From the NCBI GenBank assembly GCA_036265815.1, contig DATAOI010000045.1, positions 1 through 44,513 on the forward strand: a stretch of 44,513 nt of DNA, given 5' to 3'. Source of the DNA: Gemmatimonadales bacterium (GTDB taxonomy: Bacteria; Gemmatimonadota; Gemmatimonadetes; Gemmatimonadales; GWC2-71-9). The translations under genes were made by a program, and so were the position numbers. Numbering within the stretch: position 1 is the stretch's first letter; each line of letters starts with the position of its first letter. This document shows positions 1 through 44,513 of the stretch, one piece after another. The notes under the pieces were generated by a model that saw nothing but the letters and a program-made list of their open reading frames with translations, did no database searches and was not told where the DNA came from.

Positions 1-197
1 AGCGTCGCCGGGGTCCTCGCCCCAGCCCTGCTCTTCAGCCTGGTCGGCTGTCGCGACGACGCCCGGATCCCGACCGAGCCCGTGCCCGACGGTGTGATGC
101 CGGCTGCGACTCCCGAGCTCGCTGTGGCCCCGAACACCTGGCCTGCGCGGGGCGACATGTGGGGCACCGAGCGTCGGGGTGTCGCCACCGCAGTTGT
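1..197 (+). repeat. Left arm of 197-bp inverted repeat
   Basis: Bases 1-197 are the reverse complement of 583-779 (paired positions sum to 780). I count 4 mismatches, three of them in the 147-149 region. The arms flank a 385-bp segment, 198-582. The arm runs to the window edge, so the repeat may extend further left. It carries the lipobox and the first part of the kelch gene. Confidence 0.9.
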
Positions 198-582
198 GCC
201 GAACGCGGTGGGGCAGTCGGTTCTCTACGCTGTCGGGGGGCAGACCGTCACCGGGGCGCCCCTGAGCCGGGTCATGGCCTACAACGCCGCGACCAACAGC
301 TGGACGCTGCGCGCACCGCTGCCGGTCCCGTTGATGGCGACGAATGGGACCGGGGTCATCGGCGGCAAGATCTACGTTTCCGGCGGCCTGCGGACGCCCG
401 ATAAGGGCTACAGTGACGGGCTGTACGTGTACGACCCAGTGGCGGACACCTGGGCCACGAAGCGGTACATGCCGACCTTTGGGCTGAACGGCGTGACCGC
501 CGCGATTGACGGTCGACTCTACGTGGTCACCAGCTGCCAAGACAGCGACTGGTGCAGTGCGCCCAACAAGTGGTTGCTGCGG

Positions 583-779
583 ACAACTGCGGTGGCGACA
601 CCCCGACGCTCGGTGCCCCACATGTCGCCCCGCGTGAGCCAGGTGTTCGGGGCCGCAGCGAGCTCGGGAGTCGCAGCCGGCATCACACCGTCGGGCACGG
701 GCTCGGTCGGGATCCGGGCGTCGTCGCGACAGCCGACCAGGCTGAAGAGCAGGGCTGGGGCGAGGACCCCGGCGACGCT
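583..779 (-). repeat. Right arm of 197-bp inverted repeat (second copy of kelch gene 5' part)
   Basis: Read on the minus strand, this is a second copy of the signal peptide and N-terminal region of the kelch lipoprotein. Just outside the arm, the minus strand has an ATG at about 831 and a short leader in the lipoprotein frame. A TGA immediately precedes the arm, so this copy could not be translated as it stands. It also ends abruptly at 583 without kelch blades, so it is a fragment. Confidence 0.88.
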
Positions 780-819
780 TCACAGGAGACCGCAACGAGA
801 CGGCGAAGCACAGACTTGA

Positions 820-1164
820 GGGGACCGCATCGATCTATCCTCGCTCTCTTTCTTTGATCGGCGGCTAGAGACGACCACACAGCTGCCTCCGGCACGCGCA
901 TCTGGCGACTCCCAATTCGCCTGCAAGCTCACCCGCTGCAGTCAAGCCGAAGTCAAGCGAATCGCAGTCGGTCCAGCAGAGCTCCCGGACGACCCCGCCG
1001 GTGTGACGGCTGACCGCGCCAAACTTTATCTATCCCGTCCTGTTATCCCGCTCACAGAGGACCAGCTGACCCTCTCATAGGGTTCATCCACGGGGCCAGA
1101 GCGGCCCCGCCGCGCCCTCTTCGTGGGGAGGGCCCAACGCCACTATGCCAGCGGCCGAGGGCCT
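820..1164. other. Intergenic stretch, no gene recognised
   Basis: No supported ORF. A locally AT-rich patch at about 1020-1050 could hold a promoter for the response regulator, but I see no convincing -35/-10 pair. A short inverted repeat at about 1058-1077 is centred on CAGCTG. A 6-bp stem (GGGGCC/GGCCCC) lies near 1092-1108 without a T-run. Confidence 0.5.
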
Positions 1165-1635
1165 ATGCCCGTCCTAGGGGACGCCCCAGTCACCCCGCTC
1201 TACCCCAAGCCCTCCGTGGTGGATGACGAGTTCACCCCCCGGTCCATCGTCTGCCGGATGGTCCGGAACATGGGCTACCCGGTCCAGGCGTCGAAGGACG
1301 GCCGGGACGCCCTCCGGTACCTGAAGCAGCACCCGAACGAGATCCGGCTCCTCATCGCCGACCTGATCCTGCCCGTCATGGACGGCGGGGAGCTGGCGGA
1401 GCGGGCCTGCGAGCTCCAGCCCAAGCTCCAGATCGCCCTCATGGCCACGGATCCCGCCGGCAGCGACGCTGAGCTCCTGGCGGGCTATCCCGAGTTCCGG
1501 GTCCTGCAGAAGCCGGTCACGTTCCCGGCGGTCTACCGACTCCTGGGTGAGCTGGCGGGGCCACCGACTGGTCTCCGTCACCGACGCCACTCCTCACCCC
1601 AGCGGCGCCGGGGCAGGCGTGAGGAGCACGAGTGA
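1165..1635 (+). CDS. Stand-alone receiver-domain response regulator (CheY-like)
   Basis: A 156-residue single-domain receiver if ATG 1165 is used; a GTG at 1123 would add 14 residues. ATG is preferred because a GAGG lies just upstream. Visible family residues are the acidic pair D20-D21, probable phospho-acceptor D66 (IADLILPVMDG), T95 and the invariant K116 in LQKPV. No DNA-binding or enzymatic output domain follows, only a basic Arg/His-rich tail of about 25 residues. It should accept phosphate from an unknown histidine kinase; none is in the window. The stop overlaps the GTG start of the ligase gene in a GTGA, so the two are probably translated together, an unusual partnership. Confidence 0.88.
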   Translation: MPVLGDAPVTPLYPKPSVVDDEFTPRSIVCRMVRNMGYPVQASKDGRDALRYLKQHPNEIRLLIADLILPVMDGGELAERACELQPKLQIALMATDPAGSDAELLAGYPEFRVLQKPVTFPAVYRLLGELAGPPTGLRHRRHSSPQRRRGRREEHE

Positions 1636-2258
1636 GCCTCCCGCGCCCTCGCCCCAGGACGCTGCCCCTGGTCGAGCCGATCGTGCCGGTGCTCCGCGCC
1701 GAGCCGTTCGACGATCCGGCTTACCTGTTCGAGCCCAAGTACGATGGATTCCGGGGGCTCGTGCACCTGACCCGCGAGAGCTGCCTCATCCGGTCCAAGC
1801 GTGGGTTCTTCTTGACCCGGTTCGGCGAGCTCGAGCCCAAGCTGCGAGAGCATCTGCTGGCATGGGAAGCCATTCTCGACGGCGAGATCGTGTCGCTGGA
1901 TCAGACGGGCCGACCGATGTTCCATGACCTGTTCGCCGCGCGAGGGCCGGTCGCCTATGTCGCGTTTGACCTCTTGTGGGTCGACGGGCGGGATCTCCGC
2001 GGGCTGCCCTTGGAGGAGCGGAAGGCGCGCCTCGAGCGGGTGCTTCCCGAGGACACGAACGACCTGCTCAAGGTGCTCACGGTCGAGGCACACGGCCGGC
2101 ACCTGTTCGACGCGGCCCAGCGTCTCGATCTGGAGGGGATCGTGGCCAAACGGAAGGCGGATCCCTACGCCTCCGAGACGGTCTGGTACAAGGTGAAGAA
2201 CCGCGCCTGTACCCAGGCGGAGGGACGCTCGGAGCTGTTCCGGGGACGCGGCCGATAG
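1632..2258 (+). CDS. Minimal ATP-dependent DNA ligase (adenylation domain only)
   Basis: A 208-residue protein with the covalent nucleotidyltransferase fold of ATP-dependent DNA ligases of the LigD/LigC type. Motif I is KYDGF with the lysine that takes AMP, near residue 37. The arginine of the FRG segment follows, then motif III DGEIV, motif IV EGIVAKR and motif V WYKVKN. The protein ends soon after motif V (EGRSELFRGRGR), so the OB-fold domain of full ligases is absent. It might seal nicks weakly or need a partner; no Ku, polymerase or phosphoesterase gene of a NHEJ set is nearby. The GTG start overlaps the response regulator stop by 4 bp. Confidence 0.85.
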   Translation: MSLPRPRPRTLPLVEPIVPVLRAEPFDDPAYLFEPKYDGFRGLVHLTRESCLIRSKRGFFLTRFGELEPKLREHLLAWEAILDGEIVSLDQTGRPMFHDLFAARGPVAYVAFDLLWVDGRDLRGLPLEERKARLERVLPEDTNDLLKVLTVEAHGRHLFDAAQRLDLEGIVAKRKADPYASETVWYKVKNRACTQAEGRSELFRGRGR

Positions 2259-2666
2259 GGCCCGGTGGGACGCACGTCGATCGAGTTCCGCCGGCCCAGA
2301 ACGCCGGGGGCACCCGCTGAGCCAGGCATCAACGGTCTGGCGTCCCGAGGGGCGTTCCTGTGTGAGGCGAGCCCCTCGATCAGCTTCCAGAGCATCTCCA
2401 GATACAGGGCGTAGCCCGTATGGGAGATGAGGATATCGAGCCCGCGGCCGTCCCAATGATCAGTCTGCTCGAAGTGGTCCAACCGGTTACCAGGGTTCGC
2501 GATAGCCTGTGGTTCGTCCAGACGTAGGCATCTCCTCGCTATTCCACTTGACTCCGGCTTGACCGAGATTTCGCAGACTCCTTGAGTCCCCCAGTGCCAC
2601 GGCCGGGTGGGTGGGTCCGCCGTGGGGGTTCCAGCCCCCCAGCCTGTCGCAAGTCAGGGTGAGTCC
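2259..2666. other. Intergenic stretch, no gene recognised
   Basis: A minus-strand ORF of about 105 codons (2165-2482) has no recognisable family and its 3' part lies antisense to the ligase, so I do not call it. Two TTGAC-type hexamers occur at about 2551 and 2562, but neither has a good -10 at 16-18 bp. A weak SD-like AGGGTGAG lies just before the ATG at 2667. The segment near 2293-2336 loosely resembles 5354-5402. Confidence 0.4.
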
Positions 2667-3962
2667 ATGTCCAGCAAGATCCCGCGCCAAGAGGTCACCC
2701 GGCCCGACCGGCCGTGGCGCCGCATCGCCCCCGCCGCGTTCGCCCCGGCCCTGCTTCTGACCCTGCTCGGCTGCGGTGAGGACACCATGTCACCCGCGGT
2801 TCCGGACAAGGCGGGCGCGCCGGCGCTCGCGACCACCGCGATCCTGTCCTTCGCCCAGATGAGCGCGGGCGGCCACCACACGTGCGGCGTGACCACCGCC
2901 AACAAGGCGTACTGCTGGGGCAGCAACGGCAATGGCCAGCTCGGCGACGGCACCACCAGCCCGCGCCTCAGGCCGGTCCCCGTGGCCGGCGGGCTCCTGT
3001 TCCTCCGGGTGAGCGCCGGTCAGGTCCACACCTGCGGTATCACCACCACGAACCGGGCCTACTGTTGGGGAGGGAATGGGGACGGCCAGGTCGGGGACGG
3101 CACTCAGAACACCAATCGGCTGAAGCCGGTGGCGGTTGCGGGAGGTCGGAGCTACGGCCAGGTGAGCGCGGGTCCTTCGCACACTTGTGCCGTGACCACT
3201 GCGGACGTGGCCTTCTGTTGGGGTAGCAACGAACTGGGCAAGCTGGGCAATCCCTTCAGCCTGACCGGGTTCAATCGTCTCACCCCACTCCGGGTCTCTG
3301 GTGGGCTGCACTTTCAACAAGTGATCGCCGGTGCCCTGCACACGTGCGGCGCAACCACAGGCAACCAGGGCTACTGCTGGGGGGCGAATGGTAATGGCGA
3401 GCTCGGCACCGGAACCGCCACGGGGAGCTCGGCGCCTGTTCCGGTCGCCGGCGGCCTCCACTTCCGGATGGTGGTCGCGGGCGGTGGCCTCATTCTGATC
3501 CCGAGCGAGGAGCAGGAGGGAGGCTACAGTTGCGGCCTCACCACCGATAACCTCGCCTACTGCTGGGGCGAGAAGCCTTTTGGCGGTGTCAGCTTCACGC
3601 CCGTCGCGATACCGGGTGGTCGCCACTTCCGGGGGCTGAATCTGAGCCATGGCCATGTGTGCGCCGTGACGCTCGCGGACTTGGCCTTCTGCTGGGGACG
3701 AAACAATGCCGGGCAGCTCGGAGACGGAACCATCCTGTCGCGGTCGACGCCGGTGCGGGTCACCGGCGGACTTCACTTCCTCGCCGTGACCACCAACGGA
3801 TTCAGCCAGCACTCCTGCGGCATCACCACCGATCGCCTGGGGTATTGCTGGGGCCTCAACCAGCAAGGCCAGCTCGGCGTCGGCACCAGCACGGGGCCTG
3901 AGGCGTGTCAGCTCGGCGTTCCGTGCAGCACCAAGCCGAGCGGGGTCAAGAGCCCGATCTGA
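2667..3962 (+). CDS. RCC1-repeat lipoprotein (first of tandem pair)
   Basis: A 431-residue secreted propeller. The N-terminus has basic residues, a hydrophobic run and lipobox LLGC, then a short linker ending ALATT. Seven RCC1-type repeats follow, each with a core like VSAG-x-x-HTCGVTT...AYCWG-x-N-x-x-GQLGDGT. Almost every repeat carries two cysteines (HTC and YCWG), which fits disulfide-stabilised blades outside the cytoplasm. Repeat 5 has an insertion (ILIPSEEQEGG). The ATG at 2667 puts the signal peptide at the terminus; an upstream in-frame start at 2607 would bury it. Probably cotranscribed with the paralogue 37 bp downstream. Binding partner unknown; no enzymatic domain seen. Confidence 0.85.
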   Translation: MSSKIPRQEVTRPDRPWRRIAPAAFAPALLLTLLGCGEDTMSPAVPDKAGAPALATTAILSFAQMSAGGHHTCGVTTANKAYCWGSNGNGQLGDGTTSPRLRPVPVAGGLLFLRVSAGQVHTCGITTTNRAYCWGGNGDGQVGDGTQNTNRLKPVAVAGGRSYGQVSAGPSHTCAVTTADVAFCWGSNELGKLGNPFSLTGFNRLTPLRVSGGLHFQQVIAGALHTCGATTGNQGYCWGANGNGELGTGTATGSSAPVPVAGGLHFRMVVAGGGLILIPSEEQEGGYSCGLTTDNLAYCWGEKPFGGVSFTPVAIPGGRHFRGLNLSHGHVCAVTLADLAFCWGRNNAGQLGDGTILSRSTPVRVTGGLHFLAVTTNGFSQHSCGITTDRLGYCWGLNQQGQLGVGTSTGPEACQLGVPCSTKPSGVKSPI

Positions 3963-3999
3963 CGCCCCCCAGGCTGCGGGGACATTGGAGGTAAGTCTC

Positions 4000-5235
4000 A
4001 TGCATTCACGCATCCGGATCTTCGGTCGCCCAGGCTCGGTCGTGCTCGCCCGCCGGCGTGTCTGGCTGCTCGGGACGGCGATCGTGGTAGCTGCGCTTGG
4101 TTGCCGGGAGGAGGCCGAGTCACCCACCGGCCCAGCACCCATAGGGCCGGCTCTCGCCACCTCGACGGCGGCGCTGGCGTTCTCCCAGGTGGATGCTGAC
4201 GACTCCCACACCTGCGGTGTGACCACGGACCATCGGGCGTACTGTTGGGGCCAGAATAATCTGGGCCAGCTCGGCAACGGCACGTCCACGGAAGAGCTGA
4301 CGCTGAGGCCCGTTGCGGTCGTGGGCGGACACCCCTTCCGGCAAATCAGCGTTGGCTTCCGGCATACCTGCGCGGTGACGACGGACAATCGAGCCTACTG
4401 TTGGGGAGACAACGAAGACGGTCAGCTGGGCGAGGGCACCACGACCAATCGCCCCCGCCCGGCCCTGGTCGGCGGTGGGCACCTGTTCAGCCAGGTGGAT
4501 GCGGGCTCCAGCCATACCTGTGGCGTGAGCTATCCTGACCGGCGTGGCTACTGCTGGGGAGCCAATGCCGTCGGCCAGCTCGGCGACGGCACGACCACTG
4601 GTCATGTGCTACCGGTCGCGGTCGCGGGCGCACACTCGTTCCGGCAAGTGAGCGCCGGCCTCGGCCACTCGTGCGGCGTAACGACCACAGACGAAGGTTT
4701 CTGCTGGGGGCAGAATCACAACGGCCAAGTTGGGGATAGCTCGGAGGCGTCCCCCCGCCTGAAGCCATCCCGAGTAAGTACCCGCCACTTTCGACAGATC
4801 AGCGCGGGGTTCACCCACAGCTGCGCCGTGACTACCGGCGACCGAGCCTTCTGCTGGGGTGACGGCCGACATGGGCAACTCGGCAATGGCAAACTGTACT
4901 TGAGCTTCTGGCCAAGGGCGGTGGCCGGAGGGATCAGCTTCGGCCGAGTAAGCGCCGGCACGTTCCACAGCTGCGGCGAGACTACGGACAATCGGGTCTA
5001 CTGCTGGGGCGACAATGCGGTTGGCGAGCTCGGCGATGGCACCACCACTTTGCGGACGACCCCGGTAGCGGTCGCCGGTGGGCTCAGCTTTGGTCAAGTG
5101 AGTGCAGGTAACTTTTATTCCTGCGGCAAGACTCCGGGCGCGGTGGCCTACTGTTGGGGAGACAATCGGTCCGCAGCACTCGGCGACGGCACGACAGTCG
5201 ACCGCAAGGTACCGACCGCAGTCGCCGGCCCGTAG
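4000..5235 (+). CDS. RCC1-repeat lipoprotein (second of tandem pair)
   Basis: A 411-residue paralogue of the preceding gene. It has a basic N-terminus, a hydrophobic segment, lipobox AALGC and a linker containing SPTGP and ALATS. Seven RCC1 repeats follow, with paired cysteines (HTC/HSC and YCWG/FCWG) and GQLGDGTTT turns. A GGAGG at 3987-3991, 8 bp before the ATG at 4000, fixes this start over the TTG at 3985. Repeats here are more uniform than in the upstream copy, which suggests recent repeat expansion or conversion. Likely forms a cell-surface or periplasmic beta-propeller; function unknown. Confidence 0.86.
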   Translation: MHSRIRIFGRPGSVVLARRRVWLLGTAIVVAALGCREEAESPTGPAPIGPALATSTAALAFSQVDADDSHTCGVTTDHRAYCWGQNNLGQLGNGTSTEELTLRPVAVVGGHPFRQISVGFRHTCAVTTDNRAYCWGDNEDGQLGEGTTTNRPRPALVGGGHLFSQVDAGSSHTCGVSYPDRRGYCWGANAVGQLGDGTTTGHVLPVAVAGAHSFRQVSAGLGHSCGVTTTDEGFCWGQNHNGQVGDSSEASPRLKPSRVSTRHFRQISAGFTHSCAVTTGDRAFCWGDGRHGQLGNGKLYLSFWPRAVAGGISFGRVSAGTFHSCGETTDNRVYCWGDNAVGELGDGTTTLRTTPVAVAGGLSFGQVSAGNFYSCGKTPGAVAYCWGDNRSAALGDGTTVDRKVPTAVAGP

Positions 5236-6024
5236 TCGTTAGGATCAGGCAGCGCTTGCGGCGCCAGGCCGGACCTGTCGGGACGCTGCAGCGGTTGGAT
5301 CATCCAGGGCAGCAAAGACCTGATAAACGGTCTCTTTGGTCCCACCGATCGTTTTCCAGAACGCCGCAAGCAGCCACGGCGGCACACCTCTGAGCCGGGC
5401 ATCAAGGCGAGCAGCAGGAGCCACTGGTTGATCGGCTCGCCCAACGGCTGCGGATCGGCAACGGCTCGGGCGTCAGCGACCGGTTGACGGCAACCAGGTA
5501 GGCAGCAGGAGCACCCGCTCGACCTCAAGCTTTCTCCGCTGGCCGAGAACGGCGGCCCCACTCTGGGTGGGGGCCCGGCGATCCATGCCGCCTCGACGCC
5601 AAGTAGCCCGACGACAGATCAGCGCCCGGTGCTGCGTGGGCACGGGGGCGGCTGCGACGACATCGGGGGCTACGAGCAAGTGACCGGGGCCCCGATCAGA
5701 CCCGCGCACTCTGGACCCGAGCGGCGAGTCCCCGCTGGGTGAGGAGTGTGCACGTTTGGCTACGGAAAGGGGCGCAAAGGCCATGATCGGCCTTCGCACC
5801 CCTTCCGCATCTTCCGAGGGAAAGGCCAAACCCTATGCGAAGATCGGCACGTGTGGATGGGCTCCCAAAGCAGGCGCGCTACCGGACTGCGCCACACCCC
5901 GTATTTGTCCTACAACAACACTTTAGCTACTCCGACCGACCGTGGAGCGAGGTGCAACATAGTGGCTTCATCCGGCTGCTGGTAGCAGCGCAGTCCAGTA
6001 GCCCTTGTCGGCTGCATTTGCGGG
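5236..6024. other. Long gene-poor stretch with decayed minus-strand coding traces
   Basis: I find no intact gene. On the minus strand, coding-like text appears in different frames. At about 5830-5473 one stretch includes RKLEVERVLLLPTWLP. At about 5450-5400 another includes GEPINQWLLLLA. At about 5390-5310 a third includes PPWLLAAFWKTIGGTKETVYQ. These look like one gene broken by frameshifts. I cannot name the family; a transposase relic is possible but unproven. A strong hairpin at 5763-5807 lies at its upstream edge. Confidence 0.4.
5763..5807. repeat. Strong imperfect hairpin / inverted repeat
   Basis: The arms 5763-5782 and 5789-5807 pair over about 17 positions, with one bulged A and two mismatches, around a 6-nt loop (ATGATC). 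No T-run follows on either strand, so it is not a typical intrinsic terminator. It could be an element end, a REP-like unit or a small structured RNA. Confidence 0.55.
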
Positions 6025-6555
6025 TTAGACAGCAGCGGCGGTGGGAACCCGGTACCGTAGGCCGAGCAGCCCACTTGGATACCTCTGCACGTGCTCCAGG
6101 GCGAGCCGGGTCAGCGGTGCTCCCGCCTCCAGGAGGGGAATGCCGCTCCCGAGCAGGACGGGCATGACCCCGACCTCCACGAAGTCCACCTGCTGGGCCA
6201 CCAGCAGGCTCCGGAACAGGCTCCCCCCGCCAAAGAGCCAAATTTCCCGGCCGGGCGCAGCCCGGAGGGCAGCGACGCGTGGGCCGGCGTCGGCGCTCAC
6301 GACCGTCACCCCTGGGTGCTCCGCCGGTCTCAGCATCCGGGAGAAGACATAGATCTGCCAACCCCGCGGCCAGGGTGGTGCACCCGGTTGGCGGGTGAGT
6401 TCATAGGTGCGCCGCCCCAGGAGGACGGTGTCCACGGACTCGTAGACCTTCGCGAGATCCAGCGTGGGGTCGGATACGATCCAGTCCAGCTCGCCGTGGG
6501 GTCCGGCGATGAAGCCGTCAAGGCTCGCGGCAACGCGGTACAGCACTTGGCGCAT
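6025..6555 (-). CDS. RibD C-terminal/dihydrofolate reductase-like protein
   Basis: A 176-residue stand-alone reductase-fold protein of the RibD-C/DHFR superfamily. It opens with VLYRVAASLDGFIAG, a typical first strand and loop, and has VLLGRRTYEL for the nucleotide-binding region. IWLFGGGSLFRSLL is the glycine-rich NADPH phosphate loop, and VMPVLLGSGIPLL is the family's C-terminal signature. Substrate unknown; such proteins are often wrongly called dihydrofolate reductase. The start MRQVLYR is chosen because homologues begin just before the first strand, although a further 16 in-frame residues are possible. It starts 25 bp after the SDR stop, so it is probably in the same transcript. Confidence 0.85.
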   Translation of the reverse strand: MRQVLYRVAASLDGFIAGPHGELDWIVSDPTLDLAKVYESVDTVLLGRRTYELTRQPGAPPWPRGWQIYVFSRMLRPAEHPGVTVVSADAGPRVAALRAAPGREIWLFGGGSLFRSLLVAQQVDFVEVGVMPVLLGSGIPLLEAGAPLTRLALEHVQRYPSGLLGLRYRVPTAAAV

Positions 6556-6580
6556 CTGACTTCCGTTCTGAGAACTGCTA

Positions 6581-7348
6581 TCAGAGCACGTAGCCGTCGT
6601 CAACGGGCAAGTCTACACCCGTCACGTGCTGGGCTTGGTCGCTCGCCAGAAAGCAGACCACTCGCGCAACTGCGTCCGGCTCAATGAAACGTCCGCCGCC
6701 GCCCGTGGCCATCGCCTCGTATGCCGCCTCCTCGGAACCGAGCTTGCGTGTCAATTCCTGAAAGAACGGCATCGATCGCCACATGGGTGTCTTCACCCCG
6801 GCGGGACTCACGAGGTTGATGCGGATCGCGAGGCCGGCGTCCCGGCACTCTTTGGCCGCAGTGCTGACCAGCATCCGAAGGCCGGCCTTGCTGGTGGAGT
6901 AGGCCGCCGCCCCCGGCGCGGGACGAATGCCGGAGGCGGAGCCCACATGGATGATGACGCCGCCGGCGGTGCGCATGGTCCGGATTCCATGTTTGGTGCC
7001 CAGAAAGGCCCCGTCCAGATTAGTGGCCAACACGTGCCGCCACTCGGCGAGCGTCGTGTCAGGGAGGGGACTTGCCGCAGACACGCCCACGCAATTGACC
7101 AGCACGTCCAGCTGCCGACCGGCTGCGAGGATCATCTCCATGGCCGCCATCCAGGCCGCCTCCTCCCGCACATCCAAGACGATCACGTGCGCCTTCGACC
7201 TGGCGCTGGCCAGGACCTCGGTCCCGGGCCAGTTCAGGTCAGCCCGGTAGACCTCCGCACCCGCAGCCGCTAACCGTGCAGCGACGGCCGCGCCGATTCC
7301 AGACGCGGCTCCAGCAACGAGGGCGACCTTGCCTGCGAAGTCAGTCAT
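6581..7348 (-). CDS. Short-chain dehydrogenase/reductase (SDR)
   Basis: A 255-residue classical SDR. It shows the NAD(P)-binding motif GAASGIG near residue 14, an LDV segment that contacts the adenine ring, and NCVG in place of the usual NNAG. The catalytic serine is in HVGSASG and the catalytic pair is in AYSTSKAG. VTGVDLPVDDGYVL is the normal C-terminal strand. It probably oxidises or reduces a small alcohol or ketone; substrate cannot be told from sequence. The start MTDFAGKVALV places the first strand correctly; an upstream in-frame start at 7387 adds 13 atypical residues. It is upstream of, and probably cotranscribed with, the RibD-like gene. Confidence 0.9.
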   Translation of the reverse strand: MTDFAGKVALVAGAASGIGAAVAARLAAAGAEVYRADLNWPGTEVLASARSKAHVIVLDVREEAAWMAAMEMILAAGRQLDVLVNCVGVSAASPLPDTTLAEWRHVLATNLDGAFLGTKHGIRTMRTAGGVIIHVGSASGIRPAPGAAAYSTSKAGLRMLVSTAAKECRDAGLAIRINLVSPAGVKTPMWRSMPFFQELTRKLGSEEAAYEAMATGGGGRFIEPDAVARVVCFLASDQAQHVTGVDLPVDDGYVL

Positions 7349-7456
7349 CGTAGCGGGAAGATGTACGAGCCCATTCGGGTGCGCCACATCCTGCGCTCAG
7401 GTTCCATGGACGCCAGCCGGCATGCGGACGGCCGCAGATTTGTGAGAGTGCCGACT

Positions 7457-7729
7457 TCACAGCTTGGGGGCGAGCAGCGCAACGGTCTCCGCGGAGGTGC
7501 GCACCGGTACCACGTCGAATTCCACCAGGTCACGCCACTGCGCCATCCAGGTCTCCAGCAGGTCGCGCTCGTCGCATTCCATCACCTGATAGCAGCGCTC
7601 GAGATCGGCGGTCACCCAACTCGCGACGTACCGGAGACCGTCAGGGGCCAGCCGGCCGCGCTCCCGGAAGCGCCGGTAGACCGGCACGGGATCGCCGCCT
7701 CGGAACCGCTCGATGACCATGTAGAGCAC
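7457..7729 (-). CDS. DUF3303-like small protein
   Basis: A 90-residue protein starting VLYMVIERFRGGDPVPVYRRF, the usual opening of DUF3303-like proteins, with conserved RYVASWV and a Cys-Tyr-Gln segment (ERCYQVME). It has a ferredoxin-like, dimeric alpha-beta barrel look, and no catalytic function is established. I prefer the GTG at 7729, 4 bp after a GGAGG, because the family begins at this point. A longer frame upstream runs into the DUF2834 gene in another frame and looks like noise. It probably belongs to the minus-strand run of small genes. Confidence 0.72.
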   Translation of the reverse strand: MLYMVIERFRGGDPVPVYRRFRERGRLAPDGLRYVASWVTADLERCYQVMECDERDLLETWMAQWRDLVEFDVVPVRTSAETVALLAPKL

Positions 7730-7791
7730 GGAGCCTCCGGTCGCGAAGATCCTTGTGCCTCGGGAGATGCTCATGTCGCCGGTTCGCGTGA

Positions 7792-8136
7792 TCAGCCTGC
7801 GGCCTCGCGTCGCAGTTCCCGCAGATACAGGAACAGGGGCAAGCCCAGCGATACCCCCACCAGCAGATTGCCCACGATAGGCAGCCAGCGCCGCGCCATG
7901 GCGAGTCGCCGCCCTTCCACCAGCACGAAGGCCCACAGCACCAGCGACGAGACGATGACATCCCAGCCGAAGAAGCTACTGACTGGCGTCCCGAAGAGCT
8001 GATCGAGGAAGGCCCGGACATTCAGGCCATGAGTGCGAAGAAAGGGCAGGAACGCCGCCCACGGGAGAATCGTCCCCAGCACGCAGAGCCCGAGGTAGAG
8101 GTGCTTTGGCCTCAAGGGCGGAACGACGGATGTCAC
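7792..8136 (-). CDS. DUF2834 family membrane protein
   Basis: A 114-residue protein with three predicted membrane segments: YLGLCVLGTILPWAAFLPFL, a segment around VIVSSLVLWAFVLVEG, and one around LLVGVSLGLPLFLYL. The order and the FFGWD and VEGRR turns match DUF2834 proteins, which have no known function. The GTG start overlaps the stop of the upstream VOC gene in a GTGA, so translation is likely coupled. Confidence 0.82.
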   Translation of the reverse strand: MTSVVPPLRPKHLYLGLCVLGTILPWAAFLPFLRTHGLNVRAFLDQLFGTPVSSFFGWDVIVSSLVLWAFVLVEGRRLAMARRWLPIVGNLLVGVSLGLPLFLYLRELRREAAG

Positions 8137-8540
8137 GTCCGCTTCTCGAGACGAGCCTCCGGGAGGATCGGCTCGAAGAGCTCAACCGGGTTTCCCGACG
8201 GGTCCTCAACGATAATTTGCTTGCCGCCCACGCCCTGGACGATCTCATTCCGAAAGTGAACGCCACTCCTGCGCAGGACCTCCACCGTGGCATCAAGATC
8301 GCTGAGCTCGATAGCGAATCGATTCCAACCACCCGGCTCGGGCATCGTGCCGTCGGGCATGGACTGTCCACCACCGCCCATAGGATTGGGCGCACTGAGC
8401 ACGAGACGCAGATCGCCGCGGGAAAGCATGGCAAAGGGCGGAGCCGGATGCATCTCGAGGGTGAAACCCAACTGCTTGGTATAGAATTCGATCGCCGCGT
8501 CGACGTCGTGGACAATGTAGCGGACCTGCACTGTGGCCAT
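8133..8540 (-). CDS. VOC (glyoxalase/bleomycin resistance) family protein
   Basis: A 135-residue single VOC domain made of two beta-alpha-beta-beta-beta modules. It opens VQVRYIVHDVDAAIEFYTKQLGF and closes IIVEDPSGNPVELFEP, both hallmarks of the fold. The usual metal-ligand positions are only partly kept: the final Glu in VELFEP is present, while the first-strand His is replaced by Tyr/Ile. Metal binding is therefore uncertain. The start at ATG 8540 is set by GGAGG 9 bp upstream; an ATG at 8549 overlaps that SD. Substrate unknown. Confidence 0.87.
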   Translation of the reverse strand: MATVQVRYIVHDVDAAIEFYTKQLGFTLEMHPAPPFAMLSRGDLRLVLSAPNPMGGGGQSMPDGTMPEPGGWNRFAIELSDLDATVEVLRRSGVHFRNEIVQGVGGKQIIVEDPSGNPVELFEPILPEARLEKRT

Positions 8541-8591
8541 CTCGACCATCCTCCCTCCTGCGGCTTTAGCCGGCGCCGGCGCGTTAGCCAG

Positions 8592-9089
8592 TCAGCTCGC
8601 TTCCGCTCCAGTCTGACTCGACTGATCTTCGGGGCGAGCTGGCACTGCACGTGTCATGTGCAGGATCGGGAACGGCCGGCCGCCCGCATCCGTTGGCGAC
8701 CGCCCAACCACGGAGAACCCGAGCGCCGTGTAGAACCGTAGCGCGGCTTCATTCTGCTCGTTGACCTCGACCGCCAGCGCGCCCCCGGAAAGACTCTGCG
8801 CGTGTGCCACGAGGAATTTGCCTCCCCCGTGCCCCCGGTGGTCAGGGTCGATGAACAGCGCTTCGATGGTGTCCTCGGTGTAGCCTAGAAAGCCGATGAG
8901 CGCCTCCGCGGCAGATAGAAGTACCCACCAATCGACTGCATCGCTCGCGAGCTCCTCGGCGACGAGTGGGCGGAGTGCTGCGATGTCGCTCTCAGCGAGA
9001 AAATGATGGGTTACGCGAACGGAGTGCTCCCATACCTCGAGCATTCGCTGGCGGTCTTCCACCCGCGCGGGTCGCACGTGCATGTCCAT
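8592..9089 (-). CDS. GNAT family N-acetyltransferase (YjaB-like)
   Basis: About 165 residues, resembling E. coli YjaB. Matching stretches are RPARVEDRQRMLEVWEHSV, THHFLAESDI, the acetyl-CoA-binding loop IEALFIDPDHRGHGGGKFLV, and VNEQNEAALRFYTALGFSVVGRSPTDAGG. The R/Q-x-x-G-x-G/A loop is RGHGGG. It likely transfers an acetyl group from acetyl-CoA to an amine on an unknown acceptor. Start taken at ATG 9089; ATG 9083 is also possible, and a longer form to 9158 has unlikely extra residues. No clear SD. Confidence 0.87.
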   Translation of the reverse strand: MDMHVRPARVEDRQRMLEVWEHSVRVTHHFLAESDIAALRPLVAEELASDAVDWWVLLSAAEALIGFLGYTEDTIEALFIDPDHRGHGGGKFLVAHAQSLSGGALAVEVNEQNEAALRFYTALGFSVVGRSPTDAGGRPFPILHMTRAVPARPEDQSSQTGAEAS

Positions 9090-9424
9090 AGCGTCCAGGG
9101 CGCGGTCTAACTGGGAAGTGGACCGACATTCCTGGCCACTCATCGCGCCTAACATCACTCACCGGAGTCTATTCCGCCATGTCTGCATCCACCCTCCGGC
9201 GCAGGTGGTCTGCTGGCCTCCGCACCCCCCAGCCAGATCGACGCGACCTGACCAGGGGCAGCCCCCATCGTTATCAGCCAACAACTTAGACGTTCGCAGC
9301 CCGCCCCGCCAAAGCCGAGGTGATCGCGAGGTGATTCGGGGGTGACCGCCGGGCGTAGACTCGGAGCGTTCGGACGCAGTTCCTTGCCTACTCGCACCGG
9401 GACTTCGAGTCCTAGGAGACACCG
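9090..9424. other. Intergenic stretch between divergent genes
   Basis: It separates the minus-strand GNAT gene from the plus-strand PD40 lipoprotein gene and should contain both promoters. The only clear signal is AGGAGA at about 9414-9419, the SD for the gene starting at 9425. A TAGACT near 9356 could be a -10 but lacks a good -35. Nothing else recognised. Confidence 0.4.
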
Positions 9425-10435
9425 ATGTACTGCCCGCTTTGCCGGCTGCCGCAATTCAGGTCACTCCGCTCGAAGGTCCGCCGCCTCCTTTTCGGCGTCT
9501 TCGCTGCGCTCGGCGCCTGCAACGGCGGCGATACCCCACTCAGCCCTGTCGGCGCCACCGATCCGGTCGACCCCACGGGCGAGTCTCCCGTCCCGGAGCA
9601 GACCCTGGCCACCTGGCCGCGGATTGCTTTCACGTCCCACAGGAACGGGAACGACGACATCTACCTGATGGACACACAGGGATACCACGTCACCCGGCTC
9701 ACCACCTCGGCTGCATACGAAGTCGATCCGGCCTGGTCCTGGGACAACAAACGACTTGCCCTGGTGCGCCCCCGGAAGGACGCCGCGAACGTCACCCACT
9801 CCGACATTTATGTGATCAACGCAGACGGCACCAACGGACATTGGGTGCTGTCCACCCCCTCTCCTTACAACCTCACCGACCCCTCCTGGGCGCCTGACGG
9901 CTCGCACATCCTGGTCACCGTAAACGGGGCGACCCGGTATCTTGGCTGGGTGCATCTGTCCGCGCGCATCCTGGGGAGCGTCGCGAGTGGAGGTGCTGCG
10001 GTACAGGGCAAGCAACCGTCGTACGATCCCACCGGCCAGAGGATTGTCTACATCAACACGAGCGCGAGCTCCTATAGCCTGGACCTAATGAACGCCAACG
10101 GCACTGGACATGCGACGCTCGGGTCCGCACCCGGGCCAACCCTGGACGGGCCGGCCTTCTCGCGAGACGGAAAGCGGATCGCCTTTAGCAACGCCGTGAG
10201 CAGTGGCGATCAGGAGATCTTCGTCAAGAGTCTGGTCGATGGTTCGATCAAGCGTCTCACCTATTCCACCGGGACGGACCTGTGGCCGAGCTGGTCGCCG
10301 GATGGCGCCAAGATCGTATTCTCAAGCACGCGCAACGGGCATATCCAGATCTGGAGTGTGAGCGCCGCGGGTGGAACCGCTACCCGGCTCTCGCATAACT
10401 CGTACGACGAGCGGAGCCCGATGTATTCGCACTAG
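9425..10435 (+). CDS. PD40 (TolB-like) beta-propeller lipoprotein
   Basis: A 336-residue exported propeller. The N-terminus carries basic residues, a hydrophobic segment and lipobox ALGAC, followed by a Pro/Thr/Ser linker ending QTLAT. About six PD40 repeats follow, for example AFTSHRNGNDDIYLMD, SWAPDGSHILV, FSRDGKRIAFS and SWSPDGAKIVFSSTRNG. These repeats are typical of TolB and related periplasmic propellers, but the N-terminal TolB domain is absent, so it is not TolB itself. An SD (AGGAGA) about 7 bp before the ATG supports the start. It stands alone and ends convergently with rdgB. Partner unknown. Confidence 0.86.
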   Translation: MYCPLCRLPQFRSLRSKVRRLLFGVFAALGACNGGDTPLSPVGATDPVDPTGESPVPEQTLATWPRIAFTSHRNGNDDIYLMDTQGYHVTRLTTSAAYEVDPAWSWDNKRLALVRPRKDAANVTHSDIYVINADGTNGHWVLSTPSPYNLTDPSWAPDGSHILVTVNGATRYLGWVHLSARILGSVASGGAAVQGKQPSYDPTGQRIVYINTSASSYSLDLMNANGTGHATLGSAPGPTLDGPAFSRDGKRIAFSNAVSSGDQEIFVKSLVDGSIKRLTYSTGTDLWPSWSPDGAKIVFSSTRNGHIQIWSVSAAGGTATRLSHNSYDERSPMYSH

Positions 10436-10456
10436 GACTGGCATCGGTCGGCGGGC

Positions 10457-10479
10457 GCGAAGGGGCTATGCCCCTTCGC
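10457..10479. terminator. Hairpin between convergent genes, candidate bidirectional terminator
   Basis: A perfect 10-bp stem (GCGAAGGGGC with GCCCCTTCGC) closes a 3-nt TAT loop, in the 59-bp gap between the PD40 lipoprotein and rdgB stops. There is no T-run on either side. Position and stability suggest termination in both directions, but it lacks the full intrinsic signature. Confidence 0.5.
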
Positions 10480-10494
10480 TGGGCTCAGGAAGGT

Positions 10495-11112
10495 CTACCG
10501 GCGCGAGCCCAGCGCCCCCGCCAGCGCGGCGAGCGCCCGACCCCGGTGGCTCACCCCATCCTTCTCCTCCGCCGTCGCCTCACCGAAGGCCTTCCCCAGC
10601 TCGTCGCTCCAGAAGAGCGGATCGTAGCCGAAGCCGGCGGTCCCTCGCGGGGATTCCAGGATGCGGCCGGCGCAGGATCCCTCGAAGACCCGCGGCACAG
10701 CGTCGGAGGTTTCCAGAAAGACCAGGACGCAGCGATAGCGCGCGCGCCGGCGGGCCTCGGGCGCACCGCGAAGGCGGCGCAGCAACTCGGCGTTGTTCGC
10801 CGCGTCGATTTCCGCCGGCGTACCGGACGCGCCGGCCCAGCGCCGGGAGCGAACGCCCGGCGCGCCACCCAGGGATAGCACCTCGAGCCCGGAATCATCG
10901 GCCACGGTGGGAAACCCGCTCCGCCGGGCGAAGTGCTCGGCCTTGCGTCTCGCGTTTCCCTCGAAGCTCTCGGCCACCTCGAGCGCGTCCTCGGCCGGCG
11001 ACTCAGAGAGGCCGAGCTCGTCGGGGAACGCCACCTCGATGCCGACCGGAACGAGGATCCGGCGGAACTCCGCCTGTTTCCCTTCACTGCGGGTGGCGGC
11101 CAGCAGCCTCAC
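10495..11112 (-). CDS. rdgB: Non-canonical purine NTP pyrophosphatase (RdgB/HAM1)
   Basis: A 205-residue house-cleaning enzyme that hydrolyses ITP, dITP and XTP to monophosphates, keeping deaminated purines out of nucleic acids. Family motifs are ATRSEGKQAEF near the start, SFEGNARRKAEHF, TVADDSGLEV with the metal-binding acidic residues, GTAGFGYDPLFW and the C-terminal KDGVSHRGRALA. The GTG start overlaps the rph stop in a GTGA. rph-rdgB pairing is common in bacteria. It is the last gene of the long minus-strand operon and is followed by the hairpin at 10457-10479. Confidence 0.95.
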   Translation of the reverse strand: MRLLAATRSEGKQAEFRRILVPVGIEVAFPDELGLSESPAEDALEVAESFEGNARRKAEHFARRSGFPTVADDSGLEVLSLGGAPGVRSRRWAGASGTPAEIDAANNAELLRRLRGAPEARRRARYRCVLVFLETSDAVPRVFEGSCAGRILESPRGTAGFGYDPLFWSDELGKAFGEATAEEKDGVSHRGRALAALAGALGSRR

Positions 11113-11819
11113 AGGCCGAGCGCGCGCCGCTGAGCCTCGAACAGCTCGGCAATGCCATGCTCGGCGAGGTCGAGCAGGGTCTCGAGCTGCCCACGCGAGA
11201 AGCTGGCGTGCTCCCCGGTTCCCTGCACCTCGACGAATCGCGCGGGATCGAGCATCACCACGTTGGCGTCTACATGGGCATCCCGGTCTTCCAGGTAGGC
11301 CAGGTCGAGCCGCTCCTCACCGTCCACCACGCCAACCGACACGGCGGCGACGAGCTGACCGAACGGCGAGGGGATGCCGGTCCGCTCCGAGAGCCAGGTG
11401 CAGGCATCGGCCAGCGCGATGCACCCGCCGGTGATGCCGGCGGTGCGGGTGCCGCCATCGGCCTGGAGGACGTCGCAGTCGATGCGAATGGTGTGCTCGC
11501 CAAAAGCCATCGTCGCCATCGCCGCGCGAAGCGAGCGGCCGATCAACCGCTGGATCTCCTGGGTGCGTCCGCCGGGCCCGTTCCGCTCCCGGGAGGTCCG
11601 CTCGAGGGTGGCCCGCGGCAGCATGGCATACTCGGCCGTGACCCAGCCTTCGCCGGTTCCCTTCTTGAACCCGGGTACGCCGGACTCGACCGACGCCGTG
11701 CAATGGACCAGGGTGCCGCCCATCCGGATCAGGCACGACCCTTCGGCGTAGGGATTGGCGCGGCGCTCCAGCGCCAGGGGGCGCAGCTGCGCGTTGGTGC
11801 GGCCATCAGGACGGGGCAC
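11109..11819 (-). CDS. rph: Ribonuclease PH
   Basis: A 236-residue phosphorolytic 3'-5' exoribonuclease that trims tRNA 3' ends using phosphate. It starts [15 protein letters not shown], the conserved RPDGR opening, and includes [62 protein letters not shown] and [18 protein letters not shown]. The last two hold the phosphate and metal-site residues. The GTG at 11819 matches the family start; a longer frame upstream runs into rfaE2. It overlaps the end of rfaE2 by 14 bp and overlaps rdgB by 4 bp. Confidence 0.95.
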
Positions 11820-12285
11820 GGAGACGCTCCACGAGAGCAGAGGTTGAGAAGCCGGCGACGAGCGGTACCCGAACGACTCGGCCGCCGCGGGCCTCGATCC
11901 AGTCGGCACCGACGATGCGATCCCGGGAGTAGTCCGCCCCCTTCACCAGCACGTCGGGGGCGAGGGCTTCGATGAGCTGACGCGGGGTCTCGTCGTCGAA
12001 CAGCACGACGCAGTCCACGGCGGCGAGCGCCGCCAGCACGCGCGCCCGCGCCGCCTCGGCGGCCACCGGCCGCTCGGCTCCCTTCCCCAGCCGCCGGACC
12101 GACGCGTCGCTGTTGAGCCCGACGACGAGCGCGCCGCCCTCCCGGCGGGCTGCCTCGAGCAGCTCGACATGGCCGGGGTGCAGCAGGTCGAACACTCCGT
12201 TGGTGAACGCGACGGGGGCGTGCTGCGATCGGCGCCAGTCCATAGCCGCCGGAAGGGCGCGAACCTTTCCCGCGGTGCCGGTCAC
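11806..12285 (-). CDS. rfaE2: D-glycero-beta-D-manno-heptose 1-phosphate adenylyltransferase
   Basis: A 159-residue cytidylyltransferase-fold protein matching the C-terminal (RfaE2) half of HldE, here as a separate gene. It makes ADP-heptose for the LPS inner core from heptose 1-phosphate and ATP. The nucleotide-binding motif is [42 protein letters not shown] and LVKGADY follow, and [11 protein letters not shown] is the second signature. Start at GTG 12285; ATG 12243 would still keep the whole domain. Its presence implies heptose-containing LPS; the kinase half is not in this window. Confidence 0.92.
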
Positions 12286-12294
12286 CGGCGGTGG

Positions 12295-12660
12295 CTAGAG
12301 CGGCGCCTCGGCGCGCGGCCGGAGGACGAAGGTGTGTTTGAAGAACGGGAGGTCGACACTCTCGCTGTACTCGGTCTGGATGGTGATCCGATTGGGCCGG
12401 CCGCCGCGGGTGATGTGGAAGCGCGGGGTCTGGCCGAGGAGGGAGTCTGCCTGGGCACGCAGGTGGATGGCAATGACGGTGTCGGAGGAGCTGGATGCCA
12501 TGTGCGCCTGGCTTCGCATGTCGTCCAGCATCTCGTAATATCGGAGATATACCTGGCCGATGTGAACGCCGTAGTACAACGCGCCGACGAACAGGGCGAG
12601 CGACACGAGACAGCCCAAGGTGCTGGTGCCGCGGCGGAGCGCCGGCGGGCGCCCTACCAT
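12295..12660 (-). CDS. Small membrane-anchored hypothetical protein
   Basis: A 121-residue protein with one N-terminal membrane helix (STLGCLVSLALFVGALYYG), then a hydrophilic domain. The tail includes RFHITRGGRPNRITIQTEYSES and ends with a Pro/Arg/Ala run. I do not recognise a family. It overlaps the end of the lptE-like gene by 7 bp and lies 9 bp before rfaE2, so an envelope role is inferred from context only. Likely type II topology with the C-terminal domain in the periplasm. Confidence 0.75.
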   Translation of the reverse strand: MVGRPPALRRGTSTLGCLVSLALFVGALYYGVHIGQVYLRYYEMLDDMRSQAHMASSSSDTVIAIHLRAQADSLLGQTPRFHITRGGRPNRITIQTEYSESVDLPFFKHTFVLRPRAEAPL

Positions 12661-13157
12661 TGCGACTGCGCTCCTTCGACGATGTAGGTCACCAGCTTGT
12701 CGAGCGCCTTCTGGCGGCCCTGGGCCTCCTGCCCTTGGGTATAGTCCCCCTCAAGCAGGAGACCGCTGCGCTCCCACAGCGGCTTCCCCGCGCGCTGATC
12801 CTGGATCTGGACCGACACGGTGATGTGGACCAGGCGGCGGGTGACGTTCACCTGCGACTCTCCTTCGTTGCCCGAATACTGCACCGGGATGTCGGGCTCG
12901 TATCGGGAGATGGTCCCGCGGACCACGGCATCGGCCTGGGCCTCGCTGGCGGCCCGGAGGCCGAGGCGGCTCTGAACGGCATCGCGCACCCGCACCGCGA
13001 CTTCCTGGGTCAGGGTGGGCTCGGAGGTCTGATTGTCGAAGGGGAGCAGCGCCACGGTCTTGATGTTGGAGGGCAGCCCGCCGCCGGCGAAGCCGTAGAG
13101 ACAGGCGGCCAGCCCGACGGTGCTAAGGCTTGCGAGCAGTCCAGATGTCAGGCGCAA
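12654..13157 (-). CDS. lptE: LptE-like LPS-assembly lipoprotein
   Basis: A 167-residue lipoprotein. The signal peptide ends in lipobox GLAAC, then YGFAGGGLPSNIKTVALLPF, the usual LptE-family opening after the lipid anchor. FDNQTSEPTL, a segment around DAVVRGTISRYE and a C-terminal helical region follow. LptE plugs the LptD barrel and helps insert LPS into the outer leaflet. The start is TTG at 13157, chosen because it gives a complete signal peptide; it overlaps the upstream lipoprotein gene by 35 bp. Family assignment is by pattern; sequence conservation in LptE is low. Neighbours rfaE2 and the barrel protein agree with an LPS/outer-membrane role. Confidence 0.8.
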   Translation of the reverse strand: MRLTSGLLASLSTVGLAACLYGFAGGGLPSNIKTVALLPFDNQTSEPTLTQEVAVRVRDAVQSRLGLRAASEAQADAVVRGTISRYEPDIPVQYSGNEGESQVNVTRRLVHITVSVQIQDQRAGKPLWERSGLLLEGDYTQGQEAQGRQKALDKLVTYIVEGAQSQW

Positions 13158-13827
13158 AATGGGCCCGCGCAGTGGAGAGGAAGGTCAGATTGAGCTTGGC
13201 CGGCACGGTTGGCACCAGCAGCCGCGCGCTCACGGGAGCGCCCGACGGGTCGAGGGTCGTCTCGGCTCGCCCGACCACCTTCCCGGCGTGGCGCACCTCC
13301 GCAACGAGCTTGCCCGCCTTGCCCGTGGTCCGCACGTACTCCACGGTGTCGGTCGGGCCGTCGTAGCGCCAGCTGATCACATCGCCTTTCGTCAGGCCGC
13401 GAAGCTCGGCGCCCTCGTCCGGCATCCGTGCGATGCCGAACATGGCCCACATCAGCGGGTAGTTGGGCACCAGCTTCTTGACCGCGTCAGGCGGCTCGGC
13501 CCAGAGCGGCCGATCGCCGATTACGGCCGCCGACGCGGCGCCCGACCCGAACGGCCCCGCCACATCGAAGCGCAACGAGTCGGGCGGGGCGATGCGCGCG
13601 CTGCCCCTGCCGCCAGCACTGGAGCGCTCGTCCTGAAAGAGCCACTTGAAGCGATGCAGCTTGTGCTCGATGGGGCGCGTCGCGTTGACCCAGGTGGACA
13701 CCTGCTCGAGAGTGACCGGGCCTGCACCTTCGGGCACCAGCGGACCGGGCGCGGTGCGGCACCCCACCGAGGCCAGCGCAAGATATGCCAGGCAGCTTCC
13801 TCGGTCAACGAAAACGCGTTGTCGCAT
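13123..13827 (-). CDS. Putative LolB-like outer-membrane lipoprotein
   Basis: A 234-residue lipoprotein with lipobox LASVGC about 22 residues in. The middle has strands typical of the LolA/LolB half-barrel fold: GRGSARIAPPDSLRFDVAGPF, then AAVIGDRPLWAEPPDAV, then GDVISWRYDGPTDTVEYV and AEVRHAGKVVGRAET. Homology to LolB or DUF4292 is inferred from this pattern and from context, not certain. If correct it would receive lipoproteins at the outer membrane. Its ATG shares one base with the TGA of the barrel gene (TGATG), indicating tight coupling. Confidence 0.65.
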   Translation of the reverse strand: MRQRVFVDRGSCLAYLALASVGCRTAPGPLVPEGAGPVTLEQVSTWVNATRPIEHKLHRFKWLFQDERSSAGGRGSARIAPPDSLRFDVAGPFGSGAASAAVIGDRPLWAEPPDAVKKLVPNYPLMWAMFGIARMPDEGAELRGLTKGDVISWRYDGPTDTVEYVRTTGKAGKLVAEVRHAGKVVGRAETTLDPSGAPVSARLLVPTVPAKLNLTFLSTARAHFAPDIWTARKP

Positions 13828-16673
13828 CAATAGTTATAGCCGAAGAAGAAGCTGAGGAAACCGGCGTCCCTCTGATCCGGGGCGAGGCCGTAGCCCTGGA
13901 AGTCATCGTTGCTGAAGCGCCGACCCAGGTCGAGCCGCAGCACGGCCAGCGGTCCGAGCGCCATGCGGAAGCTAATCCCGTAGCTCCCCAGCAGGGCTCT
14001 CGAGGTCGTGGTCGGGAAAGTGGCTTGCCCCATGTCGGTGAACAATCCGGCCTGGATCTCGGGAAAGGTGATGTCACCGAGTCCCGTGCCGAGCGTGAGG
14101 TGGGTAAGCAGGGGGAAGCGAAGCTCCTGGTTGAACATGAAGGCCCGGGACCCGACGATGTAGCCGAACTGAGGATAGCCGCGGAGGCCGAGTGTGCCTC
14201 CGATGTTGATGCGGCGGGGCCGGTCGCCGCCGCTGTAGTAGCCCAGCGCCCGGAGCGCCCAGGCGCCCCGGCGGCCGACCCGAAGGTAACGCCGCCAGTC
14301 GCCGCTGAAGATGTAGCTGTCGAAGCGGCCGTTGGAGAAATCGCTGGAGACACCGGCCGTGAAGCTCACGCGCCCGCCGTCGATGGGGCCGCTGTTGATC
14401 CAGAGCGAGTTGTCGTGGACGTAGCTCAAGTAATGGGAGGCGATCCAGCCGATCCGGCGGGGCTGGTCGACCGGCAGAGTGAAGTCCACCCGGTCCGAGT
14501 GCTCGGCGACGAACGTGCCCTCGATCCGGGTGAAGCGGCTCAGCGGATAGCGCAACACGCCGAGCACGCCGTAGGCGGTCTCGTCGTAGGAGACCACCTG
14601 TTCGCCCTCGAAGTTGCGGCTCTTGGTGCGGAAGGCACCGATGCCCCAGTTGACCCGGCGCGACTGGTTCAGGTACAACGCCTGGCCACTCAAGTTGGAG
14701 AGGATGCTGCCGAGGCGGCGGCCCTGGAAGGAGGAGACGGAGCCGAGCAGCAAATTGTCGCCCAGCAGATCGCTCATGACGAAGAAGATCCCCTGGGCCC
14801 CACCGAAGCCCGGCACGATCACCGCATCGCCCGCGGCGAAGTCCAGGCTCAGCCGCCTCCGGTACGGCTCGTGTGAGGCGGCCAGGCTGACCGTGTCCGT
14901 GGGCAACTGCCAGTTCCACTTGCCGTCGGGCGCGGGCGGCGGCAGGTCGAAGCGATCGGCGCGGGCCGCCGAATCGACCGGATAACGGTACAGGTTCCAG
15001 CTCAGGTCGTGAAATCCGCCGACCACCAGGCCGGCGCTGTCGGGCAGAGGCACCGCGTCGAACGCGCCAGTCCAGGCCGAGGTCTCCCGCCGCCCCCCGC
15101 CGAGGGTATCCACCGAGAAGACGTTGAGAACGCCATCGCGATCGGAACTGAAGTAGATCCGGCCGTCCTGGGCCCAGATCGGCGCCTCGTCGACCCAGTG
15201 ACCGGAGGTGAGCTGGCGGGAGCGGCCAGTCGCGACATCCAGCAGGAAAAGGTTGACGGCGCCCTCCATCCCGCCGGCGGTCCGGTCGGATGCGAAGACG
15301 ATGTGGCGTCCATCGGGGCTGGGAGAGGGGTCGAGGTCCTGGTAGCGATCGTTGGTGAGGGGCTCGAGCTTGCCATCCGAGATCCGGACCCGATACAGAT
15401 CCGACACGCCACTCTGGGAGAGGCCGCTCACCACGATGCTCTCGCCATCCGGCATCCAGTGGGGAGAAAGCAGCGAGACCAGCTCGGAGAACTGATAGCG
15501 TCCCGCCACTCGCCGGCGGTCGAGATCCCACACCACGAGCGCGTCCCGGTCGCCGTAGCGCGCGGTGAAGAGCAGGATGCCCCGACGCGACGCATCCATG
15601 CGGGACTCGAACGGATGAAACGACTCGAGCTGAGCCGACCGGCCGCCGGTCACCACCGCGTGGGCCCGCCCGCCCTCGAGCGACTTTCGGTAGATCGCGA
15701 CGTAGCCGGTGGCCGGCGAGAGGTACGCCACATCGCCCGACTCGCCGTCGGCCGTGTCGGGAAGCAGCACCGGCTTCACCGCCAGCTTGGCCACCTCGGT
15801 ACCCAGGACGCTGAGCGGAGCGAGAGTGTCGGCCGAGGGGTAGTACCGCCGGCGCATGGCCAGCTGGAACTCCTCGTTGAGCTGATCCAGGTTTCGGCCA
15901 TAGATCGACTGCATGGCCGCGTCGAAGGTGGGGTGCCGGTTGTATTCCTTGTACATCAGCGCCACCCGCCAGTCGCCGTAGGTATCGGCCAGCCAGCGAT
16001 GAATCTGCCCGCCGATGGGGTAGACCAGTCCGCTGGTGACCCAGGTGAGCTGCTTGAGGGTCGGCAGGCGGCCGGTGAGGGTGAGGTCCCGCATGACCAT
16101 CTCGTCGCGCGCGTCCTGCCCGCCGGACCAGAGCTCCGCCAGGCCCTCGCTCCACCACAAGGGAAAGGCAAAGCGACTGGAGCGAGGGGCCTGGATATAG
16201 CTCTCCGCCTGGAGGTCGAGCTGGAACACGTGGACCATCTCGTGCCGCATGGTATGGCGGAACTCGGCGAAGTTGCCCCGGAAGGGGAGCGACACCCGAC
16301 GCTTGAGAAAGTCGGTCACGCCCAACAGCCCCTCAGGCGGGGTGTAGGGGAGCACGTTGGTCTGCTCGAAATCGGTATGAGACGCGTACACGATGAGGGG
16401 AATACGGTTGGTCACCTCGTGCTGGAACTGCATGGCCAGCGTGTCGTAGCTCTCCTCTGCATAGCTCAGCGCGGCCGGAGCGAGGTCGGCCTCGGCCGGG
16501 TAGTAGTAGAGATCGACGTGCTCGCCCCGGAGAATGCGCCAGTCCAGCTTGCGATATTGGATCTTGTTCTGGCCGAAGGCGAAGAACTGCGCTGCCGCCG
16601 GGTGAGCGGCGACGCTCAGCAATACGCCGAGCAGGAGGGCGCGGGCGAGCAGAAATCGGGAGCGCTGGGTCAT
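13827..16673 (-). CDS. Outer-membrane fusion: peptidase-MA-like domain, PD40 propeller, surface-antigen barrel
   Basis: A 948-residue exported protein. Residues 1-29 form a signal peptide ending HPAAAQ. Residues about 45-290 resemble the gluzincin metalloprotease fold of the peptidase-MA family: RHEMVHVFQ (HExxH, H144/E145/H148) and WWSEGLAELW with a probable third zinc ligand E176. Residues about 330-620 hold PD40 propeller repeats such as HWMPDGESIVVSG, SPSPDGRHIVFASDR and APIWAQDGRIYFSSDRDG. Residues about 650-948 look like a BamA/D15-type beta-barrel with GGTLGLRGYPQFGYIVGSRAFMF-like text and a final aromatic strand FFFGYNY. The start is ATG 16673, overlapping the upstream stop by 4 bp; a longer upstream frame lacks a signal peptide at its start. 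Likely a surface or periplasm-facing protease; substrate unknown. Confidence 0.88.
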   Translation of the reverse strand: MTQRSRFLLARALLLGVLLSVAAHPAAAQFFAFGQNKIQYRKLDWRILRGEHVDLYYYPAEADLAPAALSYAEESYDTLAMQFQHEVTNRIPLIVYASHTDFEQTNVLPYTPPEGLLGVTDFLKRRVSLPFRGNFAEFRHTMRHEMVHVFQLDLQAESYIQAPRSSRFAFPLWWSEGLAELWSGGQDARDEMVMRDLTLTGRLPTLKQLTWVTSGLVYPIGGQIHRWLADTYGDWRVALMYKEYNRHPTFDAAMQSIYGRNLDQLNEEFQLAMRRRYYPSADTLAPLSVLGTEVAKLAVKPVLLPDTADGESGDVAYLSPATGYVAIYRKSLEGGRAHAVVTGGRSAQLESFHPFESRMDASRRGILLFTARYGDRDALVVWDLDRRRVAGRYQFSELVSLLSPHWMPDGESIVVSGLSQSGVSDLYRVRISDGKLEPLTNDRYQDLDPSPSPDGRHIVFASDRTAGGMEGAVNLFLLDVATGRSRQLTSGHWVDEAPIWAQDGRIYFSSDRDGVLNVFSVDTLGGGRRETSAWTGAFDAVPLPDSAGLVVGGFHDLSWNLYRYPVDSAARADRFDLPPPAPDGKWNWQLPTDTVSLAASHEPYRRRLSLDFAAGDAVIVPGFGGAQGIFFVMSDLLGDNLLLGSVSSFQGRRLGSILSNLSGQALYLNQSRRVNWGIGAFRTKSRNFEGEQVVSYDETAYGVLGVLRYPLSRFTRIEGTFVAEHSDRVDFTLPVDQPRRIGWIASHYLSYVHDNSLWINSGPIDGGRVSFTAGVSSDFSNGRFDSYIFSGDWRRYLRVGRRGAWALRALGYYSGGDRPRRINIGGTLGLRGYPQFGYIVGSRAFMFNQELRFPLLTHLTLGTGLGDITFPEIQAGLFTDMGQATFPTTTSRALLGSYGISFRMALGPLAVLRLDLGRRFSNDDFQGYGLAPDQRDAGFLSFFFGYNY

Positions 16674-18718
16674 CGGCGGATCGTGCGGATCACGTCCCCC
16701 TGTGTGATGCGGGTCAACGTCACGGTGCCTCCGACCACGCGGCCGAACACCGTGTAGGTGCCGTCCAGGTGGGGCTGCGCGCTCAGGTTGATGAACCATT
16801 GGCTGGAGCCGCTGTCGGGGCCGGAGAGCGCCATGCCCACGACCGGCCCGTCGTAACGGATGCGGTTGATCTCGTCCCGGATGGCGCCCCCCGGTCCGCC
16901 GAACCCATCACCCCGCGGGTCGCCGTCCTGGATGACGAAGTTGGGCACCACCCGGTGCCAGTGGTGCCCGTCGAAGAAGCGGCGATCCACCAGACGCAGG
17001 AAGTTGGCGACGGTGAGGGGAGCGTCGGGGCCGAGCAGCTCGACCTCGATGGGGCCGCGGCCTTCGGTGTCGATGATGACATGCGGGCGCGCCACGGAAT
17101 CGCTGGCGGTGAGATACCGGCGCACCAGGTCGCGGTAGTCTTCCAGCGTGCGACCGGTCGCGAGGGGGTACGCCGCACCCCAGCGCTCGGCCGCCTCGCT
17201 CCAGTTGTCCTCGGCCCAGCGGCGGATCAGATAGTTGGCCGGCCTGGTGGAAGTCTGAAGGAACTCCCGCTCGACCCGGGCCCGAGCCGCGGGACCGCTC
17301 TTCTGGATCGCCAGGATGCCACCGAGGGCGGAGAGGGCCGCCTCGGGGAAGGAGTCGTGCCCGGTACGGGCGTACATCGCGGCCAGGGCCGGCAGGTCGG
17401 CCGGGTCGGCGGCCCGCGCCACCGCGTCGGCCGCGACGCTCCGCACGCCGGCGTCGGGGTGCGAGAGGAGCGGCCGGGCCGCGGCGAGGAGCGCCGGATC
17501 GGGCCCCTGCAGTGCATCGGACCACGCTAGCAGTCCGGCCGCGACCACCCGACCGTCAGCATCCGCGAGAAACCAGGGCGACTTTCCTGGACTGGCCACC
17601 GCCGAACCCTCGGCCGCGGCGGCCCGCTCTCGCCAGTCGGCGCTCCCGCGCCAGGGCGCGGCCGCCGCGGCGAACGCGGCGGTATCGATGCGGGCCAAGG
17701 CCACCAGCGAGGCGCGCCGGGCGGCAAACGTCCGCTTTCCCTTCATCACCTTCAGCAGGCCCTTGGCGGCCTCGGAGCCGCCGAGCTGCCCCAGCGCATC
17801 CGCCGCCTGCACCTGGGCGTTGGGCAAGGGATCATCGAGCAGCGGCGTCACGCGCACGGCGAGGGTCGAATCGTGATAGCTCCCGAGCGCCAGGAGGGCG
17901 TTGATCTTCACCAGAGGGCTCGGATCGACCACGCTCCGAACCAGCAGGTCCGAGGCGCTGGCGGGCGCCAGCTTGGCCGTCTCGGCAAAGCTCCGCGTCA
18001 TTCCCCGAGCAGCCAGCGAGCGGATGAAGGGATCGGAATCCTTGAGCGCCAGGAGCAGCCGATTGGCGGCGGCCGGCGCGCGGAGCCGTGCCAGGGCAAA
18101 GACCGCACGCCAGCGGACGCTGCCACTGGTGTCGTCGGTAAAGGGGAGCAGTCCCTGGATCGGGGCGTCGGCGCCGAGACGCCAGGACTCCAGCACCAGC
18201 TGGTTGATCACCGACGCGGGATCGGCCACCGAGAGGACCACCCGGTGGCCCAGCACGGCGGAAAAGAACTCGCCCACGCGGCGGCCCCCGATCTTGGCGA
18301 GGGCGGTGACCGCCTCTCCCGCGGAGACCGACTCCAGCGGCGGTGTCCCGGTCAGGCGGTCGATCAGCGGCTGAACGGCCGCCGTGTCTCTCAGCAGGCC
18401 GAGGCCGAACGCCGCGGCCACCCGAACGGTGGAGTCCGGATCGGCCAACACCGGCACCAGGAGCGGTGTGGCGCGCAGGTCACCGATCCGGCCGGCACCG
18501 ACGGCCGCGATCCGGCGGACCAGCGAGTCGGGTGAGACCAAGGCTCTGCGGTAGAGGTCCGGCTGAAAGTCGCGCGCGTCCTCGGCGGCCAGGAGCGGCG
18601 CGAGCTGCTCGATCACTGCCTCCTGCTGCGCCGCCAGCGGGGCGGCGACGAGCGGCAGGAGACCGCCCAGGCACAGGGCGACGAGCCAACGTCCGGCCCG
18701 CACCCGGCTACAGGGCAT
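16670..18718 (-). CDS. Exported HEAT-repeat protein with C-terminal cyclophilin-type peptidyl-prolyl isomerase
   Basis: A 682-residue exported protein. A signal peptide ends near APLAAQ. From about residue 30 to 480 there are many HEAT-like helical repeats (for example VRRIAAVGAGRIGD, VRVAAAFGLGLLRD, VQAADALGQLGG). The last 170 residues are a cyclophilin domain: IEVELLGPDAPLTVANFLRLV, the catalytic-arginine segment HWHRVVPNFVIQDGDP, GMALSGPDSGSSQWFINL and LDGTYTVFGRVVGG. It should catalyse proline isomerisation in the periplasm, with the HEAT scaffold binding clients. The ATG at 18718 follows a GGAGG and is coupled to the barrel-protease gene by an ATGA overlap, so it may be that protein's folding helper. 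Confidence 0.9.
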   Translation of the reverse strand: MPCSRVRAGRWLVALCLGGLLPLVAAPLAAQQEAVIEQLAPLLAAEDARDFQPDLYRRALVSPDSLVRRIAAVGAGRIGDLRATPLLVPVLADPDSTVRVAAAFGLGLLRDTAAVQPLIDRLTGTPPLESVSAGEAVTALAKIGGRRVGEFFSAVLGHRVVLSVADPASVINQLVLESWRLGADAPIQGLLPFTDDTSGSVRWRAVFALARLRAPAAANRLLLALKDSDPFIRSLAARGMTRSFAETAKLAPASASDLLVRSVVDPSPLVKINALLALGSYHDSTLAVRVTPLLDDPLPNAQVQAADALGQLGGSEAAKGLLKVMKGKRTFAARRASLVALARIDTAAFAAAAAPWRGSADWRERAAAAEGSAVASPGKSPWFLADADGRVVAAGLLAWSDALQGPDPALLAAARPLLSHPDAGVRSVAADAVARAADPADLPALAAMYARTGHDSFPEAALSALGGILAIQKSGPAARARVEREFLQTSTRPANYLIRRWAEDNWSEAAERWGAAYPLATGRTLEDYRDLVRRYLTASDSVARPHVIIDTEGRGPIEVELLGPDAPLTVANFLRLVDRRFFDGHHWHRVVPNFVIQDGDPRGDGFGGPGGAIRDEINRIRYDGPVVGMALSGPDSGSSQWFINLSAQPHLDGTYTVFGRVVGGTVTLTRITQGDVIRTIRR

Positions 18719-19181
18719 GCTGCCTCCCTCGCGTTTGGCGCTCGATGCCGAGCTGCAGCCGGACCGGGTCGGGAATAGCAACGAGGGCGCTTCGGACGGC
18801 ATCGGGTAGTCGGGTGAGGGTCATGGCCGTGCTCAGCGCCATCAGCGACGTGAACGCGGTGGCCAACAGGCGTCCGTCCTCGGCGTGCTCCACACTGTAG
18901 CCGAAGTCGATCCGCCGGGAGCCCACTTCGCGCACCCAGCAGCGGATGCGGAGGGAATCGTCGAACCGGGCAGGCTCGCGGTAGCGGACGGCCACCTCGC
19001 CCACCACCAGGCGGAGGCCGGCGTGCTCCAGCTCGCGATAGCTCATCCCGCTCAGCCGCAGGTGTTCGGTCCGCGCAATGTCGAGCCACACGAGGTAGCG
19101 GGCGTGGTAGACGACCCCCATCTGATCGGTCTCGGAGTAGTTGACCCGCACCAGCGTCTCCGAGACCTCAGGAACGGTCAT
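18708..19181 (-). CDS. ybgC: Acyl-CoA thioesterase, YbgC/4-hydroxybenzoyl-CoA thioesterase family
   Basis: A 157-residue hot-dog-fold thioesterase. Signatures are VRVNYSETDQMGVVYHARYLVWLDIARTEHL, with the catalytic Asp in TDQMG and the Tyr-His pair, then EVAVRYREPARFDD and DFGYSVEHAEDG. In other bacteria YbgC sits at the head of the tol-pal cluster and hydrolyses short acyl-CoA thioesters. Here it heads the envelope operon and overlaps the HEAT/cyclophilin gene by 11 bp. ATG at 19181. Substrate not predictable from sequence; the symbol rests on family similarity only. Confidence 0.9.
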   Translation of the reverse strand: MTVPEVSETLVRVNYSETDQMGVVYHARYLVWLDIARTEHLRLSGMSYRELEHAGLRLVVGEVAVRYREPARFDDSLRIRCWVREVGSRRIDFGYSVEHAEDGRLLATAFTSLMALSTAMTLTRLPDAVRSALVAIPDPVRLQLGIERQTRGRQHAL

Positions 19182-19286
19182 GGGTCAGCCTCATGGGGTG
19201 AGAGACGTCCGGACGCCGGTCCGAGACACCGCCGCGGCGCCGGCCCGCGGTTGCGGCCGGATGGCAAGCGATCCATCTTTGGCGCC

Positions 19287-20057
19287 GTGCTGGGGCATGC
19301 GCTCGTCGTCGTCTCCGACGCCCACCTGGGTGGAGCACCGCCTGACGTCGAGGAGAGGCTCCTGGCCTTCCTCGAGGCCGTGCCGACGCTGGGTGACTGC
19401 CTCCTGCTGAACGGCGACCTCTTCGACTTCTGGTTCTCCTACTCGCGGGTCGTTCCCCGGCGCGGCTTTCACGTGGCGGCGGCGCTGGCGGGTCTCGGGC
19501 GTCGCCGCCTTCCGATCGTGATGGTGGGGGGAAATCACGACCGCTGGGGCGGCGACTTCTGGGCCCGCGACCTCGGCATTCGATTCGAGCCGCTGTTGGC
19601 CAGGTTCGAGATCGGGCGCCGCCAGGTGCTGGCAATCCATGGGGACGGCCTGACCGAGCCCGGGCTCAGGGCGACTCTCGTGCACCGTCTCATCAACCAT
19701 CGGATCACTGCCGCGGTCTACCGGTGGATTCATCCCGAGCTGGGGCTGCGGTTGGTCGACATCATAGGGCCGCATCTGGGCAACCATGCCCCGGGCGAAG
19801 CCGCGGTGGGTGCCGCGGCCGAGCGGCAGCGCCAGTGGGCGGAGCGGCGCCTCACGTCGGAGCCCGAGCTCGGACTGCTGGTGATGGGACACACCCACCG
19901 GGCCGCCCTCTCGGAGGCTGCCCCGGGCCGGCAGTACCTCAATCCGGGAGCCTGGTTCGACAACGGGCGGTATGCGGTGGCCACCGAGACCAGCGCCGAG
20001 CTTCGCGGATTCACCCCAGCGGCACCACCTCCGCCGCAACCAACCGCTCCCCGATAA
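19287..20057 (+). CDS. lpxH: UDP-2,3-diacylglucosamine diphosphatase-like metallophosphoesterase
   Basis: A 256-residue calcineurin-type phosphoesterase. Metal-site motifs are SDAHLGG, GDLFDFWF, GGNHDRW, an AIHGDG histidine and GHTHRA. The FDFWFSYS and YLNPGAWFD segments are typical of LpxH, which splits UDP-2,3-diacylglucosamine to lipid X plus UMP in lipid A synthesis. The start is GTG 19287, the only in-frame start next to the first strand; no SD is clear. It is divergent from ybgC and its last 47 bp overlap the end of murI on the other strand. The C-terminus ends in a Pro-rich tail that is antisense to murI. Confidence 0.88.
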   Translation: MLGHALVVVSDAHLGGAPPDVEERLLAFLEAVPTLGDCLLLNGDLFDFWFSYSRVVPRRGFHVAAALAGLGRRRLPIVMVGGNHDRWGGDFWARDLGIRFEPLLARFEIGRRQVLAIHGDGLTEPGLRATLVHRLINHRITAAVYRWIHPELGLRLVDIIGPHLGNHAPGEAAVGAAAERQRQWAERRLTSEPELGLLVMGHTHRAALSEAAPGRQYLNPGAWFDNGRYAVATETSAELRGFTPAAPPPPQPTAPR

Positions 20058-20811
20058 AGCGGGATCCGACGGCACGGAAGCGTGCCTCGTCGTCGCTCAC
20101 GGCGAAGCGGTGCCGGGCGCCGACGCCCGGCGGCGCCTCGATTCCCGCGGCGCGAAGCGCGAGGTCGACCGCGCTCGCGGTTTCCTCGCCGCTGTCGATC
20201 AGCTGAACCGACGGCCCCATCACCCGCTGGATGAGCGGCTTCAGCAGCGGATAGTGGGTACAGCCGAGGACGAGCGTGTCGACCTTGACCCGACGGAGCG
20301 GCTCCAGGTAGTCGCGCGCGATCAGCTCCGCCGCGGGATGCTCGAACCATCCCTCTTCCACCAGCGGGACGAACAGAGGGCACGGCTGCTGCACGACCAC
20401 TGCGCCCGGCCGGGCGCGCTGGATGCCGCGGGCGTAGGCGTTGCTCGCGATGGTTCCCGCCGTCCCGATCACGCCGATGGGGCCATTGACCGAAGCGGCG
20501 GCCGCGGCGCGAGCCCCCGGCTCGATCACTCCGATCACCGGCACCGGAGACTCCGCCTGCAGCGTCTCCAGCGCGTGCGCGGTGCTGGTGTTGCAGGCGA
20601 TCACCACCGCCTTGACCCCCTGCCCCAGCAGCCAGTGGAGGATTTCCTGGCTGTAGCGCCTCACCGTCTCGGGGGACTTGGGGCCGTAGGGCACCCGGGC
20701 GGTGTCGCCGAAGTAGATGGTCGACTCCCTCGGCAGCCGCTCGAACACTGCGTGGGCGACGGTGAGCCCGCCGATCCCGGAGTCGAAGATCCCGACCGGG
20801 GCGCGATTCAT
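20011..20811 (-). CDS. murI: Glutamate racemase
   Basis: A 266-residue cofactor-independent racemase that makes D-glutamate for peptidoglycan. It has the opening IFDSGIGGLTVAHAV with catalytic-site Asp/Ser, YFGDTARVPYGPKS, the first catalytic cysteine in VIACNTSTAHAL, and the second in LVLGCTHYPLLKPLI. It overlaps the DUF5683-like gene by 4 bp at its start and the end of lpxH at its stop. It is the last gene of the long minus-strand array starting at rimP. Confidence 0.96.
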   Translation of the reverse strand: MNRAPVGIFDSGIGGLTVAHAVFERLPRESTIYFGDTARVPYGPKSPETVRRYSQEILHWLLGQGVKAVVIACNTSTAHALETLQAESPVPVIGVIEPGARAAAAASVNGPIGVIGTAGTIASNAYARGIQRARPGAVVVQQPCPLFVPLVEEGWFEHPAAELIARDYLEPLRRVKVDTLVLGCTHYPLLKPLIQRVMGPSVQLIDSGEETASAVDLALRAAGIEAPPGVGARHRFAVSDDEARFRAVGSRFIGERLVAAEVVPLG

Positions 20812-21290
20812 CGGACCCTGAAGGGCACCGAGACCGCCGCGCCGACGCCGCCGGGTACCGCCTCCACGCGCAGGTCGCGCGGAAAGTCGGTGAGATGGCC
20901 CGACACATATGCTTCGAGGCCGGCGAACAGGTGGTTGAAGGCGAGCAGCACGATCCAGTCCTGGTGCTCACCGGCCTTGTCGTCGGCGCGGGCGGAGTTG
21001 GTCCGTCTGAGATAGGCCAGCTCGTGCCGGGTCTTGATGCTCATCCCCAGAGTCAGACCTTCCCAGGCTACGAAGAGGCCGCCGGTCAGCTTCCGGCCCA
21101 ATTTGGCCTGACCCCAGCCCGGCACCAGGAAGGAGCGCCAGAAGGCGTTCATCGGGCTGACCCGGCGGGCGAGCGAGTCGACCCGAGCGATGGCCGCGGA
21201 GTCCTGGGCGGCGAGCACGGGGGCCCCGCCCGCTGCCAGCAGGACGACGAGCGCGAGACGAGCGAGCGGTGCGGCCCGGCGCAGGATCAC
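20808..21290 (-). CDS. DUF5683-like exported/membrane protein
   Basis: A 160-residue protein. A hydrophobic N-terminal segment (LARLALVVLLAAGG) ends near VLAAQ and is probably a signal peptide. The core has FWRSFLVPGWGQAKLGRKLTGGLF, the GWGQ motif of DUF5683-like proteins, a second hydrophobic segment (IVLLAFNHLFAGLEAYVSGH) and a C-terminal strand. Function unknown. The start is GTG 21290, 37 bp after the CCA end of selC. The frame is open through selC, but translation through a tRNA gene is not believable. Confidence 0.7.
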   Translation of the reverse strand: MILRRAAPLARLALVVLLAAGGAPVLAAQDSAAIARVDSLARRVSPMNAFWRSFLVPGWGQAKLGRKLTGGLFVAWEGLTLGMSIKTRHELAYLRRTNSARADDKAGEHQDWIVLLAFNHLFAGLEAYVSGHLTDFPRDLRVEAVPGGVGAAVSVPFRVR

Positions 21291-21327
21291 GCGAGTCCCA
21301 GTCAGAGGAGGGGCAGTGGGAACGGGG

Positions 21328-21425
21328 TGGCGGGAGCGTGTGGGAATCGAACCCACCGGAGCCGCCGGAGGCGCCTCCATCGCGGTTTTGAAGACCGGCC
21401 CAGCCACCAGGCCAGATCCGCCCCC
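21328..21425 (-). tRNA. selC: tRNA-Sec(UCA), selenocysteine tRNA
   Basis: A 98-nt tRNA including an encoded CCA. It has an 8-position acceptor stem (GGGGGCGG with ACGCTCCC, one G-U and a final G-A mismatch) and a 6-bp D-stem with a 4-nt loop. The anticodon loop is CTTCAAA (anticodon TCA). An extra arm has a 9-position stem with 8 pairs around a TCC loop. The T-arm is GTGGG-TTCGATT-CCCAC. The 24-nt spacing from acceptor stem to anticodon loop equals that of E. coli selC. The long acceptor, 6-bp D-stem, large extra arm and UCA anticodon are specific to tRNA-Sec. It lies between ridA and the DUF5683-like gene, close to fhs, inside a same-strand gene run. Confidence 0.94.
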
Positions 21426-21431
21426 GTCAGC

Positions 21432-21818
21432 TCAGGAAGGTAACACCGCGACGGCTTCGATCTCGACCCGCGCGCCGCGGGGCAGCGCGGCCACCGCCAC
21501 GGTCGAGCGCGCGGGCCGGTGGTCGCCAAACGCCTGGGCGTAGACCTCGTTCATCCGGGCGAAGTCCGCCATGTCGACCAGGAAGACCGTGGTCTTCACC
21601 ACGCTGGAGAGCTCGAGGCCCGCCGCCCGAAGAATCGCGCCGAGGTTGGCGAGCACCCGCTCGGTCTGTTCCGCGATGCCACCGTCGACCAGCTCCCCCG
21701 TGGCGGGATCGAACCCGACCTGTCCGGCCGTAAACAGGAAGCCATTGGCCCGGGTGGCCTGACTGTAGGGGCCGATCGCGCGGGGCGCGTCCGGGGTCGA
21801 AACGAAGCCGGTCGGCAT
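21432..21818 (-). CDS. ridA: RidA family reactive intermediate/imine deaminase
   Basis: A 128-residue protein of the RidA/YjgF/UK114 family. It shows AIGPYSQATRANGFLFTAGQVGFDP, EQTERVLANLGAIL, SSVVKTTVFLVDMADFARMNEVY and a C-terminal RSTVAVAALPRGARVEIEAVAV. That last stretch includes the arginine of PRGA that contacts the substrate carboxylate in active RidA proteins. These trimers hydrolyse enamine/imine by-products of PLP enzymes. Its ATG shares one base with the fhs stop. Its own stop is only 7 bp from the 5' end of selC, so the tRNA may be processed from the same transcript. Confidence 0.94.
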   Translation of the reverse strand: MPTGFVSTPDAPRAIGPYSQATRANGFLFTAGQVGFDPATGELVDGGIAEQTERVLANLGAILRAAGLELSSVVKTTVFLVDMADFARMNEVYAQAFGDHRPARSTVAVAALPRGARVEIEAVAVLPS

Positions 21819-23494
21819 CAGAAGAGTCCCTCGATGGTGCCGTCGGCGTGGACCCGGATCGCCTCGGCGGACGGCGTCTTGGAGAGGCCCGGCATGGTCA
21901 TGATCTCGCCCGCGAGCGCGACGACGAAGCCGGCGCCCGCGCTGGGGTAGACATCTCGAACGGTCAGGCGGAAGCCCTGCGGCCGCCCCAGCTTGCTGGC
22001 GTCGTCGCTGAAGCTGTACTGGGTCTTGGCCATGCATACCGGCGTCTGGCCCAGGCCCATGCCCTCGCACTGGGCGATGGCCTTGTCGGCGGTGGCACTG
22101 TAGTCGACGCCCGCGGCGCCGTAGATCTCGCGCGCGATGATCTCGATCTTCTGCTTGATGGGGAGCGCGGCGTCGTAGATCGGCTGGAACGCCGCCTTGC
22201 CCTCGGCGAGGGTGGCCAGGATCTCCTTGGCGACGGCCTCGCCACCAGCCCCTCCCTTGGCCCAGACCTCGCTCAGGGCCGCGCGGGCTCCCCAGGTTCC
22301 CGCGGCGGCGAGCACCGACCGGATCTCCTCCTCGGTATCGGAGGTGAAGCGGTTGAGGGCGACGATCACCGGCACGCCGAACTTCTGCACGTTCTTCACG
22401 TGGGCCTCGAGGTTCACCATCCCCCGCTTGAGGGCGGCCACATCGGGAGTGCCCAGCGCGTCCTTCTTGACCCCGCCGTGCATCTTGAGCGCCCGCACCG
22501 TGGCGACCACCACCGCCGCCTCGGGCTTGAGCCCGCCGAACCGGCACTTGATATCGAAGAACTTCTCGGCCCCGAGGTCGGCGCCGAAGCCCGCCTCGGT
22601 CAGCACGATGTCCGCGAGGGAGAGCCCCAGCCGGGTGGCGGCGAGCGAGTTGCAGCCGTGGGCGATGTTGCCGAAGGGTCCGGCGTGGACCAGCGCCGGC
22701 CCGCCCTCCAGCGTTTGCACCAGGTTGGGGAGGATCGCGTCCTTGAGCAGGAGCGTCATCGCGCCGGCGGCCTTGAGCTCGCCGGCGGTGACCGGCTTCC
22801 GGTCGCGGGTGAGCCCGACGATGATCCGGCTGATCCGGGCCTCGAGATCCGTGAGATCGGCGGCGAGCGCCAGGATCGCCATGATCTCGCTGCCGGGCAC
22901 GATGACGAAGCGGTCCTCGCGCACCGGTCCGGCGTTGATGCCGCCGAGGCTGATCACGATCGAGCGGAGGGCCCGATCGTTCATGTCCATGGTGCGGGGC
23001 CAGGTGATCCGGCGCGGGTCGAGGTTGAGGACGTTGCCCTGGTGCAGATGGTTGTCCAGCATTGCCGAGAGCAGGTTATGCGCCGAGGTGATGGCGTGGA
23101 AGTCGCCGGTGAAATGGAGATTGATCTCGTCCATCGGCACCACCTGCGCATAGCCGCCGCCGGCCGCGCCGCCCTTGACGCCGAACACGGGGCCCAGCGA
23201 TGGCTCCCGGATGCAGAGCATGACCTTCTTCCCCAGCCGCCGGAGCGCCTGGCTCACGCCGACGGTGACGGTGCTCTTCCCTTCTCCGGCGGGCGTCGGG
23301 TTGATCCCGGTGACGAGCACCAGGCGACCCGTGGGTGCGCGGGCCCGGATGGCCTCGGCACTGATCTTGGCCTTGTGGCGGCCGTACAGGAGAATGTCGT
23401 CGGGACCGAGCCCCACCTCGGCGGCCACGTCCTGGATCGGTCGGAGCTTGGCGGCCTGCGCGATGGCGATATCGGAAGGGACGCTGGTCGTCAC
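21818..23494 (-). CDS. fhs: Formate--tetrahydrofolate ligase
   Basis: A 558-residue enzyme, the usual length. It makes 10-formyl-THF from formate, THF and ATP in one-carbon metabolism. Key segments are the P-loop-like [53 protein letters not shown] (broken here only by my spacing of description), a region around [10 protein letters not shown], and [20 protein letters not shown]. The GTG start overlaps the tatD stop by 4 bp. It is followed by ridA and selC. Formate dehydrogenase is often a selenoprotein, so fhs beside selC suggests a formate link, by inference. Confidence 0.97.
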
Positions 23495-24276
23495 GAGGGA
23501 GCGCTCCGGGCGCTGAGAGGTGGAAGTCGAAACACGCGTGCCGCATTCCGGCCGGTGGCCGCGATCAGCTCCTCGGTGGTCATGCCGCGGAGCCGGGCGA
23601 TTCGCTCGGCCACGTGACGGACGAACGCCGGCTCGTTCCGCTTCCCCCGGTGGGGCACGGGCGCGAGGTAGGGGCCGTCAGTCTCGAGCAGCAGCCGGTC
23701 CAGCGGCGTCTCCAGGATGGCCTCGTCCAGCCGCCAGCTCTTGAAGGTGACCATTCCGCTGAACGACACATAGTGGCGGAGGTCCAACCCCGCCCGCAAG
23801 AGGGCGGGTCCGCTGCTGAAGGAGTGAAGGATGGCAGGGACGTCCGGGTGGGCACGCAGCAGGGCGGCAACGTCGTCGTCCGCCTCCCGAGCGTGGATTA
23901 CGGCCGGCTGGCCGGTCTCCCGGGCCAGCCGGAGCTGGGCCTCGAATGCCGCGCGCTGGGCCTCGCGGGGCGAGTGGTCGTAGTGATAGTCCAGGCCCAT
24001 CTCACCGGCTGCCACCACTCGCGGGCTCCGGAGCCGCTCGCGGAGCGCGCGTTCAATCTCGTCGCTCCAGATGCGGGCCTCGTGTGGATGGACGCCGGCG
24101 GTGGCGGAAAGCCGGGGATCGCTGGCGGCGAGGGCGAGTGCCTGATCGGCCGCGGCGGGCGATTCGCCGATCACCACCACGTGCCCTACCCCGGCGGCCC
24201 AGGCCCGGTCCAGCACCTCCGCGCGATCCGGCTGGTAGGTCGGATCGGCGAGGTGACAATGGGTATCGATCAGCAC
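23491..24276 (-). CDS. tatD: TatD family metal-dependent hydrolase/deoxyribonuclease
   Basis: A 261-residue amidohydrolase-fold protein. Metal-binding residues are visible in LIDTHCHL (HxH), [10 protein letters not shown] (Glu), VIHAREAD (His), ILHSFSSG (His) and [12 protein letters not shown] (Asp). TatD proteins are 3'-5' exonucleases or DNases and some process D-aminoacyl-tRNA; the sequence cannot separate these. The GTG at 24276 is used because the protein normally begins a residue or two before the IDTHCH strand. The longer upstream frame is antisense noise over secF. It lies 20 bp after secF and overlaps fhs by 4 bp. Confidence 0.92.
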
Positions 24277-24296
24277 CGGCTCGGCTCGCGGCCGAG

Positions 24297-25283
24297 TCAG
24301 GCGACCGGCTGCGCCTTCCGTCCGGTCACCGGCACACCAGCGGGCTTGGCGGCCCCCAGATGTCCACGGGCAAGTTGACCGGGCCAGCGCTTCTCGATGG
24401 CCATGAGCACGGGCGCGGCGATATAAATCGAGGAGAAGGTCCCGGTAAACACGCCGAAGAACATGACCAGCGCGAAGGGACGGATGACCTCTCCGCCGAA
24501 GATCGTCAGCGCGGTGAGCGACGCCAGGGTCGTCCCGTGCGTGAGGACGCTGCGGGGCAGCGTCTCGTTGATCGAGCGGTTGAGGATCTGCTCGAAGGTG
24601 TCCTTCTTGTGTTTGTGCAGATTCTCCCGGACGCGATCGAAGATGATGATGGTGTCGTTGAGGGAGTACCCGACCATCGAGAGCACGGCGGCCACGACCG
24701 TGAGGCTCACTTCCAGCCGCAGGGCGCCGATGAACGCGACGGTCGCCAGGATGTCGTGCGCCGTCGCGGTCACCGCGGCGAGCCCGAATCGCCACTCGAA
24801 GCGGTAGGCGAGATACGCCAGCACCGCGAAGAAGGAGAGGAAGATCGCCAGGAACGCCTTCTGGCGCAGCTCGCCGCCGACCTTGGGGCCGACCGCCTCG
24901 GTGCGGACCACCGTGTACTTCCCCGCCCCGAGCGTAGCATCGAGCGCCTGAGACACCGCGCGTGCCGCGCTCTGGGTGTCGTTCGCGTCGGTTCCCGGCT
25001 TGGCCACCCGAGCACGGATCACGTACTCGTTGGCGGCCCCGAAGTTCTGGATCTCCGAGCCGGGAATCCCCTGGTGGTCCAGCCCGGTCCGCAGGGTGGC
25101 GACGTTGACCGGCGTGCGGCTCTGAATCTGCACCAGGGTGCCGCCGGTGAACTCGATGCTGTAGTTGAGGCCCCGGATGAGGAGCAGGAGCAGTCCGGGC
25201 AGAATGACCGCCGCCGTGGCGACGTAGGCGTAACGCCGGACCGAGATGAAGTCGTAGTGGGCGTTGGCGAAGAGTCTCAGCAT
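24297..25283 (-). CDS. secF: Protein translocase subunit SecF
   Basis: A 328-residue inner-membrane protein that with SecD uses the proton gradient to pull exported proteins through SecYEG. It has a first membrane helix near residues 19-36, then the conserved GLNYSIEFTGGTLVQI, a periplasmic domain, and five further helices. Motifs include DILATVAFIGAL and GYSLNDTIIIFDRVREN, the RND-type Sec signature, and NRSINETLPRSVLT. The C-terminal tail after WPGQL is short and Ala/Pro/Lys-rich. It starts 1 bp after the secD stop. Confidence 0.96.
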   Translation of the reverse strand: MLRLFANAHYDFISVRRYAYVATAAVILPGLLLLLIRGLNYSIEFTGGTLVQIQSRTPVNVATLRTGLDHQGIPGSEIQNFGAANEYVIRARVAKPGTDANDTQSAARAVSQALDATLGAGKYTVVRTEAVGPKVGGELRQKAFLAIFLSFFAVLAYLAYRFEWRFGLAAVTATAHDILATVAFIGALRLEVSLTVVAAVLSMVGYSLNDTIIIFDRVRENLHKHKKDTFEQILNRSINETLPRSVLTHGTTLASLTALTIFGGEVIRPFALVMFFGVFTGTFSSIYIAAPVLMAIEKRWPGQLARGHLGAAKPAGVPVTGRKAQPVA

Positions 25284-25284
25284 G

Positions 25285-26940
25285 TCAGATACTCAGAGTG
25301 GACATGGCGGGCCGGCGGTCCAGCCAGATCATGAAGAACGTCCGGGTGACGAATACCGCGGTAATCATCGAGGCCGCGATGCCCATGATGAGGGTCACCG
25401 CGAAGCCCTTGACCGGGCCAGTGCCGAACTGAAAGAGGAAGAGCGCGGTGAGCACGGTGCTCACATTGGAGTCGATGATGGCATTCATCGCGTGCTTGAA
25501 GCCCTCGTCCACCGCCAGTCGGACGGTCTTCCCGTGGATGAGCTCCTCCCGGATCCGCTCGAAGATCAGCACGTTGGCGTCCACCGCGATGCCCACCGAG
25601 AGCACAATGCCCGCCAGACCCGGCAGGGTGAGCGTGGCCTCGATCATGGAGAGGCCGCCTACGGTGAAGAGGATGTAAAGCGCCAGCGCCGCCACCGCCA
25701 GCGCGCCGCTCATCCGGTAGAAGCCGAGCATGATGAGGATGACCAGCGTGGTGCCCACCACCCCGGCCTTGATCCCGTCGCGGATCGAGTCGCTGCCCAG
25801 GCTCGCGCCCACCTGCCGCTCCTCCACGATCTTGAGCGGAATCGGCAGCGCGCCGGCCTTGAGCGTGAGCGCCAGGTCCTGGGCCTCCTGCAGCGACTTG
25901 TTGCCCAGGGTGATCTGGCCGTTGCGGCTGATCCGGCTTTGAATGACCGGCGGGCGGCCCTGCACCCGGCCGTCCAGCAGGATGGCCATGTAGTCGCCGA
26001 CGTGCCTGCCGGTCTCCTCGCCGAACTTCCGGCCGCCGGCACGGTCAAGCTGGAAGGTGACGATGGGACCATTGGTGAGCGGGTCGAGCTGGGCCGCCGC
26101 GTCTTCCAGGTTGCTCCCGGTGACGATCGGCCGGTCCTCCAACACGTAGAGCATGCGGACCGACTGCACGCCGACGCTGGTGGGCGCGGCCGACCAGCGG
26201 AGGGTGAGACCTCGGGGGAGCTGCCGGGTCACCTGGGGAATGCTGAGCAGACTGTCGACCCGAGGAAAGGCGGTCTCCGGGACCGCATACTCGCCGGGCA
26301 CCCCACCCCCGGGGGCGCCGCCGGTCGACTGAATCAGCCCGCTCAGCACGCCGTTCAGCACGCTGGTCGTGTCGCGCGCCGCGCTGTCGGGCTTGCCGGC
26401 CTTCTTGGCGGTGTCGCCACCCAGGAGCTGCTGTACGGCGGAGGGTTTGCCAGCCGCGGTGTCGCCCTTGATGCCCAGACTCCGGAGCGTGCGGTCCATC
26501 GCCGGAATGGTCTTGTCGAGCGCGCCGGTCTTATCGGTGATGCGGAATTCGAGGAACGCGCTCCGCTGGACGATGGCCTTGGCCCGGGCCGGCTCGCTGA
26601 TGCCGGCCAGCTCGACCACGATCCGGTCGTCGCCCACCTTCTGGATGAGGGGCTCGGTGACCCCGAACTCGTCGATCCGCTTGCGCAGCACGGTGAGCGC
26701 GAGGTCGAGATCGCGCTTGGGGTCGGCGGAAACCTGCTTGGACTGGTCGAGCTCGAGGGCGAGGTGCATGCCGCCCTGCAGGTCGAGCCCGAGCTTGAGG
26801 GGGACCCGCTTCTCGACGTGGTCCTTCATCACCCCGGTCTGCTGGTCCCGTTCCCGCACGGTGATCTCGCGGGGAACCAGGAAGTAGACGCTCAGGGCAA
26901 TGAGACCGGCGATCAGGAGGAGGCGTGTGCGAATTGACAT
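25285..26940 (-). CDS. secD: Protein translocase subunit SecD
   Basis: A 551-residue partner of SecF. A first helix lies near residues 7-22. GLDLQGGMHLALEL is the SecD signature, followed by the P1 domain with DRIVVELAGI and a periplasmic head. A Gly/Pro-rich insert (around SGLIQSTGGAPGGG) sits in the periplasmic part. The C-terminal helices carry GIAVDANVLIFERIREEL and the stretch around NAIIDSNVSTVLTALFL. ATG at 26940. It lies 14 bp after ribF. yajC is not adjacent. Confidence 0.97.
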   Translation of the reverse strand: MSIRTRLLLIAGLIALSVYFLVPREITVRERDQQTGVMKDHVEKRVPLKLGLDLQGGMHLALELDQSKQVSADPKRDLDLALTVLRKRIDEFGVTEPLIQKVGDDRIVVELAGISEPARAKAIVQRSAFLEFRITDKTGALDKTIPAMDRTLRSLGIKGDTAAGKPSAVQQLLGGDTAKKAGKPDSAARDTTSVLNGVLSGLIQSTGGAPGGGVPGEYAVPETAFPRVDSLLSIPQVTRQLPRGLTLRWSAAPTSVGVQSVRMLYVLEDRPIVTGSNLEDAAAQLDPLTNGPIVTFQLDRAGGRKFGEETGRHVGDYMAILLDGRVQGRPPVIQSRISRNGQITLGNKSLQEAQDLALTLKAGALPIPLKIVEERQVGASLGSDSIRDGIKAGVVGTTLVILIMLGFYRMSGALAVAALALYILFTVGGLSMIEATLTLPGLAGIVLSVGIAVDANVLIFERIREELIHGKTVRLAVDEGFKHAMNAIIDSNVSTVLTALFLFQFGTGPVKGFAVTLIMGIAASMITAVFVTRTFFMIWLDRRPAMSTLSI

Positions 26941-26954
26941 CGTTCGGTCGACAC

Positions 26955-27899
26955 TCAGGCGTGAATCACGCGGCTAGGGTCCGGCCCGGACGCGGCGAGC
27001 ACCGCCAGCGCCCGGGCACGATCACGCTGCAGCTGCTGCTGCAGGGCTTCCAGCGAGGCGAACCGCTCCACGTCGCGCAGGCGCTCGACCCACTCCACCC
27101 GCACCCACTCGCCGTAGAGATCGCCGTCGAAGTCGAACAGGTGGGCCTCCAACGACCGGCGCGCATCCTGCACGGTGGGTCGCGGCCCCTGGTTCATCAT
27201 GCCGCCAGCCCGGCCACCGCGCCACTCCACCCGCACGGCGTAGACGCCGTCGGGCGGGAGCAGCTTCTGCGGCGGCACGCCGCTCAGATTGATGGTCGGC
27301 ACCCCCAGCAGGCGGCCGCGCCGTTCGCCGTGTCCCACGACGCCGCTCACCTGGTAGGGCCGGCCCAGCATCCGCGCGGCGGTCACCAGGTCTCCTCCCG
27401 CGACGGCCCGCCGGATCCGGGAGCTGGAGACGTGCTGGTCGCCGAAGTCCACCGCGCCCACGACATCGACGTCGAAGCCGTGCTGCGCGCCCAGCCGCCG
27501 AAGGGTCTCGACATCACCGCTCCGCCCCCGGCCGAAGCCGTGATCGTGCCCGATCACCAGCTCGCGAGTCCCACAGCGGTCGAGCAGCACCCGGGTGACG
27601 AATTCCTCGGGTGAATATCCGGCCAGGTGGCGGTCGAACCGGAGGAACAACGCGTAGTCCAGCGGCGTCTGCGCCAGGATCTCCCGGCGCTCGGGCCCGG
27701 TGGTGAGCAGCGGCGGCGCCGCCTGGGGGTTCACCACCTCCAACGGGTGCGGCTCGAACGTCACCAGTACGCTGGCCCGCCCCGCCGCTCCAGCGCGCGC
27801 CGCGATCTCCCGCAACACCGCCTGGTGGCCGAGGTGCACGCCGTCGAACGAGCCCACCGTCACGGTGCTGCCGCCGGGCAGCGGCGGCAGGCCGCTCAC
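26955..27899 (-). CDS. ribF: Bifunctional riboflavin kinase/FAD synthetase
   Basis: A 314-residue enzyme that makes FMN and then FAD from riboflavin and two ATP. The N-terminal adenylyltransferase domain has VTVGSFDGVHLGHQAVL, VTFEPHPLEV, VIGHDHGFGRGRSGD and SSSRIRRAVAGGD. The C-terminal kinase domain has GRPYQVSGVVGHGERRGRLLGVPTINL (described in pieces) and a region around LEAHLFDFDGDLYGEWVRVEW. The GTG at 27899 fits the family start and gives a GTGA overlap with truB; an ATG at 27932 would add 11 residues. Its position after truB is the usual one; rpsO is not beside it. Confidence 0.94.
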   Translation of the reverse strand: MSGLPPLPGGSTVTVGSFDGVHLGHQAVLREIAARAGAAGRASVLVTFEPHPLEVVNPQAAPPLLTTGPERREILAQTPLDYALFLRFDRHLAGYSPEEFVTRVLLDRCGTRELVIGHDHGFGRGRSGDVETLRRLGAQHGFDVDVVGAVDFGDQHVSSSRIRRAVAGGDLVTAARMLGRPYQVSGVVGHGERRGRLLGVPTINLSGVPPQKLLPPDGVYAVRVEWRGGRAGGMMNQGPRPTVQDARRSLEAHLFDFDGDLYGEWVRVEWVERLRDVERFASLEALQQQLQRDRARALAVLAASGPDPSRVIHA

Positions 27900-28735
27900 G
27901 AGTCCCCCAGCACGACCGAGGGCCTGAGCCATCCGTCCACGGCCCGGGCCACCGCCACCAGCTCGCCGCCGTGGAGGAGCGCGACATCACCCGCGGGCGC
28001 GGGGTCGGCGGGGACCGCGCGGCCATGGCTTACCGCGCGCCGGTCGGGCTCATCCAGCTCCCGGACGGGCAAGTGCCGGAGCACCGCACGCGCCGGAAGC
28101 AGGTCGGACGGCGCCAGTCGGTCGAGCGAGACCGCGTCCTCCACCCGAAGCGGTCCGATCGCCTCGCGGCGCAGCGCGGTGAGATGAGCGCCGACACCCA
28201 GCCGTTCGCCGAGATCACGGGCGATGGCGCGGAGATACGTGCCGGGGCTCACCGTGGCCCGGAACACCAGCTCGGGCGCAGCCCAGGCCACGAGCTCGAT
28301 CTGATGGACCGTCACCGCTACCGGCGCCGGGGCGACGTCTTTGCCTCGCCGCGCCAGCCGGTAGCTCCGCTCTCCATCCACGTGCTTGGCGGAATAGCTC
28401 GGCGGCCGCTGCTGCTGCTCCCCGGCAAACCCCGCGAGGGTCTGGCGCACCTGGGCTTCGGAGCAGCCGGTGCCCGGCCCCTCGATTCCGACCGGCGCGC
28501 CGGTCCGATCGTCGGTGTCGGTCCGGATGCCGAGCCGTGCCGTGGCCAGGTAGGTCTTGGCCTGTGCCTCGACGAAACGGGCCAGCCGGGTAGCCCGTCC
28601 GACCAGCACCACCAGCAGACCGGTGGCGAACGGATCGAGCGTGCCGGTGTGTCCGGCCGCCCGAGTCCCCAGCACCCGCCGGACGCGCTGCACCACATCG
28701 TGCGACGTCATCCCGGCCGGCTTGTCCAGCAGCAC
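27896..28735 (-). CDS. truB: tRNA pseudouridine(55) synthase
   Basis: A 279-residue synthase that makes pseudouridine 55 in the T-loop of tRNAs. It shows LLDKPAGMTSHDVVQRVRR, the catalytic aspartate in GHTGTLDPFATGLLVV, KTYLATARLG, QRPPSYSAKHVDGERSYRLAR, and SPGTYLRAIARDLGERLG. The C-terminal part has a small PUA-like tail. The start is GTG 28735, directly before LLDKP and 8 bp after the rbfA stop. Standard position in the infB-rbfA-truB order. Confidence 0.96.
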   Translation of the reverse strand: MLLDKPAGMTSHDVVQRVRRVLGTRAAGHTGTLDPFATGLLVVLVGRATRLARFVEAQAKTYLATARLGIRTDTDDRTGAPVGIEGPGTGCSEAQVRQTLAGFAGEQQQRPPSYSAKHVDGERSYRLARRGKDVAPAPVAVTVHQIELVAWAAPELVFRATVSPGTYLRAIARDLGERLGVGAHLTALRREAIGPLRVEDAVSLDRLAPSDLLPARAVLRHLPVRELDEPDRRAVSHGRAVPADPAPAGDVALLHGGELVAVARAVDGWLRPSVVLGDS

Positions 28736-28743
28736 CGCGCCGA

Positions 28744-29130
28744 TCAGTCGGGCTCCTCCCGGCGGATATCGCCGAGCAGCGCGTTGATCCGGGCGGCGTG
28801 CTCGAGCCCTTTGTCGAGCTCGAAATGGAGCTCCGGAACGATCCGGGTGGTGAGCGCCCGAGCCGCCAGCGAGCGGAAGAAGCCAGCGCCGCTCTGCAGC
28901 CCTTCCAGCGCGCGCGCCTTCTCGGCCTCGTCACCCGGCACGCTCACCATCACCCGGGCGTGCGACAGGTCGTTGCTGACCAGGACGGTGGTCAAGGTGA
29001 CGAAGCCGACCCGTGGGTCACGCACCTTGCGCAGGAGCGCCTCGGTGATCACCTGGCGCAGGGTCTCCCCCACCTGTTCCGGGCGGCGGGATTCGCCTCG
29101 ACGGGATGTCCGCCGGGAGGAACTGCTCAT
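28744..29130 (-). CDS. rbfA: 30S ribosome-binding factor RbfA
   Basis: A 128-residue KH-type protein needed for late 30S maturation and processing of 16S rRNA. After a Ser/Arg-rich start, it has RPEQVGETLRQVITEALL, VRDPRVGFVTLTTVLVSNDLSHARV and LAARALTTRIVPELHFELDKGLEHAARI, all typical. The ATG at 29130 overlaps the ylxP stop by 4 bp. The much longer upstream frame is antisense to the infB end and is ignored. Confidence 0.95.
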   Translation of the reverse strand: MSSSSRRTSRRGESRRPEQVGETLRQVITEALLRKVRDPRVGFVTLTTVLVSNDLSHARVMVSVPGDEAEKARALEGLQSGAGFFRSLAARALTTRIVPELHFELDKGLEHAARINALLGDIRREEPD

Positions 29131-29404
29131 CGGAGCACCGTCACCGTATCGACGATCCGCACGCCGTCTGACTCTTCGACCATGCGATCGGCGGCGCGGA
29201 GGACCTCCTCCACGACGTTGCGCGCCGAGCCCACCACGGCGCAGGCGATCTCCGCCCGCTGCCAGGCATCCTGGTGGTCGGTTTCGGCCACCGAGACGTT
29301 GAGCGTGCGCCGGAGTCCGATCGTCAGCGGCTTCAGCACCCCCCGCTTCTCCTTCAGCGAGTGACAGCCGGGCAGGTGCAGCTCCCAGGTCTGGACGGCG
29401 ACGA

Positions 29405-29408
<4 letters not shown>
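29127..29408 (-). CDS. ylxP: DUF503 family protein (YlxP-like)
   Basis: A 93-residue protein matching DUF503/YlxP, often found between infB and rbfA. It starts VIVAVQTWELHLPGCHSLKEKR, where the HSLKEKR segment is the family hallmark, then VSVAETDHQDAWQRAEIACAVV and a C-terminal helix. Function is not firmly known; a role in ribosome assembly is inferred from context. The GTG at 29408 overlaps the infB stop in a GTGA. Confidence 0.92.
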
Positions 29409-32113
<2,705 letters not shown>

Positions 32114-32124
32114 TCAATCCTCCA

Positions 32125-32430
32125 TCAGGAGCGTACGGGCGCCAGCTGCACCATGCCGCTGGCCAACGCGCGGTCCCGCACACCTACCGCCATGACCGGC
32201 GGCTTTCCCAGCTGCGCGCCGATCGCGGCGGCGCGCGGGCCCGGCACGATCGGCACCGACTTCGCCGCCGCCAACCGGACCACTTTTTCCACGGCGCGCG
32301 GGCTGGCGTCTTCCGCCACGACCACGCACCAACACTTGCCTGCCTGCAGCTCCTTCCGCACCGCCTCGACTCCGACCACCACCCGCCGTCCCCGATAGCC
32401 CAGTCCCAGAAGACCCAGGAGCCCGCTCAC
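32125..32430 (-). CDS. ylxQ: L7Ae/YlxQ-like RNA-binding protein
   Basis: A 101-residue protein with an L7Ae/L30e/S12e-type fold: RRVVVGVEAVRKELQAGKCWCVVVAEDASP, then a helix and IVPG, and AIGAQLGKPPVMAVGVRD. YlxQ proteins bind kink-turn-like RNA and commonly sit between nusA and infB. The short first gene of that pair, ylxR, is absent here; nusA overlaps ylxQ by 4 bp instead. Family assignment is by fold pattern and position. Confidence 0.85.
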   Translation of the reverse strand: MSGLLGLLGLGYRGRRVVVGVEAVRKELQAGKCWCVVVAEDASPRAVEKVVRLAAAKSVPIVPGPRAAAIGAQLGKPPVMAVGVRDRALASGMVQLAPVRS

Positions 32431-33749
32431 GGGCGGGGCCGCGACTCCTCGCTCTCGCTCTCGTCGGTGAGCTCGGAGAGGAACGCCAGGAGCTGCTCGG
32501 AGGTCTCGGGCGTGATGCCCGGGATCTTGGCGATGTCTTCCCGCTCGAGGTCGAGAACGTCGTTCAACATCTTATAGCCGGCGGTCTCCAGCAGGGCCGT
32601 GAGCTCGGGGGACAGACCCTTGAGCTCGGTCAGTGGCACCTGGGCGACGGTCTCCTCCTCCGGCGGCAGCGGCGCGAACAGCGGACCTTCCCCGCCCCGC
32701 TCCAGCCACTCGCGGCTGGAGTAGAGATCGATCTTCCAGCCGGTGAGCTCGGAGGCGAGCCGGACGTTCTGCCCGTTGCGTCCGATGGCGAGCGAGAGCT
32801 GGTCTTCGTCGACCACCGCCTGAATCGTCTTGGCCTCCGGATCGGAGAACACCTTGGCCACCCGCGCGGGCGCCAGCGCCAGGCGGGCGAACCGCTCCGG
32901 ATCCGGCGACCAGGGCACGATGTCGATCCGCTCACCGCCGAGTTCGTTGACCACCGCCTGCACCCGGGAACCCTTGAGGCCCACGCAGGCGCCTACCGGA
33001 TCGATCGCGTCGTCCCGGGAGATGACCGCCACCTTGGTGCGGCTCCCCACCTCGCGGGCGATGGCGCGAATCTCCACTATCTGCTGCTGGATCTCGGGCA
33101 CCTCGAGCTTGAACAGCGCCTTCACGAACAAGGGGTCGCCGCGGGAGAGAATGAGCCGGGGACCCTTGGGCGTCTCCTCCAGGCGCTTGAGCACCGCCCG
33201 GATGGTATCGCCCTGGTGGAAGTGCTCCCGATGGTTCTGCTCGCGGTAGGGAATGATCGCTTCCGCCTCGCGGAACTTGTTCAGCATGATGACCAGCTTG
33301 CCCCGCTCGATCTGCTGGACCTCACCGGAGAGCAGCTCGCCCACCTTGGAGGCGAATTCCTCGCGGATCCGCATCCGCTCGCCTTCCCGCACCCGCTGGA
33401 TGATCCGCTGCTTGGCGGCCTGCACCGCGAGGCGGCCGAACTCGACGAAGGGGACCTCCTCCTCCAGCATGTCGCCGACCTGGAAGTCGGGGTCCTCGTA
33501 GCGGGCCTCCTCCAGGGCGATCTGCCAGCTCGGGTCTTCGATCGTTTCCACCACCTGGCGGAGCCGGGTCACCTTGATGGTGCCCTGCAGCTCGTCCACG
33601 CTCAGCTCGAACTTGACGTTGGGGCCGAACTTCCGGACCAGTGCCGCCTGAATGCCGTCGCGGAGCAGGTCCAGGAGATCGGAGCGCTCCAGTTGTTTCG
33701 CAGTCGTCAGCTCGCGGAACGCGGCCAACATTTCGGTCGAACCAGCCAT
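32427..33749 (-). CDS. nusA: Transcription termination/antitermination factor NusA
   Basis: A 440-residue RNA-polymerase-binding protein. An N-terminal domain (about 1-130) contacts polymerase. An S1 domain has GELLSGEVQQIERGKLVIML. Two KH domains follow, with DPVGACVGLKGSRVQAVVNELGGERIDIV and LSLAIGRNGQNVRLASELTGW. The C-terminus ends with a helix-hairpin-helix segment (LKGLSPELTALLETAGYK) and an acidic Glu/Ser tail. It may autoregulate the operon: an intrinsic terminator precedes rimP, 0.5 kb upstream. ATG at 33749. Confidence 0.96.
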   Translation of the reverse strand: MAGSTEMLAAFRELTTAKQLERSDLLDLLRDGIQAALVRKFGPNVKFELSVDELQGTIKVTRLRQVVETIEDPSWQIALEEARYEDPDFQVGDMLEEEVPFVEFGRLAVQAAKQRIIQRVREGERMRIREEFASKVGELLSGEVQQIERGKLVIMLNKFREAEAIIPYREQNHREHFHQGDTIRAVLKRLEETPKGPRLILSRGDPLFVKALFKLEVPEIQQQIVEIRAIAREVGSRTKVAVISRDDAIDPVGACVGLKGSRVQAVVNELGGERIDIVPWSPDPERFARLALAPARVAKVFSDPEAKTIQAVVDEDQLSLAIGRNGQNVRLASELTGWKIDLYSSREWLERGGEGPLFAPLPPEEETVAQVPLTELKGLSPELTALLETAGYKMLNDVLDLEREDIAKIPGITPETSEQLLAFLSELTDESESEESRPRP

Positions 33750-33780
33750 GCGATGTGCTCCTGTTCAGCGTCGTCCAGCG

Positions 33781-34260
33781 TCACCGCTTCCGGGGCTTCT
33801 CCCATTCCACCACGAGCGTGGCGTCCCGCACGTCGGCGAGCGATACGGTCACGTCGGTACCGTCCTCGCCCCGGAGTGTCACGTGCTCGTCGTCGGGCAC
33901 GCCGATGATCTCGACCTCCCGGCGCCCGCCGAGCGGCTCGGCCCGAACCCGGGCACGCCGCCCGACGAAGCGGCGCCAGTGCTCGGGCCAGCGCAGCGGC
34001 CGCTCCACGCCCGGAGAAGACACCTCCAGCACGTACCGCGGCCCGACCATCGCCCTGGATTCCAGGAAGCGCTCGAGGGACCGGCTGATCCCAGCGCAGT
34101 CGTCGGCCGTCACTCCCTGGCCGGGCCGGCTGTCCGGGCGGTCCACCCGCACCTGCAAGATGGGGCGCTGCATGGTTCCGCTGCGGCGGAGATCGACCAG
34201 CTCGAAACCGAGCTCGGCGATGTGGTCGCGAATCGGATCGATGAGCGCGTCGACAGACAT
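33781..34260 (-). CDS. rimP: Ribosome maturation factor RimP
   Basis: A 159-residue protein needed for 30S assembly. The N-terminal domain shows IRDHIAELGFELVDLRRSG and LQVRVDRPD. The middle has VTADDCAGISRSLERFLE and the conserved YVLEVSSPGVERPLRWPEH. The C-terminal domain is an SH3-like barrel. The ATG at 34260 gives the standard length; a GTG at 34299 would read through the terminator hairpin and is rejected. There is no obvious SD; the sequence just before the ATG is the T-run and GC-rich tail of that terminator. First gene of the translation-factor operon. Confidence 0.94.
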   Translation of the reverse strand: MSVDALIDPIRDHIAELGFELVDLRRSGTMQRPILQVRVDRPDSRPGQGVTADDCAGISRSLERFLESRAMVGPRYVLEVSSPGVERPLRWPEHWRRFVGRRARVRAEPLGGRREVEIIGVPDDEHVTLRGEDGTDVTVSLADVRDATLVVEWEKPRKR

Positions 34261-34272
34261 CGGGCGTTGCGG

Positions 34273-34301
34273 AAAAAAAATGTGGGGGAACTCCCCCACA
34301 T
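34273..34301 (-). terminator. Intrinsic terminator in the rimP leader
   Basis: On the minus strand a 9-bp perfect stem (ATGTGGGGG with CCCCCACAT, bases 34301-34280) with a 4-nt loop is followed at once by eight T residues (34280-34273, the first shared with the stem end). This is a textbook Rho-independent signal. The T-run ends 12 bp before the rimP ATG. It can end pgeF transcripts and, because a promoter lies upstream of it, could also attenuate the rimP-nusA-infB operon. Confidence 0.88.
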
Positions 34302-34338
34302 CACAGTTGGCCTCTCCAAGCGCCCCCCGGGACAGCGC

Positions 34339-35124
34339 CTAAATACTATCCCCGGGCGAGGCGTCAGTCAATCGCCGTGGGAGTCCGAGATAGGCAACCA
34401 TGCGGCCGTCGGAGCCGCGCGAGGCGCGGTGGCTGAAGAAGGTGGAGCGGTCGTGGGCGGAGCACCAAGCCGAAATGGTGGTACTCCGGACGCCGAGCGC
34501 GCCGGCCTCCGAGGCCAGCCGCTCGCGCAGGTCCAGGTGATGCGGGCCCGGCCCGTCCAGGGGAATGCCGCAGCCCGTGAGCACCTCAGAGCCAACTTCA
34601 TAGCATCGGCCGCAAATGCCTACACCACAATGTATTACGATTTCATCGGAGGAGGTGCCGGTGGCGTCCTCAAGCGCCGCGAGCCCGGCGCGGAGGATCC
34701 CTCCGGCCGTGCCACGCCAGCCGGCGTGCAGCAGGGCGACGCCGCGGCCGGGCGCCAACAGGTACACTGGGATGCAGTCCGCGACGGTGACGGCGAGCAG
34801 GATCCCCGGCTCCGTCGTGACCCAGCCATCGACGCCGTCCACCTGCACCCACCCTTCGGCCGCATCGATGCGGGAGACCACCGTGCCGTGGATCTGGTTG
34901 CCGAGCACGACCGCGGAGAACCTATCGTCCGCCCGCCGGAAGGCACGCCACCGGCTCATCACCTCGCCGACCGGCGCATCGCTCCAGAGGCCGAGATCGA
35001 AGCCGCGGCCCGGCTCGTCGCCGCGCCCGGTGATCCCGGCGACGACGCCGTAGCGGCCGCGCCAGTCGGAGAGCTCGTAACGGGGGATGGTGCCGGGGGT
35101 GGGATCTTCGCGAACGATCGTCAT
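34339..35124 (-). CDS. pgeF: Polyphenol oxidase/purine nucleoside phosphorylase family (YfiH/PgeF)
   Basis: A 261-residue YfiH-family protein. It shows VVLGNQIHGTVVSR with the first zinc-site His, a VTVADCIPVYL segment with the metal Cys, and LLHAGWRGTAGGILRAG with the second His. In other bacteria these proteins cleave nucleosides or purge wrong peptidoglycan precursors, and older names call them laccases. The C-terminus runs over the promoter of the rimP operon. ATG at 35124, 62 bp after the murA stop. Confidence 0.92.
   Translation of the reverse strand: MTIVREDPTPGTIPRYELSDWRGRYGVVAGITGRGDEPGRGFDLGLWSDAPVGEVMSRWRAFRRADDRFSAVVLGNQIHGTVVSRIDAAEGWVQVDGVDGWVTTEPGILLAVTVADCIPVYLLAPGRGVALLHAGWRGTAGGILRAGLAALEDATGTSSDEIVIHCGVGICGRCYEVGSEVLTGCGIPLDGPGPHHLDLRERLASEAGALGVRSTTISAWCSAHDRSTFFSHRASRGSDGRMVAYLGLPRRLTDASPGDSI
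34343..34371 (-). promoter_or_regulatory. Sigma-70-like promoter for the rimP-nusA operon
   Basis: On the minus strand a TTGACT (-35, bases 34371-34366) and a TAGTAT (-10, 34348-34343) are separated by exactly 17 bp. The predicted start is near 34336, giving a leader of about 75 nt before rimP. The promoter overlaps the stop codon end of pgeF and lies just upstream of the terminator hairpin. It also has a G-run (about 34329-34324 on the other strand reading C) that could compete for the terminator's C-arm. Not experimentally known. Confidence 0.72.
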
Positions 35125-35186
35125 GATGGGAGCCAGCGGGCGGACGGTTGAGGCGCTCGCATCACATCAGCCCGCGCCCCCAACCC

Positions 35187-36470
35187 TCACGCCTCGACTC
35201 GCTCGATGTCCGCGCCCAGCGCGCGCAGCCGCTCGTCGATCCGCTCGTATCCGCGCTCGATCTGGCCGACGTTGTGGATCACACTCGAGCCTTCCGCGGC
35301 AAGCGCCGCGAGCAGCATGGCCATCCCGGCGCGAATATCGGGCGACTCCACCACGCCCCCTTTGAGGGCCGAGGGGCCGGAGATGACGGCGCGGTGGGGA
35401 TCGCAGAGCACGATGCGCGCGCCCATGCCGATGAGCTTGTCCACGAAGAAGAGGCGGGACTCGAACATCTTCTCGAACACCAGGATCATGCCGGAACACT
35501 GGGTCGCGGTTACGATGGTGGTCGACATGACGTCGGCCGGGAACGCCGGCCACGGTCCATCCTCCAGCTTGGGCACGTGGCCGCCCAGGTCCGGGCGGAT
35601 ACGGCGCTCCTGGTCCGCGCTCACGGTGAGCCGGTTGCCGTCCACCCGGGGTCGGATGCCCAGCCGCTCGAAGCCGAGCAGGACGCTGCGGAGGTCCTCC
35701 GGGCGCACCGGGTCGATGGTGATCTCCCCGTTGGTCACCGCCGCCAGCCCGATGAAACTCCCGATCTCGATGTGGTCCGGACCGATGGCGTACTGCGCCC
35801 CCGATAACGGACGCCCGCCCTCCACGGTGTAGATGTTGGACCCGATCCCCTCGATCTGCGCGCCCATGGTCACCAGGTTCCGCGCCAGGTCCTGGACGTG
35901 GGGCTCGCAGGCGGCGTTCCGCAGCGTGGTACGGCCCCTGGCCAGCACCGCCGCCATGAGCGCGTTCTCGGTGCCGGTGACGCTGGGCTCATCCAGGAAG
36001 ATGTCGGCGCCCACCAGGCCCTTGGTCTCGAGCTCGTAGCGGTCTCCCACCATGACCGAGGCGCCCAGCTGCTCCAGCGCAAGAAAGTGGGTGTCCACCC
36101 GGCGCCGGCCGATCACGTCGCCACCGGGTGGCGGCAGCATCACCGTGCCGAAGCGCGCGAGCATCGGACCGGCCAGAAGGATCGAGGCGCGAATCCTGGC
36201 GCAGAGACCGGGATCGAGCGGCTTGGGCCGCACCTGGCGCGCGTCCACCCGCACCGTGTTCGTCGCGGTCCACTCCGCCGTGGCGCCGAGGTCCACCAGG
36301 AGCGCGAGCATGGTCTCGACGTCCCGGATACGGGGGATGTTGTCGAGCTCCATCGGACCATCCGCGAGCACGGTGGCGGCGAGGATCGGAAGCGCGGCGT
36401 TCTTGTTGCCCGCCGGACGGATGGTGCCGCGAAGCGGACGACCGCCGCGGACCAGAAAACGTGGAGGCAT
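35187..36470 (-). CDS. murA: UDP-N-acetylglucosamine 1-carboxyvinyltransferase
   Basis: A 427-residue enzyme of the first committed step of peptidoglycan synthesis, transferring enolpyruvate from PEP to UDP-GlcNAc. It has [15 protein letters not shown] with the catalytic Lys (K23), [16 protein letters not shown] and [21 protein letters not shown] (given in pieces). The catalytic loop carries Asp118 (codon 36119-36117) where E. coli has Cys115. This Cys-to-Asp change is known in mycobacterial and chlamydial MurA and makes the enzyme insensitive to fosfomycin. ATG 36470 is preferred to TTG 36476. Confidence 0.96.
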
Positions 36471-36600
36471 GGCCAAAGCTGCCCAGGTCGTGAAGGCACG
36501 TCAAGCGGACCGAGGGGGTTGCGAGGCGGCTCCGACTGCTTTGTTTTACGCTGGGGCCTCGGGTCGGCCCCACGGGCCCGTTGCCGGAGGACGTCTGGGT

Positions 36601-37083
36601 ATGAACACGCTCGCATCGATGCAGATCGGCGCGACCCCGGGATGGGTCGGCCCGACTATGGCGATATCGTTGGCGGTGATCGCGCTGTCGATCCTGGTGA
36701 TGGCAGGCGCGGTGGCCCTCGCCGCGCTGCGGGTCGCGGGGCAGGTCCGAAGGGTCGGCACCTTGGTGAACGGCCTGCAGGACGATGTGGCCGAGGCGCT
36801 GAAGGCGGTGCGGCGGCTGACCGAGCAGGGGCAGGACCTCATGGTGCTGGTCCGGCATGAGGCCGGTGCTCTGGCGCAGACCAGCCGCCGGATCCGCCGG
36901 AAGATCGTCCGCGGGGCCGATCGCTTCGAGGACAAGCTCACCGATCTGGAGACCCTGTACGACCTGGTGCACGACGAGGTGGAGGACACCGCCCTCGATG
37001 TGGCCGCGGCACTCCGCTCGGTCCGGAAAGGCAACGGAATGCTGGGCCGGGTCCGCCGGATGCTTGTGGCCGGCCGCCGATGA
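36601..37083 (+). CDS. DUF948-like membrane-anchored coiled-coil protein
   Basis: A 160-residue protein with one N-terminal membrane helix (MAISLAVIALSILVMAGAVALAAL, residues about 20-43) followed by heptad-rich helices such as VNGLQDDVAEALKAVRRLTEQGQ and FEDKLTDLETLYDLVHDEVE. This matches DUF948-like anchors that tether cytoplasmic or periplasmic coiled coils. Start ATG 36601 with GGAGG about 10 bp upstream; a long frame upstream has no sense. The stop overlaps the phospholipase-like gene's ATG by 4 bp. Confidence 0.75.
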   Translation: MNTLASMQIGATPGWVGPTMAISLAVIALSILVMAGAVALAALRVAGQVRRVGTLVNGLQDDVAEALKAVRRLTEQGQDLMVLVRHEAGALAQTSRRIRRKIVRGADRFEDKLTDLETLYDLVHDEVEDTALDVAAALRSVRKGNGMLGRVRRMLVAGRR

Positions 37084-38048
37084 GGCTGCCGCGCCTCGCG
37101 CTCGCACTGCTCTGCGTGGGGCTCGTTCAGCTGGTAGTACCGCACCAGGCGCACGCCTGGACCCCGGGTACCCACATCTATCTGGCCGAGTCGGTCCTGG
37201 CCAATCTCGCCTCGCTGCCCGCGGCCGCGGCCGACCTCCTCCGGGCCTACCCGTTCGACTTTCTCTACGGCAACATCGCGGCAGACTCCTCCATCGCCAA
37301 ACGCTACGCGCCGCTCGGCCGCCACTGTCACTACTGGCACGTGGGCCAGGAGATCCACGACCTGGCCGGCTCCGATGCGCTCCGCGCATTCGGCCTGGGC
37401 TACCTCTGCCATCTCTCGGCCGATACCATCGCCCACAACTATTTCGTCCCCCGCCAGCTCATGCTGACCAGCAGCACGGCGTCCGTGGGCCACTCCTACT
37501 GGGAGGCCCGGGTCGAGAGCCACCTGGGCGACGCCTACGCCAGGGCGGCCAAGGACGTCATCCTGCTGGACCACGGCGAGGCCGACGCGCACCTCGACCG
37601 GATCATCGCACCGACCATCTTCAGTGTGCGCACCAACCGCCGTCTCTTCCGGGGGATGGTGCACATCACCGAGACGACCGGCTGGCAGCGCGCCACCCAG
37701 GTGGCGCGGGAGTACAGCCGCTGGCCGCTGGACGACCAGGACGTGGAGCACCATCTGGGCCTCTCGTACGACTTCATGATCGAGCTGCTGGGCGGACCGG
37801 CGTCGCCGGCCCTGCAGCTCGACCCCTCCGGTGAGCGGCCGCTCAAGATGGCCAAGGAGCTGAGGCGGCGGGTGCTGCGCTACAGCGGTCGGCGGAATCT
37901 GGCCGGCCTGGAGGAGTCGGCCCGGGAGCATTTCGGGCTGCCCGAGCGGCCGCTCACCTTCTGGAGCCGGATCCCGCAGAAGCTTCCCTGGCGAGCGCCG
38001 GAAGGCGCGGCCCCTTCTCCCCGCCTGCTGGTCAGCGGCGAGGGCTGA
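37080..38048 (+). CDS. Zinc-dependent phospholipase C family protein
   Basis: A 322-residue exported protein. The signal peptide ends at QAHA, placing the new N-terminus at W27 (AWTPGTHIYLAES), the position where zinc-dependent phospholipases C use the terminal Trp as a metal ligand. Further conserved His/Asp residues are in RHCHYWHVGQEIHD and CHLSADTIAHNYFVPR. Family members cut phospholipids, but many bacterial homologues are untested. The C-terminal third is helical and unassigned. Start ATG overlaps the upstream stop (ATGA). Confidence 0.85.
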   Translation: MRLPRLALALLCVGLVQLVVPHQAHAWTPGTHIYLAESVLANLASLPAAAADLLRAYPFDFLYGNIAADSSIAKRYAPLGRHCHYWHVGQEIHDLAGSDALRAFGLGYLCHLSADTIAHNYFVPRQLMLTSSTASVGHSYWEARVESHLGDAYARAAKDVILLDHGEADAHLDRIIAPTIFSVRTNRRLFRGMVHITETTGWQRATQVAREYSRWPLDDQDVEHHLGLSYDFMIELLGGPASPALQLDPSGERPLKMAKELRRRVLRYSGRRNLAGLEESAREHFGLPERPLTFWSRIPQKLPWRAPEGAAPSPRLLVSGEG

Positions 38049-38070
38049 CCCCGCGCCTACCGACTTGCCG

Positions 38071-38520
38071 ATGGAGCCCGACGAGATTGTGCGCCGCCTG
38101 GGGCTGGTGCCCCATCCCGAAGGCGGCTTCTACGGCGAGACCTTCCGCAGTCCCACCACCGTTCGCCTGGGCGACGGCCGGGAGCGCCGTGCCTCCACCG
38201 CGATCCATTACCTGCTGCCGGCCGGGGGCTGGAGCACCTGGCACCGGGTCGCCGCCGATGAGGTCTGGCACCACTACGACGGCGGGCCGCTGCATCTGTA
38301 TCGTCTCGGCGTGGGGCACGTGCGGCTCGACCGAAGCACGCCGCAGGCAGTGGTGCCCGCGGGAATCTGGCAGGCTGCCGAGCCGGAGGCGGATGCCGCC
38401 CTCTGCGGCTGCACAGTGGCACCAGGCTTCGAGTTCGACGACTTCGAGATCGGTGCCGCGGACGCACTGATCGCCGAGTTCCCGGCGGAGGCGGCGCTCA
38501 TCCGGCGGCTCGCCCGGTGA
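38071..38520 (+). CDS. Cupin DUF985 family protein
   Basis: A 149-residue single cupin. It opens with PDEIVRRLGLVPHPEGGFYGETF, which is diagnostic for DUF985, and continues with AIHYLLPAGGWSTWHRVAADEVWHHYDGGPL, where the His/Glu/His cluster is the expected metal or ligand site. It ends with CTVAPGFEFDDFEIG. Biochemical role unknown. ATG at 38071 is used; TTG 38065 is two codons upstream. The stop overlaps the M23 peptidase GTG by 4 bp. Confidence 0.88.
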   Translation: MEPDEIVRRLGLVPHPEGGFYGETFRSPTTVRLGDGRERRASTAIHYLLPAGGWSTWHRVAADEVWHHYDGGPLHLYRLGVGHVRLDRSTPQAVVPAGIWQAAEPEADAALCGCTVAPGFEFDDFEIGAADALIAEFPAEAALIRRLAR

Positions 38521-39398
38521 GGCGAGCCGCACACCTGCTCGGGCTCGGCCTGCTGCTGCCGGTCTCGAGCGTCGCGCAATCAGCACCACCCCACCCGCCC
38601 CGCGTCGCCGTTCGACCCGCGCACCCGGCCCGCGCCTCGCTGGTGTGGATCGTCGTCCGCCCGGCGCGACGCGACAGCATCCTGGCGCTCGACGGGGAAG
38701 CCTCGGGCGAGCCGCTCCACTTCGAGTGGCATCGTGGCGCGTTTCGGTCGCTCGCCGGCATCTCGCTCGACGGCGGGGACTCGCTGGCGGTCACGCTGAT
38801 CATCACCCGGCCCGGCGAGACCGACACCAGCGTCACTCACCTGGCGGTCGGCCAGCCGGTGTACCCCAGCGAACGGCTCACGGTGGCGCCGAGATTCGTC
38901 CAGCCTGACGGCGCGACGCAGGCTCGGATCGATTCGGAGGTCGCTGAGGCGCGCGGGCTGGCGCGGGAGGCACATTCGACGCCGCGTCTCTGGCGCGCGC
39001 CGTTCCGGGCTCCGCGCCCGGGCAAGGTCACCAGCCGGTTCGGCACCGCGCGCGAGTTCAACGGCGCAGTGACGACCCGCCATCTCGGCACCGACTTCGC
39101 GGGCCGGGTTGGCGCGCCGGTCCGAGCGTCCAATCGGGGTGTCGTGGGATTGGTGGCACACTTCTACCTGGCGGGACAGGCGGTCTATCTGGATCATGGC
39201 GCGGGCCTGGTAACCGGGTACTTCCACCTGAGCCGGATCGACGTGGCCCGGGGCGATACCGTGGCGGCGGGACAGGTGATCGGTGCCGTCGGCCGGACTG
39301 GAAGAGCCACGGGGCCGCATCTTCACTGGATCGCGAGATACGGCGGCATCACCATCGACCCGACGACGCTCCTCACGCTGCCGCCCATCCCGAAATAA
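38517..39398 (+). CDS. M23 (LytM) family peptidase, exported
   Basis: A 293-residue exported zinc metallopeptidase. A signal peptide ends near VAQSA. A beta-rich N-terminal domain is followed by a catalytic M23 domain from about residue 165. Its motifs are SRFGTAREFNG, RHLGTDFAGRVGAPVRAS with the H-x(n)-D zinc ligands, YFHLSRIDVARGDTVAAGQVIG and the GPHLHW active site. All M23 catalytic residues appear present, so it probably cleaves peptidoglycan cross-links. GTG start overlaps the cupin stop; convergent with gatB 12 bp downstream. Confidence 0.92.
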   Translation: MRRAAHLLGLGLLLPVSSVAQSAPPHPPRVAVRPAHPARASLVWIVVRPARRDSILALDGEASGEPLHFEWHRGAFRSLAGISLDGGDSLAVTLIITRPGETDTSVTHLAVGQPVYPSERLTVAPRFVQPDGATQARIDSEVAEARGLAREAHSTPRLWRAPFRAPRPGKVTSRFGTAREFNGAVTTRHLGTDFAGRVGAPVRASNRGVVGLVAHFYLAGQAVYLDHGAGLVTGYFHLSRIDVARGDTVAAGQVIGAVGRTGRATGPHLHWIARYGGITIDPTTLLTLPPIPK

Positions 39399-39410
39399 CT
39401 CGCGGGCGGG

Positions 39411-40838
39411 TCAGCGGCTCAGCAGTTTCTCCTGCAACACAGGCTGGACCGCCTTGGGGTCGGCCTTCCCCTTGCTTCGCTTCATGACCTGGCCGACGAA
39501 GAAGCCCATGAGCTTGGCCTCGCCGCCGCGGTACCGCTCCACCTCGGACCGATGGGCGGCCAGCACCTCGTCCACCCAGCCCGCGAGCGCGCCTTGGTCG
39601 CTCACCTGGACCAGGCCGAGCCGTTCGGCCACCGCCTTGGGCTCCTCGCCCGGCGATGTGGCGAGCTCGGCATACACCCGCTTGGCCGCTTGATGGCTGA
39701 GCACGCCGTCGCGCACCAGCGCAATCAGTCCTGCCAGTCGCTCGGCCGAGACCGGGAAGGTGCCGCGCTCGTTGTAGCTCGACATCACGTCGCCCATGAC
39801 CCAGTTGGCAGCGGTCTTGGGATCCACCCCCACCGCGGCCACGGACTCGAAGTAGTCCGCCAGGGCCACCTCGCTGGTCAGCACTCGCGCGTCGTACGCC
39901 GGGATGCCGAAGGCGATCTCCAGCCGGGCGCGCCGCGCGTCAGGCAGCTCGGGCAACTCGGCGCGCTGGTCGGCAATCCACTCGGCTGACAGCGACAGCG
40001 GAGGGAGATCGGGATCGGGGAAGTAGCGGTAGTCGTGGCTCTCTTCCTTGGATCGGAGCGGCTTCACCTGACCGCTGCCCGCGTTGAAGAGCAGGGTCAC
40101 TTGCGATACCCGCTCACCGCTCTCGAGCAGCGCGATCTGGCGCACTCGCTCGGCCTCCAGCGCGCGCTCGACGTTGGCGAAGGAGTTGAGGTTCTTCACC
40201 TCGGTCTTGGTGCCGAGCCGGGACTCGCCCGGGCGCCGCACGGAGATGTTGGCGTCCACCCGGAGGCTCCCCTGCTCCATGCTGCAATCGCTCACACCGG
40301 CGTAGACCAGGATCTGCCGAAGCGCCACGAGGTAGGCGCGCGCCTCGGCGGGGGAGCGCATGTCGGGCTCGCTCACGATCTCGGCCAGCGGGATGCCCGC
40401 GCGATTGAGATCGACCGCGGTCTTGGCCGGGAACCGGTCGTGCACCAGCTTGCCCGCGTCTTCCTCCAGGTGCAGCCGGGTGATGCCCACCTCGATCCGT
40501 CCTCGCTCGGGAGACTCGAGCGCGACCCGTCCGCCGGCGGCGAGCGGCTGGTCGAACTGGGAGATCTGGTACCCCTTGGGGAGGTCGGGATAGAAGTAGT
40601 TCTTCCGCGCGAAGACGCTGCGTCCGCGCACGCTGCACCCCAGCGCCAACGCGGCGCGCGCGCCCAGGCGGACAGCCTGCGCGTTGGGCACCGGCAGCGC
40701 GCCGGGCAGGCCCAGGCAGGTGGGACAGACGTTGGTGTTCGGCGGATCACCGAAGGTGGTCCGGCAGCCGCAGAACATCTTGGTGCGGGTGCGGAGCTGC
40801 ACGTGAACTTCGAGCCCGACGACCGTTTCCCAGCTCAT
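39411..40838 (-). CDS. gatB: Asp/Glu-tRNA(Asn/Gln) amidotransferase subunit B
   Basis: A 475-residue subunit that binds the misacylated tRNA and phosphorylates its acyl group. It opens WETVVGLEVHVQL, has zinc-binding cysteines in MFCGCR and NVCPTCLGLPGALP, then YFYPDLPKGYQISQFDQPLA, DLNRAGIPLAEIVSEPDM, and SMEQGSLRVDANISV. The C-terminal YqeY-like tail domain is present. ATG 40838 shares one base with the gatA stop. It forms the GatCAB complex, allowing Gln-tRNA and/or Asn-tRNA to be made from Glu-/Asp-tRNA. Confidence 0.97.
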   Translation of the reverse strand: MSWETVVGLEVHVQLRTRTKMFCGCRTTFGDPPNTNVCPTCLGLPGALPVPNAQAVRLGARAALALGCSVRGRSVFARKNYFYPDLPKGYQISQFDQPLAAGGRVALESPERGRIEVGITRLHLEEDAGKLVHDRFPAKTAVDLNRAGIPLAEIVSEPDMRSPAEARAYLVALRQILVYAGVSDCSMEQGSLRVDANISVRRPGESRLGTKTEVKNLNSFANVERALEAERVRQIALLESGERVSQVTLLFNAGSGQVKPLRSKEESHDYRYFPDPDLPPLSLSAEWIADQRAELPELPDARRARLEIAFGIPAYDARVLTSEVALADYFESVAAVGVDPKTAANWVMGDVMSSYNERGTFPVSAERLAGLIALVRDGVLSHQAAKRVYAELATSPGEEPKAVAERLGLVQVSDQGALAGWVDEVLAAHRSEVERYRGGEAKLMGFFVGQVMKRSKGKADPKAVQPVLQEKLLSR

Positions 40839-42229
40839 CAGCGTACCTCCCGGCCCGCCGGGATGACCCGCTCCAGCGTGGCGGCGGCGGCCAGGAGCCG
40901 GTCGTCCTGGAAGAACGGCGCGATGAGCTGGGCGCCGACCGGCAGTCCTCCGGTCAGGCCCACAGGAAGACTCAACGCCGGCAGCCCCGCCAGGCTGATG
41001 GCGCAGACGAAGATGTCGGCCAGATACATGGCGACCGGATCTTCCGTTTTCTCCCCCGCGCGGAAGGCGGGGGTCGGCGTGGTGGGCGTGAGCAGCAGGT
41101 CGATGCCGGAGGCGAAGGCGCGCCGAAAGTCATCGGCGATGAGCGCCCGGACCCGCTGCGCCTTTCTATAGTATGCGTCGTAATAGCCAACGCTGAGCAC
41201 GTAGGTGCCGACCAGGATGCGTCGGCGCACCTCGGCCCCGAAGCCCTCGCCCCGGGTGGCCTGATACAGGGCACGGATGTCGCCGCCGGGACCCAGCTTC
41301 CGAGGCCCGTAGCGGACGCCGTCGTACCGGGCCAGATTGGCGGCTGCCTCGGCCGGCGCGATGATGTAATAGGTCGGTACCGCGTACTGCGAATGGGGCA
41401 GCGACACCTCGCAGAGCTCGGCCCCAAGATCGGCCGCCGCCTCCTTGGTGCGCTCGAGGCCTGCGGCCACCCCCGGGTCGAGGTCCGCCGGGAAGTACTC
41501 CCGCGGCAGCCCTATCCGGAGGCCCTTGAGATCGGGCCGCGCCGCCGGGACTGCCATCGGCGGGTGGTCGATGGTGGTGGCGTCGAGCGGATCGTGACCG
41601 CTCATGGCGCTCAACACCCGGGCCGCATCGTCCACCGTGCGCCCGAACGCGGAGATACAGTCGAGCGAGGAGCCGAATGCCACCAGACCATAGCGGCTCA
41701 CTCGCCCGTAGCTCGGCTTCACGCCGACCACTCCGCAGAAGCTGGCCGGCTGGCGCACCGACCCACCGGTCTCCGAGCCGAGCGCGGCGGGCACCACACC
41801 GGCGGCTACCAGGGCGGCGGAGCCGCCAGAGGAGCCGCCGGGCACCCGCGCCGGATCGATTGGATGCTTCACCCGTCCGAAGGCGGAGTGCTCGGTGGAC
41901 GAGCCCATGGCGAACTCGTCCATGTTGGCCTTGCAGGCCACCAGCGCACCGGCGGCTCGAAGCCGCCGCACGGCCGTCGCGTCGTACGGCGAGAGATAGC
42001 CTTCCAGGATCCGCGAGCCGCAGGTGGTCGGCTGCTCGATGGTGACGATGTTGTCTTTGAGGGCGATCGGCAGCGCTGCCAATGGTCCAGGCCGCTCCAT
42101 CGCGTCGATCCGGGCGCCCTCGGCGTCGAGCAGCTCCTGCGACCAGTGCAGGGTCGCGTTGAGCCCGCGCGCATCGGCGGCGGCGAGCCGGGCGCCGGTC
42201 TCGCGTGCGGCGGTGGCGCCGGCGCTCAC
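40838..42229 (-). CDS. gatA: Asp/Glu-tRNA(Asn/Gln) amidotransferase subunit A
   Basis: A 463-residue amidase subunit that releases ammonia from glutamine. It contains the amidase-signature catalytic triad Ser-cis-Ser-Lys: lysine K58 in ALKDN, the cis-Ser in GGSSGGSAAL and the nucleophilic Ser in SETGGSVRQPA. The last also shows the conserved glycine-rich loop. The GTG start overlaps the gatC stop in a GTGA. Confidence 0.97.
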   Translation of the reverse strand: MSAGATAARETGARLAAADARGLNATLHWSQELLDAEGARIDAMERPGPLAALPIALKDNIVTIEQPTTCGSRILEGYLSPYDATAVRRLRAAGALVACKANMDEFAMGSSTEHSAFGRVKHPIDPARVPGGSSGGSAALVAAGVVPAALGSETGGSVRQPASFCGVVGVKPSYGRVSRYGLVAFGSSLDCISAFGRTVDDAARVLSAMSGHDPLDATTIDHPPMAVPAARPDLKGLRIGLPREYFPADLDPGVAAGLERTKEAAADLGAELCEVSLPHSQYAVPTYYIIAPAEAAANLARYDGVRYGPRKLGPGGDIRALYQATRGEGFGAEVRRRILVGTYVLSVGYYDAYYRKAQRVRALIADDFRRAFASGIDLLLTPTTPTPAFRAGEKTEDPVAMYLADIFVCAISLAGLPALSLPVGLTGGLPVGAQLIAPFFQDDRLLAAAATLERVIPAGREVR

Positions 42230-42525
42230 AGGTCCTCCATGGCGCCGTGACGCGGCACCAGGAAAAAGCCCTCCGCGAACTCGGGGGCCAGCGCCGCGGG
42301 CGGGCGCGCGAGCGGCACCGAGTCGGGCAGGTCCTGGCGCAGCGCCACGGCGGGTGGACCCGGCAGAAACGGGTCAGCGGCCGCGTCCCCAGGGACCTCG
42401 TCGAGCTGGGCGACGTAGTCCACGATCCGGTTGAGCTGCTCTACCAGCCGATCCAGCTCACCTTCCCGGACCGCCAGCTCGGCGAGCTTGGCCACGTGCA
42501 GCACCTGGTCGCGACCGATCGTCAT
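42226..42525 (-). CDS. gatC: Asp/Glu-tRNA(Asn/Gln) amidotransferase subunit C
   Basis: A 99-residue small subunit that stabilises GatAB. It opens VLHVAKLAELAVREGELDRLVEQLNRIVDYVAQLDEV, typical of GatC, and ends in FFLVPR-like text common to the family. ATG 42525 overlaps the helicase stop by 4 bp. Confidence 0.93.
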   Translation of the reverse strand: MTIGRDQVLHVAKLAELAVREGELDRLVEQLNRIVDYVAQLDEVPGDAAADPFLPGPPAVALRQDLPDSVPLARPPAALAPEFAEGFFLVPRHGAMEDL

Positions 42526-44513
42526 GCGCTCTCCCATTCCCGCTCGAGGCCGGCGTACGCCACGAGCAGCTGCTTGACCCCGATCTCGATATCGTCAAAC
42601 GCCACGGACACCTTGAGGTCCCGGCCGGTGCCGGTGAGGCCCTGAATCGTTCCGCTGCCGAACCGGCGGTGGCGCACGCGCTCGCCCTTCACGTACCGGG
42701 GCGTGTCCTGCGATTCCTCCGCGGCAGGTACGGGTGACGGGGTGGCGCGCCGGGCCGGGCGCTCGGCCCCGCCTCTCTGCCATGAGCCGCCGCCCCCGCC
42801 GCGCTGACTGCCCCATGCCGGCGCCCAGAGCGACGTGGTGCGCCGTTCCTCCAGGATACCCGGCGGAATGGCGCGCAGGAACCGGGATGCGATGCCGGGC
42901 CGGAGCTCGCCTCCCCGGCGGCGGGCGCGGGCCCAGGTGAGATACAGCTTGTCCTTGGCCCGGGTGAGGCCCACGTAGCAGAGCCGGCGCTCCTCCTCCA
43001 GACCGTCCGCCTGTTCTTCGGCGCGCGCCAGCGGAAAGAGGCCGTGCTCCAGTCCGGTGAGCACGACGACGGGCCACTCCAGTCCCTTGGCCGTATGGAG
43101 GGTCATGAGGGTCACGCCCTCCTCGTTGCCCACGACGTTATCGGCCGCGGAGAGCAGCGCCGCCTCGGCGAGGAACCGCTCGAGCGGCGTCCCCTCCGCT
43201 TCCTCGGTCACCTCCTCCGACCAGTTGGCCGCGCTCGCCACCAGCTCGCGGACGTTCTCCCAGCGATCCGCCCCGTCCGGTCCCTCGGCGCGAAGATAGG
43301 CCTCGTAATCGATCGCCCGAAGGATCTGCTCCAGGATCTCGGCAGGCGGCAGCGAGCCCGCGCGGCGGGCCAGGCCGTCGATGAACTCGGCGAATTTGCG
43401 TAGCGCCTCGCGCACGTTGGGGCGCAGCTCGGAGATGCCGCCCGCGGCGCGCGCCGTGTCCAGCAGCGGCTTGGCCCATTGTCCGGCGACGCGGGTCAGC
43501 GCGGCGAGGCTGGTATCGCCCAGCCCTCGTCGGGGCACGCCGACGGCACGAAGAAACGCCTCGTCGTCTGACGGATTGGCCACCAGGCGCAGATACGCCA
43601 GGAGGTCCTTCACCTCCCGCCGCTCGTAGAAGCTGATCGCTCCGATCAACCGGTAGGGGACGCCGGCCCGGCGGAACGCCTCTTCCATGGCGCGACTCTG
43701 GGCGTTGGTCCGGTAGAGCACGGCCATCTCGCCGTAGGACCAGTCGCCTGCCGCGCTCCGCCGCTCCAGCTCGCGGGCCACCCATTCGGCCTCGTCCCGC
43801 TCGTCCGCGGCGGCGAGCAGGGTCACGGTCTCCCCGCCCTTCCGCCGAGTGGTGAGCACCTTCCCGATGCGGCCGCTGTTCTCGGCGATCACCCCATTGG
43901 CCGCGTCGAGCACGATCTGAGTGGAGCGATAGTTCTCCTCCAGCCGCACCAGCCGCGCGCCGGGAAAGTCCTTGAGAAACTCCTGCATGTTGCGCACGTC
44001 GGCGCCGCGCCAGCCGTAGATCGACTGATCGTCATCGCCCACCGCGCAGACGTTGCCGTGTGCGCCGAGCAGCCGGATGAGCTCGTACTGGGCGCGGTTG
44101 GTGTCCTGAAACTCGTCGACCAGGATGAACTGGAAGCGCTGCTGATAGGCGTTGAGCCGCTCTGGGTGCTGGCGAAACAGGGTCAGCGGATGCAGCAGCA
44201 GGTCGTCGAAATCCATCGCGTTGGCAGCCTTGAGCGCGGGGCCCAGGGCGGTGTAGACCTCGGCGGCCACCTGGGCCAGCCGGTCGAACTGGGAGCCGGC
44301 CGCCAGCTCCGCCGGCGAAACCATCCGGTTCTTCGCCGCCGAGATCAGCGACTGGACCGCCCGGGGCGGGAACAGCTTGGTGGAGTGGCCGCGCTGCTCC
44401 ATCAGCCGGCGGATGAGACTCAGCCGGTCGTCCTCATCGTAGATGGTGAACTGCCGGGTAAAGCCCAGCAGCTCGGCCTCGCGCCTGAGCAGCCGCGCCG
44501 AGAGAGAGTGGAA
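42522..44513 (-). CDS. UvrD/PcrA-type ATP-dependent DNA helicase (N-terminus beyond window)
   Basis: A superfamily 1A helicase. The frame stays open to the window edge, where it reads FHSLSARLLRREAELLGF, the region following motif Ia, so Walker A and the start are outside. Seen here are ILVDEFQDTN (motif II), GDDDQSIYGWRGAD (III), LEENYRST (IV), MTLHTAKGLEWPVV (V) and CYVGLTRAKDKLYL (VI). The C-terminus has a Gly/Arg-rich linker then a PcrA-like Tudor domain (RVRHRRFGSGTIQGL...). It likely acts in nucleotide excision repair and replication-fork repair. Coupled to gatC by an ATGA overlap. Confidence 0.95.
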   Translation of the reverse strand, partial: FHSLSARLLRREAELLGFTRQFTIYDEDDRLSLIRRLMEQRGHSTKLFPPRAVQSLISAAKNRMVSPAELAAGSQFDRLAQVAAEVYTALGPALKAANAMDFDDLLLHPLTLFRQHPERLNAYQQRFQFILVDEFQDTNRAQYELIRLLGAHGNVCAVGDDDQSIYGWRGADVRNMQEFLKDFPGARLVRLEENYRSTQIVLDAANGVIAENSGRIGKVLTTRRKGGETVTLLAAADERDEAEWVARELERRSAAGDWSYGEMAVLYRTNAQSRAMEEAFRRAGVPYRLIGAISFYERREVKDLLAYLRLVANPSDDEAFLRAVGVPRRGLGDTSLAALTRVAGQWAKPLLDTARAAGGISELRPNVREALRKFAEFIDGLARRAGSLPPAEILEQILRAIDYEAYLRAEGPDGADRWENVRELVASAANWSEEVTEEAEGTPLERFLAEAALLSAADNVVGNEEGVTLMTLHTAKGLEWPVVVLTGLEHGLFPLARAEEQADGLEEERRLCYVGLTRAKDKLYLTWARARRRGGELRPGIASRFLRAIPPGILEERRTTSLWAPAWGSQRGGGGGSWQRGGAERPARRATPSPVPAAEESQDTPRYVKGERVRHRRFGSGTIQGLTGTGRDLKVSVAFDDIEIGVKQLLVAYAGLEREWESA

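Follow-up and report, generated by a model that had tools for sequence, protein, structure and literature searches.

The stretch of DNA between pgeF and the rimP-nusA-infB operon raises the question of why an apparent intrinsic terminator should stand between a promoter and the first gene of an operon coding for NusA and IF-2. The locus lies in a window of 44,513 nucleotides (the whole stretch analyzed here) from a Gemmatimonadales bacterium, and its features are collected in Table 1. Our analysis shows the element to be real and strongly conserved, and we read it as a probable attenuator of a familiar type, which would operate through transcription termination, in a little-studied phylum for which a non-exhaustive literature search yielded no earlier description of it. 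We consider it likely that this promoter-proximal intrinsic terminator attenuates rimP-nusA-infB, probably by means of NusA-stimulated termination.

Table 1. Features of the rimP-nusA-infB leader and its neighboring genes, in window coordinates.
Feature	Position	Strand	Details
Sigma-70-type promoter (predicted)	34343..34371	minus	-35 TTGACT, 17-nt spacer, -10 TAGTAT
Conserved block GCTGTCCCGG	34327..34336	minus	predicted transcript 5' end
Terminator hairpin ATGTGGGGG-AGTT-CCCCCACAT, 9 bp	34280..34301	minus	folding; paired changes in relatives; covariance model
T8 run (U-tract)	34273..34280	minus	T-run in every relative examined
rimP, operon gene 1	33781..34260	minus	PF02576 above cut-off; NCBIfam RimP models below cut-offs
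nusA, operon gene 2, probable feedback source	32427..33749	minus	TIGR01953 384.8 bits, above cut-off
infB (IF-2), later operon gene	29405..32113	minus	TIGR00487 805.5 bits, above cut-off
pgeF, upstream gene, same strand	34339..35124	minus	TIGR00726 E 6e-27, below curated cut-off

Two elements that an earlier note had read from the window, a TTGACT-17-TAGTAT promoter where pgeF ends and, 12 nt before the rimP ATG, a 9-bp G/C stem with a T8 run, are both present in the sequence. The -35 (34371-34366) and -10 (34348-34343) hexamers overlie the final codons of pgeF (stop codon 34341-34339), and they form the only sigma-70-like site within 33900-34700, an 800-bp interval for which shuffled sequences give a mean of 0.0 sites. 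The predicted start site falls near 34336, and the stem begins some 35 nt downstream of it. There, 34301-34293 pairs with 34288-34280 around the loop at 34292-34289, giving a hairpin (GATGTGGGGGAGTTCCCCCACATTTTTTTT) of -17.4 kcal/mol that is closed by the first T of the T8 run (34280). Folding of the entire leader plus the rimP start was uninformative (z -0.76), and no Shine-Dalgarno-like motif was found in the 12 nt separating the U-tract from the rimP ATG (34260). The curated NCBIfam cut-offs were exceeded by NusA, IF-2, TruB and MurA, with PgeF and RimP scoring below them.

The element stands alone in its genome. Runs of seven or more Ts occur only twice on both strands of a 277,826-base sample of that genome, window included, and the run at 34273-34280 is the only one preceded by a hairpin. 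The hairpin pattern itself occurs once in the 4.6-Mb genome, which led us to reject a generic repeated terminator, and the covariance model built on the element (R1) has its sole match in the genome at 34305-34267. An upstream open reading frame within the hairpin, starting at the ATG of GATGTGG or at the in-frame GTG at 34299, was also considered and discarded, since its frame with respect to rimP varies among relatives and its ATG is absent from the clade carrying GCGGGC.

The earlier note had suggested looking for the same layout in relatives, and it is widely kept. The order of promoter, hairpin, U-run and rimP recurs in the upstream regions of 49 genomes, and this retention places the layout far above chance. 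By protein searches, rimP was detected in 51 of 61 genomes (our own included), and in all 51 the covariance model places the element before the rimP match, at a distance of -1 to 93 nt. R1 matches with E<=0.02 across the 61 genomes either precede rimP or correspond to five rimP-less cases with nusA, and the weak second matches (E 0.15-0.9) resemble ordinary terminators of other genes. A scripted search found a promoter 5' of the hairpin, at 110 nt or less, in 48 of 49 relatives; that of the remaining one (L010) lies farther off. Nearly all near relatives keep GCTGTCCCGG at the predicted 5' end, a block that forms part of no conserved helix; in its place, genus g45 carries another conserved block, GTTGGGGCAACTTGCG.

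Conservation extends to the hairpin sequence itself, which most near relatives, with RimP identities as low as about 58%, share unchanged with the window. A sister clade of that family carries GCGGGCGAAGTTCGGCCCGCGCTTTTTTTT or similar hairpins, and other families of the class present GAAGTGGGGGAG..CGCCCCCGCTTTTTT and similar versions at the same position. In an alignment of 36 sequences, the G.GGG and CCC.C cores show no change, and neither do four Ts. The eight stem pairs tested are paired in 96.9% of cells; four of them never vary and the other four display two-sided changes, amounting to 24 such cells where shuffles give 7.2. In the phylum sample, R1 matches with E<=0.1 were obtained for 169 of 298 genomes, nearly all of them from the same order, and many class-level leaders that escape R1 nonetheless carry the same plan. 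No such T-run was seen in the single usable locus of an alphaproteobacteria-like outgroup (L063).

Genomes lacking rimP offer a natural experiment within the Gemmatimonadota, in that several lineages have lost this widespread 30S maturation gene and have kept the terminator before nusA. The promoter, hairpin and U-run persist 85-230 nt before nusA, on the same contig, in 14 genomes without rimP. Ten belong to the family f1 of the window (G010, G011, G025, G036, G134, G136, G156, G189, G251 and G297), with RimP undetected by PF02576 and the hairpin about 130-230 nt before the NusA start; in G016 the hairpin is present and the contig ends. In genus g45, rimP is missing from G067, G072 and G165 and present in G078, G185, G286 and G308, and the local version of the hairpin (TGTCGGGT..CCCCGGCATTTTTT and the like) is found with and without the gene alike. 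Finally, family f5 contributes G100, assembled as one contig, in which rimP is absent and the hairpin precedes nusA by about 85 nt. Trees of NusA do not reject a single origin of rimP loss for the ten f1 genomes tested (AU p 0.41), and for this reason we claim only three losses: at least that many are needed, one in f1, one in part of genus g45 and one in G100. Genomes of family f2 lacking both rimP and the hairpin were examined as counterexamples and set aside; we read them as assembly gaps, because, of the seven checked, five are missing nusA as well and two have an incomplete nusA.

The absence of rimP from the nusA locus (L094, L095, L096, L097, L066, L073, L155-L158, L162, L164, L165 and L167) is matched in the corresponding genomes, which come from several Gemmatimonadota lineages, by a genome-wide failure of PF02576 to detect the gene. 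A separate case is G133, of genus g48, in which the RimP match (L159 369-668) is shortened and diverged, with 33% identity and no PF02576 match, and the hairpin is unchanged; RimP is 52% identical in G117, from the same genus.

The element thus goes with nusA and belongs to the operon as such. Its retention after the loss of rimP argues against RimP as the sensed protein and speaks for NusA. If the promoter is the operon's own, polymerase must pass the terminator to reach the genes, and read-through would have to be partial or regulated, with termination presumably taking place at the hairpin in the cell. NusA stimulates intrinsic termination, and as some lineages have lost the first protein of the operon and the RNA offers no partner for the hairpin, it becomes the simplest candidate for the signal, a role to which the cases of Bacillus subtilis and Escherichia coli also point. 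In such a scheme, RNA polymerase would start near 34336 and complete both hairpin and U-tract in about 65 nt, after which it would either stop at 34273-34280 or read on into rimP, nusA and infB. NusA bound to polymerase would stabilize the hairpin-paused complex and promote termination, so that abundant NusA would lower transcription of its own operon.

Several other explanations can be put forward for a hairpin in this position. Because it sits about 40 nt past the pgeF stop codon, in the same direction, the hairpin would also end pgeF transcripts, and it could be construed as a plain 3' terminator of murA-pgeF with rimP expressed by leakage. We regard this as improbable, given that in almost every case a promoter separates the hairpin from pgeF, that most f3 genomes retain the hairpin with no pgeF found directly upstream, and that its sequence conservation far exceeds that of an ordinary terminator, nothing similar appearing in the rest of the genome sample. 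Somewhat easier to entertain, though still unlikely, is a partial terminator that is constitutive and unregulated and merely fixes the expression level of the operon, with no feedback signal. The leader has neither a sensor domain nor an alternative structure, and a leaky terminator of fixed strength would look the same in sequence, from which regulation cannot be read directly. On the other hand, regulation of this operon by NusA has been reported in B. subtilis (PMC12288461) and E. coli (PMC6511841), and the strong conservation of both sequence and pairing suggests recognition. This last aspect also counts against the reading we prefer, for NusA acts at most terminators and by itself leaves the near-invariant hairpin sequence of near relatives unexplained. 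A tentative extension, which we hold to be possible but not probable, is that the hairpin itself senses dosage, probably that of NusA, in a sequence-specific way. The idea arises because the near-invariant hairpin is found in leaders that hold hardly anything beyond it, the U-tract and the start codon, as well as in rimP-less lineages; if true, a general elongation factor would be reading a dedicated hairpin with no need for any other part of the leader.

Attenuation by NusA-stimulated termination must also be weighed against mechanisms that reside in the RNA or in translation. The proposal of a leader attenuator in the earlier note holds up well in the layout of all 51 rimP genomes and in its agreement with the published rimP-leader, but not in the part that invoked an antiterminator, in which an upstream G-run would pair with the C-arm of the terminator and act as an RNA switch. 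The G-run at about 34328-34323 can indeed form this pairing (-12.3 kcal/mol), yet it is weaker than the hairpin, is equaled in the window by 40 of 200 shuffles, and relies on a G-run that is broken or missing in L005, L010, L011 and L013. Moreover, the stem begins 0-5 nt after the predicted start site in 12 sister-clade genomes, which leaves almost no leader before the hairpin and no room for an antiterminator; a switch of this kind is therefore not needed, and we deem it hardly credible. An alignment of ten leaders from near relatives likewise yielded the terminator plus a weak, poorly supported upstream helix, with no convincing conserved alternative to compete with it as in a riboswitch or antiterminator-type attenuator. 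As for translation, the U-tract might serve as a ribosome (S1) landing site for rimP, which the hairpin would mask or position. A Shine-Dalgarno motif is absent in family f1, and in L027 and L029 the rimP AUG follows U8 directly, also without such a motif. The hairpin and T-run do cover the ribosome site of rimP, as the earlier note had it, but as geometry rather than as a main role, since the persistence of the element at 85-230 nt from the nusA start after rimP loss disfavors the U-run as a rimP ribosome site, and in family f2 the U-tract lies 20-84 nt from the start codon. A primary function in translation is hence very unlikely, whereas in family f1 the U-tract may play a secondary part in it. 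The leaders of L027 and L029 raise in their own right the question of how ribosomes find the rimP AUG.

The minimal leader of hairpin and U-tract is directly testable in vitro, and its plan has counterparts in distant bacteria. In E. coli, rimP is reported to be preceded by terminators and the operon to be controlled by NusA (PMC6511841), and the E. coli leader CTGGGCTTTAGGCCCTTTTTTT follows the same plan of G-arm, C-arm and U-run; its tandem terminators and tRNA gene, however, are absent from the window locus. Rfam has no meaningful family at the site: RF01770, a gammaproteobacterial model of 102 positions, gives no match in our genome, with none at the site at E<=5, and recognizes the E. coli control. 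In the gbs0413-gbs0418 operon of Streptococcus agalactiae a prematurely terminated leader RNA stops 31 nt downstream of the start site (PMC4448216). The operon is the same and the very short geometry is the one predicted for the sister clade, although transcript ends were measured in S. agalactiae and are predictions here, and the likeness drawn is one of geometry. A functional parallel is found in B. subtilis, where, according to the summary given in a review of Mondal et al. 2016 (PMC12288461), NusA autoregulates its expression via NusA-stimulated termination in the leader. In both systems the 5' leader of the NusA operon carries an intrinsic terminator, with attenuation requiring no metabolite, and in the Gemmatimonadota the terminator stays directly before nusA once rimP is lost. 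The role of NusA was demonstrated by depletion in B. subtilis and is inferred here, and the two leaders are likened by description rather than by alignment.

The failure of RF01770 leads us to file the element under the general description of the rimP-leader instead of an Rfam family. Naville and Gautheret (2010) presented the rimP-leader as a set of conserved rimP terminators found across bacteria, at the time called the most ubiquitous bacterial attenuator, consisting of a short G-arm/C-arm terminator with no antiterminator; RimP and NusA were named as sensor candidates, with NusA favored (PMC2965389). In their description, a GGGc(...)gCCC stem lies 4-130 nt before the gene (PMC2965389). The Gemmatimonadota element shares the G-rich 5' arm, the C-rich 3' arm and the U-stretch shortly before the rimP of rimP-nusA-infB, as well as the lack of any larger conserved element or visible antiterminator. 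GGG and CCC are invariant in the 36 aligned sequences; the inner closing pair is G-C in the window (GGGG..CCCC), as opposed to the C-G pair of the rimP-leader, which only the sister clade reproduces exactly (GGGC..GCCC), and the spacing after the U-tract goes down to 0 nt in the window's family. Where the element departs from the published description is in having a promoter at a short fixed distance and in persisting without rimP.
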